DNA from: a virus
Length of the DNA stretch: 41,898 nucleotides
Virus record (IMG/VR): IMGVR_UViG_3300030107_000319
Location: 1 to 41,898 of that record
Direction: 5' to 3' (one strand)
The translations under genes were made by a program, and so were the position numbers. The stretch's first letter is position 1. Every line of letters starts with the position of its first letter. The notes beneath the pieces are model-generated. The model saw only the letters and a program-made list of their open reading frames with translations, had not been told where the DNA came from and did no database searches. Below, one piece after another: positions 1-41,898 of this stretch.

Positions 1-1
1 A

Positions 2-2932
2 TACACTGGAACTCTTGATAGCACTTGCACCATCACTATAGGGCCAAACACGGTCAGTAAGTTGTGGTTTATCGAGAACGCAACCAGCGGATCACAGAGC
101 ATTATTATCAAGCAAGGCTCTGGTGCCACGATCACCATACTCAACGGTCAAACCAAAGCTATTTACAGCGACGGTGCTGGATCAGGCGCTGCGATGGTCG
201 ATGCGTTTACTGATCTATCTGTTCCGTCGTTCTTTGTGTCAGGTGATTTAGATGTAGACGGTACCGCTAATCTTGATGTTGTAGATGTCGATGGTGCATC
301 AAGTTTTGCAGGAAATGTCACCATTGAAACAGGCGCAGATCTACTTACCGCATCGGCAGGTAGCGACAACATTCGCATAGGCTTGAGTGCGGGAGATGCG
401 CTTCAAAGCGGCGGTAACAACAACGTGTTCATCGGTCGAGATGCTGGCGGTGCAGTTACCACTGGAGATAACAATATTGCGATTGGGGAGGACAGCCTCA
501 AAACAGCTACGACTTCTTCAAACAACATTGGCATAGGACTCAATGCACTAGAGGCCACGACTTCTGGGGATCGCAACGTAGCCATCGGCGTTGATGCGTT
601 GTTGACTAATACTCAAGGCGCTCGAAGTGTGGCTATCGGATACGCCGCTTTAGATGCTCAAGACTATACGACGGACACCAACGCTTACAATATCGGCATA
701 GGTTATGAGGCAGGTGGAGCAGTAACTACGGGAATCCATAACACCCTCATTGGTGCCCTTGCAGGAGATGCTCTTACTACTGGTTTTGAAAATGTGGCGG
801 TGGGATACGCTGCTTTAAGTTCAGATACGCTTGGAAGTAAATCTGTTGCGATAGGACGCAACTCTTTGAACGCGCAAAACTTTACAACCGCTACAGATGC
901 TCTCAATGTAGCCGTTGGGCAAAGCGCAGGTAAGTCAGTCACTACGGGAGTTCGTAATACGCTCATCGGTGGTCTTGCAGGCGACGCAATAACAAGCGGG
1001 GATAACAACATAGCGATAGGGTATGCCGCTATGACTGCGAATACACTTGCCGATAGAAATGTCGCTATCGGTAACGAGGCGTTAGAAGCCTTTAACATCA
1101 CAACAAGCACCGATTCGTACAACGTAGCCGTTGGCTTTCAAGCAGGGCATGCAATTACTACGGGAATCCAGAACACTATCTTGGGCGGTCTAGCAGGTGA
1201 TGCTCTCACTGACGCAGATTCAAATGTCGCCGTAGGGTATTTGGCTTTGTCCACAGACACATTAGGCAGTAAATCAACAGCTATTGGTCGTCGTGCTTTG
1301 GGAACACAAAATTTTACTACGGCAACTGACTCCAATAATACAGCCGTGGGGTATAACGCGGGTTTAAACGTCACCACTGGAACTTTCAATACCATCTTGG
1401 GTGGTCAGGCAGCAGATGCGATTACACAAGGGACAAGAAATATCGCCATCGGTTACGGTGCGCTGACATCTGACACGTTAGGCTCAAAATCAATCGCCAT
1501 TGGTGTGGGCGCTTTAGATGCCCAAAACTTCACGACAGCCACAGACTCCAACAATCTCGCGGTTGGTAATAATGCAGGAGCGTCAGTCACTACGGGAATT
1601 CAAAACGTTTTCGTAGGAGGGTTGGCGGGCGACGCTTTGACCGATGCAGATTTCAACACTGCTGTCGGTCATGCTGCTTTAGGTGCGGACACTTTAGGTT
1701 CGCAATCTACTGCACTCGGATTCGGGACGTTGCAGAGCCAAAATTTCACAACAGCTACAGCTACTCTCAACACAGCAGTTGGGGTGAATGCAGGGGCATC
1801 AGTCACCACGGGGGTAAACCTCACACTGATCGGCGCTAATGCAGGTGATGCCTTGACCACGGGAACGGACAGTGTTGCTGTGGGTAAATCAGCCCTGAGT
1901 TCAGACACAAAAGGTACGTTCACTGTTGCGGTTGGGACAAATGCCCTCGCGAGCCAAAATCAAACGACTGCGACTACTACTTACAACGTCGCTGTTGGCT
2001 TAAACGCAGGGACGAGTGTCACCACGGGAATCCAAAACACGATCATCGGCGGTGTCGCAGGTGATGCCCTGACTGACGCTGACTTCAACGTGGCCTTGGG
2101 TTACGGCGCATTATCGTCTGATACCTTGGGTAGTCGAAACACTGCCATCGGCTATGTGGCTTTGTTAAATCAAAACTTTACGACTGCGACAGATTCTTAC
2201 AACGTAGCAGTAGGGTTTGAAGCGGGTAAGTCAATCACTACTGGAGTCCAGAACACCCTAGTTGGTGGTCTTTGTGCAGATGGGCTAACTACAGGAGATT
2301 TCAACACTTGCATGGGTGTTAATGCGGCAGGTGGGTCGTCTTTCAGTGGAAATAACAATACTGTCGTAGGCTATAACGCAGGTAGTGCGTTAACTACCGG
2401 CGGCAATAATTTATATCTCGGTAAAGATGCTGCTGTAACAGGAAGTCCCGGCGGCAATAGAACCAATGACAGCAATGGCATATGTTTCGGAGATGACCTT
2501 ATAAGTGTCGCTCACATTCAAGTATCTCTAACAGTTGCTTCTGACGAAAGAGATAAAACTGATTTTGTTGACCTAGACCTTGGCTTAGATTTTGTAAAAG
2601 CATTAGAGCCTGTCACTTATTACTGGGACAAGCGTTCTAAGTACGGCGATAAGCACGCTGAAAACTATGACCTAAACGCACAAACTCCAGACGGCACGCA
2701 CAAAGAAGACTGGATGGATGTTGGTTTCAAGGCGCAAGCTGTGCGTGATCTTGAAGAAGCTGCTGGGTACACCGCCGATGCTAAGAAGAACCTCACCGTA
2801 TCGCTCTCGGACGATGGTAAGCAATACGGTCTTCAGTACGAGAAGTTCATACCAATTCTTGTCAAAGCCATCCAAGATCAAGATGCAATCATCACATCAC
2901 TGACTGCGCGTATCGCCGCGCTAGAATCATAA
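2..2932 (+). CDS. Tail fibre/adhesin with YadA-like head repeats and C-terminal S74 peptidase (5' partial)
   Basis: The reading frame is open to the first base of the window, so the true start lies upstream; the TTG at 62 is only the first possible internal start. Upstream codons continue the fold (TGTLDSTCTITIG, then a KQGSG turn). The centre is made of N-x-A-I/V-G-x-x-A motifs typical of trimeric autotransporter head repeats, organised as eight 72-residue units (575-2302). Near nt 2540 the SDERDK motif marks a peptidase_S74 intramolecular chaperone domain, which in known fibres trimerises the shaft and then cleaves itself off at the Ser-Asp site. The end is a short helical segment. Probable receptor-binding fibre of the virion. 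Family assignment is strong; the receptor is unknown. Confidence 0.9.
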   Translation, partial: YTGTLDSTCTITIGPNTVSKLWFIENATSGSQSIIIKQGSGATITILNGQTKAIYSDGAGSGAAMVDAFTDLSVPSFFVSGDLDVDGTANLDVVDVDGASSFAGNVTIETGADLLTASAGSDNIRIGLSAGDALQSGGNNNVFIGRDAGGAVTTGDNNIAIGEDSLKTATTSSNNIGIGLNALEATTSGDRNVAIGVDALLTNTQGARSVAIGYAALDAQDYTTDTNAYNIGIGYEAGGAVTTGIHNTLIGALAGDALTTGFENVAVGYAALSSDTLGSKSVAIGRNSLNAQNFTTATDALNVAVGQSAGKSVTTGVRNTLIGGLAGDAITSGDNNIAIGYAAMTANTLADRNVAIGNEALEAFNITTSTDSYNVAVGFQAGHAITTGIQNTILGGLAGDALTDADSNVAVGYLALSTDTLGSKSTAIGRRALGTQNFTTATDSNNTAVGYNAGLNVTTGTFNTILGGQAADAITQGTRNIAIGYGALTSDTLGSKSIAIGVGALDAQNFTTATDSNNLAVGNNAGASVTTGIQNVFVGGLAGDALTDADFNTAVGHAALGADTLGSQSTALGFGTLQSQNFTTATATLNTAVGVNAGASVTTGVNLTLIGANAGDALTTGTDSVAVGKSALSSDTKGTFTVAVGTNALASQNQTTATTTYNVAVGLNAGTSVTTGIQNTIIGGVAGDALTDADFNVALGYGALSSDTLGSRNTAIGYVALLNQNFTTATDSYNVAVGFEAGKSITTGVQNTLVGGLCADGLTTGDFNTCMGVNAAGGSSFSGNNNTVVGYNAGSALTTGGNNLYLGKDAAVTGSPGGNRTNDSNGICFGDDLISVAHIQVSLTVASDERDKTDFVDLDLGLDFVKALEPVTYYWDKRSKYGDKHAENYDLNAQTPDGTHKEDWMDVGFKAQAVRDLEEAAGYTADAKKNLTVSLSDDGKQYGLQYEKFIPILVKAIQDQDAIITSLTARIAALES
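575..2302 (+). repeat. Eight in-frame tandem repeats of 216 bp (72 aa) in the tail fibre
   Basis: Aligning the protein by its NVAVGYxAL starts gives eight successive units of exactly 72 residues with no insertion or deletion. Common landmarks in each are SDTLGSKS, QNFTTATDS, NVAVGxxAG, SVTTGIQNT and GGLAGDALT. The DNA copies have diverged, so the array is old but its length is strictly kept, as expected for a regular trimeric beta-structure. Confidence 0.88.
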
Positions 2933-2943
2933 GGAGGACTGAA

Positions 2944-3198
2944 ATGTCTGAGGAAGCTAGAACCGACGCTGAAAAAGCCCAGATGTATCAAGCCATGTTA
3001 GATGGCGCGAATGTCATCACCAGCGTGCTGGATGCAAACAACGAATATGGCAATGACTTGACCAATGCCGAGAAGCAGGAAAAAGTTCTGCGTAGTGCTG
3101 GATATTTAGAATACGGTAAGGCGCTCGGTGACTGGGGGTCAGAAGACTTCACCGCTATCGACAGTGCTGTTACAGCCGCGAAAGCCTATACACCATAA
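2944..3198 (+). CDS. Small conserved-type phage protein of unknown function
   Basis: 84 residues, acidic, predicted mostly helical, no membrane segment and no motif I recognise. A strong ribosome binding site (AAGGAGG, 2932-2938) lies 6 bases before the ATG. It directly follows the tail fibre and precedes two other small genes and the oxygenase, so it is probably transcribed with the late fibre module. It could be a fibre accessory or chaperone, but nothing in the sequence proves that. Confidence 0.7.
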   Translation: MSEEARTDAEKAQMYQAMLDGANVITSVLDANNEYGNDLTNAEKQEKVLRSAGYLEYGKALGDWGSEDFTAIDSAVTAAKAYTP

Positions 3199-3211
3199 GG
3201 AAAAATAGACC

Positions 3212-3397
3212 GTGCAAATTAGCCTCGAAGAAAACGAAATCAACGCAATCCTAGCAATCCTTGGTGATATGCCAAGTAAGTCAGGCACATGGCCTTTGAT
3301 GATGAAGATAAAGGTACAAGCCGACGCGCAACTAGTTGAGCCAGAAGAGGACGAAGAAGGCGAGGAAGAAGCTGCTGTCGAAGCCATAAATGGCTGA
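3212..3397 (+). CDS. Small acidic protein, GTG start
   Basis: 61 residues. The GTG at 3212 follows AAGGAAAA with usable spacing. The N-terminal half is a helical segment (EENEINAILAIL); the C-terminus is highly acidic (EPEEDEEGEEEAA). Its end overlaps the start of the oxygenase gene by 8 bases, suggesting coupling. The segment resembles small regulatory or DNA-mimic-like acidic proteins only in charge; no function is assigned. Confidence 0.6.
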   Translation: MQISLEENEINAILAILGDMPSKSGTWPLMMKIKVQADAQLVEPEEDEEGEEEAAVEAING

Positions 3398-4100
3398 GAT
3401 CGAATACATCATGCACCCTCTTCCGTCAGTATTTCTGATGGAGCTGGACATCCCGACAGAGTTTGTTGATTCGTGTAATGACTATCTCGATGAGTTAGTG
3501 ACACAAGACGATAAAGTCAGCGCAGCGCATACGCTGGTTGGTCAGATCAAGACAGGTGAGCAGCTTGTGATGGATCACGAAGATCCAAGGCTGGCACCAT
3601 TTTCTAGGTTCTTGTGCGAGATGGGCGTGACGTATATTAACCAGTTTATGGCCCAGTCTGGTCAGTTGCTGGACGGTAACAGAAACGTCGAAATGGATGA
3701 GCTATGGTCAGTCCACAGTTATGAGGGCGACTACAACCCGATACATGACCACGGCACGAAAACGGTGATGGGCATTAGCTGTACGACATGGACTAAGGTG
3801 CCGCCTCAAATCGTGCAGGGGCCAAGACCGGGGTCGCAAGAGTACGGGCTGTATAACGCCTCTGGTGAGTCAGATGGTTGTCTCTGTTTCAATTACGGGC
3901 AAAGCAGCACATGGGATAGAGAGCGGCTCAAGCCTACGCAGAATGTCGTAGTCAGGCCGCAGGTGGGCAGGCTATATATGTTTCCGAGTTGGATGCAACA
4001 TATGGTTTACCCTTTTCAGGGGGAAGGCGAGCGAAGGACAGTAGCCGCCAATATAAATTGTTTTCCTGTAGAGGGTGAGCAAGATGGACATAAGCATTAA
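3390..4100 (+). CDS. 2OG-Fe(II) oxygenase superfamily protein (2OG-FeII_Oxy_5-like)
   Basis: 236 residues. The N-x-x-H-x-H segment around NPIHDHG (H119, H121) and the C-terminal core GRLYMFPSWMQHMVYPF followed by ERRTVAANI (H204, R216) match the double-stranded beta-helix of the PF13759-type family: the first motif and H204 would hold Fe(II), R216 the 2-oxoglutarate carboxylate. Such enzymes hydroxylate proteins or small molecules using O2 and 2-oxoglutarate and are frequent in marine phages, usually with unknown substrate. It sits between the tail fibre and lysis genes, so modification of a virion or envelope component is conceivable. The G+C content is higher than that of the genes after 4.3 kb. 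Confidence 0.85.
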   Translation: MAEIEYIMHPLPSVFLMELDIPTEFVDSCNDYLDELVTQDDKVSAAHTLVGQIKTGEQLVMDHEDPRLAPFSRFLCEMGVTYINQFMAQSGQLLDGNRNVEMDELWSVHSYEGDYNPIHDHGTKTVMGISCTTWTKVPPQIVQGPRPGSQEYGLYNASGESDGCLCFNYGQSSTWDRERLKPTQNVVVRPQVGRLYMFPSWMQHMVYPFQGEGERRTVAANINCFPVEGEQDGHKH

Positions 4101-4287
4101 TGACACAGCGCAGATTAGTTGGAAACAAGTCGCTGTACAAAAACAAGAGCGTTTGAGAACTGGCGCTGAAGGCGAGACTGTGCGCGAGGCGGTAGAGACA
4201 ATCATACCGACAATTTATACAAAAGAAGGTAACAGGGTCGAGGCGCAGCAATTAGCATCGACACAACGAGTAAATATAAGCGTATAA
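4084..4287 (+). CDS. Small hypothetical protein
   Basis: 67 residues from ATG 4084; a GTG at 4075 in the same frame is possible but the GAGG at 4071-4074 is better placed for the ATG. It overlaps the oxygenase end by 17 bases. The sequence is polar, without membrane segment or motif (QKQERLRTGAEGETVREA looks helical). It is followed after 3 bases by the tail-anchored protein gene. Confidence 0.6.
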   Translation: MDISINDTAQISWKQVAVQKQERLRTGAEGETVREAVETIIPTIYTKEGNRVEAQQLASTQRVNISV

Positions 4288-4290
4288 GCC

Positions 4291-4755
4291 ATGATTATCG
4301 AGTCTGTTGCAGCCGCTGGGATGCTTCTCCAGCAGATCAATTCGGTGATCCAAAATGTTAATGAAGGTAAGGCTAACGTCCAACAGGCAATGGCTTTAGT
4401 TTCTGATTTCGGAGAAGCTCTTAATAACTTTGAGGTACAACGAAAAAGCTCGACGTTCAACGCCCTCTCAAAGAATGACATCCTCAAGCTACAGATGCTG
4501 CGTAGGAACCAAGAGCGATACCAAAAAGATTTAAGAGATTTGCTCCTCGTCGCAGATCCCAAGCTGTTGGAGGATTATGACCAGGCGATTAGGCAGCAAG
4601 AACAAGATAGGAGGGCGCACGCGAGACTGATGGCAAAAAGAAAACGCGAAAAACAAATTCTTATCCAACAAATTCTTGTTGGCGGTACGACTCTTATTAT
4701 CGGTGGCGGTGTCGCAGTTCTGATATTTGTATTAATCCTTAAAGCCTTCGGATGA
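4291..4755 (+). CDS. Putative tail-anchored membrane protein with coiled coil
   Basis: 154 residues. The N-terminus is an amphipathic helix rich in Gln/Asn, the centre (about 75-122) is highly charged and coiled-coil-like with a KRKREK run, and residues about 126-152 form one hydrophobic membrane segment near the C-terminus. It stands at the head of the membrane/lysis cluster, so a role as a holin accessory, spanin-like or membrane scaffold protein is possible; Rz spanins, however, have the membrane segment at the other end. Its stop overlaps the next start (ATGA). Confidence 0.65.
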   Translation: MIIESVAAAGMLLQQINSVIQNVNEGKANVQQAMALVSDFGEALNNFEVQRKSSTFNALSKNDILKLQMLRRNQERYQKDLRDLLLVADPKLLEDYDQAIRQQEQDRRAHARLMAKRKREKQILIQQILVGGTTLIIGGGVAVLIFVLILKAFG

Positions 4756-4961
4756 TTATGGCGTTTTTATTGGTCGTCGTAGTTAACGGTGAGCCGATCG
4801 CTGAACAATTCTATTTCCGAGATATTACTCGCTGTAATACGTTCGCATATTATGTTAGCACTGGTAAAACTAAAATTAACAATAATTATCAGATACAAGA
4901 AAATATAACAGCCTACTGCATACCGAAACGTATCGGGGTCAATACGAAAACTTGGGATTAA
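4752..4961 (+). CDS. Small protein with hydrophobic N-terminus, possibly exported
   Basis: 69 residues. The first 11 residues (MIMAFLLVVVV) are hydrophobic and precede NGEPIAEQF, resembling a short signal sequence. Two cysteines (C28, C56) could form a disulfide in the periplasm. ATG 4752 overlaps the previous stop by 4 bases; ATG 4758 is an alternative. No lipobox is seen, so it is not an obvious outer-membrane spanin. Part of the lysis-region operon. Confidence 0.6.
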   Translation: MIMAFLLVVVVNGEPIAEQFYFRDITRCNTFAYYVSTGKTKINNNYQIQENITAYCIPKRIGVNTKTWD

Positions 4962-4962
4962 A

Positions 4963-5289
4963 ATGGCAGCTAAAAAACTCGAAGAAGGTTCAGAGTACGC
5001 TGAATACGATTCTGATGGAGATGGTATTGTTAGCGACGAGGAGTTACAAACCAGTAAAGAATTGCAAGACCTACGTTTACAACATGAACGAGCAGATGCT
5101 CAAAGGGCTATGAGTTGGTTCGCATTATGGGGAATGTTGTTATATCCGTCACTCGTCGTTGCCTCAGAACTTTTTGGATTAAATCAAGCAGCAAGTATTT
5201 TAGGAGATATGGCCGCAGTCTATTTTGTATCTGTCGCAGGTATACTGGCTGCATTTTTCGGTGCTCAGGCTTGGTCGAATAGGAAATAA
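4963..5289 (+). CDS. EF-hand and two-transmembrane protein, holin-like
   Basis: 108 residues. Residues 16-27 (DSDGDGIVSDEE) are a textbook 12-residue EF-hand calcium loop: acidic residues at positions 1, 3, 5 and 12 and Gly at 6. After a charged linker come two hydrophobic segments (about 50-70 and 83-103) and a short basic tail. The two-TM topology and the position directly before a 3TM-type holin and lysozyme suggest a holin or antiholin. A single Ca2+-binding loop on a holin-like membrane protein is unusual; calcium control of lysis timing is only an inference. Confidence 0.7.
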   Translation: MAAKKLEEGSEYAEYDSDGDGIVSDEELQTSKELQDLRLQHERADAQRAMSWFALWGMLLYPSLVVASELFGLNQAASILGDMAAVYFVSVAGILAAFFGAQAWSNRK

Positions 5290-5291
5290 AT

Positions 5292-5675
5292 ATGAGTTTA
5301 GTGGGACAACTTATTGGACCAGTTACTGGATTACTAGATAAGTTTATAGAAGATAAAGATCAAAAAAATGCTCTAGCGCACGAGATCGCTACGATGTCGG
5401 AGCGCCATGCTCAAGAGGCGCTCAAAGGCCAATTAGAAATTAATAAAATGGAAGCGGCACATAAATCTTTATTTGTCGCTGGATGGCGACCAGCCATCGG
5501 CTGGATTTGTGCGGTAGGTTTATTATATAACACAATTATTGCAAATGTTCTAGGTATCTGGATGACAGTCCCAGAAGTAGATACAACTTTACTCGTCCCA
5601 GTTATGATGGGAATGCTCGGTTTGGGTGCTATGCGCTCATACGAAAAAGTAAATCAGGTAGCTAGAGAAAAGTAA
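5292..5675 (+). CDS. Holin of the 3TM/GTA type
   Basis: 127 residues. A soluble helical N-terminus is followed by the typical LFVAGWRPAIGWICAVGL membrane entry, a second hydrophobic segment and a third near LLVPVMMGMLGLGAMRSYEK, as in the PF11351-type phage and gene-transfer-agent holins. Such holins permeabilise the inner membrane to let the endolysin reach the cell wall. The stop TAA shares its last base with the lysozyme ATG (TAATG), the normal holin-endolysin pairing. Confidence 0.85.
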   Translation: MSLVGQLIGPVTGLLDKFIEDKDQKNALAHEIATMSERHAQEALKGQLEINKMEAAHKSLFVAGWRPAIGWICAVGLLYNTIIANVLGIWMTVPEVDTTLLVPVMMGMLGLGAMRSYEKVNQVAREK

Positions 5676-6094
5676 TGAGTAAGCTAGTCGAGATGATTAA
5701 ACGTCATGAGGGCGTAAAATCTAAAGTCTATTTATGCTCAGCAGGTTACGAAACGATTGGTGTTGGTAGGAATATTTCTGAGTCAGGGCTAGGGCTGTCC
5801 GATGACGAAATAGATTATCTTTTACAAAACGATATACAACGAGTGAAAGAGGAACTGAAAGATACTTACTTTTGGTTCGCTGCCCTAAGCGAAGCTAGAC
5901 AAGACGCGATGATTGATATTTGTTTCAATCTTGGGTTGACACGGTTACGAGGTTTCGTTAAAGCATTAGAGGCGATGTCTAGGGAACAGTTTGATGTAGC
6001 TGCAGACGAATTTATGGATAGTAAATGGGCGCAACAAGTAGGTACGAGAGCGATTCGTGTTACTGAAATGATTCGTAGTGGTGAGTATATCTAA
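5675..6094 (+). CDS. Endolysin, T4-type lysozyme (GH24 muramidase)
   Basis: 139 residues, slightly shorter than T4 lysozyme. The catalytic signature E-x8-D/C-x5-T is present as E12, C21 and T27 within HEGVKSKVYLCSAGYETIG, so this is the Cys variant of the triad. Later segments (DICFNLG, ALEAMSREQFDVAADEF) match the GH24 C-terminal lobe. It cleaves the beta-1,4 bond between MurNAc and GlcNAc in peptidoglycan. No signal-anchor helix is present, so release depends on the preceding holin. TAATG junctions on both sides indicate translational coupling. Confidence 0.92.
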   Translation: MSKLVEMIKRHEGVKSKVYLCSAGYETIGVGRNISESGLGLSDDEIDYLLQNDIQRVKEELKDTYFWFAALSEARQDAMIDICFNLGLTRLRGFVKALEAMSREQFDVAADEFMDSKWAQQVGTRAIRVTEMIRSGEYI

Positions 6095-7974
6095 TGCCCT
6101 TACAGAAATTTATCTTTAATCCTGGTATTAATAAAGAAGGTACTGATTATACTGCCGAAGGCGGGTGGTTTGACGGTAATCTAGTTCGGTTTCGTAAAGG
6201 CTTGCCAGAAAAAATAGGTGGCTGGGTAAAATATCTAACTTCATCTATAAAAGGGAAAGGTAGAAAATTACACGCATACGTTACTTTAAACGGCACTCGT
6301 ATTTTTTCAATAGGTACGACTTTTAAACTTTATTGGCAAGAAGGAGATAATTATAACGACATTACTCCTATCCGATCCACAACAAGTGCTGGAGACGTTA
6401 CTTTTTCTGCAACGAATGGCTCTTCAACCATCACTGTTAACGATACTTCTCATGGTGCAGACTTAAATGATTTCGTTACATTTTCAGGTGCAGCTTCGTT
6501 AGGCGGTAATATTACTGCTACCGTTTTAAATCAAGAATATCAAGTTACTGCCGTTACTTCTGCTAATGCATTTACGATTACCGCTAAAGATACAGATGGT
6601 AATACTGTTACAGCTAATTCTTCTGATACAGGTAACGGAGGTAGCTCTACTATTGGTGAATACCAAATTAGCGTTGGCTTAGATGTTTTTATCGATGGCA
6701 CAGGTTGGGGTGCTGGCGCGTGGGGATCAGGTACTTGGGGTTCTACTAGCTCATTAGCTGCTAATAATCAGTTGAGATTATGGTCAATAGATAATTTCGG
6801 TGAGGATTTAATCGCTAATGTACGGGCTGGGGGTGTTTTTTATTGGGATTTTTCTACGGCAAGCCAAAGAGCTAAAGCGTTAAAAGATATCCAAAACGCT
6901 AATTTTGTACCGACTGTTGGGTTACAAGTTTTAGTTTCTGATATAGATCGTCATGTTATCGTTTTAGGTGCAGACCCGATCGAAGGCGGTAGTCGTTCTG
7001 AAGAAATAGATCCGTTATTAGTCGCTTTTTCTGATCAAGAAAACCCTTTCGATTTTGAACCAAGAGCTACTAATACAGCGGGTTCTTTACGCTGTTCTGC
7101 TGGGTCTGAAATTATTGGCGGTCTTCGAGCGAGACAAGAAACGCTGATATGGACTGATGTAGCGTTATATAGCTTACAGTTTGTTGGCCCTCCTAATACA
7201 TTCGGGCTTCAGTTAATAAATGAAGGCGTTAGTTTAATTGGCCCTAATGCTGCAGTCAACTCGCCGACAGGTATCTACTGGATGGATAAAAAAGGTTTTT
7301 ATACCTACAACGGTTCAGTAGTTCCCCTGCCGTGTACCGTACACAGTTTTGTATTCGATAATTTTAACGAAAAACAAGCGTTCCAAGTATTCGGTTTTTT
7401 AAATAAACAGTTCGATGAAGTTGGCTGGTTTTATTGCACCGCTGATAGCATAACGATAGATAGGTATGTCGTTTTTAATTATGTCGAAGGAACGTGGGCG
7501 ATAGGTGCTCTTTCTCGCACTGCATGGTTAGACGAAGGTATCGTTTCTTTTCCGAGAGCTGCTGGTTTTGCAGACGATAGAAATTATATTTATTCTCACG
7601 AAACAGGGCACGACGATGACGGTTCGCCTATGGATAATGTTTTTATCGAAAGTGCTGATTTCGATATCGGCGATGGCGAAGAGTTTCAGTTTATCCGTCG
7701 GTTTATACCTGACGTAAAATTTACGGGGGATAATGGTGATAGTCAAACTTTAAACGTCGTTTTAAAAGCTAGAGATTTTCCAGGACAAAGTTTAACTACC
7801 GACCAAACGACAGCATTTACAGGATCTACAACGAAAGTAGATACGAGAGCTAGAGCTAGACAAGCTGCGGTACGCTTTGAATCAGATGATGACGCCGACG
7901 TAGGAACGAGGTTAGGGTTAGGGTTTACGATAGGAGCAACACGTTTAGATTTACAGCCTAACGGTAGACGCTAA
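6094..7974 (+). CDS. Virion structural protein, possibly P22 gp10-like tail/stabilisation protein
   Basis: 626 residues. The N-terminus (KFIFNPGINKEGTDYTAEGG, then FDGNLVRFRKG and PEKIGGW) is a pattern I associate with virion proteins of marine podoviruses that resemble the P22 gp10 packaged-DNA stabilisation protein. Repeated beta-strand patterns, a Thr/Ser/Asn-rich beta insertion (about residues 100-185) and segments such as GIYWMDKKGFYTYNG and FFNKQFDEVGWFYC-like strands suggest a propeller-like tail hub. It starts the rightward virion gene run, coupled to lysozyme by TAATG and to the next gene the same way. Exact structural role is uncertain. Confidence 0.7.
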   Translation: MPLQKFIFNPGINKEGTDYTAEGGWFDGNLVRFRKGLPEKIGGWVKYLTSSIKGKGRKLHAYVTLNGTRIFSIGTTFKLYWQEGDNYNDITPIRSTTSAGDVTFSATNGSSTITVNDTSHGADLNDFVTFSGAASLGGNITATVLNQEYQVTAVTSANAFTITAKDTDGNTVTANSSDTGNGGSSTIGEYQISVGLDVFIDGTGWGAGAWGSGTWGSTSSLAANNQLRLWSIDNFGEDLIANVRAGGVFYWDFSTASQRAKALKDIQNANFVPTVGLQVLVSDIDRHVIVLGADPIEGGSRSEEIDPLLVAFSDQENPFDFEPRATNTAGSLRCSAGSEIIGGLRARQETLIWTDVALYSLQFVGPPNTFGLQLINEGVSLIGPNAAVNSPTGIYWMDKKGFYTYNGSVVPLPCTVHSFVFDNFNEKQAFQVFGFLNKQFDEVGWFYCTADSITIDRYVVFNYVEGTWAIGALSRTAWLDEGIVSFPRAAGFADDRNYIYSHETGHDDDGSPMDNVFIESADFDIGDGEEFQFIRRFIPDVKFTGDNGDSQTLNVVLKARDFPGQSLTTDQTTAFTGSTTKVDTRARARQAAVRFESDDDADVGTRLGLGFTIGATRLDLQPNGRR

Positions 7975-8309
7975 TGGCTAAACTACTACAAAGTAGATTA
8001 CCGTATTACAACCCATATTATTCGCGAGTCGTCGATGCTAGTTCATTTAATCGTTTTGTTAGGATACTTGAGCTAAACCTAGACGCTTTCGACCCTAGCG
8101 CGACACCACAGTTTACTAGCGCCGATCGTGACCAAAGACAGTTCGCTGCTGGCGATATTATTTGGAATACTACAGAGGGTGTTCTTCAAGTATATTTAGG
8201 CAATGTTTGGCAGAATATTTCTACGCCAAGTACGTCAGGACTGAGTGCAACAGGGAGCGTAGGCACAGTCCAAGTTGTTACGAATGGTAATATCGTAGTA
8301 GCGTTATAG
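7974..8309 (+). CDS. Small virion-associated protein, unknown role
   Basis: 111 residues. The N-terminus is rich in aromatic residues (YYNPYYSR); the middle FAAGDIIWNTTEGVLQVYLG resembles short segments seen at the tips of phage fibres and head fibres, and the end is Gly/Thr/Val-rich beta structure. It follows the gp10-like gene with TAATG. A small tail-tip, plug or head-fibre component is plausible; no specific family is recognised. Confidence 0.55.
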   Translation: MAKLLQSRLPYYNPYYSRVVDASSFNRFVRILELNLDAFDPSATPQFTSADRDQRQFAAGDIIWNTTEGVLQVYLGNVWQNISTPSTSGLSATGSVGTVQVVTNGNIVVAL

Positions 8310-8311
8310 TT

Positions 8312-8539
8312 ATGAAAAAGACGAAGAAAAAACCTAAAGTCCCTGCGAAATACCTAGCTGGTTTGACTCCGAAAGAAAAAGAAAAACGGAAAAAAGAAAT
8401 AGCTAGGAATAAAAAGAAGGCAATGGATGATCCTTCGGCTTACAAATTTTCTACTGATAAGAAAAAAGGTAAGCGTAGGAAAACTATTGAATCTAAATAT
8501 ACTCGCAGGTTTAAACAGAGGTTCGGCACAAAGTCATGA
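8312..8539 (+). CDS. Small, very basic protein conserved in aquatic viruses
   Basis: 75 residues, about 40 percent Lys/Arg. The pattern GLTPKEKEKRKKEIARNKKK followed by DPSAYKFSTD and a terminal ESKYTRRFKQRFG is a recurring small protein type in marine phages and some giant viruses. The charge suggests nucleic acid binding, perhaps co-packaged with DNA, since it is embedded in the virion gene run. ATGA overlap with the next gene, another basic protein. Confidence 0.65.
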   Translation: MKKTKKKPKVPAKYLAGLTPKEKEKRKKEIARNKKKAMDDPSAYKFSTDKKKGKRRKTIESKYTRRFKQRFGTKS

Positions 8540-8826
8540 GTCTTTCAGAAAAAACTAAAAAAGCCCTATCTAATAAAGCAGAAGCAGCCCGTAAAAAAGG
8601 CAAAAAAGTAACCGCTGGTCAACTTGCTCGTGTATATAAACGAGGGCTTGCTGCGTATAAAACAGGGCATCGTCCTGGAACTTCACAACACCAATGGGCT
8701 ATGGCTCGTGTAAATTCTGTATTGACAGGCGGTAAAGCTGCTACTGTCGATAAAGATATTATGAAAGGCGGTAAAGCTAAAAAACCAGCCGCTAAGAAAA
8801 AGCCAGCTAAGAAGAAAAAATCATGA
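8536..8826 (+). CDS. Small basic protein with Lys/Ala/Pro tail, DNA-binding candidate
   Basis: 96 residues. The core YKTGHRPGTSQHQWAMARVN followed by SVLTGG and a D-K-D-I end matches a small family of unknown function shared by phages and large DNA viruses. The C-terminal tail (KKPAAKKKPAKKKKS) is histone-H1-like and would be disordered and DNA-binding. Coupled by ATGA to both neighbours. With its upstream partner it could condense or bind the packaged genome; this is an inference from charge and position. Confidence 0.65.
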   Translation: MSLSEKTKKALSNKAEAARKKGKKVTAGQLARVYKRGLAAYKTGHRPGTSQHQWAMARVNSVLTGGKAATVDKDIMKGGKAKKPAAKKKPAKKKKS

Positions 8827-9767
8827 CACGACTTTTCGATGACGAACAAAGTTCTTCATTGATTACTTCGATGATGAATCCTGAATCTAACGCTTCTAAA
8901 TTTATAGAACAAGGCGAAGATATCGGGCTACCTCGCGATGTTACGATGGATATTCTTAATAAATACGCTACATATGGCGCGAATACGGGTATTGGTAATT
9001 TAGGCGGGGAACGATTAGTTAATGCTTTAAACGAAGAATACCGTAAACGTGTCGATGCGCCTTTACAAAGTGACTCTCAAGAAATGTTCTTAGGCGGTAT
9101 TCCAGTTTTGTCATCTATCGCTGAATTTATAGCTGGTCTAGGCACAGGTGCTGTAGATGCTATTACAAGTGTTTTTAAAGCTGCTCCAGAAGCTGTAGCA
9201 TCGGTTACAGATGGAGGGGGAGCTGCAATTAAACAAGCTGTAGAAGCACCTACTCTCGGTATTCCAATAGATGTAGAGGGTGCTTCGGGTCAGATGTTAA
9301 ACCCTATCCGTGAGACTGCAGCTAGTGCACCTGAGGCAGTGGAAGAACTTAGTAAATTAGAAAAATTTATAGAAGAAAACCCTGTCGCAGCTAGAACTAT
9401 TTTAAGTGGTAGTGAAGATCTCGCTGCTTTATTAGGGAGACAGCTAGGTTCGAGAGGTGATAAAGGGCCGCGAACTGGGGTTAGAAGTCGCACGTTTAGA
9501 GGTCAACCTAGACAAATCAAATCAACTCGTATCGGTATGGCTGAAGGCGGTAAACCCGATGAGGGTTCTGTGCTTGGTCGTAGGTTATTTATACAAGGCG
9601 GCGAAGTTGATGGCCCTGGAGGGCCAAAAGAAGATTTAGTACCGATATGGGCAAGCGATAGCGAATACGTCGTATCGGAAAAAGGTGTTAGAAATATGGG
9701 CGGCGGCGATTTTGAAAAAGGGATCGCGGCTCTTGATAAAATAAATTTTGGTAAGCGAAATGTCTGA
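8823..9767 (+). CDS. Putative virion protein with GGEVDGPGGPKED motif
   Basis: 314 residues. After an Ala/Gly/Val-rich helical middle, the C-terminal part (from about residue 250) holds FIQGGEVDGPGGPKEDLVP followed by IWASDSEYVVSEKGVRNMGGG. This GG-x-V-x-GPGG-D-x-P-x-SDSEYVVS pattern recurs in tail and connector proteins of many marine phages, where LSDGEYV-type loops are common. It shares an ATGA start overlap with the basic protein gene and overlaps the next gene by 8 bases. Structural role likely, precise position in the particle unknown. Confidence 0.6.
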   Translation: MTRLFDDEQSSSLITSMMNPESNASKFIEQGEDIGLPRDVTMDILNKYATYGANTGIGNLGGERLVNALNEEYRKRVDAPLQSDSQEMFLGGIPVLSSIAEFIAGLGTGAVDAITSVFKAAPEAVASVTDGGGAAIKQAVEAPTLGIPIDVEGASGQMLNPIRETAASAPEAVEELSKLEKFIEENPVAARTILSGSEDLAALLGRQLGSRGDKGPRTGVRSRTFRGQPRQIKSTRIGMAEGGKPDEGSVLGRRLFIQGGEVDGPGGPKEDLVPIWASDSEYVVSEKGVRNMGGGDFEKGIAALDKINFGKRNV

Positions 9768-11235
9768 AGAACAACAAGCATATAGTTATCAAGCCCCAGA
9801 CCAATATCTTTATAATTTACTTACTGGCGGCGGCGGAGCGTTTGGGCTACTTCCTACAGTTCAACAATATTACGCAGATACGATTGCAAATATTGGTGAG
9901 AAAGATAGAAGCCCGTTTACTTATAGTGACGAACGTATTGCAGATTTTTCTCCTAGAGAACAATATGCGATGCAACTCGCAGACGCAGGTATCGGCGCTT
10001 ATCAACCATATTTAGCTCGCGCTACGGGATTAACAGAAGAGGCGTTAGCTACACAAGCTGGAGGTATTTCCGAAGCTAAAGCTGCTCAATTACGAGCGCA
10101 ACAACAAGGCGAAGATTATACTCGTACAGGTATTAGAGCTACTCGTGGAGCAGAACGAGGGTTACGAGGAGATTTAACCGCTGCAGAAAGAGCTGCGCGA
10201 AGGGGCGTAAGTGCGCAACAGCCGTTTATAGATAGAGCGGCAAGAGATATTAGGCGTAGTCAAAGAGGTTTTGACCCGAGTTCTATAGATGCGTTTATGG
10301 ATCCGTACGAAGATGCGGTAGTACAACAAACGATAAAAGATATACAAAAAGGTCAAGCTACTGGGGATATAGCAAGACGCGCTTCTGATGTAGCGCAAGG
10401 CGCGTTAGGTGGTTCTAGGTCAAGAATATCCCAACAAGAATCTGATGATGCTGCGACACGTGCGATGATGAAAGAAGTCGGCGCTATTCGTAGTGCTGGA
10501 TTCGGTAGTTCTCGTGACGCAGCGATGAGTGAATTTGCTCGGCAACGAGCGGCAGACGCACAAGCCGCTGGGCTGCAATCAGGATTAGGCGCACAAGTTG
10601 GAGGAGCGCAATCAGGACTTTCTTCATTATTAAGTGGGTTGGGTGCGCAACGGTATGGTGCAGGAATGGGTACAGCAGGTGCGCTTACTGGTGCAGGTCA
10701 ACAACTTTACGGAATGGGCGCTGGTTCTTCGGGTGCTTTAGCAGGATTAGCCGGTCAATTATCAGGTGCGCAAACTGGTGCAGCATCAGCAATGACGGGA
10801 TTAGCTGGTCAACAACAAGGTTTCCGTCAAGGTGATGTAGCTTCGATGATGAACGTCGGTGCGATGAACCGTGCTAGAAACCAAGCACTGATGGATTTAA
10901 ATTATCAAAATTTCGTAGGTCAGTTTAATTTACCACAACAGTTGATGTCTGGTTATGCTAATTTCTTAACAGGCGCTGGCCCGTTATTAGGTGGTGTTGG
11001 TTATTCTGGGCCGTCACAACAATCACCGTATGGTACTGTTACGACAACTGGTATGGCTGGCGGTGGTCGAACAGACGGTAAACCGATACCTGAAGATAAT
11101 AAAGGTTTACCGGCGTTAGCAAGAAAAGCACCAGAAGTTGTTAAACGAATGGGTTATCAAGTCCCTCAAAAGAAACGCTCAGGTGGGATAGTAAACGCTC
11201 GTTTCCCAATGTCCTCTCGTAAGATGGGAGCATAA
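9760..11235 (+). CDS. Putative internal virion/ejection protein (Ala/Gly/Gln-rich)
   Basis: 491 residues from ATG 9760; an in-frame TTG at 9748 is less likely because the ATG overlaps the previous stop by 8 bases as elsewhere here. The middle (about 90-250) is helical, rich in Ala, Arg and Gln; residues 260-360 are low-complexity repeats of the GAQ-SGLSSLLSGLGAQ kind. The C-terminus has MAGGGRTDGKP. Position just before 789- and 1211-residue proteins recalls the T7 gp14-gp15-gp16 order, whose products form the DNA ejection channel. Homology is not visible by eye. Confidence 0.55.
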   Translation: MSEEQQAYSYQAPDQYLYNLLTGGGGAFGLLPTVQQYYADTIANIGEKDRSPFTYSDERIADFSPREQYAMQLADAGIGAYQPYLARATGLTEEALATQAGGISEAKAAQLRAQQQGEDYTRTGIRATRGAERGLRGDLTAAERAARRGVSAQQPFIDRAARDIRRSQRGFDPSSIDAFMDPYEDAVVQQTIKDIQKGQATGDIARRASDVAQGALGGSRSRISQQESDDAATRAMMKEVGAIRSAGFGSSRDAAMSEFARQRAADAQAAGLQSGLGAQVGGAQSGLSSLLSGLGAQRYGAGMGTAGALTGAGQQLYGMGAGSSGALAGLAGQLSGAQTGAASAMTGLAGQQQGFRQGDVASMMNVGAMNRARNQALMDLNYQNFVGQFNLPQQLMSGYANFLTGAGPLLGGVGYSGPSQQSPYGTVTTTGMAGGGRTDGKPIPEDNKGLPALARKAPEVVKRMGYQVPQKKRSGGIVNARFPMSSRKMGA

Positions 11236-11236
11236 C

Positions 11237-13606
11237 GTGGCTAACGGTTTCGGTTTTGATGTAACTAAAAAATCTCCTGCACTATTGCAACCAGTGCAAA
11301 TACAACCTGCTCGTGTGCAATTCCCTACTCCACGCCCTGCTACCCGTCGTCGTGAAAAAGATCCTGATAAACAATTAGTGCAATACGGAGCTGGTTTATT
11401 AGCGCCCGTATTAGGTGAGCTTTTAACTAGAGGTTTGGGTGCGATTCCAGGAATAGATAAGTTTATTTATGAAGATCCCGCAGAGACGAGACAAGAATTT
11501 GGATTGCCAACTTTAGTAGATTCCGTAGATCCCAATGCTGTTTTGACAGATGAACAGAAAAAACGAGCTACGATGTTATCAGAAAATCCTGAGTTTGCGC
11601 AATTACTCCGCAAAGATCCTCAGGGCCGACCATTCGTAGGCATTAGTGATCCCCGACAAATGGAGTTAGCAAGAAGACGAGGTTTAGTTCGTCAAGCGTT
11701 TGGTGATCCTGGGGATATGCCTCGTAGAAAAACTTTTTTAGGAGAGATAGCTAGTCAAATTGGAGGGGTACTTCCTGGGTTAGCGTTAGATGACGATGGA
11801 GATATATCAACATTCGTTGGCGCATCTCAAGCAGCAAATAAAATAGCTAGTGGTATCGAAGCAGCTAAACTTGATAACTATCTTAAATTAGAACGTAAAA
11901 GAGCAGAATCTTTATTAGCCGTAGGCGATCTTAAAGATTACATTGGTTATTCTAATTTTATGAGACAAGGGACTTCTACTGATACACAAGTAACGCGACA
12001 AATAAAAGCCTCTAAAGACGGCACGGTACAATATATTTTAAGTAGGGGTGATAAAGAGATAGATGCGGTCATGGGGCCAGACGGAACGCGATATAGCGTT
12101 CCGAAAGGGCAGTATTATGTAGATCCTAATTTTCTATTTACCGAAGAAAAAGCAGATAAACCTGTTAATCATATGTTTTTAGTAAATAGCAATGATATTA
12201 CTGATGTTAGCGAAGGGTTTACACAATACGAAGTAATAGAGGGTAGATACGTTCCTGTTAATTACATTCGGGATAAAGGTGATGAAGGTAAATATAAACG
12301 CGCTGATGATTGGGCTGCAGGGCGAGTAAGGGATGGCCAAAATGTAATTTGGGTTAAACCTCCTTCTAATTTTTATGAGTTACAAAAAACAGCACCGAAA
12401 CAATTCCCAGAGTTAGTTGATCTTTGGAAAGAGAGATCAACAAGCCAAAGAACTCTTTTAGCCAGTGTTAAACCTCTTATGGTTTTAGCACAAGGAGCAT
12501 TAAGAGCAGACGGTATAAATCCAGATACTGGCGAGCCTTTACTCGATCAAGCTGGTCGTCCGATAAAAGATGTGGATTTATTAACGACGGTAGGTGGTTT
12601 AAAACCATTTATAGCAGAACTTACTAGGGAAGCGCAAAGCGCATTAAGATTTGTTAGTGACACCTTAGCTATTGAAGATAATACAAGTCCTAGAAATGTT
12701 TTTACTAATTATTACGAATCTCAAGCAGACCAAAATAATTATTTCTTAAAGTTTTATGACGCTCAAAACTCATTTATTAATGCAATAGACCGAGGGTTAG
12801 GTCAAGCAGAAATAGATAAACAAAGAACTCGCTACTATACAGCGATGAAACAATATCGGGATAATGTTGCTGACCAAGGTGGTCAGACTGATTTTCTTGA
12901 TAACTTGTTGAATTTTAGTAATGAGTCTTTCGAAGACTTTTTACAAGTTGGTGCAGATAGAGCAAAAATTGCAGCAGCTCAAACACAATTAGCTTATACA
13001 ATCGCAGCACAAGACGGTAATACAGGTACGGCTCTTTCTGATCGAGACGTTTCTAATTATTTGATGAGAGCAGGTTTCGGATCTAAAAATCCAAAAGAAC
13101 TTTTAGATAAAGCAGAACTGTTAATGGTTACTTTGTTAGAAGATTTTGACGGTAATACTACATTAGCTAACCTGAGTGGGGCTGCTCTTTTCCCCGACGA
13201 CATTAGTTCAAAAACTCTCGCTGATCGGCATCTTCGTGGATATGGTATTTCTCAAAGAGATTTAGATTTTATTACAGATTTAAATAACCCAGAGAAAGAA
13301 CGTATAGCGAAAGCAGAAAGTATTTTGGACGAGATGGGTAGAAAAACACAGACGCTCGCCGGACAACATTTTGATTATAACCGTAAAACAGGTCGAATAG
13401 AATTGCGCACCGTAGATAAGATCATGCAACAAAGTATGCGCAAATATTATGACTTCTTTAATAATGTCTTTTTACCGTATCAAGGTACAAGTGTCGACAA
13501 TATAGTTAGGCAAATAGCGCAAGCAGCGGCCTCTGGACAAGGGCAACGCCTCAATGTACAAGATAGGCAACCCACACCTGGACAAAGACAACTAGATCCG
13601 ATGTAA
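11237..13606 (+). CDS. Large virion protein, candidate T7 gp15-like ejection protein
   Basis: 789 residues, GTG start two bases after the previous stop. The sequence is soluble, mostly helical from about residue 370 on, with no membrane segment or enzyme motif I recognise; the N-terminus is Pro-rich (PTPRPATRRREKDPD). T7 gp15 is 747 residues and lies in the same relative position before a very large protein, so an internal core/ejection role is inferred from size and order only. Tape-measure-like or tail-hub alternatives cannot be excluded. Confidence 0.5.
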   Translation: MANGFGFDVTKKSPALLQPVQIQPARVQFPTPRPATRRREKDPDKQLVQYGAGLLAPVLGELLTRGLGAIPGIDKFIYEDPAETRQEFGLPTLVDSVDPNAVLTDEQKKRATMLSENPEFAQLLRKDPQGRPFVGISDPRQMELARRRGLVRQAFGDPGDMPRRKTFLGEIASQIGGVLPGLALDDDGDISTFVGASQAANKIASGIEAAKLDNYLKLERKRAESLLAVGDLKDYIGYSNFMRQGTSTDTQVTRQIKASKDGTVQYILSRGDKEIDAVMGPDGTRYSVPKGQYYVDPNFLFTEEKADKPVNHMFLVNSNDITDVSEGFTQYEVIEGRYVPVNYIRDKGDEGKYKRADDWAAGRVRDGQNVIWVKPPSNFYELQKTAPKQFPELVDLWKERSTSQRTLLASVKPLMVLAQGALRADGINPDTGEPLLDQAGRPIKDVDLLTTVGGLKPFIAELTREAQSALRFVSDTLAIEDNTSPRNVFTNYYESQADQNNYFLKFYDAQNSFINAIDRGLGQAEIDKQRTRYYTAMKQYRDNVADQGGQTDFLDNLLNFSNESFEDFLQVGADRAKIAAAQTQLAYTIAAQDGNTGTALSDRDVSNYLMRAGFGSKNPKELLDKAELLMVTLLEDFDGNTTLANLSGAALFPDDISSKTLADRHLRGYGISQRDLDFITDLNNPEKERIAKAESILDEMGRKTQTLAGQHFDYNRKTGRIELRTVDKIMQQSMRKYYDFFNNVFLPYQGTSVDNIVRQIAQAAASGQGQRLNVQDRQPTPGQRQLDPM

Positions 13607-13607
13607 C

Positions 13608-16600
13608 ATGGCACAAGCTAATCCTTTAGCACAAACTGATTTTGCTAGGGCGTATATAGATGTTTCGCCAGATTTCAACGTGGACGACAGTTTATTTAAA
13701 CAATTACAGGCTCATTTAGAGTCGGATGAGACGACGGCTACTTTAGGATTCGTTCAAGGAGCGAGAGTACCTGATCTTTTTGATAGTGATACAGATTATC
13801 GAAGATATCTAACTTATTACTATGCAGATCAAATAGCTAAAGACGCAAGTAAAACGACTCCTCAAGATGCACTTGCTGCAACAGAGTATTTACAAGGATT
13901 GTCAGACGTAGGCGGTACTAGGGCCGAAGCTCTTGAAAATTACAGAAGTCGAATGAGACTTTATCAGGGGCCGAGTTTAAATATCCAACCTCTCCAAAGA
14001 CGTGCGTTTAAAGACGAATACGATCGTTTTAAACAAAGAATTTTCGACCCTTCTGTGCCACCAAAAGGCGACGATTTTACTCGTACCGATTACTCCCCGA
14101 TAACGGGAGTAAATATGATGAGCGAAGAAGAACGTCAAGAGTTCGCTGATAATAATATAAACCCTGATCGTTATTTTAACGCTGGACAAAGTTATCAAGA
14201 CCAGTTTATTACAGGTTTCAGGGAGGGTGATTTAGACCTCCGTCCTATAATTGATACGAATGCATATAGAATAGGCGCTCTTTTAAGAAATCAGTTCGTT
14301 TTTAATAAAGACATGCCTTGGCGATTAAAACTTTTCGCCGGAGGTGCTTTTAATCCTACCCCCGAAGAAGCTGAATTCGCTATGGCGGATGAGTTTCCTG
14401 ATATTAAAGGTCGGATTCGATATTTATTCCCATTACAACCTGATAGGGGTTTAGGTGTACTTGTCCCGAAACAAGATGATTCGGGAGAGATGGAGATTAT
14501 TCCTCTTAGACCAGAGGCTGGTTTAGAAGAAATATTAGATATAACTGCCGAACTTACGATGCAGGAAACGACTCCAATTTTATTAGAGTTGAGTAGAGGA
14601 GGACTTAAAAATACAGCTAATAGAATTGGTAATGCAGTTCGTCGAGTTTTAGGTAAAGAAGAAAAAGCTAAAAAACATGTCCCCGTAGGCGGGATGAAAC
14701 GAGCTGTCGGAAACGCAGCTATGGTAGCTGCAGAAGCATCATTAGGTAGGGTTATACAGCTATCAGCCGCAAGACAAGCAGAAGTAAATAATTTAAGTTT
14801 TGAGCGGATATTAGACGACGCTAGTATGGCTGCTGTACTAGCAGGTGTAGGTTCTTTAGGAGTATCAGCTACATTAGGTACGTTAGGAATTATACATAAT
14901 GCTTTTTTCGGCAAAGATATTCCTGCAAAAACGCTTGAAGACCTCATGGGAGCAATCGAAGAACTTAAATTAAGACGAGTCGACAAAGACTTCCCTGTAG
15001 AATTTACTAACGAAGATTTAAAACAAATAGCAGCTGAAGCTGGTGAAAGTATCGGTAAAGAAGCTAACTTAGTATTTACATTAGGTCAATTGACAGGGAA
15101 AGACGACATATTAAAGTTAGAGTCAGAACTCTATAACTTTTTACAAAACCGTAATTTTCCTGAAACAAGGGTTTTTGAAGAAGCTATTTATAATAACCGC
15201 GAAGTTGCCGCTACTTTTTGGCAAGCCTTAACGAAACAAACAGATACTGATATTACTGCAGAGCAATTCGTTAAAACTTTACAAGCACGTCAAGAAGAAA
15301 TACAAAAACTCGCGCAAAGAGCTGCTCAAAAAGAAATAAGTTTACTTAAAAAAGAAGCAGCGATACCCAGCACTGTCATTTCTAAATATCGCGTTTTAGC
15401 AGATGAGTCAGTCGATGACTTAGCAGAAATATTTACAAGAAAGAGTGGGTCAGGTTATCAAATCTATCGTTCAAGCCCTGTAATATTAAAGCAAGCAGAT
15501 GACGAATATGCTAAGAGAGTAAGTACTTTTGAAGATGCAGTGCAAGGTCTCGCAGATATAGAAGTCGACCCAACTATTGTACAACAAGCGTTTCAAGATT
15601 TGAGGAGTAGAGGAGGAACGGACAGAATTCTAAAACTACTCGGCAACGTCAGATTAGCAGAAGCAATACGAGAAATTACGCCTATGGGAGAAGGGGGCGT
15701 TAGTACATTAAAACGTCTCGCTGGCGAAAAACAAGTAACAGAAGCAGGCGAAACTGTTGAGCCTATTACATACGACGTACCTACTTTATTTTCTATAAAA
15801 GAAGCTGTTGAAAGTTTATTAGGTAACAGCGGTGATAAAGGTTTACAAGCTGCTGCAATACGCTTTCGAAATACGATTGATGAACAAATAGAAACAACTT
15901 TAAATAGTGCCGCTAAAACAGATTTAGAAGCTCAAGGTATTAATCCCACACCGGCGCTTATCGAAGAATACCGTAGAACAGGGGAGCGATTTACCGATTA
16001 TAATCGCGCTCGTAAACAACTTTTTGCTTACCAAGATAGTTTCGATAGAGATTATATTAAAACTTTAGCGGCACAAAGCCCAGAAGAAGTTCTGCCTTTC
16101 GTTTTAAATAGCAACCCGAGACAACTAAATAATTATATAGATTTAGTAAATATGTCTCCCGATTCCGAATCGAAACTAGCTTCGTTAAGAAAACTCGTTA
16201 TTAAAGATATCGAAGGGGTAGTAAACCCATCTGATGATTTAGCTACACAAAATAAACAGTGGGCTGAATATTTAGACAAAAACGAAAAACAATTAGAAGC
16301 ACTATTTCCCGAGGCAGATTTTTTAGAATTAAAAGATTGGTCTAAAGTTTTAGGTACAGCCGAAGCGGATGCTTTAGAAATACAACAAAACTTGGATAAA
16401 GTCGCAGAAGCTCTTGGTTTAGACGTTGACTTTACAGATTTTATCAAACGTCTGTTTGGCACTTCTGCAGATGAAAGAATTACCGATGTTGATCTAATAA
16501 AATTAGAAAAATTAGGCGATATTTTAAAACAATATCCAGGAGCGCAACAACAAGCCTATCAAGTATTTAGAGGCGCTCTGAAAAGGAAGTTCGAAAGTTT

Positions 16601-17243
16601 TAAAGCTGGTTTAGAAAAAGCTGGGTCTCCTGGAGAGGAATCAACACAAGGGGACGTTTTCGACCTTAACGCTTTTAAATTATTTATAGATTCAGGTTTC
16701 GCGTCTGGTCAAACGGGACAAGACCAATTAGCAAAACGACTTATACCTATATTTGGTAAAGACGTAGGTAGAGAATATGCTCGAGATTTACGAGCTTTTG
16801 CTTTTTTAATACAAAAACAAGATGCAGCAACAGCTGATAAAGTATTACAAAAAACACAAGGTAACTCAAGACAGACGGCTGGCGAGTGGCAAGGGATTAT
16901 CTCTTCTTTGCAAAGAATTTTCGTACCTGTGTTAAGTCAAGCGAGTAGAAGAATTACTTACGCAAATGAATTATTACGTTTAAAAGCACAAGCAGATTTA
17001 TTAGATGTAGTTACTAACCCTGATTCTTTAAAAAAGTATATCAAAAGTAGAAACAAAAAATTTACTGCAAAACAGTATTTAGCGTTTTTAGGTGGATTAA
17101 CAGCAGCTCGCTTAGAGGATATTGGTAGTGGTCGAGACGAACAGCCTTTCGAGCAAAAGTTAGGAGTGTTAGGCGGTTTCGGAACCGCTGTCGGTACAAG
17201 AATCGACGACTTGCTCGGAGACGAGGACGAAGATGAACTTTAA
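13608..17243 (+). CDS. Very large virion protein, candidate T7 gp16-like ejection protein
   Basis: 1211 residues, the largest gene of the window, starting one base after the previous stop. Predicted strongly helical with several coiled-coil-like stretches (for example KTLQARQEEIQKLAQRAAQK) and two moderately hydrophobic Ala/Gly stretches near residues 365-430 that could insert in membranes. T7 gp16 is 1318 residues and crosses the cell envelope during DNA entry; size and order fit. I see no lytic transglycosylase motif (no clear ES...GLMQ), so if it is gp16-like the muramidase domain is absent. The C-terminus is acidic (GDEDEDEL). Confidence 0.5.
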   Translation: MAQANPLAQTDFARAYIDVSPDFNVDDSLFKQLQAHLESDETTATLGFVQGARVPDLFDSDTDYRRYLTYYYADQIAKDASKTTPQDALAATEYLQGLSDVGGTRAEALENYRSRMRLYQGPSLNIQPLQRRAFKDEYDRFKQRIFDPSVPPKGDDFTRTDYSPITGVNMMSEEERQEFADNNINPDRYFNAGQSYQDQFITGFREGDLDLRPIIDTNAYRIGALLRNQFVFNKDMPWRLKLFAGGAFNPTPEEAEFAMADEFPDIKGRIRYLFPLQPDRGLGVLVPKQDDSGEMEIIPLRPEAGLEEILDITAELTMQETTPILLELSRGGLKNTANRIGNAVRRVLGKEEKAKKHVPVGGMKRAVGNAAMVAAEASLGRVIQLSAARQAEVNNLSFERILDDASMAAVLAGVGSLGVSATLGTLGIIHNAFFGKDIPAKTLEDLMGAIEELKLRRVDKDFPVEFTNEDLKQIAAEAGESIGKEANLVFTLGQLTGKDDILKLESELYNFLQNRNFPETRVFEEAIYNNREVAATFWQALTKQTDTDITAEQFVKTLQARQEEIQKLAQRAAQKEISLLKKEAAIPSTVISKYRVLADESVDDLAEIFTRKSGSGYQIYRSSPVILKQADDEYAKRVSTFEDAVQGLADIEVDPTIVQQAFQDLRSRGGTDRILKLLGNVRLAEAIREITPMGEGGVSTLKRLAGEKQVTEAGETVEPITYDVPTLFSIKEAVESLLGNSGDKGLQAAAIRFRNTIDEQIETTLNSAAKTDLEAQGINPTPALIEEYRRTGERFTDYNRARKQLFAYQDSFDRDYIKTLAAQSPEEVLPFVLNSNPRQLNNYIDLVNMSPDSESKLASLRKLVIKDIEGVVNPSDDLATQNKQWAEYLDKNEKQLEALFPEADFLELKDWSKVLGTAEADALEIQQNLDKVAEALGLDVDFTDFIKRLFGTSADERITDVDLIKLEKLGDILKQYPGAQQQAYQVFRGALKRKFESFKAGLEKAGSPGEESTQGDVFDLNAFKLFIDSGFASGQTGQDQLAKRLIPIFGKDVGREYARDLRAFAFLIQKQDAATADKVLQKTQGNSRQTAGEWQGIISSLQRIFVPVLSQASRRITYANELLRLKAQADLLDVVTNPDSLKKYIKSRNKKFTAKQYLAFLGGLTAARLEDIGSGRDEQPFEQKLGVLGGFGTAVGTRIDDLLGDEDEDEL

Positions 17244-18573
17244 AGTATTTGAAACACCGATAGCTCCTACTCCAGAAACACGTCCTATGGAAATGTATGG
17301 AGGAGGCGAAGTCAAACCTGCCCGTATGTTTACCGGCGGTCGATTTGGTGGTGCGCCTCCACAAAGAACAGAAAATACAGAAAACGAACCAACTCCAGAA
17401 GAAATAGCTGCTTTTAATTATATGTATGGCCCTTCAGCTTCTGAAGCAGCAGGGTTTAATCCTGCAGCAACGATGAATTACAGTGACGGCGTTGCTGATA
17501 GTATGGGTTTATTTGACGATGTCCCTGATTCTGTAGGAGAACAATCTTCAGGAGGGATGACCCAAGAAGAACGAGACGCATTAACAGAAGCAGCACTACA
17601 AGCGGATAGAGCAGAGGCAGCGGAACAACTTCAGTTCCAATTAGAAAGAAGTGAATATGTAGACGCTCTTACTCCTGGAGAAATAGATCTCTTAATTAGT
17701 GGCGGCAAGTTAACGGCAGAACAAGCTGCGTTACTTACACAAAACTATCAAGTTACCGAAGAGCAATTAGCGGAATTATTCGCTCAAGGGTTACTTACTG
17801 AAGAGCAAATTAGAGCGATAGTTGAGGGAGTAGTCGAAGAAGAAGAAGCGGGTGAATCAGAAAGTTCTGAAGAAGGTATCGTAGCTGGGTTAACCGAAGA
17901 ACAAATTAATGAGTTGATTCAACAAGGGTTAGCGGGTCTCGATATGTCGACCTACGCAACTCAAGAAGATATACAAGGTTTAGAAGCATTATTCCAAAAT
18001 TATTTAACGCCTGAACAATTAGAAGCGTATTTACCAACAGAAGATACGAGTACGATAGATGCGTTAACGAAACGTATTGCAGATTTAGAAGCTCAATACG
18101 CTAACGTAACATCACAATATGAAGCGGATGCAGTAAACCAACAAATCGCTGATGCAAAACAAGAAGTAAGTAATTTCTTTGCTAGTTCTGCGCCTACTGG
18201 CCCACGAACAGGATCTACTTCGCAGTTTGATTCAGGTGTTTCGTTCCTTCCTGGCAGTAGTCCGATGGCTAATTTGATAGAAGGGCAACGAGAAGGTTTA
18301 GGTCAAGATGCGTTTACGTCTTATTTAAAAACATTTACGCCTAGTTATAGTGATTACGAAGAGCCATTTAGCCCTGAAGAATATAATCAAAGAAACCAAC
18401 CGTTTATGGGCGGTATGTATAACAACCCATTTACCGGCGGTATGTCATATAAACCTCCAGGAAAATCAGCGATGGGGGGACAAGTTTCTAACGGGATTAT
18501 GGATTTAACAAATTTCGAAACTAACGTACAGCCGTTTCAAAATGCTTTTCGGCCTAATGTACCAAGGAACTAA
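17233..18573 (+). CDS. Putative virion-associated protein with TEEQ-type helical repeats
   Basis: 446 residues, overlapping the previous gene by 11 bases. The N-terminus has MYGGGEVKPARMFTGG, similar in style to the MAEGG/MAGGG motifs of other virion proteins here. Residues about 150-275 contain several short helical units of the form LT-x-EQ-x-x-L-x-x-x-G (LTAEQAALL, VTEEQLAELFAQG, LTEEQIRAI, LTEEQINELIQQG, LTPEQLEAYL). The C-terminus is Pro/Gly/Asn-rich. Probably structural or assembly-related; no defined family. Confidence 0.5.
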   Translation: MNFKVFETPIAPTPETRPMEMYGGGEVKPARMFTGGRFGGAPPQRTENTENEPTPEEIAAFNYMYGPSASEAAGFNPAATMNYSDGVADSMGLFDDVPDSVGEQSSGGMTQEERDALTEAALQADRAEAAEQLQFQLERSEYVDALTPGEIDLLISGGKLTAEQAALLTQNYQVTEEQLAELFAQGLLTEEQIRAIVEGVVEEEEAGESESSEEGIVAGLTEEQINELIQQGLAGLDMSTYATQEDIQGLEALFQNYLTPEQLEAYLPTEDTSTIDALTKRIADLEAQYANVTSQYEADAVNQQIADAKQEVSNFFASSAPTGPRTGSTSQFDSGVSFLPGSSPMANLIEGQREGLGQDAFTSYLKTFTPSYSDYEEPFSPEEYNQRNQPFMGGMYNNPFTGGMSYKPPGKSAMGGQVSNGIMDLTNFETNVQPFQNAFRPNVPRN

Positions 18574-18575
18574 TT

Positions 18576-19001
18576 ATGATACCTACGACTAATCCGCCGA
18601 ATCGTTTAGACCAATTACGGGCTAGTGCTGGCCCGATGCCCCCCGTTAGTGGTGCTCCTATGACCCCTCCCCCTCCTGCTGGGAGACCACCGATGCCACC
18701 TCCCCCTATGGGGAGACCTCCGATGCCGCCTGCCGGTAGTGCAGCTTCCACGCCCCCTGCATCTCTCCCTACCGGCGGGTCGGCCCCCATGCCTCCTATG
18801 GAAGAACCTGAAGCAGATCGTCTCGAAGCATTATTAGGTGGTATGGAAGAAGAGCCGATGATGTTCGAAGAAGAAACATTTAGTACACAAGATGTAGCTA
18901 CTGGTATAGCGACTTCCGCGTTACAAATATCTGGTTCGCCTGAACAAGCTCTAATGGCTGTCGAACAAGCAGCCGATGAATTACGAGCGATGTTAAGTTA
19001 A
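18576..19001 (+). CDS. Proline-rich protein at the end of the virion gene run
   Basis: 141 residues. Residues about 14-75 are low-complexity Pro/Met/Gly (PPPPAGRPPMPPPPMGRPP), likely extended polyproline II; residues 75-141 are acidic and helical (EADRLEALLGGMEEE, AVEQAADELRAML). It is the last rightward gene before a convergent leftward helicase gene, and the two reading frames overlap by 9 bases. The DNA is locally C-rich, unlike its surroundings. Function unknown; a linker-type virion protein is possible. Confidence 0.55.
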   Translation: MIPTTNPPNRLDQLRASAGPMPPVSGAPMTPPPPAGRPPMPPPPMGRPPMPPAGSAASTPPASLPTGGSAPMPPMEEPEADRLEALLGGMEEEPMMFEEETFSTQDVATGIATSALQISGSPEQALMAVEQAADELRAMLS

Positions 19002-20438
19002 CCAATCTTCCCACTTGTCATCGCCTAAGACTTCTTGGGCGAGATCAAGTTTATTACGAAGAGCTGTTACGATTTTTTCGTCTACTGTATCTTTAGCAAC
19101 GAGATCAACATAAGTTACGTTGTTCTTTTGTCCGATACGGTGCGCTCTATCTTCTGATTGTAGACGCTTTTCTAAGTCGAAGTTATTTGAGTAATAAATT
19201 ACGTTTTGAGCTTCAGTTAGCGTAATCCCGTAGCCGCCTGTTTGTGTATTACCTACGAAAAACCTGAGCGATGAATTAGGGTCTTGAAACTGTTTAATTA
19301 CACGCTCTCGTTCATCAGGAGTTGTATCTCCGAAATAAGACGCTACTGCATCTGCACCAAACAAACCTTGTAGCGTTTCGACTATCTCTAAAATATTTTG
19401 TCTATAATTAGCCCAGATAATTATCTTGCCTTGCATCTCTGCAATAATTTCTATAAGTTCGTCTATACGGTTGTTATTAATAGGTGTTTCCGTACCGTCA
19501 TCACTTTTTATATGACCGCATACTATTTGATGTAGCCGTAGGAGTTGGGTGAGCACGTTAGTAACACTAACGGTTTCTTGATTAGCTAGTTCAGTAATCG
19601 CTAACTCTTTTAATTCAGCGTAAAGTTTCTTTTGTTCGGCAGTAAGCGTTACATCCCGACGAATATAAAGTTTCTCCGGCAGGTCTAAACAGTCGCTTTT
19701 TAAGACTCTGTAAGAAAAACTATCTAGTTTTTGTGATAACTCATCTAAGTTCCGATACCCAACAACTTGTCGTACCGTTCTACCACCGAAGTAACGATTA
19801 ACTACTTCGCCGTAATGGTTTTGGAAAGAGTAATACGACGTATACCCAAGTAAATTTGTTTCTAATACTTCTGTTTGGCTGTACAAGTCTAGTGGTGATT
19901 GGGTGATAGGCGAGCCAGTAAGGATACGACGATACTTTGTATTTTTAGCTAGTTTCGTAATCGCTTTGGTACGGGACGCTTTCGGGTTTTTAATCGTCGT
20001 AGATTCATCTACCGCGAACAATACTTGATGGCCGAGGATAAAGTTCTCAGTAAATTTGACACCTTTAGCTGTACTAAACGCTTCGACGTTGATAATAAAT
20101 ATTTTGAGTTTATCTAGGTCAGTATGAAAGAGTTTTACTAAATCTGCTTTTTCTTGTTTGCGAGGCGCAGGCGACCATACTGCGACATGTCTATCTACAT
20201 ACTCTGGTAAATGGTCGGGTATTTCTTTAGTAGACCAGTTTCTATACACACCTTTTGGTGCGACTATAACAACGGCGTTGATAGCACCTTTACCGTATAA
20301 AATGCCAATCGTATCTATAAGAACTTTTGATTTACCTGTACCCATCTCCATGAATAACCCATAGTTAGGTTTGTTCCATGAGCGAAGCAAAGCAGTTCTC
20401 TGGTGCGCAAACGGCTCCGTTTTGAATTCGTACTTCAA
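18993..20438 (-). CDS. SNF2/SWI2-family DNA helicase-like ATPase
   Basis: 481 residues, the only leftward gene between 1 and 40.9 kb. Motif I is MEMGTGKSKV (residues 30-39), motif II is DEST (144-147) rather than DEAH/DEAD, motif III LTGSPITQSP (173-182), and motif VI SEDRAHRIGQK (428-438), which is diagnostic for SNF2 proteins. Such ATPases translocate on double-stranded DNA; phage versions are found with replication genes and may help fork movement or remodel protein-DNA complexes. The start is TTG at 20438, supported by GAAAGGA just upstream on this strand; no nearby ATG fits. Transcription would begin in the divergent region 20439-20733. Confidence 0.9.
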   Translation of the reverse strand: MKYEFKTEPFAHQRTALLRSWNKPNYGLFMEMGTGKSKVLIDTIGILYGKGAINAVVIVAPKGVYRNWSTKEIPDHLPEYVDRHVAVWSPAPRKQEKADLVKLFHTDLDKLKIFIINVEAFSTAKGVKFTENFILGHQVLFAVDESTTIKNPKASRTKAITKLAKNTKYRRILTGSPITQSPLDLYSQTEVLETNLLGYTSYYSFQNHYGEVVNRYFGGRTVRQVVGYRNLDELSQKLDSFSYRVLKSDCLDLPEKLYIRRDVTLTAEQKKLYAELKELAITELANQETVSVTNVLTQLLRLHQIVCGHIKSDDGTETPINNNRIDELIEIIAEMQGKIIIWANYRQNILEIVETLQGLFGADAVASYFGDTTPDERERVIKQFQDPNSSLRFFVGNTQTGGYGITLTEAQNVIYYSNNFDLEKRLQSEDRAHRIGQKNNVTYVDLVAKDTVDEKIVTALRNKLDLAQEVLGDDKWEDWLT

Positions 20439-20733
20439 AGCTATTCCTTTCTAAGTTCTAAAAGTAAGTATATAGATTTTTATAAATAAATAAAATTTCC
20501 GTTTCTACGGGACGCCTCTTAATAGTTCTAATAGTTCCTATTAGTTTTTAGCTCTTTGGATTCTTTCGGTAGAACAAGCACTTAACACCGTATCTATTAG
20601 ACGTATTAGTCTATTAAAACGATTTATAAATTTTTTTATAAAAAATAAAATTTTTAGATAGCTAATAGAAATAGCCCTTTACTCTCGAAAACCGGCTAGG
20701 TTAAGGTAAGGGTCTATAAAGGAGAAATTAGAA
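20439..20733. promoter_or_regulatory. Divergent A+T-rich control region with repeated CTAATAG boxes
   Basis: No gene fits in these 295 bases between the leftward helicase and the rightward early operon. It contains seven CTAATAG/CTATTAG-like heptamers in both orientations (20519, 20528, 20538, 20594, 20603, 20611, 20662), long A/T runs (20616-20655), and a rightward promoter at 20678. It probably holds the leftward promoter too, though I cannot choose one. The combination also resembles a phage replication origin. Confidence 0.6.
20678..20707 (+). promoter_or_regulatory. Promoter of the early/replication operon (TTTACT-18-TAAGGT)
   Basis: CTTTACT at 20677-20683 is followed after 18 bases by TAAGGT (20702-20707). 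The same pair of boxes with 17-18 base spacing occurs before 25533 and 33778, each a short distance upstream of a start codon with a strong AAAGGAG. Repetition in three leaders is the evidence. Confidence 0.6.
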
Positions 20734-21072
20734 ATGACAGTCTATGTAGTCCAAGAGGTTCCTGGACGCAATCTAGTCCCTGCGCAGAAGTTCGGTGACT
20801 TAGAACTCTTACTGCCTGCGAAAACTAATTTGATGTTATCGACAGGCCCAGAGGTATCCCGCCTTAAAAGGAAACTAATAGATTTCAACGACGATGATTA
20901 TCTTTTATTGATGGGCGATCCTGCTGCTATAGGTATTTGTTGTGCTGTTGCAGCAGCGATTAATAGAAGATACAACGTACTGAAATGGGACAGACAAGAG
21001 ATGACCTATTATCCAGTGTCGTTTGATCTAGGAGGTAGTACCTCATACGAGATAGGAGAGTTACATGCGTAG
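20734..21072 (+). CDS. First gene of the replication operon, unknown function
   Basis: 112 residues. The sequence has alternating beta/alpha pattern: YVVQEVPGRNL, DLELLLP, then DYLLLMGDPAAIGICCAVAAA and YNVLKWDRQEMTYYPV. I associate this with a conserved small protein at the head of early operons in marine podovirus-like phages; no biochemical role is known to me. It has an AAAGGAG site and the promoter at 20678, and it overlaps the next gene by 8 bases. Confidence 0.7.
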   Translation: MTVYVVQEVPGRNLVPAQKFGDLELLLPAKTNLMLSTGPEVSRLKRKLIDFNDDDYLLLMGDPAAIGICCAVAAAINRRYNVLKWDRQEMTYYPVSFDLGGSTSYEIGELHA

Positions 21073-21643
21073 TGACGAAGAAGCGTTATCTTTTGAAGAA
21101 CTTACAGGAGCTTCATCAGAAAAAGAATGGAACGAAACTACTTTAGATAGTGAATATGCGAAGATCAGCTCTACAGCTGTGAAACTACAAGATTTACAAA
21201 ACGAAGTAGAAAACCTAGAACAAGAATTAAAACTCAAGAAAGAACAGCTGCGAGTCGTAGAAGAGCAAGAGCTACCCGAAGCGATGCAAGCAGCTAACCT
21301 CAAAGAGATCGTGCTAACTAACGGATCAAAAGTAACCGTTAGCGAGTTCTATAAAGGTTATATCTCAGAAAAGAACCGAGTAGCAGCACACGCTTGGTTA
21401 TTACAAAATAATCACGGCGGCATTATTAAACACGAAGTCAACTTACGGTTCGGTAAAGACGAAGGTGACAAAGCTAACGATGCTGTTCAAAGTCTCAAAC
21501 AGAAAGGGTTAGACCCTGCTGTTAAAGAGAGTGTTCATCCACAAACGCTTAACGCTTTTGTGAAAGAACAAATGACAAGTGGGAAGGATCTTCCTGCAGA
21601 CCTATTCGGGATATTTGTCGGATCCCGCGCCAAAATAAAGTAG
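21065..21643 (+). CDS. Coiled-coil early protein of unknown function
   Basis: 192 residues. Residues about 35-70 form a strong coiled coil (LQDLQNEVENLEQELKLKKE), followed by a compact domain with SKVTVSEFYKGYISEKNR, HAWLLQNNHGGIIKHEV and a terminal DLPADLFGIFVGSRAKIK. I recognise this layout from phage early operons next to SSB-like genes, but no function is established that I know of. Lies between two conserved early genes, 8-base overlap upstream and 8 bases to the next start. Confidence 0.65.
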   Translation: MRSDEEALSFEELTGASSEKEWNETTLDSEYAKISSTAVKLQDLQNEVENLEQELKLKKEQLRVVEEQELPEAMQAANLKEIVLTNGSKVTVSEFYKGYISEKNRVAAHAWLLQNNHGGIIKHEVNLRFGKDEGDKANDAVQSLKQKGLDPAVKESVHPQTLNAFVKEQMTSGKDLPADLFGIFVGSRAKIK

Positions 21644-21651
21644 AGGTAACT

Positions 21652-22440
21652 ATGGCTAGTAAGAAAGTAGCTGAGGCTGAGTCCTCAGACATTATCCCTT
21701 TCGATGACGATTTGTTATCGGCAGGTACGGGGCTAGAAGAAGCAGGGGCTGACGATTATGCGATACCGTTTTTGCGCGTATTACAATCAATGTCTCCGCA
21801 ACTAAAGAAAAGTGACGGTAAATATATACAAGGTGCTGAAGAAGGAATGTTCTTCAATACTGTTACCGAATCTATTTACGACGGTACTGAGGGCGTAAGC
21901 ATCATCCCTTGTGCTTACAAGAAAAAATATATTGAGTGGATTCCTCGAGAAAAAGGCGGTGGTTTCGTTTCTGACGAACACAGCGCGTCTATACTCAAAC
22001 AGTGTAAGAAAAACGATAAAGGTCGTTTTATCTATACTAATGATAATGAGATATCGGAAACTGCTGAATACTATTGTATTTTAGTAGCAGACGAATCTGC
22101 ACCAGAGCAAGTATTGCTAAGTCTTACGTCATCTCAGCTAGGGTTTAGTCGTCGTTGGAATACGATGCTAAATAACGCCCGAGTTAAAAATGCGAAAGGC
22201 GAATCTGTAGCTGCTCCGATGTTCTCTTACATTTACAACCTCACCACGATTCCCCAATCGAACGACCAATATAGTTGGATGGGTTTATCTGTAGAAAAGA
22301 GCAGACCGACCCCCATGTCGTTAGCTATGTCAGCTTTAGATTTCATGAAGGCCGCTAGGTCTGGTGAAGTAGAAGTTAAACACGAGCAAGAGGGTGTCGT
22401 CACTGATGCCGAGGACAATGACGAAGACGTACCGTTTTAG
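21652..22440 (+). CDS. Putative single-stranded DNA-binding protein
   Basis: 262 residues. The body is beta-rich with DDYAIPFLRVLQSMSPQLKK, a Gly/Lys-rich loop and aromatic residues (KKYIEWIPREKGGGF). The C-terminus is an acidic tail ending DNDEDVPF, closely resembling the DDDIPF tip with which bacterial SSB recruits partner proteins and the acidic, aromatic-ended tail of T7 gp2.5. With primase and helicase genes immediately downstream it is a good candidate for the phage SSB. OB-fold cannot be proved by eye. Confidence 0.65.
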   Translation: MASKKVAEAESSDIIPFDDDLLSAGTGLEEAGADDYAIPFLRVLQSMSPQLKKSDGKYIQGAEEGMFFNTVTESIYDGTEGVSIIPCAYKKKYIEWIPREKGGGFVSDEHSASILKQCKKNDKGRFIYTNDNEISETAEYYCILVADESAPEQVLLSLTSSQLGFSRRWNTMLNNARVKNAKGESVAAPMFSYIYNLTTIPQSNDQYSWMGLSVEKSRPTPMSLAMSALDFMKAARSGEVEVKHEQEGVVTDAEDNDEDVPF

Positions 22441-22457
22441 GCAATCAAGGGTGAGCA

Positions 22458-23981
22458 ATGTCGATACAAGAGGAGTTTGCCGCCCGTTTCGCGGGGTTGA
22501 GACACGGCTATAGTGTCTTTACCCCGACGAAAGAAACGAGAGAGGATGGCAAAGCAAAAGGTAAATATGTAACAATTTCGCAAACGCTCAATCAAAAAGA
22601 ACTAATAGCCATATGGGCAGAGCATTTGAGAGGGGAGAGAAGTTTAGGGATCGTTCCAATAGATGAAGATAATATGTGCGTTTGGGGTGCCATAGATATC
22701 GACGATTACCCGCTAGATCTAAAAGGTCTATCAAAAAAGATTAAGAAATTTAAACTTCCACTGGTGGTGACGCGATCTAAAAGCGGTGGCGCTCACATCT
22801 TCCTATTTGTTTTTGACCCAGTGCCTTGTTCTCTTATGCAGCGTAAGTTGCGTCAGATATCTGCAGCGATAGGGTTCGGACAATCAGAAGTTTTTCCAAA
22901 ACAAACCCAGCTTTTATTAGAGCGAGGGGATAGGGGTAGCCCGTTACAGATGCCCTATTTCGGCGGCGAGGACTCTACTAGCTACGGATTTAGCGGGACG
23001 GGAGGAGTTTTAACGCCTAAGAAGTTTTTGGAATATTGTGACGATATCGTCTTAACAGAAGAAGAATTAGAAAAGTTAGAAGTATCTCCGATAATCGAAG
23101 ATGCAGAGTGGTTAGACCATTCACCTCCCTGTTTAGAACATCTGATAGCCCAGGGTTTCCCGAAAGGTATGCGTAACTCTGGACTGTTTAACGTAGGTGT
23201 GTTCCTGCGTAAAAAGTTCCCAGATGATTGGGAGGGTCGATTAGAGCAGGTAAATCATAAACATTTTAACCCGCCACTTAGCGCACAAGAAGTATTAAGT
23301 GTAGCTAAGCAAGTACAGAAAAAAGATTACTTTTATAAATGTAACGATCAACCGATAGCTGGACATTGTAATAGTCCGTTATGTCGTACACGAAAGTATG
23401 GCATAGGAGCGTCGGGAGGAACGCCGCTGTTTAGTAATCTGACTAAACAAAACAGTGATCCGCCTATCTGGTTTTTAGATGTAGAAGGAGGCAGGCTCGA
23501 ATTAGAAACAGAAGAGCTACTAAACCAGACTAGGTTCCAACGTAAATGTATGGATAGCTTAAATATCATCCCGCCTAAAGTACGAGACAACGTATGGAGA
23601 ACAATTATTCAACAGTTATTAGATAACTTAACGATTATCGAAGTGCCGCAAGACGCATCTACTGAAGGTCACTTTAACGAACTACTAGAAACTTTTTGTA
23701 CAGAACGACCTGCTAGAGAACGTGACGAGCTATTACTTGGTAAACCCTGGAGCGATAAAACAAGAACTTATTTCAGGTTAGCTGATTTGATGGATTTTCT
23801 ACACCGTAAAAATTTCAGAGATTACCCTAGAAATAAACTTACAGCGAAACTCAAAAATATGGGAGGCGAAGCGCACTTCTTCAATATAAAAGGAAAAGGT
23901 GTAAACGTCTGGCATATCCCAGAGTTTCAGGTACAAACAGAATCGCATACTCTGCCAGAATTTAACGACTCGCCATTGTAA
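22458..23981 (+). CDS. Archaeo-eukaryotic-type primase (TOTE-primase-like) with C-terminal Cys motif
   Basis: 507 residues. The N-terminal domain shows the AEP catalytic signature: acidic D80-x-D82 in WGAIDIDDYP, SGGAH (109-113) in RSKSGGAHIFLF, and EVFPKQ (144-149) with the following RGSPLQMPYFGG, the pattern of primases in TOTE conflict systems. Residues about 225-315 form a helical part with C225, C295, C304 and C309, like zinc-containing primase C-terminal domains. It would make primers for the family A polymerase. The next gene, a UvrD-type helicase, starts on the last base of its stop codon (TAATG), so the two probably act together. No DnaB- or gp4-type helicase is seen. Confidence 0.85.
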   Translation: MSIQEEFAARFAGLRHGYSVFTPTKETREDGKAKGKYVTISQTLNQKELIAIWAEHLRGERSLGIVPIDEDNMCVWGAIDIDDYPLDLKGLSKKIKKFKLPLVVTRSKSGGAHIFLFVFDPVPCSLMQRKLRQISAAIGFGQSEVFPKQTQLLLERGDRGSPLQMPYFGGEDSTSYGFSGTGGVLTPKKFLEYCDDIVLTEEELEKLEVSPIIEDAEWLDHSPPCLEHLIAQGFPKGMRNSGLFNVGVFLRKKFPDDWEGRLEQVNHKHFNPPLSAQEVLSVAKQVQKKDYFYKCNDQPIAGHCNSPLCRTRKYGIGASGGTPLFSNLTKQNSDPPIWFLDVEGGRLELETEELLNQTRFQRKCMDSLNIIPPKVRDNVWRTIIQQLLDNLTIIEVPQDASTEGHFNELLETFCTERPARERDELLLGKPWSDKTRTYFRLADLMDFLHRKNFRDYPRNKLTAKLKNMGGEAHFFNIKGKGVNVWHIPEFQVQTESHTLPEFNDSPL

Positions 23982-25474
23982 TGCTGAAGTCAAACGCACA
24001 AATAATCCTTGGCCCTCCTGGAACTGGAAAGACCAGTACGTTGTTAGGTTTGTTAGAAGAGGAATTAGATCGTGGGACTTGCCCAGAAGATATAGGGTTC
24101 TTTACGTTTACCAAACAAGCGGTGCAAGAGGGTAAGAGCCGAGCTATGTCTAGGTTCGGGATTACTAATAATCAATTACCGTTTTTTAGAACATTACATT
24201 CGCTATGTTTTTTCCAACTAGGACTATCGAAAGATAGTGTAATGGGAGCTAGAGACCTTAACGATCTAAACCAAAAACTAAACTTACGACTAACAGGTTC
24301 TATTAGTTCGGACGATGGACATGTCTCAGGTATTTCGAAAGATGACCGACTGATGTTCATAGAAAATTTAGCGAGGATGCGACAAGTTAGTTTAGAAACG
24401 CAGTGGCATGAATCTGATGATGTCGTAGGTTGGTTTGCCTTAGAACGATTTGCTAACGGGTTGCGATTATTTAAAAACGACAGATTACTTATCGACTACA
24501 CCGATATGTTGCAGTTGTTTTTAGATCGTGGTCGTGCTCCTAGATTAGACGTTATGTTTGTAGACGAAGCGCAAGATCTGTCTCCGTTACAGTGGGCAGT
24601 CGTTCGTAAGTTATGTGAATCAGCTGATCGTATTTATATCGCAGGCGACGATGACCAAGCTATCTATCGGTGGGCTGGCGCTGATGTAGATTATTTGATC
24701 CGTAATTCTAAAGATGCGATGGTTCTTAAACAGTCTTACAGAATCCCTAAATCTATTCATACGTTAGCCGAGCGTTGTATCGGACAAGTAGCTTCGCGGG
24801 TACAAAAGACTTGGAACCCTAGAAAAGAAGCAGGCCATGTATCGTGGGAGAAATCTTACGAATCCATAGATATGGAATCAGGTGACTGGTTAGTATTAGC
24901 AAGGACTAATTACCTACTAAACGGTATCGAAGAACACTGTCGGTCAGAAGGATGGTTTTATAAAACCAAAAACCGTAACTCAGTTTCTGAAAAGAAAGTA
25001 AAAGCGGTGCGCGATTGGGAGACTTTACGCAAAGGCGGCGAGATACTGCTCGTAGATCTTATCAAAGTCTTAAATTATATGCGGGTCAGCGTACCTACCT
25101 CCCTAGAGAGAAACGACTTTGATAGTAATATCTCATTTGAAGAGGTGCAATCTTATATCCCTGACCTTAAACAAGAGTATTGGTACGATCTTTTCGACGG
25201 TATCTCTGTATCCGAGCGTAGCTATATCCGAGCAATGCTTAGACGGGGAGAAAAAATTACCAAAGAACCTCGTATCAAACTATCGACGATCCATGCTGCT
25301 AAAGGAGGAGAAGCAGAAAACGTAATTTTACTGACCGATATATCAAACCGAATCTATAAGTCTTACCAAGCTAACCCTGACGATGAGTCCAGAGTTTTTT
25401 ATGTAGGGCTAACTAGAGCAAAACAAAATCTATTTTTAATAGAACCTCAAACACAAAAGTACTTCCAGATTTAG
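23981..25474 (+). CDS. UvrD/Rep-family superfamily 1 DNA helicase
   Basis: 497 residues, compact for this family. Motifs in order: Ia-type GPPGTGKT (11-18), VDEAQDLSPLQW (194-205, motif II DEAQ), AGDDDQAIYRWAGA (221-234, motif III), KQSYRIP (250-256, IV), STIHAAKGGEAENV (435-448, V) and YVGLTRAK (474-481, VI). SF1A helicases move 3'-5' on single-stranded DNA; here it is likely the replicative or recombination helicase partnered with the primase upstream. Gene end is followed by a promoter for the next operon. Confidence 0.92.
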   Translation: MLKSNAQIILGPPGTGKTSTLLGLLEEELDRGTCPEDIGFFTFTKQAVQEGKSRAMSRFGITNNQLPFFRTLHSLCFFQLGLSKDSVMGARDLNDLNQKLNLRLTGSISSDDGHVSGISKDDRLMFIENLARMRQVSLETQWHESDDVVGWFALERFANGLRLFKNDRLLIDYTDMLQLFLDRGRAPRLDVMFVDEAQDLSPLQWAVVRKLCESADRIYIAGDDDQAIYRWAGADVDYLIRNSKDAMVLKQSYRIPKSIHTLAERCIGQVASRVQKTWNPRKEAGHVSWEKSYESIDMESGDWLVLARTNYLLNGIEEHCRSEGWFYKTKNRNSVSEKKVKAVRDWETLRKGGEILLVDLIKVLNYMRVSVPTSLERNDFDSNISFEEVQSYIPDLKQEYWYDLFDGISVSERSYIRAMLRRGEKITKEPRIKLSTIHAAKGGEAENVILLTDISNRIYKSYQANPDDESRVFYVGLTRAKQNLFLIEPQTQKYFQI

Positions 25475-25477
25475 TCC

Positions 25478-25507
25478 TTTACTTTGTTAAAAAATCTAAG
25501 GTAAAGT
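25478..25507 (+). promoter_or_regulatory. Promoter of the methyltransferase/ThyA-like/PolA operon (TTTACT-18-TAAAGT)
   Basis: TTTACT (25478-25483), an 18-base spacer and TAAAGT (25502-25507) match the sites at 20678 and 33688. The leader continues GTAGAAAGGAGAATATT to the ATG at 25533. The CTTTAC/GTAAAG boxes also form an inverted repeat, so a repressor or hairpin function is possible. Confidence 0.6.
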
Positions 25508-25532
25508 AGTAAACCGTAGAAAGGAGAATATT

Positions 25533-26393
25533 ATGGCGTCTATAAGAAAAACGCTTGACCAAAACGTAAACGATAGCAAAAACACTCGTATGGATATTGC
25601 TGGCGGCAATATGTTAGGTAACTGGCGTCCAGACGAAATAACACATATGACTCGGTACGACAAAATATCTACCTTGTGTATCGAAGAAGCAAAACGGTTA
25701 GGGCGACCGATAGATGTATTAGAGGCAGGATGCGGTGAAGTATGGGTTCTGCGTAACTTGTATAAAGCCTACACGATTAAAAAGTCCGATGTTATCGGAT
25801 CGTATCGCGGCGTAGATATAGACCCTGCCTGTTTAAACGAAAAGGTGGGGTATAGCAGTCCTACTGGATTCCTCAAAGATTCGACATGGTTCGCTAACTT
25901 TAATGGTCAGATCGATATTCAAGATCTCACAGTAAACCCTGTATTCGATTTACCAGATAACTCTATAGATTTCTTTTGGACTACAGAAGTAATCGAACAT
26001 ATGGGACGCGAGTTTATTGCACCATGGCTCGACGATGCTAATCGTGTATTACGTCCAGGAGGACTGATATACGTTTCTACCCCGAACCACGACGGGTCTA
26101 ACGATAAGCTCCCAGAAGATCACGTTTACGAGTGGGGCTTCGAAGAACTTAAAGAAGAACTAGAAGACGAATCTAGGGGCTGGAAAATACAGTCTGTAGT
26201 CGGCACGTTTTGTCAACTACCGAAACTCAAAAAAGCTATGGCTCAAGATAACGATGATCACGAATGGCGCTGGTGGCCTGATCAATATGAGTTACTTGAA
26301 GAACGCTACGGTAGACAGTTTTTACGAGTAGTTGCTGCTACCTTTTATCCAGAAGTATCTAACAACTGTGCGTGGATCTTGAGAAAGATTTAA
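25533..26393 (+). CDS. Class I SAM-dependent methyltransferase
   Basis: 286 residues. Motif I is VLEAGCGEVW (62-71), followed by GVDIDP (93-98; acidic residue for the SAM ribose), FDLPDNSIDFFWTTEVIEH (138-156) and LRPGGLIYVSTPN (173-185), a typical Methyltransf_11-like core. No DPPY/NPPY motif of N6-adenine/N4-cytosine enzymes nor the PC motif of C5-cytosine enzymes is present, so it is not an ordinary DNA methylase; a small molecule, nucleotide or modified base is more likely. First gene of an operon with a base-modification-related protein and a ThyA-family enzyme. Confidence 0.85.
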   Translation: MASIRKTLDQNVNDSKNTRMDIAGGNMLGNWRPDEITHMTRYDKISTLCIEEAKRLGRPIDVLEAGCGEVWVLRNLYKAYTIKKSDVIGSYRGVDIDPACLNEKVGYSSPTGFLKDSTWFANFNGQIDIQDLTVNPVFDLPDNSIDFFWTTEVIEHMGREFIAPWLDDANRVLRPGGLIYVSTPNHDGSNDKLPEDHVYEWGFEELKEELEDESRGWKIQSVVGTFCQLPKLKKAMAQDNDDHEWRWWPDQYELLEERYGRQFLRVVAATFYPEVSNNCAWILRKI

Positions 26394-27289
26394 TGACCAA
26401 CTTTATACCAGCAGAGGTAGACCGCTACGTTTATTGGATCGAAGAACGAGAGCGAATACGTCGAGTAAAAGAAGAAGATAGACAAGAACCGCCTTGGACT
26501 CGCGACCCGATATTACGAGAGTTTAAGTTTTGTCAAGTCTTCCGTGAGGACGATAGGACTACCCGCTGGTTTAGAGAACATATCCGAGAGCCGCTGCGTA
26601 ATAAGCCAGAAGTATTGATGGCGACAGTTATCTTTAGATTTTTTAATCTTATAGAAACAGGACATACGTTACTCGACCATAACTTACATATCGAGTGGGA
26701 TCGTCTCAAAGCTATCGAAGAAGTAAAAAAGCAACCGAAATGGATTACTGGTGCGTATATCGTCAAAACTCCTAACCGTATGGATAAAGTAACAGGGGTA
26801 GCTGAATGTATTACACATCTATGGGTAGAGCGAGAGCGGATACTAAAAGATTTTCAGTATTTTAAATCGCTATCGGATGCATGGAATTACTTATTACGGT
26901 TCCCGTATATAGGGCCATTCGTTTCTTACGAACTGGTCTCGGATCTAAGACATACCTATCTACTAGAAAACGCTGAAGATATTTGTTCTTGGGCTAATGC
27001 TGGCCCTGGAGCGATGAGAGGATTAAACAGGCTAACAGGTAGGCCGCTAGAATTTTGTAGGCGCAGTTGGGATTGGAACGGCGAGATGCAAGCACTTTAT
27101 AAATGGTGCACTGAGAATATTGATTTGAGCCAGTTTGATAAACCTTTCGAAATGCGTGAGATTGAAGGCGGTTTATGCGAGTTCGATAAATACTCTCGGA
27201 TACTACATGGTCAAGGACGCACCCGAAGCGTTTATGACTACTCGCAAAAAGATCGCCCGTTGATCGAGTACTACGGGGAACAACAATAA
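26393..27289 (+). CDS. HMUDK_hel / alpha-glutamyl-putrescinyl-thymine pyrophosphorylase-like protein
   Basis: 298 residues from ATG 26393 (TAATG with the previous stop). Residues 32-60 read EPPWTRDPILREFKFCQVF then REDDRTTRWF, and residues 171-213 read PYIGPFVSYELVSDLRHT ... WANAGPGAMRGLNR, followed by EGGLCEFDKYSR. These are the hallmark blocks of the family described in thymine hypermodification systems (helical domain of 5-hmdU DNA kinase; aGPT-pyrophosphorylase clades), with a helix-hairpin-helix glycosylase-like fold. No Walker A motif is present, so the kinase part is absent. Likely acts on modified thymines in DNA or nucleotides; the substrate is inferred from family and from the ThyA-like gene nearby. 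Confidence 0.72.
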   Translation: MTNFIPAEVDRYVYWIEERERIRRVKEEDRQEPPWTRDPILREFKFCQVFREDDRTTRWFREHIREPLRNKPEVLMATVIFRFFNLIETGHTLLDHNLHIEWDRLKAIEEVKKQPKWITGAYIVKTPNRMDKVTGVAECITHLWVERERILKDFQYFKSLSDAWNYLLRFPYIGPFVSYELVSDLRHTYLLENAEDICSWANAGPGAMRGLNRLTGRPLEFCRRSWDWNGEMQALYKWCTENIDLSQFDKPFEMREIEGGLCEFDKYSRILHGQGRTRSVYDYSQKDRPLIEYYGEQQ

Positions 27290-27305
27290 ATCTGTAGGAG
27301 GCAGA

Positions 27306-27542
27306 GTGGGAAAACTAAAAAATTTGATTATAGACCTTGAAAGTAAAGACACTGACTTCGTAATGGAGCATTACGGATTGTTTTTAGAGAAAGCTGTAAA
27401 AGATAGAAACATGCCGCACTCTTGGTCAGATGCGATAAACGCTATTCATTGGGCAGCTTACTTAGCTGATAAAAATTTAGTGCGATTACAAATAGAACAT
27501 ATCCTCAGAGAGCAAACGGAGAGTCTTTATGAAGGTGATTAA
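27306..27542 (+). CDS. Small helical protein between the modification genes, GTG start
   Basis: 78 residues from GTG 27306, preceded by GTAGGAGG at 27293-27300. All helical in appearance (LIIDLESKDTDFVMEHYGLF, HWAAYLADKNLVRLQIEHIL). It overlaps the ThyA-family gene by 14 bases. Could be a regulator or a partner subunit of its neighbours; no family recognised. Confidence 0.6.
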   Translation: MGKLKNLIIDLESKDTDFVMEHYGLFLEKAVKDRNMPHSWSDAINAIHWAAYLADKNLVRLQIEHILREQTESLYEGD

Positions 27543-28581
27543 CGCCGTTAATGTAAACGACGCTTTAATGCGAGGGATCGATTTGTTTAAGTCACCGATA
27601 AATTATAGGACTCAAGAAAGTCGTAACGGCCCAACGATGGAGTGCCGTACACCAGTTACGACAGTTTATAACAAACCTTGGCAACGAGTGTTATTTAAGA
27701 CAGAGCGAGACGCTAATCCTTTCTTTCATTTATATGAGTCGATATGGATGTTAGCTGGCTCTCGAGACTTAAATAAACTAACCCACTTTAATTCAGGGAT
27801 GTCTCAATACTCAGATGATAACGTAACTCTTAACGGTGCTTACGGTTATCGCTGGCGTAGACGTTTCGATTATGACCAATTAGCCGACGTAGTTGACTCG
27901 CTAAAAGAAGACCCCGATAGTCGCCGTGTTGTCCTACAGATGTGGGATCCTGTTCACGATCTAAATAGCATCAGTAAAGATATACCCTGTAATACGAATA
28001 TCTATTTCAAAGTACGGGGCGGCGAACTGCAGATGACAGTTTGTAATAGATCGAACGATATGATCTGGGGAGCTTATGGTGCTAACGCTGTCCATATGTC
28101 GGTGTTACAAGAATACATAGCATCTGCCCTCGGAGTATATATAGGGCCGTACTATCAAATCAGTGATAGTTTTCATGTCTACCTAAATAAAGAATGGGAT
28201 AAAATTAAACACCTGAGTGTTACACCTTTCCTGCCTGTCAATGAGTTTTATCCAGAAACTCATTACCCTTTATGTTCTAACCCTGAAACATTTTTAGAGG
28301 AATGTGAATCTCTAATCGACTCTATCCCGCCTCGCAGGGTATCTGGTAATCCACACCCTGTTAACGTCTGGCCAAAAATGTGGAAAGAACACGAATACAA
28401 AAACACGTTCTTTCCTGAAGTAATGATCCCGATGATCAGAGCTTATTTATGTCATAAGGAAAGAAAGTATGAAGAATGCTATACGCACTTGGCGGAAATT
28501 AAGGCGGAGGATTGGCAGTTCGCCTGCCTCCAGTGGATTAAAAGACGTGAAGCTAATTGGAGAAAGAAGAATGGGGCTTGA
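27529..28581 (+). CDS. ThyA-family thymidylate synthase or dUMP hydroxymethylase
   Basis: 350 residues, longer than E. coli ThyA (264). Key features: E70 in YESIWMLAGSRDLNKL, NGAYGYRWR (102-110), DSRRVVLQMWDP (130-141), catalytic C154 in IPCNT, CNRSNDMIWGAYGANAVHM (172-190) and DSFHVY (213-218). N186 corresponds to the Asn that selects uracil; dCMP hydroxymethylases such as T4 gp42 carry Asp. So it should use dUMP, making dTMP or 5-hydroxymethyl-dUMP. The PC-N-T and GAYGANAV segments differ from the standard PCH and GxPFNIA of true TS, which favours a hydroxymethylase or other variant. Neighbours support an unusual-thymine role. Confidence 0.78.
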   Translation: MKVINAVNVNDALMRGIDLFKSPINYRTQESRNGPTMECRTPVTTVYNKPWQRVLFKTERDANPFFHLYESIWMLAGSRDLNKLTHFNSGMSQYSDDNVTLNGAYGYRWRRRFDYDQLADVVDSLKEDPDSRRVVLQMWDPVHDLNSISKDIPCNTNIYFKVRGGELQMTVCNRSNDMIWGAYGANAVHMSVLQEYIASALGVYIGPYYQISDSFHVYLNKEWDKIKHLSVTPFLPVNEFYPETHYPLCSNPETFLEECESLIDSIPPRRVSGNPHPVNVWPKMWKEHEYKNTFFPEVMIPMIRAYLCHKERKYEECYTHLAEIKAEDWQFACLQWIKRREANWRKKNGA

Positions 28582-28903
28582 TGCTAAGTGGACAGAGATG
28601 AAAGATCTCGCTCAACAAGATATTTTGAGCTTAATAGAATCAGAAAAATCTTACGGCGACTCGTGGAAACGACGAGGAGGTACAGGTGCTTTTATGATGC
28701 TCGCTCGTAAATTCGATCGGATCGAACAACAAGCAGAAAGTTGTAATTACGACGTATTTAAAGCAGGAAATATGTTCGGTGGTGAAGATGGTTTACTCGA
28801 CGATATCGGAGACTTGAGACGATATTTGTTTTTAGTAGAACACCATATTCGATACAGCATAGGAGATATCGACCCCGATGCAGATACCACTATTACAACC
28901 TGA
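28571..28903 (+). CDS. DUF1599/Nmad1-like small protein (nucleotide-modification associated?)
   Basis: 110 residues from ATG 28571, overlapping the ThyA-like gene by 11 bases. Residues 27-52 read SYGDSWKRRGGTGAFMML followed by ARKFDRIEQQ. The Y-G-x-S-W ... K-x-x-R pattern resembles DUF1599, a domain named for its link to nucleotide modification, and all-alpha MazG-like nucleotide enzymes. Its place between the ThyA-like enzyme and the polymerase supports a nucleotide-related role. The assignment rests on a short motif and is moderate. Confidence 0.6.
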   Translation: MGLDAKWTEMKDLAQQDILSLIESEKSYGDSWKRRGGTGAFMMLARKFDRIEQQAESCNYDVFKAGNMFGGEDGLLDDIGDLRRYLFLVEHHIRYSIGDIDPDADTTITT

Positions 28904-30740
28904 AAGCGATTGGATAGCTCCGCAAGTTTTACCTAAGTTCGATCCTCATGAAACATTAGCAGTCGATTTAGAAACTTACGACCCTAACCTGACGAACCGT
29001 GGGCCAGGATGGGCAACAGGCGACGGATATATCGTAGGGATAGCTATCGCATCAGATAAATGGTCAGGGTATTTACCGATACGACATGAGAACGGCGGTA
29101 ATTTAGAAGAAGAATTAGTAATCCGCTGGCTTAAAAGAACCTTTGAAAATCATAAAGGTACGATGGTTTTCCATAATGCACTTTATGATGTCGGTTGGCT
29201 CAAACGAGAGGGCGTAGAGTTAACTTGTACTATCCGCGATACGATGTTTGCAGCTCCGCTGTTTGACGAAAACCGCTGGTCATACTCGTTAAATAATTTA
29301 GGTATGGATTTTTTAGCAGAGTCGAAAGACGAAACGCTACTAGAAAACGCAGCTAAAGCATGGGGTGTAAATCCGAAAGGCGGTATGTGGGCACTGCCTG
29401 CTAAATACGTTGGGCCATACGCTGAACAAGATGCAGTGCTGACGCTCAAACTATGGAAGATATTTAAAAAGCGGATCGAGATCGAAGGCTTACAAAAAAT
29501 CTACGATTTAGAATGTGATCTTATACCGCTGCTGATCGAGATGCGTTGGCGCGGCGTTCGGATCGATACAGATCGGGCAGAACAAACAGCGACTGAGATG
29601 TCTAAAAAAGAACAGCAGTTGCTCGTAGAAATCAAACGTAGGTTCGGAGTCAGCGTAGATATTTGGGCGAGCGCCTCGATACAAAAAGCATTCGATACCA
29701 ACGACTTATGGTATCCACATACAGAAAAAGGTGCGCCTAGTTTTCAGGGGCCGTGGTTAGAGGCTCACGAACATGATCTCCCGAAGATGATCGTTGAAGC
29801 TCGACGTATCAACAAAGCTCGGACGACATTTATCGAAGGTGCGATTTTAGAATACTCCCATAACGGTCGGATACATGCCGAAGCTCATCCTCTTAAAAAT
29901 GATGGTGGCGGTACAGTAACAGGCAGGTTTAGTTACTCGAACCCAAACTTACAGCAAGTACCTGCTAGAGACCCAGAGATCGGTAAACTTATACGATCTT
30001 TATTTATCCCAGAGGAGGGTGCAACGTGGGGCGCGTTCGATTACTCGCAACAGGAACCTAGGATAACCGTACATTACGCCTCCCTACTCGGCTTAGAAGG
30101 CGCTACGGACGCTGTAAAAGCCTACTCGACCGAAGGGGCCGACTTCCACCAGATCGTTGCCGATATGGCAGGTATCCCTCGCAAACAAGCTAAGAATATA
30201 AATCTTGGGTTGACGTATGGCATGGGACAGCAAAAGCTGATCCGAGAGTTAGGTTTAGAACCAGACGAAGCTCTTAAACTGTTAGAAACATATCATCGCC
30301 GTGTGCCGTTTATACGAGGCTTACAATCAAGGTGTACTCGGATAGCGGAACAGCGCGGGTGTATTACGACGCTCGGAGGTCGGAAATGCCACTTCGATTT
30401 GTGGGAGGCGGTCGGATTTTTACATGACGAAAAACAAACTCCTCTACCACTACAAGAGGCGAAAGATAAATACGGAGATAATCTCAAACGATCGTTTACA
30501 TATAAAGCACTAAATAAATTGATCCAGGGTTCAGCTGCTGATATGACGAAACTCGCGATGCGTGATCTGTGGAAAGAAGGATTAGTGCCGCATATACAAA
30601 TACATGATGAACTCGACTACTCAATATTTAATCAAGAACAAGCAGAGATCGTGATCGACCGAATGGTAAATTGTGTAAAGATGCGAGTACCGTTAGTCGT
30701 AGATTACGAGTCTGGATCAAATTGGGGAGAAGCTGAATGA
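28878..30740 (+). CDS. polA: Family A DNA polymerase (PolA) with 3'-5' exonuclease, Leu at position 762
   Basis: 620 residues; no 5'-3' exonuclease domain. Exonuclease motifs: AVDLETYD (D30, E32), HNALYD (D104) and YAEQD (Y181, D185). Polymerase motif A is DYSQQEPR (388-395), motif B RKQAKNINLGLTYG (435-448) with R435, K439 and Y447 at the canonical spacing, and motif C HIQIHDELD (572-580). The residue equivalent to E. coli Phe762 is Leu443; such Leu variants are common in marine virioplankton and are thought to polymerise more slowly or selectively. It is the replicative polymerase of the phage. Start ATG 28878 overlaps the previous gene by 26 bases. Confidence 0.95.
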   Translation: MQIPLLQPESDWIAPQVLPKFDPHETLAVDLETYDPNLTNRGPGWATGDGYIVGIAIASDKWSGYLPIRHENGGNLEEELVIRWLKRTFENHKGTMVFHNALYDVGWLKREGVELTCTIRDTMFAAPLFDENRWSYSLNNLGMDFLAESKDETLLENAAKAWGVNPKGGMWALPAKYVGPYAEQDAVLTLKLWKIFKKRIEIEGLQKIYDLECDLIPLLIEMRWRGVRIDTDRAEQTATEMSKKEQQLLVEIKRRFGVSVDIWASASIQKAFDTNDLWYPHTEKGAPSFQGPWLEAHEHDLPKMIVEARRINKARTTFIEGAILEYSHNGRIHAEAHPLKNDGGGTVTGRFSYSNPNLQQVPARDPEIGKLIRSLFIPEEGATWGAFDYSQQEPRITVHYASLLGLEGATDAVKAYSTEGADFHQIVADMAGIPRKQAKNINLGLTYGMGQQKLIRELGLEPDEALKLLETYHRRVPFIRGLQSRCTRIAEQRGCITTLGGRKCHFDLWEAVGFLHDEKQTPLPLQEAKDKYGDNLKRSFTYKALNKLIQGSAADMTKLAMRDLWKEGLVPHIQIHDELDYSIFNQEQAEIVIDRMVNCVKMRVPLVVDYESGSNWGEAE

Positions 30741-30964
30741 GAATACAAAGCCTGAGTCAAGAAGATATTCGACATTATGAAAAAACGTACAAGGATATTT
30801 ACCAGCTTTACACTACTGAGACGATGACTATGAAAGCTATCGGTGACCTATACGGAATTACGAAACAACGTGTATGGCAGATAATTAGAAAGATCGAAAA
30901 GGGAGATGGCGATTACTACTATCAGCACCGTTCTAAGGGAGATTATCGTGAAGCTCAAGGATGA
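30737..30964 (+). CDS. Small helix-turn-helix protein, sigma-region-4-like
   Basis: 75 residues; ATG overlaps the polymerase stop (ATGA). Residues 29-52 (TMTMKAIGDLYGITKQRVWQ then IIRKI) form a helix-turn-helix like region 4.2 of sigma factors, which binds -35 elements. The protein lacks other sigma regions, so a transcriptional regulator is likelier than a full sigma factor. It may act on the repeated promoters in the following accessory region; that is speculation. Confidence 0.65.
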   Translation: MRIQSLSQEDIRHYEKTYKDIYQLYTTETMTMKAIGDLYGITKQRVWQIIRKIEKGDGDYYYQHRSKGDYREAQG

Positions 30965-31253
30965 GCATTTTAATTTCCAATCGGAAGATTTAGATCTCAA
31001 AGTTATCTTCGAGACCTTACATATCTGGTTAGAAGATATGAGGGGTAGGCCAGAAGTCGATATGATGGATACATATCGAGCGATGGTATTCGTCGGATTA
31101 GTAAATTTTATTTACTTACATAATCTAACGCCAGAAGAAAGTGATGACTTTACAGACTTTTTCGTACGTTCTGCTCACGAACTTTTAGAAATATTCGGTG
31201 ACCAACAAAGCGTTATGGAATCGTTTACAAAAGAAGGGGAGACGATGCACTAA
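30948..31253 (+). CDS. Small hypothetical protein, GTG start
   Basis: 101 residues from GTG 30948, chosen because AAGGGAG lies about 7 bases upstream. Helical sequence with a hydrophobic central stretch (YRAMVFVGLVNFIYLHNL) and an acidic C-terminal half (PEESDDFTDFF). It overlaps the HTH gene by 17 bases and its stop TAA overlaps the next start. No family recognised. Confidence 0.62.
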   Translation: MKLKDEHFNFQSEDLDLKVIFETLHIWLEDMRGRPEVDMMDTYRAMVFVGLVNFIYLHNLTPEESDDFTDFFVRSAHELLEIFGDQQSVMESFTKEGETMH

Positions 31254-31360
31254 TGAAAATAACAAATCGAGAAATATTTACAGGCGCGGCGATCGGAGGA
31301 TCGATCGTTATTTTTATATATGGACTGCAACTTGTTTTACATTTGGTCTTACATATCTGA
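31253..31360 (+). CDS. 35-residue single-membrane-segment microprotein
   Basis: A short gene joined on both sides: its ATG uses the last base of the previous stop (TAATG at 31251-31255) and its own stop TGA overlaps the next ATG (TGATG at 31358-31362). After MKITNREIFTGAA the rest (GGSIVIFIYGLQLVLHLVLH) is one hydrophobic helix. The double stop-start overlap, common in this genome, is the main evidence that it is translated. Possible regulator of a membrane process or an immunity/exclusion peptide; unknown. Confidence 0.6.
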   Translation: MKITNREIFTGAAIGGSIVIFIYGLQLVLHLVLHI

Positions 31361-31743
31361 TGGCTAGAGAGGCACAGCTTTGGACTCTAATTAAAGAGAA
31401 TTTACCAAAAGATGCCCACGTTCAGCGGATCGAGACAGGATTAACAGGCAAAGGCGTACCAGATTTAAATTACTGTCAGAAAGGCAGAGAGATCTGGATC
31501 GAACTGAAATCGATCGACGGGAATAAATCACAGCTCAGCCCGTTTCAGATTGCATGGTTATACAACAGAACGAAAGCAGGCGGAAAATGTTTCGTACTGA
31601 TTAGAAAGAAGAAAGAAATAAGATTGTTCCGGCCAAGAACTTTAGAACAGTATAAAGAACTAAATTGGAACTCACCGTATGTAACAGCAGTGACCGCACC
31701 ATACGATTGGCCGCATTTATTTAGCAGCATATACCACGGATAG
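31360..31743 (+). CDS. VRR-NUC-type nuclease
   Basis: 127 residues from ATG 31360. The PD-(D/E)xK signature of the VRR-NUC family is clear: VQRIETGLTGKGVPDLNYC (D35) followed by REIWIELKSIDG (E48, K50) and SQLSPFQIAWLY, where Gln57-area residues complete the site. Stand-alone phage VRR-NUC proteins are thought to cut branched DNA such as Holliday or flap junctions during replication, recombination or packaging. Last gene of the polymerase operon. Confidence 0.82.
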   Translation: MAREAQLWTLIKENLPKDAHVQRIETGLTGKGVPDLNYCQKGREIWIELKSIDGNKSQLSPFQIAWLYNRTKAGGKCFVLIRKKKEIRLFRPRTLEQYKELNWNSPYVTAVTAPYDWPHLFSSIYHG

Positions 31744-31782
31744 CTGTTCTCGCGCCTGTTCTCGCGCCTGTTGTTTTTATAA

Positions 31783-31819
31783 TGGTTTTTTATAGTCGGC
31801 TAAAAAGCGGCGTTATAAT
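31783..31819 (+). promoter_or_regulatory. Promoter cassette copy 1 (TGGTTTTTTATAGTC-16-TATAAT)
   Basis: TGGTTTTTTATAGTC at 31783-31797 and TATAAT at 31814-31819, the same spacing as the copies at 34984, 36323 and 37925. The spacer inverted repeat is weaker here than in the other three. Just upstream is a direct repeat of TTCTCGCGCCTG (31747-31770). Upstream of the DUF932 gene. Confidence 0.7.
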
Positions 31820-31832
31820 TAAAGTAAGCGTG

Positions 31833-31886
31833 CTAAAAACGCGCCGTAGCGCCGCGCCGTACCTATATATAGGGCGCGGTTTTTAG
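31833..31886 (+). promoter_or_regulatory. 5' leader hairpin of the DUF932 gene
   Basis: CTAAAAACGCGCC (31833-31845) pairs with GGCGCGGTTTTTAG (31873-31886); an inner alternative pairs CCGCGCC (31852-31858) with GGCGCGG (31873-31879). The loop holds the palindrome CCTATATATAGG. It begins about 14 bases after the TATAAT box and ends before the ribosome binding site, so it is in the mRNA leader. Confidence 0.6.
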
Positions 31887-31907
31887 AAAGTAAGAAAGGA
31901 GACCGTT

Positions 31908-32924
31908 ATGGTTGCAGCAGTAGAGAGTATGGCCTGGACAGGCCAAGTACCGTGGCATAGGGAGGGTGTCGAAGTCGACAATAACCTTACGCCACACGAG
32001 ATGATGGTAGCAGCTGGCCTTGATTGGACAGTTAGTAAGCGCCCTTTATATACGCTCGAGCATGCGCCCGAGAAGTATGAGAAAGATGATGAGGGCAACC
32101 TTATCGTAACTAGTCTTACAACGTACCCTGACCGCTTTAGTATCATGCGTGATACTGATAACCAAGCGTTAGGTACTTGTTCAGCCGATTACCAACCTAT
32201 CCAAAACGAGCGTATCTTCGACTTCTTCCAGAAGTTTGCTAAACACGCTAAGATCACTATGGAGACCGCAGGTAGTTTGCGTGACGGTAAAGATATTTTC
32301 GCACTAGCGCGGTTAAACGATAACTTTGCACTTCCAGGAGGCGACGAGCTACAACCTTTTGTTTTGTTTCGTCAGCCACACGAGCCTGGATATGCGATGA
32401 ATATTATGGATACCGAAATACGGGTCGTATGCAGTAATACATTGCAGCTTGCTTTACGAGGAGCAAACGTCGCCCAGTACAAAATGTCCCACCGTTTGGT
32501 GTTCGATGAGCTAAGAGAAGAACAAGCACTTAAAACTATGGGCGCTGTTTATGAGCGGCGTGCAGAGTTTAAAGAAGCGGCTGAGTTCTTAGCTAAAACC
32601 AAAGCTAAAGACGGTCAGGTTATAGAGTTCATCTCTAAACTTTACCAGCCTAAAGTTTTGGAAGAGCACAAGCCCGAGGACGGCCCACTGCGTGACGGGT
32701 TTAGTAGCACTGCTAAAACAGTTTACGAGGCTCTCGCTACCGCGCCAGGAGCTGATCTTAAATCAGCACAAGGCACATGGTGGGGCGCAGTAAATGCGGT
32801 GACCTTCGTCGAAGACCATAAGCGTACAGGTGATAACCGTGTATATAACGCGATGTTTGGAGACGCGTCTACCCGTAAAACCAAAGCGTTGAACCTAGCT
32901 ATTGAATATGCGAAGGCGGCGTAG
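31908..32924 (+). CDS. DUF932 (TIGR03299-type) phage/plasmid protein
   Basis: 338 residues. The order MAWTGQVPWHREG, then YQPIQNERIFDFF, ETAGSLRDGKDIFALARL, IRVVCSNTLQLAL and a C-terminal TWWGAVNAVTFVEDHKR is characteristic of the DUF932 family shared by phages and plasmids. Its biochemical role is unknown to me; it is often found among early accessory genes and is sometimes expressed strongly. Own promoter and structured leader upstream, strong AAAGGAG site. Starts the accessory region. Confidence 0.85.
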   Translation: MVAAVESMAWTGQVPWHREGVEVDNNLTPHEMMVAAGLDWTVSKRPLYTLEHAPEKYEKDDEGNLIVTSLTTYPDRFSIMRDTDNQALGTCSADYQPIQNERIFDFFQKFAKHAKITMETAGSLRDGKDIFALARLNDNFALPGGDELQPFVLFRQPHEPGYAMNIMDTEIRVVCSNTLQLALRGANVAQYKMSHRLVFDELREEQALKTMGAVYERRAEFKEAAEFLAKTKAKDGQVIEFISKLYQPKVLEEHKPEDGPLRDGFSSTAKTVYEALATAPGADLKSAQGTWWGAVNAVTFVEDHKRTGDNRVYNAMFGDASTRKTKALNLAIEYAKAA

Positions 32925-33187
32925 TGGGTAGAGTTGTCGATTTAAATAACGCAGTAGTTGTAGATAGAAAACTTATTAGCGAGCTATGGGTTTTACTTCA
33001 CTCACTGAGTGATAAAGCCCTGCTATCTGGTTCGTTTGAGCATTTCCAAGAACTACAGGAGGAGGCGGCTGACGCCTCCCGCTGCATTGCAATAAAAATG
33101 CTACAACAAAACTGTGAGCCTTCCGCGAGGATTACAAGTTGTGGATTACTACCAAGTTTCAAAGAAGAAGGAGAAGTTAGTGTCTAA
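32924..33187 (+). CDS. Small hypothetical protein, GTG start
   Basis: 87 residues; GTG 32924 lies on the last base of the DUF932 stop (TAGTG), so coupling is likely. The N-terminal two thirds is helical (VVDRKLISELWVLLHSLSDK, HFQELQEEAADASRC), with four Cys in the protein. An inverted repeat GGAGGCG/CGCCTCC (33061-33079) lies inside the gene. Overlaps the next gene by 8 bases. No family recognised. Confidence 0.6.
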   Translation: MGRVVDLNNAVVVDRKLISELWVLLHSLSDKALLSGSFEHFQELQEEAADASRCIAIKMLQQNCEPSARITSCGLLPSFKEEGEVSV

Positions 33188-33500
33188 TGGTAAATGGGAC
33201 GATATATCTTTTGATGACGATATACCGTTACCGACAGATGTTCGTAGCTCGGATAAATATCCATGGGCTAAATTTCCACCACCAAACCCTAAGACGGGTC
33301 AAGCAAGATCATTTGCTTTTACCCCAGATAACGATGGTATCGATACATCGAAGCGGTTAAAGAATCGTATAGACCAGTCGCTACGCACGTTTATTAAGGG
33401 TAAAGAACCAACGTGGAGATTTATCTCTCGAGTAAAACTAGAGAACGACGAGAGCGTTGTTCGAGTATGGAGGTTAGCCAATGAAAATGCCGACGCTTAA
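33180..33500 (+). CDS. Small hypothetical protein, GTG start
   Basis: 106 residues from GTG 33180, selected because AAGGAG lies 6 bases upstream and the 8-base overlap with the preceding gene matches others here. An acidic N-terminus (WDDISFDDDIPLP), a Pro-rich middle (YPWAKFPPPNPKTG) and a helical-to-beta end (LRTFIKGKEPTWRFISRVKL) suggest a small folded domain after about residue 45. Overlaps the next gene by 20 bases. Function unknown. Confidence 0.6.
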   Translation: MSNGKWDDISFDDDIPLPTDVRSSDKYPWAKFPPPNPKTGQARSFAFTPDNDGIDTSKRLKNRIDQSLRTFIKGKEPTWRFISRVKLENDESVVRVWRLANENADA

Positions 33501-33675
33501 TCTACCAGAAGATATGATTCAGCTAAAAGACGAGTTGATGATTATCAGAGCTAAGAGTCTACGCATTGCAGAGCGTTGCGATAACCTGTTAGAAACTGTG
33601 CTTAAAGTCGACGGACAAACAGAAATGTTTGATACTGGCGAACCAACATCGGCCTATGTTAATCAAGACCGATAG
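33481..33675 (+). CDS. Small helical hypothetical protein
   Basis: 64 residues. Residues 8-40 are a likely coiled coil (LPEDMIQLKDELMIIRAKSL then RIAERCDNLLETVL). The start overlaps the previous gene; GGAGG at 33470-33474 precedes the ATG. Last gene of the DUF932 operon before a new promoter. No family recognised. Confidence 0.58.
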   Translation: MKMPTLNLPEDMIQLKDELMIIRAKSLRIAERCDNLLETVLKVDGQTEMFDTGEPTSAYVNQDR

Positions 33676-33687
33676 TTTATTTAGTGC

Positions 33688-33716
33688 TTTACTTCCGCTT
33701 TACGCTGTAGTAAGAT
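33688..33716 (+). promoter_or_regulatory. Promoter of the H1-like protein gene (TTTACT-17-TAAGAT)
   Basis: TTTACT (33688-33693), 17 bases, TAAGAT (33711-33716). Third member of the set also found at 20678 and 25478. A leader hairpin follows at 33726 and an ATAGAAAGGAGAATGAC site precedes the ATG. Confidence 0.58.
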
Positions 33717-33725
33717 GCGCTACAT

Positions 33726-33741
33726 ACTGGTAAAAACCAGT
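33726..33741 (+). promoter_or_regulatory. 5' leader hairpin
   Basis: ACTGGT (33726-33731), loop AAAA, ACCAGT (33736-33741), a perfect 6-bp stem that starts 9 bases after the TAAGAT box and therefore at or near the 5' end of the predicted transcript. Confidence 0.55.
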
Positions 33742-33777
33742 TAGAAAGTATAACGTCATCATAGAAAGGAGAATGAC

Positions 33778-34191
33778 ATGGCGACAGCCAAAAAAGCCGC
33801 AGCCCCTGCTGCACCAAAGAAAGCTGCCCCTGCGAAAAAAGCAGCAGCTAAAAAGCCAACTATCTCAGTAGCTAACGTGCCGATATCAAAAGCACCTGCT
33901 ACGAAAGGTCGTGGACGTAGCCAGCAAAACTGGTCGTACACTGGCAAGAAGTTGTCTGAGACGACTAAAACTACCCCGCAGTTTCGTGGGTTAGTCGAAG
34001 GTCTGGAAGAGGGCCGTGAGCAGGGTAAGTGGAAAACACCGTTTACGATGAAAGACTTAGTCGACTACTGTGTCGTCGAAGGTTTTGTTTCTATGCCTAA
34101 TACGAAAAACGAAAGTAAACAGAAAGCAAGAATTATTGCAGTCTACAAAAAGTTTCTTATCGATGAAGGCTACATCACGGATGTTGCTTAA
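33778..34191 (+). CDS. Histone H1-like tail fused to a small C-terminal domain
   Basis: 137 residues. The first 30 residues are almost only Ala, Lys and Pro (AAAPAAPKKAAPAKKAAAKK), like bacterial and viral histone-H1-like tails that bind DNA non-specifically. Residues about 55-137 form a folded helical domain (FRGLVEGLEEGREQGKWKTP, FTMKDLVDYCVVEGFV, IAVYKKFLIDEGYIT) that resembles a winged-helix or small DNA-binding fold. Own promoter and leader hairpin. A nucleoid-type protein active early on phage or host DNA is likely; the domain family is not recognised. Confidence 0.7.
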   Translation: MATAKKAAAPAAPKKAAPAKKAAAKKPTISVANVPISKAPATKGRGRSQQNWSYTGKKLSETTKTTPQFRGLVEGLEEGREQGKWKTPFTMKDLVDYCVVEGFVSMPNTKNESKQKARIIAVYKKFLIDEGYITDVA

Positions 34192-34203
34192 CAACACCGG
34201 TCA

Positions 34204-34219
34204 AGGGGCTTCGGCCCCT
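34204..34219 (+). promoter_or_regulatory. Intercistronic hairpin with UUCG tetraloop
   Basis: AGGGGC - TTCG - GCCCCT, a perfect 6-bp stem closed by the very stable UUCG loop, between the H1-like gene and the winged-helix membrane gene. No U-run follows, so it looks like an RNA processing/stability element or weak attenuator rather than a terminator. Confidence 0.6.
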
Positions 34220-34240
34220 ACGACCACAGGAGAAAGTAGA

Positions 34241-34972
34241 ATGGAAGAACCGAAAAAGATAGCGCCATTACCAGCGAAAAAATGGTCTCAAACCCGCGTT
34301 ATTTATGATGCGTTAGATACGTTAGGTGGTCGGGCGACTAAAAAACAGTTGTTCGCACAAACTAAATTAATCTGGCATAAATATCGTAACGATCGACCGC
34401 ACCATACGATGGGAGAGTTCAATAGAATATTAAATTCTGTTGTGAGCCAAGGGTATTTACAAAGACTTACTGAAAAGAAGGGAGTGGATTTAAACTGCGA
34501 TTTTACATTCGCGAGTTATGAACACTTCAAAAAAAGACAGCTTACTACTATAACTGCTCGAGCTATTTATACATTAGCGAGAGTCGAAAACGGTGAGCAA
34601 GAAGTCTCTGAAAAAACTCGTCGCAAATTAGAGGCGACAATAGATGACCCTGAGTCGTTTATACCAGCCCCTCGGATATATGGAGAAAGTTTAGATCTCA
34701 GCAAAGTGTTGAGAAGTCGGTCGGAAGAACCAGAACCAGAGCCAGATACTAAACCGAAACCTAAACCTAAACCCGAGCTAGACGCACCGACGAATATGGA
34801 AGAGTTGTTAGCAGCCGCAGAAAAGATCGTAGCGCGACAACAACCGTCTCCACATAACCCACCTGTTACAAAATTAGAAGTACCCGTTGTTCCTGCGATT
34901 GTAGGAATAGGAGTGACGGGATTAGTTTTAGGGGCCGTGATTTGCTTAGGAATTATCGCTTTATCCTGGTAA
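34241..34972 (+). CDS. Membrane-anchored protein with winged-helix-like N-terminus
   Basis: 243 residues from ATG 34241 (ACAGGAGAAAG upstream). Residues 13-100 look like a winged-helix DNA-binding domain (SQTRVIYDALDTLGGRATKK, then FNRILNSVVSQGYLQRL and a beta wing). Residues 160-183 are a Pro/Glu/Lys linker (EPEPEPDTKPKPKPKPEL), stiff like that of TonB. Residues 217-241 are a single strongly hydrophobic segment that ends the protein. This is the layout of a tail-anchored DNA-binding protein on the cytoplasmic face of the membrane. Tethering phage DNA or a transcription factor to the membrane is an inference. Confidence 0.65.
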   Translation: MEEPKKIAPLPAKKWSQTRVIYDALDTLGGRATKKQLFAQTKLIWHKYRNDRPHHTMGEFNRILNSVVSQGYLQRLTEKKGVDLNCDFTFASYEHFKKRQLTTITARAIYTLARVENGEQEVSEKTRRKLEATIDDPESFIPAPRIYGESLDLSKVLRSRSEEPEPEPDTKPKPKPKPELDAPTNMEELLAAAEKIVARQQPSPHNPPVTKLEVPVVPAIVGIGVTGLVLGAVICLGIIALSW

Positions 34973-34983
34973 TGTTTTTATAG

Positions 34984-35020
34984 TGGTTTTTTATAGTCCC
35001 CTTATTCGGGGGGCTATAAT
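34984..35020 (+). promoter_or_regulatory. Promoter cassette copy 2
   Basis: TGGTTTTTTATAGTC at 34984-34998 and TATAAT at 35015-35020, the same geometry as the other copies. The TATAGTCCCC and GGGGGGCTATA arms form an inverted repeat around TTATTC. Confidence 0.72.
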
Positions 35021-35028
35021 TAACGTAG

Positions 35029-35047
35029 GGCGGTAAAAAATACCGCC
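35029..35047 (+). promoter_or_regulatory. 5' leader hairpin of promoter cassette 2
   Basis: GGCGGTA (35029-35035), loop AAAAA, TACCGCC (35041-35047): a 7-bp perfect stem starting 9 bases after TATAAT, at the predicted transcript start, followed by TTAGAAAGGAGAA. Confidence 0.65.
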
Positions 35048-35065
35048 GATTAGAAAGGAGAACGT

Positions 35066-35317
35066 ATGAGACTTATGACACCCCTCGAAAAGCTAGAAGA
35101 GCTTTTACCGACAGACGAACAAGATAAAGCACTTGTAAAAGTGTTCGAACAACAGGTGCTGGATAGCCAGCACCCAGACTTTAAATATATGACGTTTACC
35201 GATTGGATCGTTAAACACGTATCGAAAGCAAGTTATGACGATTGTATTATCGCTAAAGTTCCGAACCCACTCGCCCCAGAGTTAGGTATCGAAACTGACG
35301 GGTATACCCACTCATGA
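35066..35317 (+). CDS. Small hypothetical accessory protein
   Basis: 83 residues with a strong TTAGAAAGGAGAA site. Helical N-terminal half (LEKLEELLPTDEQDKALVKV), then aromatic residues (FKYMTFTDWIVKHVSKASYD). Its stop overlaps the next gene's ATG (ATGA). Function unknown; first gene of a two-gene unit under promoter cassette 2. Confidence 0.62.
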   Translation: MRLMTPLEKLEELLPTDEQDKALVKVFEQQVLDSQHPDFKYMTFTDWIVKHVSKASYDDCIIAKVPNPLAPELGIETDGYTHS

Positions 35318-35685
35318 GTGCGGTAATTATAGATGACGGTACGATGGATACCGTCGTAGAGTATGACGGTATGCGTAAGCGATATAGCACTACATACCGT
35401 TCTTTATTTGATTCGGAGGAAGAGTTTTTAGATGCAGCGTTTAAAGATTTTTATGACGACCAAACTGATCAACTTGAAGCAGCGTATGACTCGTTACCGC
35501 GAGACATCACGCTCTGCTACAACGATGATTGTCGTTGTTGGAAAACCTCCAACCCAGATCTCGAGGGATACGCAACAGTAAAATGTTTACTCGGGTGTAA
35601 AGATTATAAAGTGCTCTACAAAGAGTTACCAAAGATTACGGATGCGATGTGGAACAGGTTACAACTGGAAGCATCAGATTCATGA
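35314..35685 (+). CDS. Small Cys-containing hypothetical protein
   Basis: 123 residues. The N-terminal half is acidic (FDSEEEFLDAAFKDFYDDQT); the centre has LCYNDDCRCW and the end has KCLLGC, giving five cysteines (C-x5-C-x-C and C-x3-C) that could bind zinc or form a small Cys-rich fold. ATGA overlap with the previous gene. Function unknown. Confidence 0.6.
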   Translation: MSAVIIDDGTMDTVVEYDGMRKRYSTTYRSLFDSEEEFLDAAFKDFYDDQTDQLEAAYDSLPRDITLCYNDDCRCWKTSNPDLEGYATVKCLLGCKDYKVLYKELPKITDAMWNRLQLEASDS

Positions 35686-35757
35686 TTTGTGGTGGGGGAC
35701 ATACAACTCAGGCGACTGGTAGCGTCAGGGTGTTTTCCTCTCTCCAGCAGGAGAGTT

Positions 35758-35832
35758 ATGAGAAATAGGTTCGATGAAGTGCAGGCCCCCAGCGGCGACA
35801 GTACGGACGTCGTTTTTGAACTTGCCAATTGA
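35758..35832 (+). CDS. Possible 24-residue leader or micropeptide
   Basis: ATG 35758 is preceded by AGGAG at 35749-35753; the peptide reads MRNRFDEVQAPSGDSTDVVF and stops at 35832. It lies alone in the 187-base gap between two accessory genes. The ribosome binding site is good, but the length allows chance occurrence. It could be a leader peptide or a real microprotein. Confidence 0.3.
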   Translation: MRNRFDEVQAPSGDSTDVVFELAN

Positions 35833-35872
35833 ACCAACTACCAGACTTTATTTAATTAGAAAGGAGAAAGTT

Positions 35873-36058
35873 ATGTCAGAAGACATAAACGAATGCGTCC
35901 TATGTGGCGACGAGATCGAAGTCCAAGCGAATGGTTGGGCACATGGTCATAACGCGCAGCCACTAGCTGACGGACAATGTTGCGGTAGTTGCAATGGATT
36001 AGTAGTTCTCGCTCGGATACGCCAAATGCGTGAGTATGCAGAGGAGTCCGTATCATGA
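35873..36058 (+). CDS. Small zinc-binding protein
   Basis: 61 residues from ATG 35873 (TTAGAAAGGAGAAAG upstream). C8-x2-C11, then GWAHGHNAQP with H24 and H26, then C36-C37-x2-C40: a compact zinc ribbon-like arrangement (CVLCGDEI ... GQCCGSCN) that recurs in small marine phage proteins. Role unknown; such proteins may bind nucleic acid or act as inhibitors of host factors. Stop overlaps the next ATG (ATGA). Confidence 0.7.
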   Translation: MSEDINECVLCGDEIEVQANGWAHGHNAQPLADGQCCGSCNGLVVLARIRQMREYAEESVS

Positions 36059-36303
36059 TCGATATCGACCGCGCACGCGAGTTAAGTGACGCTCGAGAGA
36101 TCGAACGTATCCACGGCGGCCCAGAAGCTGAACCAAGTGTCTGGAGAGTGGACGTAAGATTTTATTTGAGAGCTTACGATAAAGATGATGCGTTACAGCG
36201 TTTGATAGACGAAGTTTTACCAGATGCCGTGACGGATAAATCTGACCCACAGAAGATTGAGTGGGAGTATGTCGATAGCGAAGAATGGGAACTACTAGAA
36301 TAA
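36055..36303 (+). CDS. Small acidic hypothetical protein
   Basis: 82 residues. Helical N-terminus with Arg/Glu (RARELSDAREIERIHGG), a beta core (VWRVDVRFYLRAYDKDDALQ) and acidic end (WEYVDSEEWELLE). The middle resembles a small ferredoxin-like beta-alpha-beta domain. Coupled to the zinc protein gene; a promoter cassette follows. Function unknown. Confidence 0.6.
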   Translation: MIDIDRARELSDAREIERIHGGPEAEPSVWRVDVRFYLRAYDKDDALQRLIDEVLPDAVTDKSDPQKIEWEYVDSEEWELLE

Positions 36304-36322
36304 ACGCCTGTTGTTTTATTAG

Positions 36323-36359
36323 TGGTTTTTTATAGTCGCCGTATTCGGCGGGTTATAAT
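36323..36359 (+). promoter_or_regulatory. Promoter cassette copy 3
   Basis: TGGTTTTTTATAGTC at 36323-36337 and TATAAT at 36354-36359. The spacer is part of an inverted repeat (TATAGTCGCCG - TATT - CGGCGGGTTATA). Upstream bases CGCCTGTTGTTTTATTAG are shared with copy 1. Confidence 0.72.
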
Positions 36360-36366
36360 TAATTAA

Positions 36367-36386
36367 GGGCGCGGGTAGCCGCGCCC
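36367..36386 (+). promoter_or_regulatory. 5' leader hairpin of promoter cassette 3
   Basis: GGGCGCGG (36367-36374), loop GTAG, CCGCGCCC (36379-36386): perfect 8-bp stem starting 8 bases after TATAAT. Confidence 0.65.
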
Positions 36387-36418
36387 GATTACTTATTAGA
36401 AAGAAGAAGGAGGCATAG

Positions 36419-36901
36419 ATGCCATTAGCAGATTCAGATGTAAACGATGTGTTACAAGAGTATGTCGAAAGTCACCTCGGATTTAGCCACGATATTGCTT
36501 TCCATTTGGTAAGGTTAGCCGAAGCGAGTGCTATACACGTCGCAAGTTTCCGCGAGATAGACCAGACCGCTGACTTAAATTTCCCAGAGGTTAAGGCCCT
36601 CGCCCAAATTTATACCCATATCGACCCACGTCGTAAAACGATATTTAGTGATAGGGAGTCGGGACAGGCTTACGACGAGACTAAGTTTCGTGCTTTTTAC
36701 CGCTGGTTAGACAAGAAAGCCGAAACTAACGAGTACGGTAACGGACGTAAGATTGCGTTACGCGACGCGCTAGTCGGCACCGACGCTTACGATAGAGCGT
36801 TCCCGAAAGCTGTACCTGTTGCGATTAAAGACGACGATGACTACGTCGACGAGGATCGGTGCGAAGCAGATTATGCAGAGGAGTATGTTCGAGATGCCTA
36901 A
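36419..36901 (+). CDS. Hypothetical accessory protein
   Basis: 160 residues with AAGGAGG before the ATG. Mostly helical (VNDVLQEYVESHLGFSHDIA, HLVRLAEASAIHVASF), with a middle EVKALAQIYTHIDPRRKT and an acidic C-terminus (DDDDYVDEDRCEADYAEEY). First gene of a unit that runs to about 37437 or 37899 without another clear promoter. No family recognised. Confidence 0.62.
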   Translation: MPLADSDVNDVLQEYVESHLGFSHDIAFHLVRLAEASAIHVASFREIDQTADLNFPEVKALAQIYTHIDPRRKTIFSDRESGQAYDETKFRAFYRWLDKKAETNEYGNGRKIALRDALVGTDAYDRAFPKAVPVAIKDDDDYVDEDRCEADYAEEYVRDA

Positions 36902-37139
36902 GCGTTACAAGATGCTTCGTAACACTAAACCAAAACAGCGGCCATTCGTGCCGCTAAAACCACGGGAGCCTCGACCAGAGGCTCTTCGTGAGATTAATTA
37001 CCCATCCCGACCAGTAACTATGGACTGCACTAGCCGCCGTGATGATCGACCCGCTACTCGAGCGACGATCGCACCAGCGTATAACAAAGGAGCGTATCAG
37101 GTTATTCCTGAGTCGGATATTGAACACATCGGAAAGTAG
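36894..37139 (+). CDS. Small basic, proline/arginine-rich protein
   Basis: 81 residues from ATG 36894, an 8-base overlap with the preceding gene. It is rich in Arg, Pro and Lys (TKPKQRPFVPLKPREPRPEA) and likely largely disordered, suggesting nucleic acid or protein docking. The DNA contains the inverted repeat GAGCCTC-GACCA-GAGGCTC (about 36966-36984). ATG 36885 is an alternative start but too close to the GAGGAG. Function unknown. Confidence 0.55.
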   Translation: MPKRYKMLRNTKPKQRPFVPLKPREPRPEALREINYPSRPVTMDCTSRRDDRPATRATIAPAYNKGAYQVIPESDIEHIGK

Positions 37140-37151
37140 AAAGGAGAACGC

Positions 37152-37328
37152 ATGGAAAATAATAGATGGCCTGTAGGGTATGACTACCAACAGTGGTTGA
37201 TCGATTTGCGAGTTGACCTCGCTAAAATCGAAGAAGTAACTGAACAGTCAATGGAGGTAAAGCATGCTTTCAGAGACCATCGCACTCGGTCGAGAAATAA
37301 TTCTCGACGGATTAGTCAAGCAGCTTGA
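37152..37328 (+). CDS. 58-residue hypothetical protein
   Basis: ATG 37152 follows GTAGAAAGGAGAACGC, the typical leader of this region. The protein starts MENNRWPVGYDYQQWLIDLR and ends in an Arg/Ser-rich stretch (HRTRSRNNSRRISQAA). Its last 65 bases overlap the next gene in another frame. The strong initiation site supports translation; function unknown. Confidence 0.6.
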   Translation: MENNRWPVGYDYQQWLIDLRVDLAKIEEVTEQSMEVKHAFRDHRTRSRNNSRRISQAA

Positions 37329-37437
37329 GGAGGGAGGCGAAAGCCTTACCACCGACGAGCTTGCTCGACTGCGTGGTAGTCTGACCGATAGCCTTGTACG
37401 AGATATCCTCGTAGAAGTTGCTAGTTGGGAAGACTAG
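37264..37437 (+). CDS. 57-residue helical protein overlapping its upstream neighbour
   Basis: ATG 37264 has GGAGG (37254-37258) well placed upstream. The protein is helical and acidic: MLSETIALGREIILDGLVKQ, then LTTDELARLRGSLTDSLVRD and EVASWED. It overlaps the previous gene by 65 bases in a different frame. The two-helix composition is reasonable for a real protein. Function unknown. Confidence 0.6.
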   Translation: MLSETIALGREIILDGLVKQLEEGGESLTTDELARLRGSLTDSLVRDILVEVASWED

Positions 37438-37442
37438 CGACG

Positions 37443-37458
37443 GGGGGCGAAAGCCCCC
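37443..37458 (+). promoter_or_regulatory. Intercistronic hairpin with GAAA tetraloop
   Basis: GGGGGC - GAAA - GCCCCC, a perfect 6-bp stem with a GNRA loop, followed by TGACTTTTATT and the next ribosome binding site. Resembles the hairpins at 34204 and 39256. Could terminate weakly or protect upstream mRNA 3' ends. Confidence 0.6.
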
Positions 37459-37480
37459 TGACTTTTATTAAGGAGACGAT

Positions 37481-37687
37481 ATGTATTGGATCAGCAAGAA
37501 AGATCAAGGGCTTGGTATAGCCCTAGGAAGGAAGCGTTTACGCGATTTTAAACCAGAGGAAGGCTGCGAGTATTACGTTCGCACTAGTAGAAAGACGCCA
37601 GACTTTTGTGATTTTGTGCCCGTTTACATCGGCAAAAACGGCAAGCTCGTTAAGACCGATACAGCCTCAACGGGGTGGGTGATATGA
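37481..37687 (+). CDS. Small hypothetical protein
   Basis: 68 residues, basic, with TAAGGAGACG upstream. Beta-rich: MYWISKKDQGLGIALGRKRL, then CEYYVRTSRKTPDFCDFVPV and YIGKNGKLV, resembling a small SH3-like or OB-like barrel. Its stop overlaps the next ATG (ATGA). Function unknown. Confidence 0.6.
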   Translation: MYWISKKDQGLGIALGRKRLRDFKPEEGCEYYVRTSRKTPDFCDFVPVYIGKNGKLVKTDTASTGWVI

Positions 37688-37899
37688 GAAACGAAAATAA
37701 CGAAACGCCACTCGACGTAGCTCGAGATAAAGTACTTACGAATATGGCCTGGGATATCAAAGCAGACCACGCCGATCTTGATGAGAATACGAGCGCGTTT
37801 GATAAACAAGTGCTACGTCATCAGATTAAAGAGTACGAAAAATTAGTTGACCGCTATAAACACGATACCGACGGGACAATAGAAGCGTTAACGATTTAG
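37684..37899 (+). CDS. Small helical hypothetical protein
   Basis: 71 residues from ATG 37684 (ATGA overlap; the in-frame GTG at 37675 is less likely). Acidic and helical (LDVARDKVLTNMAWDIKADH, DKQVLRHQIKEYEKLVDRYK), likely a helical hairpin or coiled coil. Followed by promoter cassette 4. Function unknown. Confidence 0.6.
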   Translation: MRNENNETPLDVARDKVLTNMAWDIKADHADLDENTSAFDKQVLRHQIKEYEKLVDRYKHDTDGTIEALTI

Positions 37900-37924
37900 T
37901 CGCCTCCCGCCGTTGGTTTTTTAG

Positions 37925-37961
37925 TGGTTTTTTATAATCGCGCTATTCCGCGCGGTATAAT
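37925..37961 (+). promoter_or_regulatory. Promoter cassette copy 4
   Basis: TGGTTTTTTATAATC at 37925-37939 and TATAAT at 37956-37961, spacing identical to the other three. Spacer inverted repeat TATAATCGCGC - TATTCC - GCGCGGTATA. Confidence 0.72.
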
Positions 37962-37968
37962 AAAAATA

Positions 37969-37990
37969 CGGCGCGCGGTTACGCGCGCCG
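37969..37990 (+). promoter_or_regulatory. 5' leader hairpin of promoter cassette 4
   Basis: CGGCGCGCG (37969-37977), loop GTTA, CGCGCGCCG (37982-37990): perfect 9-bp stem beginning 8 bases after TATAAT. Confidence 0.65.
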
Positions 37991-38021
37991 GAATACGGTT
38001 AAACATTAGAAAGGAGAAAGT

Positions 38022-38252
38022 ATGGGTAGATCATTAAATGTGATTGCAGCCGATATCGAAAACGATTGGCAAAAGGTAAACATTGCAGCGCAACCTTATT
38101 TAGAAGCGATGCACAATTTGATTACCGTTAACGACCGTTTCGGATTAGATAGCGGCGATTCGATTGTCCGTTACTTTTTAAGTAATTCGACTACTTGGCG
38201 CGGCCCAGTAGCACGAAGCATTAAGGCCGAGTTGAAAGCCTTAATTAATTAA
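38022..38252 (+). CDS. Small hypothetical protein
   Basis: 76 residues with ATTAGAAAGGAGAAAG upstream. Helical, with NVIAADIENDWQKVNIAAQP then YLEAMHNLITVNDRFGLD and a basic end. I recall similar short proteins in marine phage accessory regions, but no function is known. First gene under promoter cassette 4; the next gene begins 22 bases later with a good ribosome site. Confidence 0.62.
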   Translation: MGRSLNVIAADIENDWQKVNIAAQPYLEAMHNLITVNDRFGLDSGDSIVRYFLSNSTTWRGPVARSIKAELKALIN

Positions 38253-38274
38253 ACCGATAGAAAGGAGAAATACC

Positions 38275-39246
38275 ATCACCACTAACCTTAAAACCCAAAA
38301 CGATCTTCCACGGGAGACCGTTACCCATAAGACGACGTTAAAAACGATCGCCAGTGACATTAACAAACTGATCGCGCCTATCGACGAGATATGTAAATGG
38401 AGCGACGAACCAGACGGGTTTAACAGTATCCAAGCGCATTACATTAAAGCTAGGCACCTAGATAAGTTTTACGAAGCGGGTACTAGCGAAGGTAGTTACG
38501 TTACGGATTATTGTTACGAAACAAAAACGTATACCCCTGTATTACGACGGTGGTTTACCGATTCGACTAGGTGGTGTTACGACGACGATATACCGCCTAA
38601 CGAAGACCGTGATAATTACTATAGAACGCCATTAGCTTGGTACGACGATCCGTCACGAGAAATAACTTACGACCGTGAGTTAGATAACTTCGGGATGATA
38701 GAAGTCGATTTGCAATTTGGTGAGACTATGTCGGTAGGCGTATTAGTTTCGACTGCGGCGGGGTTACATAATTTGAAATACCGTAACCCAGATTTGTACC
38801 GTGGCCTGACCCAGTTAGCGGATGGCAATTTAGCTACGCATTACCGCTCATGGGAAGGGTTATACGAAATACCTACGACGACCCATTGGTCAGAACGTAA
38901 ACGTGACGAGAAAGGTTTCGTGACGGACGATTCGGGTTGGATAGACCACCAAGATAATAACATAGTTTGGTGGTTTTACGAATACGGTATGAATGGTTTA
39001 CACCTACAGTCATGGGAACGTAGTTTGTACCATATGATTAGGGGTACGCAGCCGAGACCGGCAAAGGAAGAGCAATACTATAAAGATCACGTAAGTGACC
39101 ACAAGAGGTGGGATGCGTTACTACATAGCTCGCACGAACAAGGCGGTAGAGTAGATGTGCATCACGATCTTATTAACCCGTTACTACGAGAAGTAGATCT
39201 CGAGACGATCTTACGATACAAGCTATACAACGCATTAAAGGTATAG
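38275..39246 (+). CDS. Hypothetical protein apparently starting at a non-canonical AUC codon
   Basis: The frame is open from the stop at 38242 to TAA 39244, but the first ATG is only at 38695, deep inside. A strong site GAAAGGAG (38260-38267) is followed after 7 bases by ATC at 38275, reading (M)TTNLKTQNDLPRETVTHKT. The upstream 140 codons have normal composition and show no stop. The 323-residue product is rich in Tyr, Trp and Asp (WYDDPSREITYDRELDNFG, HWSERKRDEKGFVTDDSGW). Either a rare AUC start, as in some bacterial genes, or a G-to-C change from ATG by mutation or sequencing error. No family recognised. Confidence 0.68.
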   Translation: MTTNLKTQNDLPRETVTHKTTLKTIASDINKLIAPIDEICKWSDEPDGFNSIQAHYIKARHLDKFYEAGTSEGSYVTDYCYETKTYTPVLRRWFTDSTRWCYDDDIPPNEDRDNYYRTPLAWYDDPSREITYDRELDNFGMIEVDLQFGETMSVGVLVSTAAGLHNLKYRNPDLYRGLTQLADGNLATHYRSWEGLYEIPTTTHWSERKRDEKGFVTDDSGWIDHQDNNIVWWFYEYGMNGLHLQSWERSLYHMIRGTQPRPAKEEQYYKDHVSDHKRWDALLHSSHEQGGRVDVHHDLINPLLREVDLETILRYKLYNALKV

Positions 39247-39255
39247 ATTATAACC

Positions 39256-39273
39256 GCGCCCCGAAAGGGGCGC
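39256..39273 (+). promoter_or_regulatory. Intercistronic hairpin with GAAA tetraloop
   Basis: GCGCCCC - GAAA - GGGGCGC, a perfect 7-bp stem followed by TTTACTTTAG, 10 bases after the previous stop. The short U run might give partial termination; the same form occurs at 37443. Confidence 0.62.
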
Positions 39274-39295
39274 TTTACTTTAGCAAGGAGAAAGT

Positions 39296-39754
39296 ATGGA
39301 TATTAAAGAAGCGATGAAGATCGTAGCCGAGCAAGTGATTGTAAAAGGCGACGAACGGATCGAAAAAGCTCTACAAACAGTAGAGTCAGAATTAGGTTTG
39401 AAACCAATGGTTAGCCATGGTAATGGGGAGCCGTTCCATTATGTAAGGGAGTGGCGTGGGCCAAGCCCATACAATAAACTTTACCAGTTAGCTCGTGAAA
39501 AGATTTACGATAAATTAACGACTGAAGATAGTTTCGAAGAGTGGTTGCAAAAACATACAGTGATCGACCATTTCGAAGGGGCTATTATGATACGACGGAC
39601 TGAAGAAGAGGGATGGGATGACGGGATAGAGTTTCATGATTTCATTAAAGTTATTTGGGAAGATGGTGGTGGGGCAATAACCGATCACCGTCATTTTGAA
39701 GAGCTTTTACAACTGCCTTTGAGCGTGAGAGAAGGCCACGCTGAAACCTCTTAG
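39296..39754 (+). CDS. Hypothetical protein, last of the accessory region
   Basis: 152 residues with GCAAGGAGAAAG upstream. Helical N-terminus (MDIKEAMKIVAEQVIVKGDE), then a mixed domain with acidic patches (TEEEGWDDGIEFHDFIKVIW) and three His in DHRHFEELL. No motif of a known enzyme is clear. A strong terminator follows, marking the end of the accessory transcription unit. Confidence 0.62.
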   Translation: MDIKEAMKIVAEQVIVKGDERIEKALQTVESELGLKPMVSHGNGEPFHYVREWRGPSPYNKLYQLAREKIYDKLTTEDSFEEWLQKHTVIDHFEGAIMIRRTEEEGWDDGIEFHDFIKVIWEDGGGAITDHRHFEELLQLPLSVREGHAETS

Positions 39755-40099
39755 ACTTACCACGGATCGTGATTAGCCCGCCTCGAGCGGGCTTTTTTGT
39801 GCCTATCGAAACGATTAGGAATATCACTGATATTGTCTATTTAGAAAAAAAACTTTTTTAAAAAAAATTAACAGAATTGACTAATAGAGTAATAGAAGTA
39901 ATAGAGTGAAGAAAGAATGCAATAGATACGAGGGACAGGAGCCGTGGTTAGTCTGATCGAAAAGTAATAGAAACTATGAGTTCTATTAGTTTGAGAACAG
40001 AGAATAGATGTGAGAGGCCGCGAGCGAAAGTTTTACTTTTTATAAATAATATTATTTTCTAGAATAAAGAAGACACTCCACCAGCCCTCGGATCCATTG
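39755..40099. promoter_or_regulatory. Control region with terminator, A/T tract and CTAATAG-like boxes
   Basis: No credible gene in this 345-base gap. It holds a terminator (39775-39798), an A/T tract (39843-39870) and TAATAG-type boxes at 39881, 39889 and 39898 (spaced 8-9 bases) plus 39964 and inverted at 39983. The same heptamer occurs in the divergent region at 20519-20668. It may contain the promoter of the small terminase gene or an origin or operator. Confidence 0.55.
39775..39798 (+). terminator. Rho-independent terminator
   Basis: AGCCCGC (39775-39781), loop CTCGA, GCGGGCT (39787-39793), then six T. A textbook intrinsic terminator just after the last accessory gene. Confidence 0.9.
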
Positions 40100-40663
40100 A
40101 TGAAAGACCTACAGTACACTGCGATGCTGCCTGCTGACGACGGGAATGGGTATATCGACCCCGATGGTAAGAGATGGCAACCGCTAAACCCAAAGCAAAA
40201 GAAGTTCGCTCGAGAGTATTTGAAGGGACAGAATGCAACGGAAGCAGCGGTAAAAGCAGGGTATACAAAGAATCGAGCCGCAGCTAAACGCCAAGGCAGT
40301 GTGTTACTGAATCACAACCCACTTCTCAGAAACTATCTGATCGACCAAGAGATCAAGGAGGCGGAGAGAGATAGAGTTTCGATGGAGGGCCACCTCACCG
40401 CGCTCCACGACCTGAGGGAAGAGGCACGGGAGCAGGGGCAAATCAACGCAGCGATCACGGCTGAGATCCACAGGGGCAAGGTCGGAGGACTTTACATCGA
40501 TCGACGCGAAGTGCTGACTGCGAAGATCGACTCGCTATCGAAGGATCAGCTGATCGATCGACTCGGTCAACTGATTATGAAACGATCGCCTCAGACGATC
40601 GAGGGACAGATTACCAATCGGATCGGATCGATCGAGAAAGAAAAGGAACCAATAGAACGGTAG
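40100..40663 (+). CDS. terS: Terminase small subunit (Terminase_2-like)
   Basis: 187 residues from ATG 40100. Residues 29-80 (LNPKQKKFAREYLKGQNATE, AAVKAGYTKNRAAAKRQGSV, LLNHNPLLRNYL) are the conserved helix-turn-helix region of the PF03592-type small terminase. It recognises the packaging site and regulates the large ATPase/nuclease subunit, which is not in the window and probably lies to the right. The C-terminal third is helical, as needed for ring assembly. The DNA just after it is exceptionally GATC-rich and could include the packaging site. Confidence 0.88.
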   Translation: MKDLQYTAMLPADDGNGYIDPDGKRWQPLNPKQKKFAREYLKGQNATEAAVKAGYTKNRAAAKRQGSVLLNHNPLLRNYLIDQEIKEAERDRVSMEGHLTALHDLREEAREQGQINAAITAEIHRGKVGGLYIDRREVLTAKIDSLSKDQLIDRLGQLIMKRSPQTIEGQITNRIGSIEKEKEPIER

Positions 40664-40687
40664 GGCACCCGCCCACCCACCCGACTT

Positions 40688-40742
40688 GATCGGATCGGAT
40701 CGAAAGGAACAGATCGGATCGATCGAGATCGATCGATCGATC
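40688..40742. repeat. GATC-dense tract
   Basis: Ten GATC sites in 55 bases (starts 40688, 40693, 40698, 40712, 40717, 40721, 40727, 40731, 40735, 40739), several as overlapping CGATCG palindromes. The end of terS is also rich in GATC (40621, 40626, 40630). Confidence 0.85.
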
Positions 40743-40786
40743 GAAGCGAACAGAAGAGATTGGAACAGAATAGAATACGGGCGGCG

Positions 40787-40939
40787 CTAACGGTTTTGCT
40801 AAGGGGCGCGGTCTAACGGTTTTGCTAAGGGGCGCGTCTAAGTCTAACCGTTATACTAAGGGGCGCGTCCGCTAATTCTAACAGTTAGGTTTAGGCGCGT
40901 ACTGAACCACTTAAGCTAACAGTTAGGTTAAGGGGCGCA
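40787..40939. repeat. Five direct copies of a 24-bp repeat (CTAACNGTTNNNNTAAGGGGCGCR)
   Basis: Copies at 40787-40810, 40813-40836, 40844-40867, 40878-40899 (two G shorter) and 40916-40939. Constant parts are CTAAC-N-GTT and TAAGGGGCGC. Copies 4 and 5 contain the perfect inverted repeat CTAAC-A-GTTAG. Start-to-start distances of 26, 31, 34 and 38 bases increase steadily. Confidence 0.85.
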
Positions 40940-40943
40940 GGGT

Positions 40944-40974
40944 AAAAAAAGGGCCAGCATTGCTGGCCCCTTTT
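40944..40974 (-). terminator. Bidirectional intrinsic terminator after the leftward gene
   Basis: GGGCCAGC (40951-40958), loop ATT, GCTGGCCC (40962-40969), with seven A upstream on the plus strand (seven U in leftward transcripts) and four T downstream. Best read as the terminator of the leftward gene 40988-41593. Confidence 0.85.
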
Positions 40975-40987
40975 ATTAGTGGTTAGG

Positions 40988-41593
40988 CTATTCCTCAGTA
41001 GCCTCGTCAGTGGGTGCAGATACAAAGACCTTATACTTGTCAGCAGTACGCTTGTAGTGATTTCCGTTACTGTTGGCTATGTAATAGGTTTGGCCCGTTA
41101 ACCAGCCAATGTAGGTTTTAGCTACTACGCTGGGTAATTGGTTGTACCCCTTAATGTCGCCGTTGGCTTGCTTCCTAGCCCAGACCTTATCCGTCATAAC
41201 CTCGGGAGCCAGTTCAGGGTAAGCAAGGTTAGCCTTGTCTTTAATTGACAAGCCTTGTCTACCGCCGCCCTTCACAGTGAGGTAGGGCTTAGCTAATTCG
41301 TCAAGCTCGCCAAAACTAAAGTCGGTCTGACCTGCCTCTAGTAGCGAGTTAGCCATGTAAATCATTAGCATATTCTGACGATTTATTTTAGGCTCTGACC
41401 ATTCGCCAGCTAACATAACCCGTTCGATCTCTGGCTGACTTAACTGCCATCTAAACTCGGTGTCTACCCCAGCGGCAGGCCTAATAGCCTTAACTAATGC
41501 AGCGTGACTATCCGCTGCGGCGAATGCCTCACTAAGTGTGAGACCACTACTTAACTGACTCGCAAGGTCAGCCATCATATCTGAATTAGACAT
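40988..41593 (-). CDS. Leftward hypothetical protein, moron-like
   Basis: 201 residues from ATG 41593 (AAAAGGAAA upstream); an ATG at 41611 is possible but less well placed. Soluble, helical N-terminus (SNSDMMADLASQLSSGLTLS), later TDFSFGELDELAKPYLTVKG, and a beta-rich C-terminus (YIGWLTGQTYYIANSNGNHY). No family recognised. It has its own promoter (41653-41682) and terminator (40944-40974) and opposite direction to the neighbouring terS, the layout of a moron: an acquired gene expressed independently of the phage programme. 24-bp repeats stand on both sides. Confidence 0.75.
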   Translation of the reverse strand: MSNSDMMADLASQLSSGLTLSEAFAAADSHAALVKAIRPAAGVDTEFRWQLSQPEIERVMLAGEWSEPKINRQNMLMIYMANSLLEAGQTDFSFGELDELAKPYLTVKGGGRQGLSIKDKANLAYPELAPEVMTDKVWARKQANGDIKGYNQLPSVVAKTYIGWLTGQTYYIANSNGNHYKRTADKYKVFVSAPTDEATEE

Positions 41594-41652
41594 AATGTTT
41601 CCTTTTATCAATGTTAAAGAACAATGACAGGGGCCATCCCTGCCATAGGTGT

Positions 41653-41682
41653 ATTTTAACCTTAGCCTAACCTAAAGTGCAA
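41653..41682 (-). promoter_or_regulatory. Sigma70-like promoter of the leftward gene
   Basis: Read leftward: TTGCAC (41682-41677), 18 bases, TAAAAT (41658-41653), about 60 bases before the ATG at 41593. Good match to the bacterial consensus. Confidence 0.68.
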
Positions 41683-41714
41683 CCCCTACCTAGTGCCTAT
41701 ACTTAGCGCCTAAA

Positions 41715-41792
41715 GTAACGGATTAGCTAAGGGGCGCAGCTTGCCCAGGACAAACCTATATACTAATGCTGACAGTTAGGTTAAGGGGCGCA
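41715..41792. repeat. Two further copies of the 24-bp repeat
   Basis: Copies at 41715-41738 (GTAACGGATTAGCTAAGGGG then CGCA) and 41769-41792 (CTGACAGTTAGGTTAAGGGG then CGCA), in the same orientation as the five copies at 40787-40939 but on the other side of the leftward gene. Confidence 0.8.
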
Positions 41793-41898
41793 GGGCGCGG
41801 CTCGCCTACGGCTCGCGGGGGTATACCCCCTTTCGGGGGGTTAGTGCTCCCCCCCACCCGCCCACCTTGTCCCTGCCTCATAATTTGCGATAGTTTTG

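Follow-up and report, generated by a model that had tools for sequence, protein, structure and literature searches.

The closest described systems are the thymidine hypermodification clusters of the Pseudomonas phages M6/YuA and PaMx11, in which genes for an HMUDK_hel protein, a dUMP hydroxymethylase, a Pam3_54-type protein and the DNA polymerase PolA occur in this order. These phages also have a P-loop 5-hmdU DNA kinase (PF18748), an amino acid:DNA transferase (PF18724), tailoring enzymes and an HD phosphohydrolase, and the hypermodified base of M6 is 5-NedU. The Brevibacterium phage LuckyBarnes and a number of viral contigs likewise combine HMUDK_hel with a hydroxymethylase, but lack the 5-hmdU kinase and encode a TAGT glycosyltransferase. 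In the 5hmC carbamoyltransferase operons identified by MetaGPA, the transferase adjoins a ThyA-type hydroxymethylase (ThyA homologue), an NTP-PPase (PRA-PH) and a dCMP deaminase; it acts on the hydroxyl of 5hmC and is also active on 5hmdCTP (PMC8670742). Finally, a thymidylate synthase and an aG/PT-PPlase1 protein are already known as a pair near PolA in HTVC023P-type pelagiphages (PMC9599517). The main text of that study mentions no methyltransferase and proposes no kinase-free or methylated route, and the methyltransferase is the new part of the locus described here.

We analyzed a stretch of viral DNA of 41,898 nucleotides, referred to as the window, which represents a marine pelagiphage-like virus with a compact gene set that most likely places 5-hydroxymethyl-uracil in the position of thymine and then methylates it. 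The interval between the genes for a UvrD helicase and PolA contains four modification genes and a small fifth open reading frame, all on the plus strand:

23981..25474, plus strand, UvrD-like helicase (PF00580), upstream boundary of the cassette
25533..26393, plus strand, class I SAM-dependent methyltransferase, 286 aa (Pfam Methyltransf_23, E 9e-10, and Methyltransf_11)
26393..27289, plus strand, HMUDK_hel / aGPT-Pplase1 protein, 298 aa (PF18723, E 5e-43)
27306..27542, plus strand, 78-aa open reading frame with no assigned function (no family match above cut-off)
27529..28581, plus strand, ThyA-like protein, predicted dUMP 5-hydroxymethylase, 350 aa (phrog_5131, E 2e-112)
28571..28903, plus strand, 110-aa protein of the Pam3_54 / M6 gp061 family (HMM match to Pam3_54, E 6e-37)
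28878..30740, plus strand, PolA, family A DNA polymerase (PF00476 and PF01612), downstream boundary of the cassette

The gene calls and the Pfam and phrog matches bear out the gene cluster directly upstream of PolA that was reported in a preliminary description of this DNA. Its placement under one promoter is unproven, because a sigma-70 scan of the 58-nt gap 5' of the methyltransferase gene gave no sigma-70-like site. The start of the HMUDK_hel gene overlaps the stop of the methyltransferase gene by 1 nt. The nearest relatives of the window PolA are those of HTVC023P-type pelagiphages, and it is very likely that the window and these phages belong to the same phage group and carry the same gene pair in the same place beside PolA. 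Cassette-free relatives retain the same flanks; in phages DSL-LC04 and 023Pt_psg01 the helicase gene is the immediate neighbor of PolA or is separated from it by just two small genes. The cassette was seen again in about 100 distinct viral loci and is thus not a chance grouping. With 41.9 kb, as compared to 55-67 kb for several relatives, the window probably does not span the whole genome.

Enzymes of the window are 37-46% identical to those of the M6, YuA and PaMx11 clusters. Among the elements of the M6/ViI-type pathway, the hydroxymethylase and HMUDK_hel are present beside PolA, but not the kinase or the PF18724 transferase. The kinase, transferase, tailoring and HD genes of M6 and PaMx11 are all missing from the window and its relatives, which carry the methyltransferase instead. 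This enzyme fills the slot of the P-loop 5-hmdU DNA kinase in M6/PaMx11-type phages.

In the ThyA-like protein, alignment places the catalytic Cys154 in a PCN motif, where the E. coli thymidylate synthase has PCH, and Asn186 at the position of Asn177 in the E. coli enzyme, in agreement with the uracil-type Asn noted previously. At this specificity position, C-type enzymes (see below) and T4 gp42 have Asp. The GAN/PCN signature is common to the ThyA-like protein and the SPO1-type, M6, PaMx11 and Pam3 enzymes, and GAN was found in all the hydroxymethylases read from methyltransferase loci except that of the C-type phage MW202510. Rather than grouping with ordinary thymidylate synthases, the protein has as its closest phage relatives the dUMP hydroxymethylases of hypermodified phages, and its nearest solved structure is a CMP 5-hydroxymethylase, which scores above all thymidylate synthases. 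We predict from these similarities that it is a dUMP 5-hydroxymethylase with a hydroxymethyl product.

The 298-aa protein fits PF18723 over profile positions 4-278 of 281 (148 bits), and thus qualifies as a member by a full-length match above the curated cut-off of 25 bits. Of the two families suggested for it in the preliminary description, PF18723 was thereby recovered, whereas PF18746 (aGPT-Pplase3) gave no match and was rejected. A sequence search of solved structures gave no match for this protein. In its AF2 model (pLDDT 93), the best structural matches are nearly all to HhH-GPD proteins, including 8-oxoG, EndoIII, MutY and AlkA glycosylases, and to the PUGT of PaMx11; the Z-scores are moderate (up to about 11) and the Foldseek E-value is 0.25. 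Helical folds may match through arrangement alone, a caveat for the HhH-GPD likeness. HMUDK_hel, which is a stand-alone protein here, is predicted from the model to be a DNA-glycosylase-like recognizer of 5-hmdU in DNA. Nine diverse HMUDK_hel proteins diverge too far for their alignment to serve as a scanning profile.

The methyltransferase matches only Methyltransf_23/11/25/12/31/8 in Pfam and no DNA-methylase family (N6A, N4C, C5), and its AF2 model (pLDDT 81) has a class I fold, so that its earlier description as a class I methyltransferase without DNA-methylase motifs holds. The acceptor is not readable from a class I methyltransferase fold. The model resembles many small-molecule and RNA methyltransferases (Z about 16 to RebM, CmoM, METTL6 and others), while a sequence search of solved structures gave no match. 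Outside viruses, window-type methyltransferases were recovered from a single 5.2-kb contig of a Maricaulis MAG in a bacterial genome scan and as weak matches only in plasmids; the family therefore looks virus-bound.

The 110-aa protein had been labeled DUF1599-like, and this assignment was rejected since PF07659 is unmatched even at E 10; nor does any other Pfam family match. It shows no direct match to DUF3310 (PF11753), to which M6 gp061 and PaMx11 gp53 match weakly, and it was linked to these two proteins only via a profile iterated on the 110-aa family. The family is fused to ThyA in two actinophages, where HMM matches cover the C-terminal part of ThyA in Montesquieu (4e-8) and LuckyBarnes (4e-5). 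We predict from homology that it is a nucleotide-pool partner of the hydroxymethylase. The 78-aa open reading frame, which the preliminary description does not mention, was found in 69 of 175 related loci (duplicates counted).

We compared the partner enzymes encoded at 153 distinct HMUDK_hel loci. A methyltransferase was found in 100 loci (T-type), a P-loop 5-hmdU kinase in 26, a TAGT glycosyltransferase in 15 and none of these in 12. No two of the three enzymes occur together at any locus, although the P values for this exclusivity (6e-15 and 3e-8) ignore sequence relatedness and thus overstate its significance. On the HMUDK_hel tree, the minimum number of changes is two for the methyltransferase label, nine for the kinase and eleven for the glycosyltransferase. 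The methyltransferase gene is located upstream of the HMUDK_hel gene, overlapping or abutting it, in 92 of the 100 loci, and the kinase gene is upstream in 20 of 26, mostly adjacent. The 5-hmdU kinase, ADDT (PF18724) and TAGT were absent from all 43 whole methyltransferase records (the window and 42 relatives), with positive controls recovered in 5/5, 5/5 and 4/4 cases, in line with the earlier remark that no P-loop 5-hmdU kinase is recognizable. Gene content, homology, conservation and the mutual exclusivity of the three enzymes are established. That HMUDK_hel itself is the kinase is unlikely, as 115 of the 153 loci pair it with a methyltransferase or TAGT and no kinase.

A sister family of methyltransferases occupies operons for dCMP hydroxymethylases with Asp at the specificity position (C-type), which lack HMUDK_hel and include that of the cultured Stenotrophomonas phage AXL3. 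HMUDK_hel is therefore not a general requirement of the methyltransferase. In IMG/VR, 69 of 80 sister-family loci contain an Asp-type hydroxymethylase, and NTP-PPase, dNMP kinase and dCMP deaminase genes are also present. Among 50,697 phage records, only 5 contain relatives of the methyltransferase, each with a pyrimidine hydroxymethylase gene no more than about 2 kb away. The two families align over residues 17-285 (hhalign E 2.4e-24), including segments outside the SAM core, and both keep 22 residues (e.g., H38, R41, H197, E200, N278, W281). T-type and C-type enzymes are about 24% identical, which leaves a change of substrate possible and counts against O-methylation at 5-hmdU. The occurrence of the sister family in dCMP-hydroxymethylase operons indicates that the methyltransferase tracks 5-hydroxymethyl-pyrimidines of either base; the modifiable group common to hmU and hmC is the hydroxymethyl. 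The MetaGPA operons provide a model for the AXL3 family, but transfer carbamoyl rather than methyl and modify cytosine rather than uracil, and HMUDK_hel is an additional component in the window. Of 37 restriction enzymes, 35 fail to digest AXL3 DNA, and the only ones to cleave it are those with AATT and TTAA sites (PMC7504290). We infer methyl transfer to the 5-hydroxymethyl group for the AXL3-type family, and the window enzyme is accordingly a predicted 5-hydroxymethylpyrimidine O-methyltransferase.

In the proposed pathway, the ThyA-like enzyme would convert dUMP to 5-hydroxymethyl-dUMP, host kinases, perhaps aided by the 110-aa protein, would raise it to the triphosphate, and PolA would incorporate 5-hmdU into DNA. 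HMUDK_hel would then recognize, flip or present the base, and the co-translated methyltransferase would transfer a SAM methyl to the hydroxymethyl oxygen, giving 5-methoxymethyl-deoxyuridine, which would mask the phage DNA from host nucleases. We put the probability of such a kinase-free, self-contained cassette, in which 5-hmdU in DNA is O-methylated with HMUDK_hel presenting the base, at about 0.58. Thymine modification as such is well supported. The preliminary proposal of replaced or decorated thymine, made without a kinase and possibly methylated, gains support from the hydroxymethylase grouping, the true HMUDK_hel, the lack of kinase and transferase and the tie of the methyltransferase family to dCMP hydroxymethylases; hydroxymethylase activity, DNA recognition by HMUDK_hel, the acceptor atom, the product and methylation at the DNA level are what we infer. 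Literature searches found no methoxymethyl-pyrimidines in phage DNA, and we know of no report of 5-methoxymethyl-dU or 5-methoxymethyl-dC as DNA bases.

The same product could arise if the methyltransferase acted on hm-dUMP or hm-dUTP before incorporation, with HMUDK_hel otherwise engaged, e.g., in marking or protecting modified sites. C-type operons, which pair the methyltransferase with a dNMP kinase and an NTP-PPase, and the activity of the comparable carbamoyltransferase on 5hmdCTP (PMC8670742) speak for this order of events, but the close coupling to HMUDK_hel at T-type loci, and the fact that the corresponding slot in M6/PaMx11-type phages holds a kinase of 5-hmdU in DNA (PMC6449724), make it unlikely. 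It is quite unlikely that the DNA contains only 5-hmdU, as in SPO1-type phages (PMC6449724), and that the methyltransferase has an unrelated target (RNA, an ordinary DNA base, or a protein or metabolite of the host): its fold would allow this, but its families are linked to hydroxymethylases both in a T-type and in a separate C-type phage setting, and it sits in the slot of the 5-hmdU kinase.

A conventional kinase and amino-acid route, with enzymes too diverged for detection or supplied by the host, is improbable. Distant enzymes can escape profile searches and the window is probably incomplete, but the kinase alignment and the ADDT family found nothing in 43 methyltransferase records, and the methyltransferase and kinase coincide in none of the 153 loci. 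Least credible, and highly improbable, is an ordinary thymidylate synthase among unrelated neighbors in unmodified DNA; the label of thymidylate synthase that automatic pipelines give to homologues is outweighed by the affinity to hydroxymethylases of hypermodified phages, the top-scoring CMP hydroxymethylase structure, PCN in place of PCH and the linkage to HMUDK_hel.

Beyond the proposed O-methylation of 5-hmdU in this locus, we tentatively suggest, at somewhat less than even odds, that HMUDK_hel is a swappable DNA-reading subunit rather than part of the kinase, delivering 5-hmdU to a neighboring kinase, glycosyltransferase or methyltransferase, and that the marine group makes 5-methoxymethyl-dU and the sister family, as in AXL3, 5-methoxymethyl-dC. 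Half of this idea is testable at once, since the cultured AXL3 carries the sister enzyme. If true, the methyl ether would be a new terminal chemistry for phage DNA hypermodification, in a group related to SAR11-infecting phages; HMUDK_hel would have a role independent of the kinase behind its name, and a methyltransferase family found widely among viral contigs from the environment would gain a function.

The candidate thymine-hypermodification cassette consists of genes that each overlap, or nearly overlap, the next one, in the following order:

to 25474, + strand, UvrD helicase, the upstream neighbour
25533..26393, + strand, class I SAM-dependent methyltransferase (MTase, 286 aa)
26393..27289, + strand, HMUDK_hel protein (298 aa)
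27306-27542, + strand, 78-aa ORF, present in only some related loci
27529..28581, + strand, ThyA-like enzyme (350 aa)
28571..28903, + strand, 110-aa protein
28878..30740, + strand, PolA, the downstream neighbour

The modification genes end at the phage polymerase, as the preliminary description had placed them. It also assumed a single promoter; a consensus scan found none. The PolA relationship locates the virus near HTVC023P-type pelagiphages, and the record (41.9 kb) may be incomplete. Two related cassette-free phages share the order primase, UvrD helicase and PolA, with the helicase directly before PolA in DSL-LC04 and two small genes between them in 023Pt_psg01. Because these relatives keep the same backbone, the cassette looks like a discrete module that is gained or lost between the UvrD helicase and PolA. 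The primase of the window (22458-23981; PF22548, E 2e-12) is of the archaeo-eukaryotic type and akin to the primase of the TOTE conflict system. The replication region also contains a DUF932 protein (31908-32924; PF06067, E 2e-40), and an SNF2-type helicase (18993-20438, - strand; PF00176, E 7e-20) has its neighbours on the opposite strand.

The HMUDK_hel assignment was borne out by a strong, full-length match to PF18723 (E 5e-43). We compared 153 distinct HMUDK_hel loci from IMG/VR scans and named phages, after removal of near-identical copies; similarity to the window and PaMx11 determined how the sample was ranked. The partner was an MTase in 100 loci, a P-loop 5-hmdU DNA kinase of the M6/PaMx11 type in 26, a TAGT-type glycosyltransferase in 15 and none of these in 12. 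The counts cannot be taken as independent events, since loci with the MTase fall together in one part of the HMUDK_hel tree. No locus (0/153) combined two of the three partners. The MTase gene lies upstream of HMUDK_hel, overlapping or abutting it, in 92 of its 100 loci, and the kinase is likewise mostly directly upstream. Consistent with the kinase-free cassette described at the outset, neither kinase, amino acid:DNA transferase (ADDT) nor TAGT was found in 43 whole MTase virus records, including the window, in searches that recovered every positive control.

Since the partner may be a kinase, glycosyltransferase or methyltransferase, we read HMUDK_hel as the subunit that recognizes 5-hmdU in DNA. 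Its AlphaFold model (pLDDT 93) resembles HhH-GPD DNA glycosylases, the queuine salvage enzyme DUF2419 and the PaMx11 glycinyltransferase PUGT (Z about 11), a likeness that in a helical protein is suggestive rather than conclusive. A neighbouring clade that lacks the kinase, TAGT and window-type MTase contains an FkbM-type methyltransferase and a group 1 glycosyltransferase, which agrees with this reading of HMUDK_hel. In this clade (L199-L207), probably another modification variant, an uncharacterized protein of 207-314 aa lies directly upstream of HMUDK_hel.

The best phage relatives of the ThyA-like enzyme (40-43% identity) are hydroxymethylases or genes annotated as thymidylate synthase (TS) in M6-, PaMx11- and Bordetella CN1-type phages and Pam3. 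Among solved structures, a CMP hydroxymethylase outscores every TS, which speaks against the grouping with ordinary TS that had been named beforehand as grounds for rejection. When the enzyme is aligned to E. coli TS, T4 dCMP hydroxymethylase and one SPO1-type enzyme, its Asn186 falls at TS Asn177, the known uracil/cytosine switch, in agreement with the uracil-type Asn noted earlier, and PCN stands where E. coli TS has PCH. Judged from its sequence, the enzyme is a putative hydroxymethylase. The 110-aa protein failed the DUF1599 profile test, so that its earlier assignment is withdrawn; it belongs to the family of Pam3_54, a protein encoded at a comparable place in the genome of cyanophage Pam3. 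It also resembles a segment fused to ThyA in two actinophages. These natural fusions (L178:2816-4369 and L267:6025-7575) are ThyA-type proteins of ~516 aa, with the match to the 110-aa protein family in their C-terminal part.

In line with the preliminary description, which saw no DNA-methylase motifs in the MTase, the protein matches none of the Pfam DNA-methylase families. A search of 50,697 phage genomes recovered its relatives in just five records (two of AXL3, and PW916, MW202510 and MW202621), all with an NTP-PPase and a ThyA-type hydroxymethylase nearby. These hydroxymethylases are cytosine-type, because they have Asp at the specificity position. An IMG/VR scan with AXL3-group MTases gave 80 loci, 69 with a recognizable hydroxymethylase, Asp-type where read; NTP-PPase, dNMP kinase and dCMP deaminase were common, and HMUDK_hel was absent from whole AXL3-type records (0/12). 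Operons of the make-up MTase - NTP-PPase - dNMP kinase - Asp-type hydroxymethylase - dCMP deaminase are widespread (L268, which is the cultured phage AXL3, L270, L175, L269 and L272-L351) and are predicted to make methylated 5-hydroxymethylcytosine. Of 37 restriction enzymes, 35 did not cut AXL3 DNA, and the two that did were A/T-only (PMC7504290), as expected for modified cytosine. The closest experimental parallel comes from environmental phage operons with the same make-up, in which a carbamoyltransferase has been demonstrated to modify the hydroxyl of 5hmC (PMC8670742). In the genome collection, the only contig with a window-type MTase (55% identity) was a 5.2 kb Maricaulis MAG contig (NZMJ01000039.1), probably a viral contig binned with a bacterium.

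Compared with each other, the window-type and AXL3-type MTase families can be aligned over the whole length from residue 17 onward to the C-terminus (hhalign E 2.4e-24). They have 22 near-invariant residues in common, and several of these lie outside the SAM core. As the families sit with uracil- or cytosine-type hydroxymethylases, one superfamily therefore accompanies hydroxymethylation of either pyrimidine. Both hmU and hmC carry the hydroxymethyl group, and its oxygen would be the shared site that can accept a methyl with no harm to base pairing. In the most likely pathway (probability roughly 0.58), dUMP would be converted to hm-dUMP, the derived base incorporated into DNA and then O-methylated there to 5-methoxymethyl-dU; methylation at the nucleotide level, the main rival, is considered unlikely. 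A 2022 paper described TS and aG/PT-PPlase1 (HMUDK_hel) beside PolA in pelagiphages as a pair for thymidine hypermodification, with no methyltransferase mentioned in the main text (PMC9599517). Compared with the literature other than Iyer 2013, Lee 2018 and Lee 2021, the kinase-free MTase variant, the mutual exclusivity of the MTase with the kinase and glycosyltransferase, and its link to AXL3-type cytosine operons all appear to be new.
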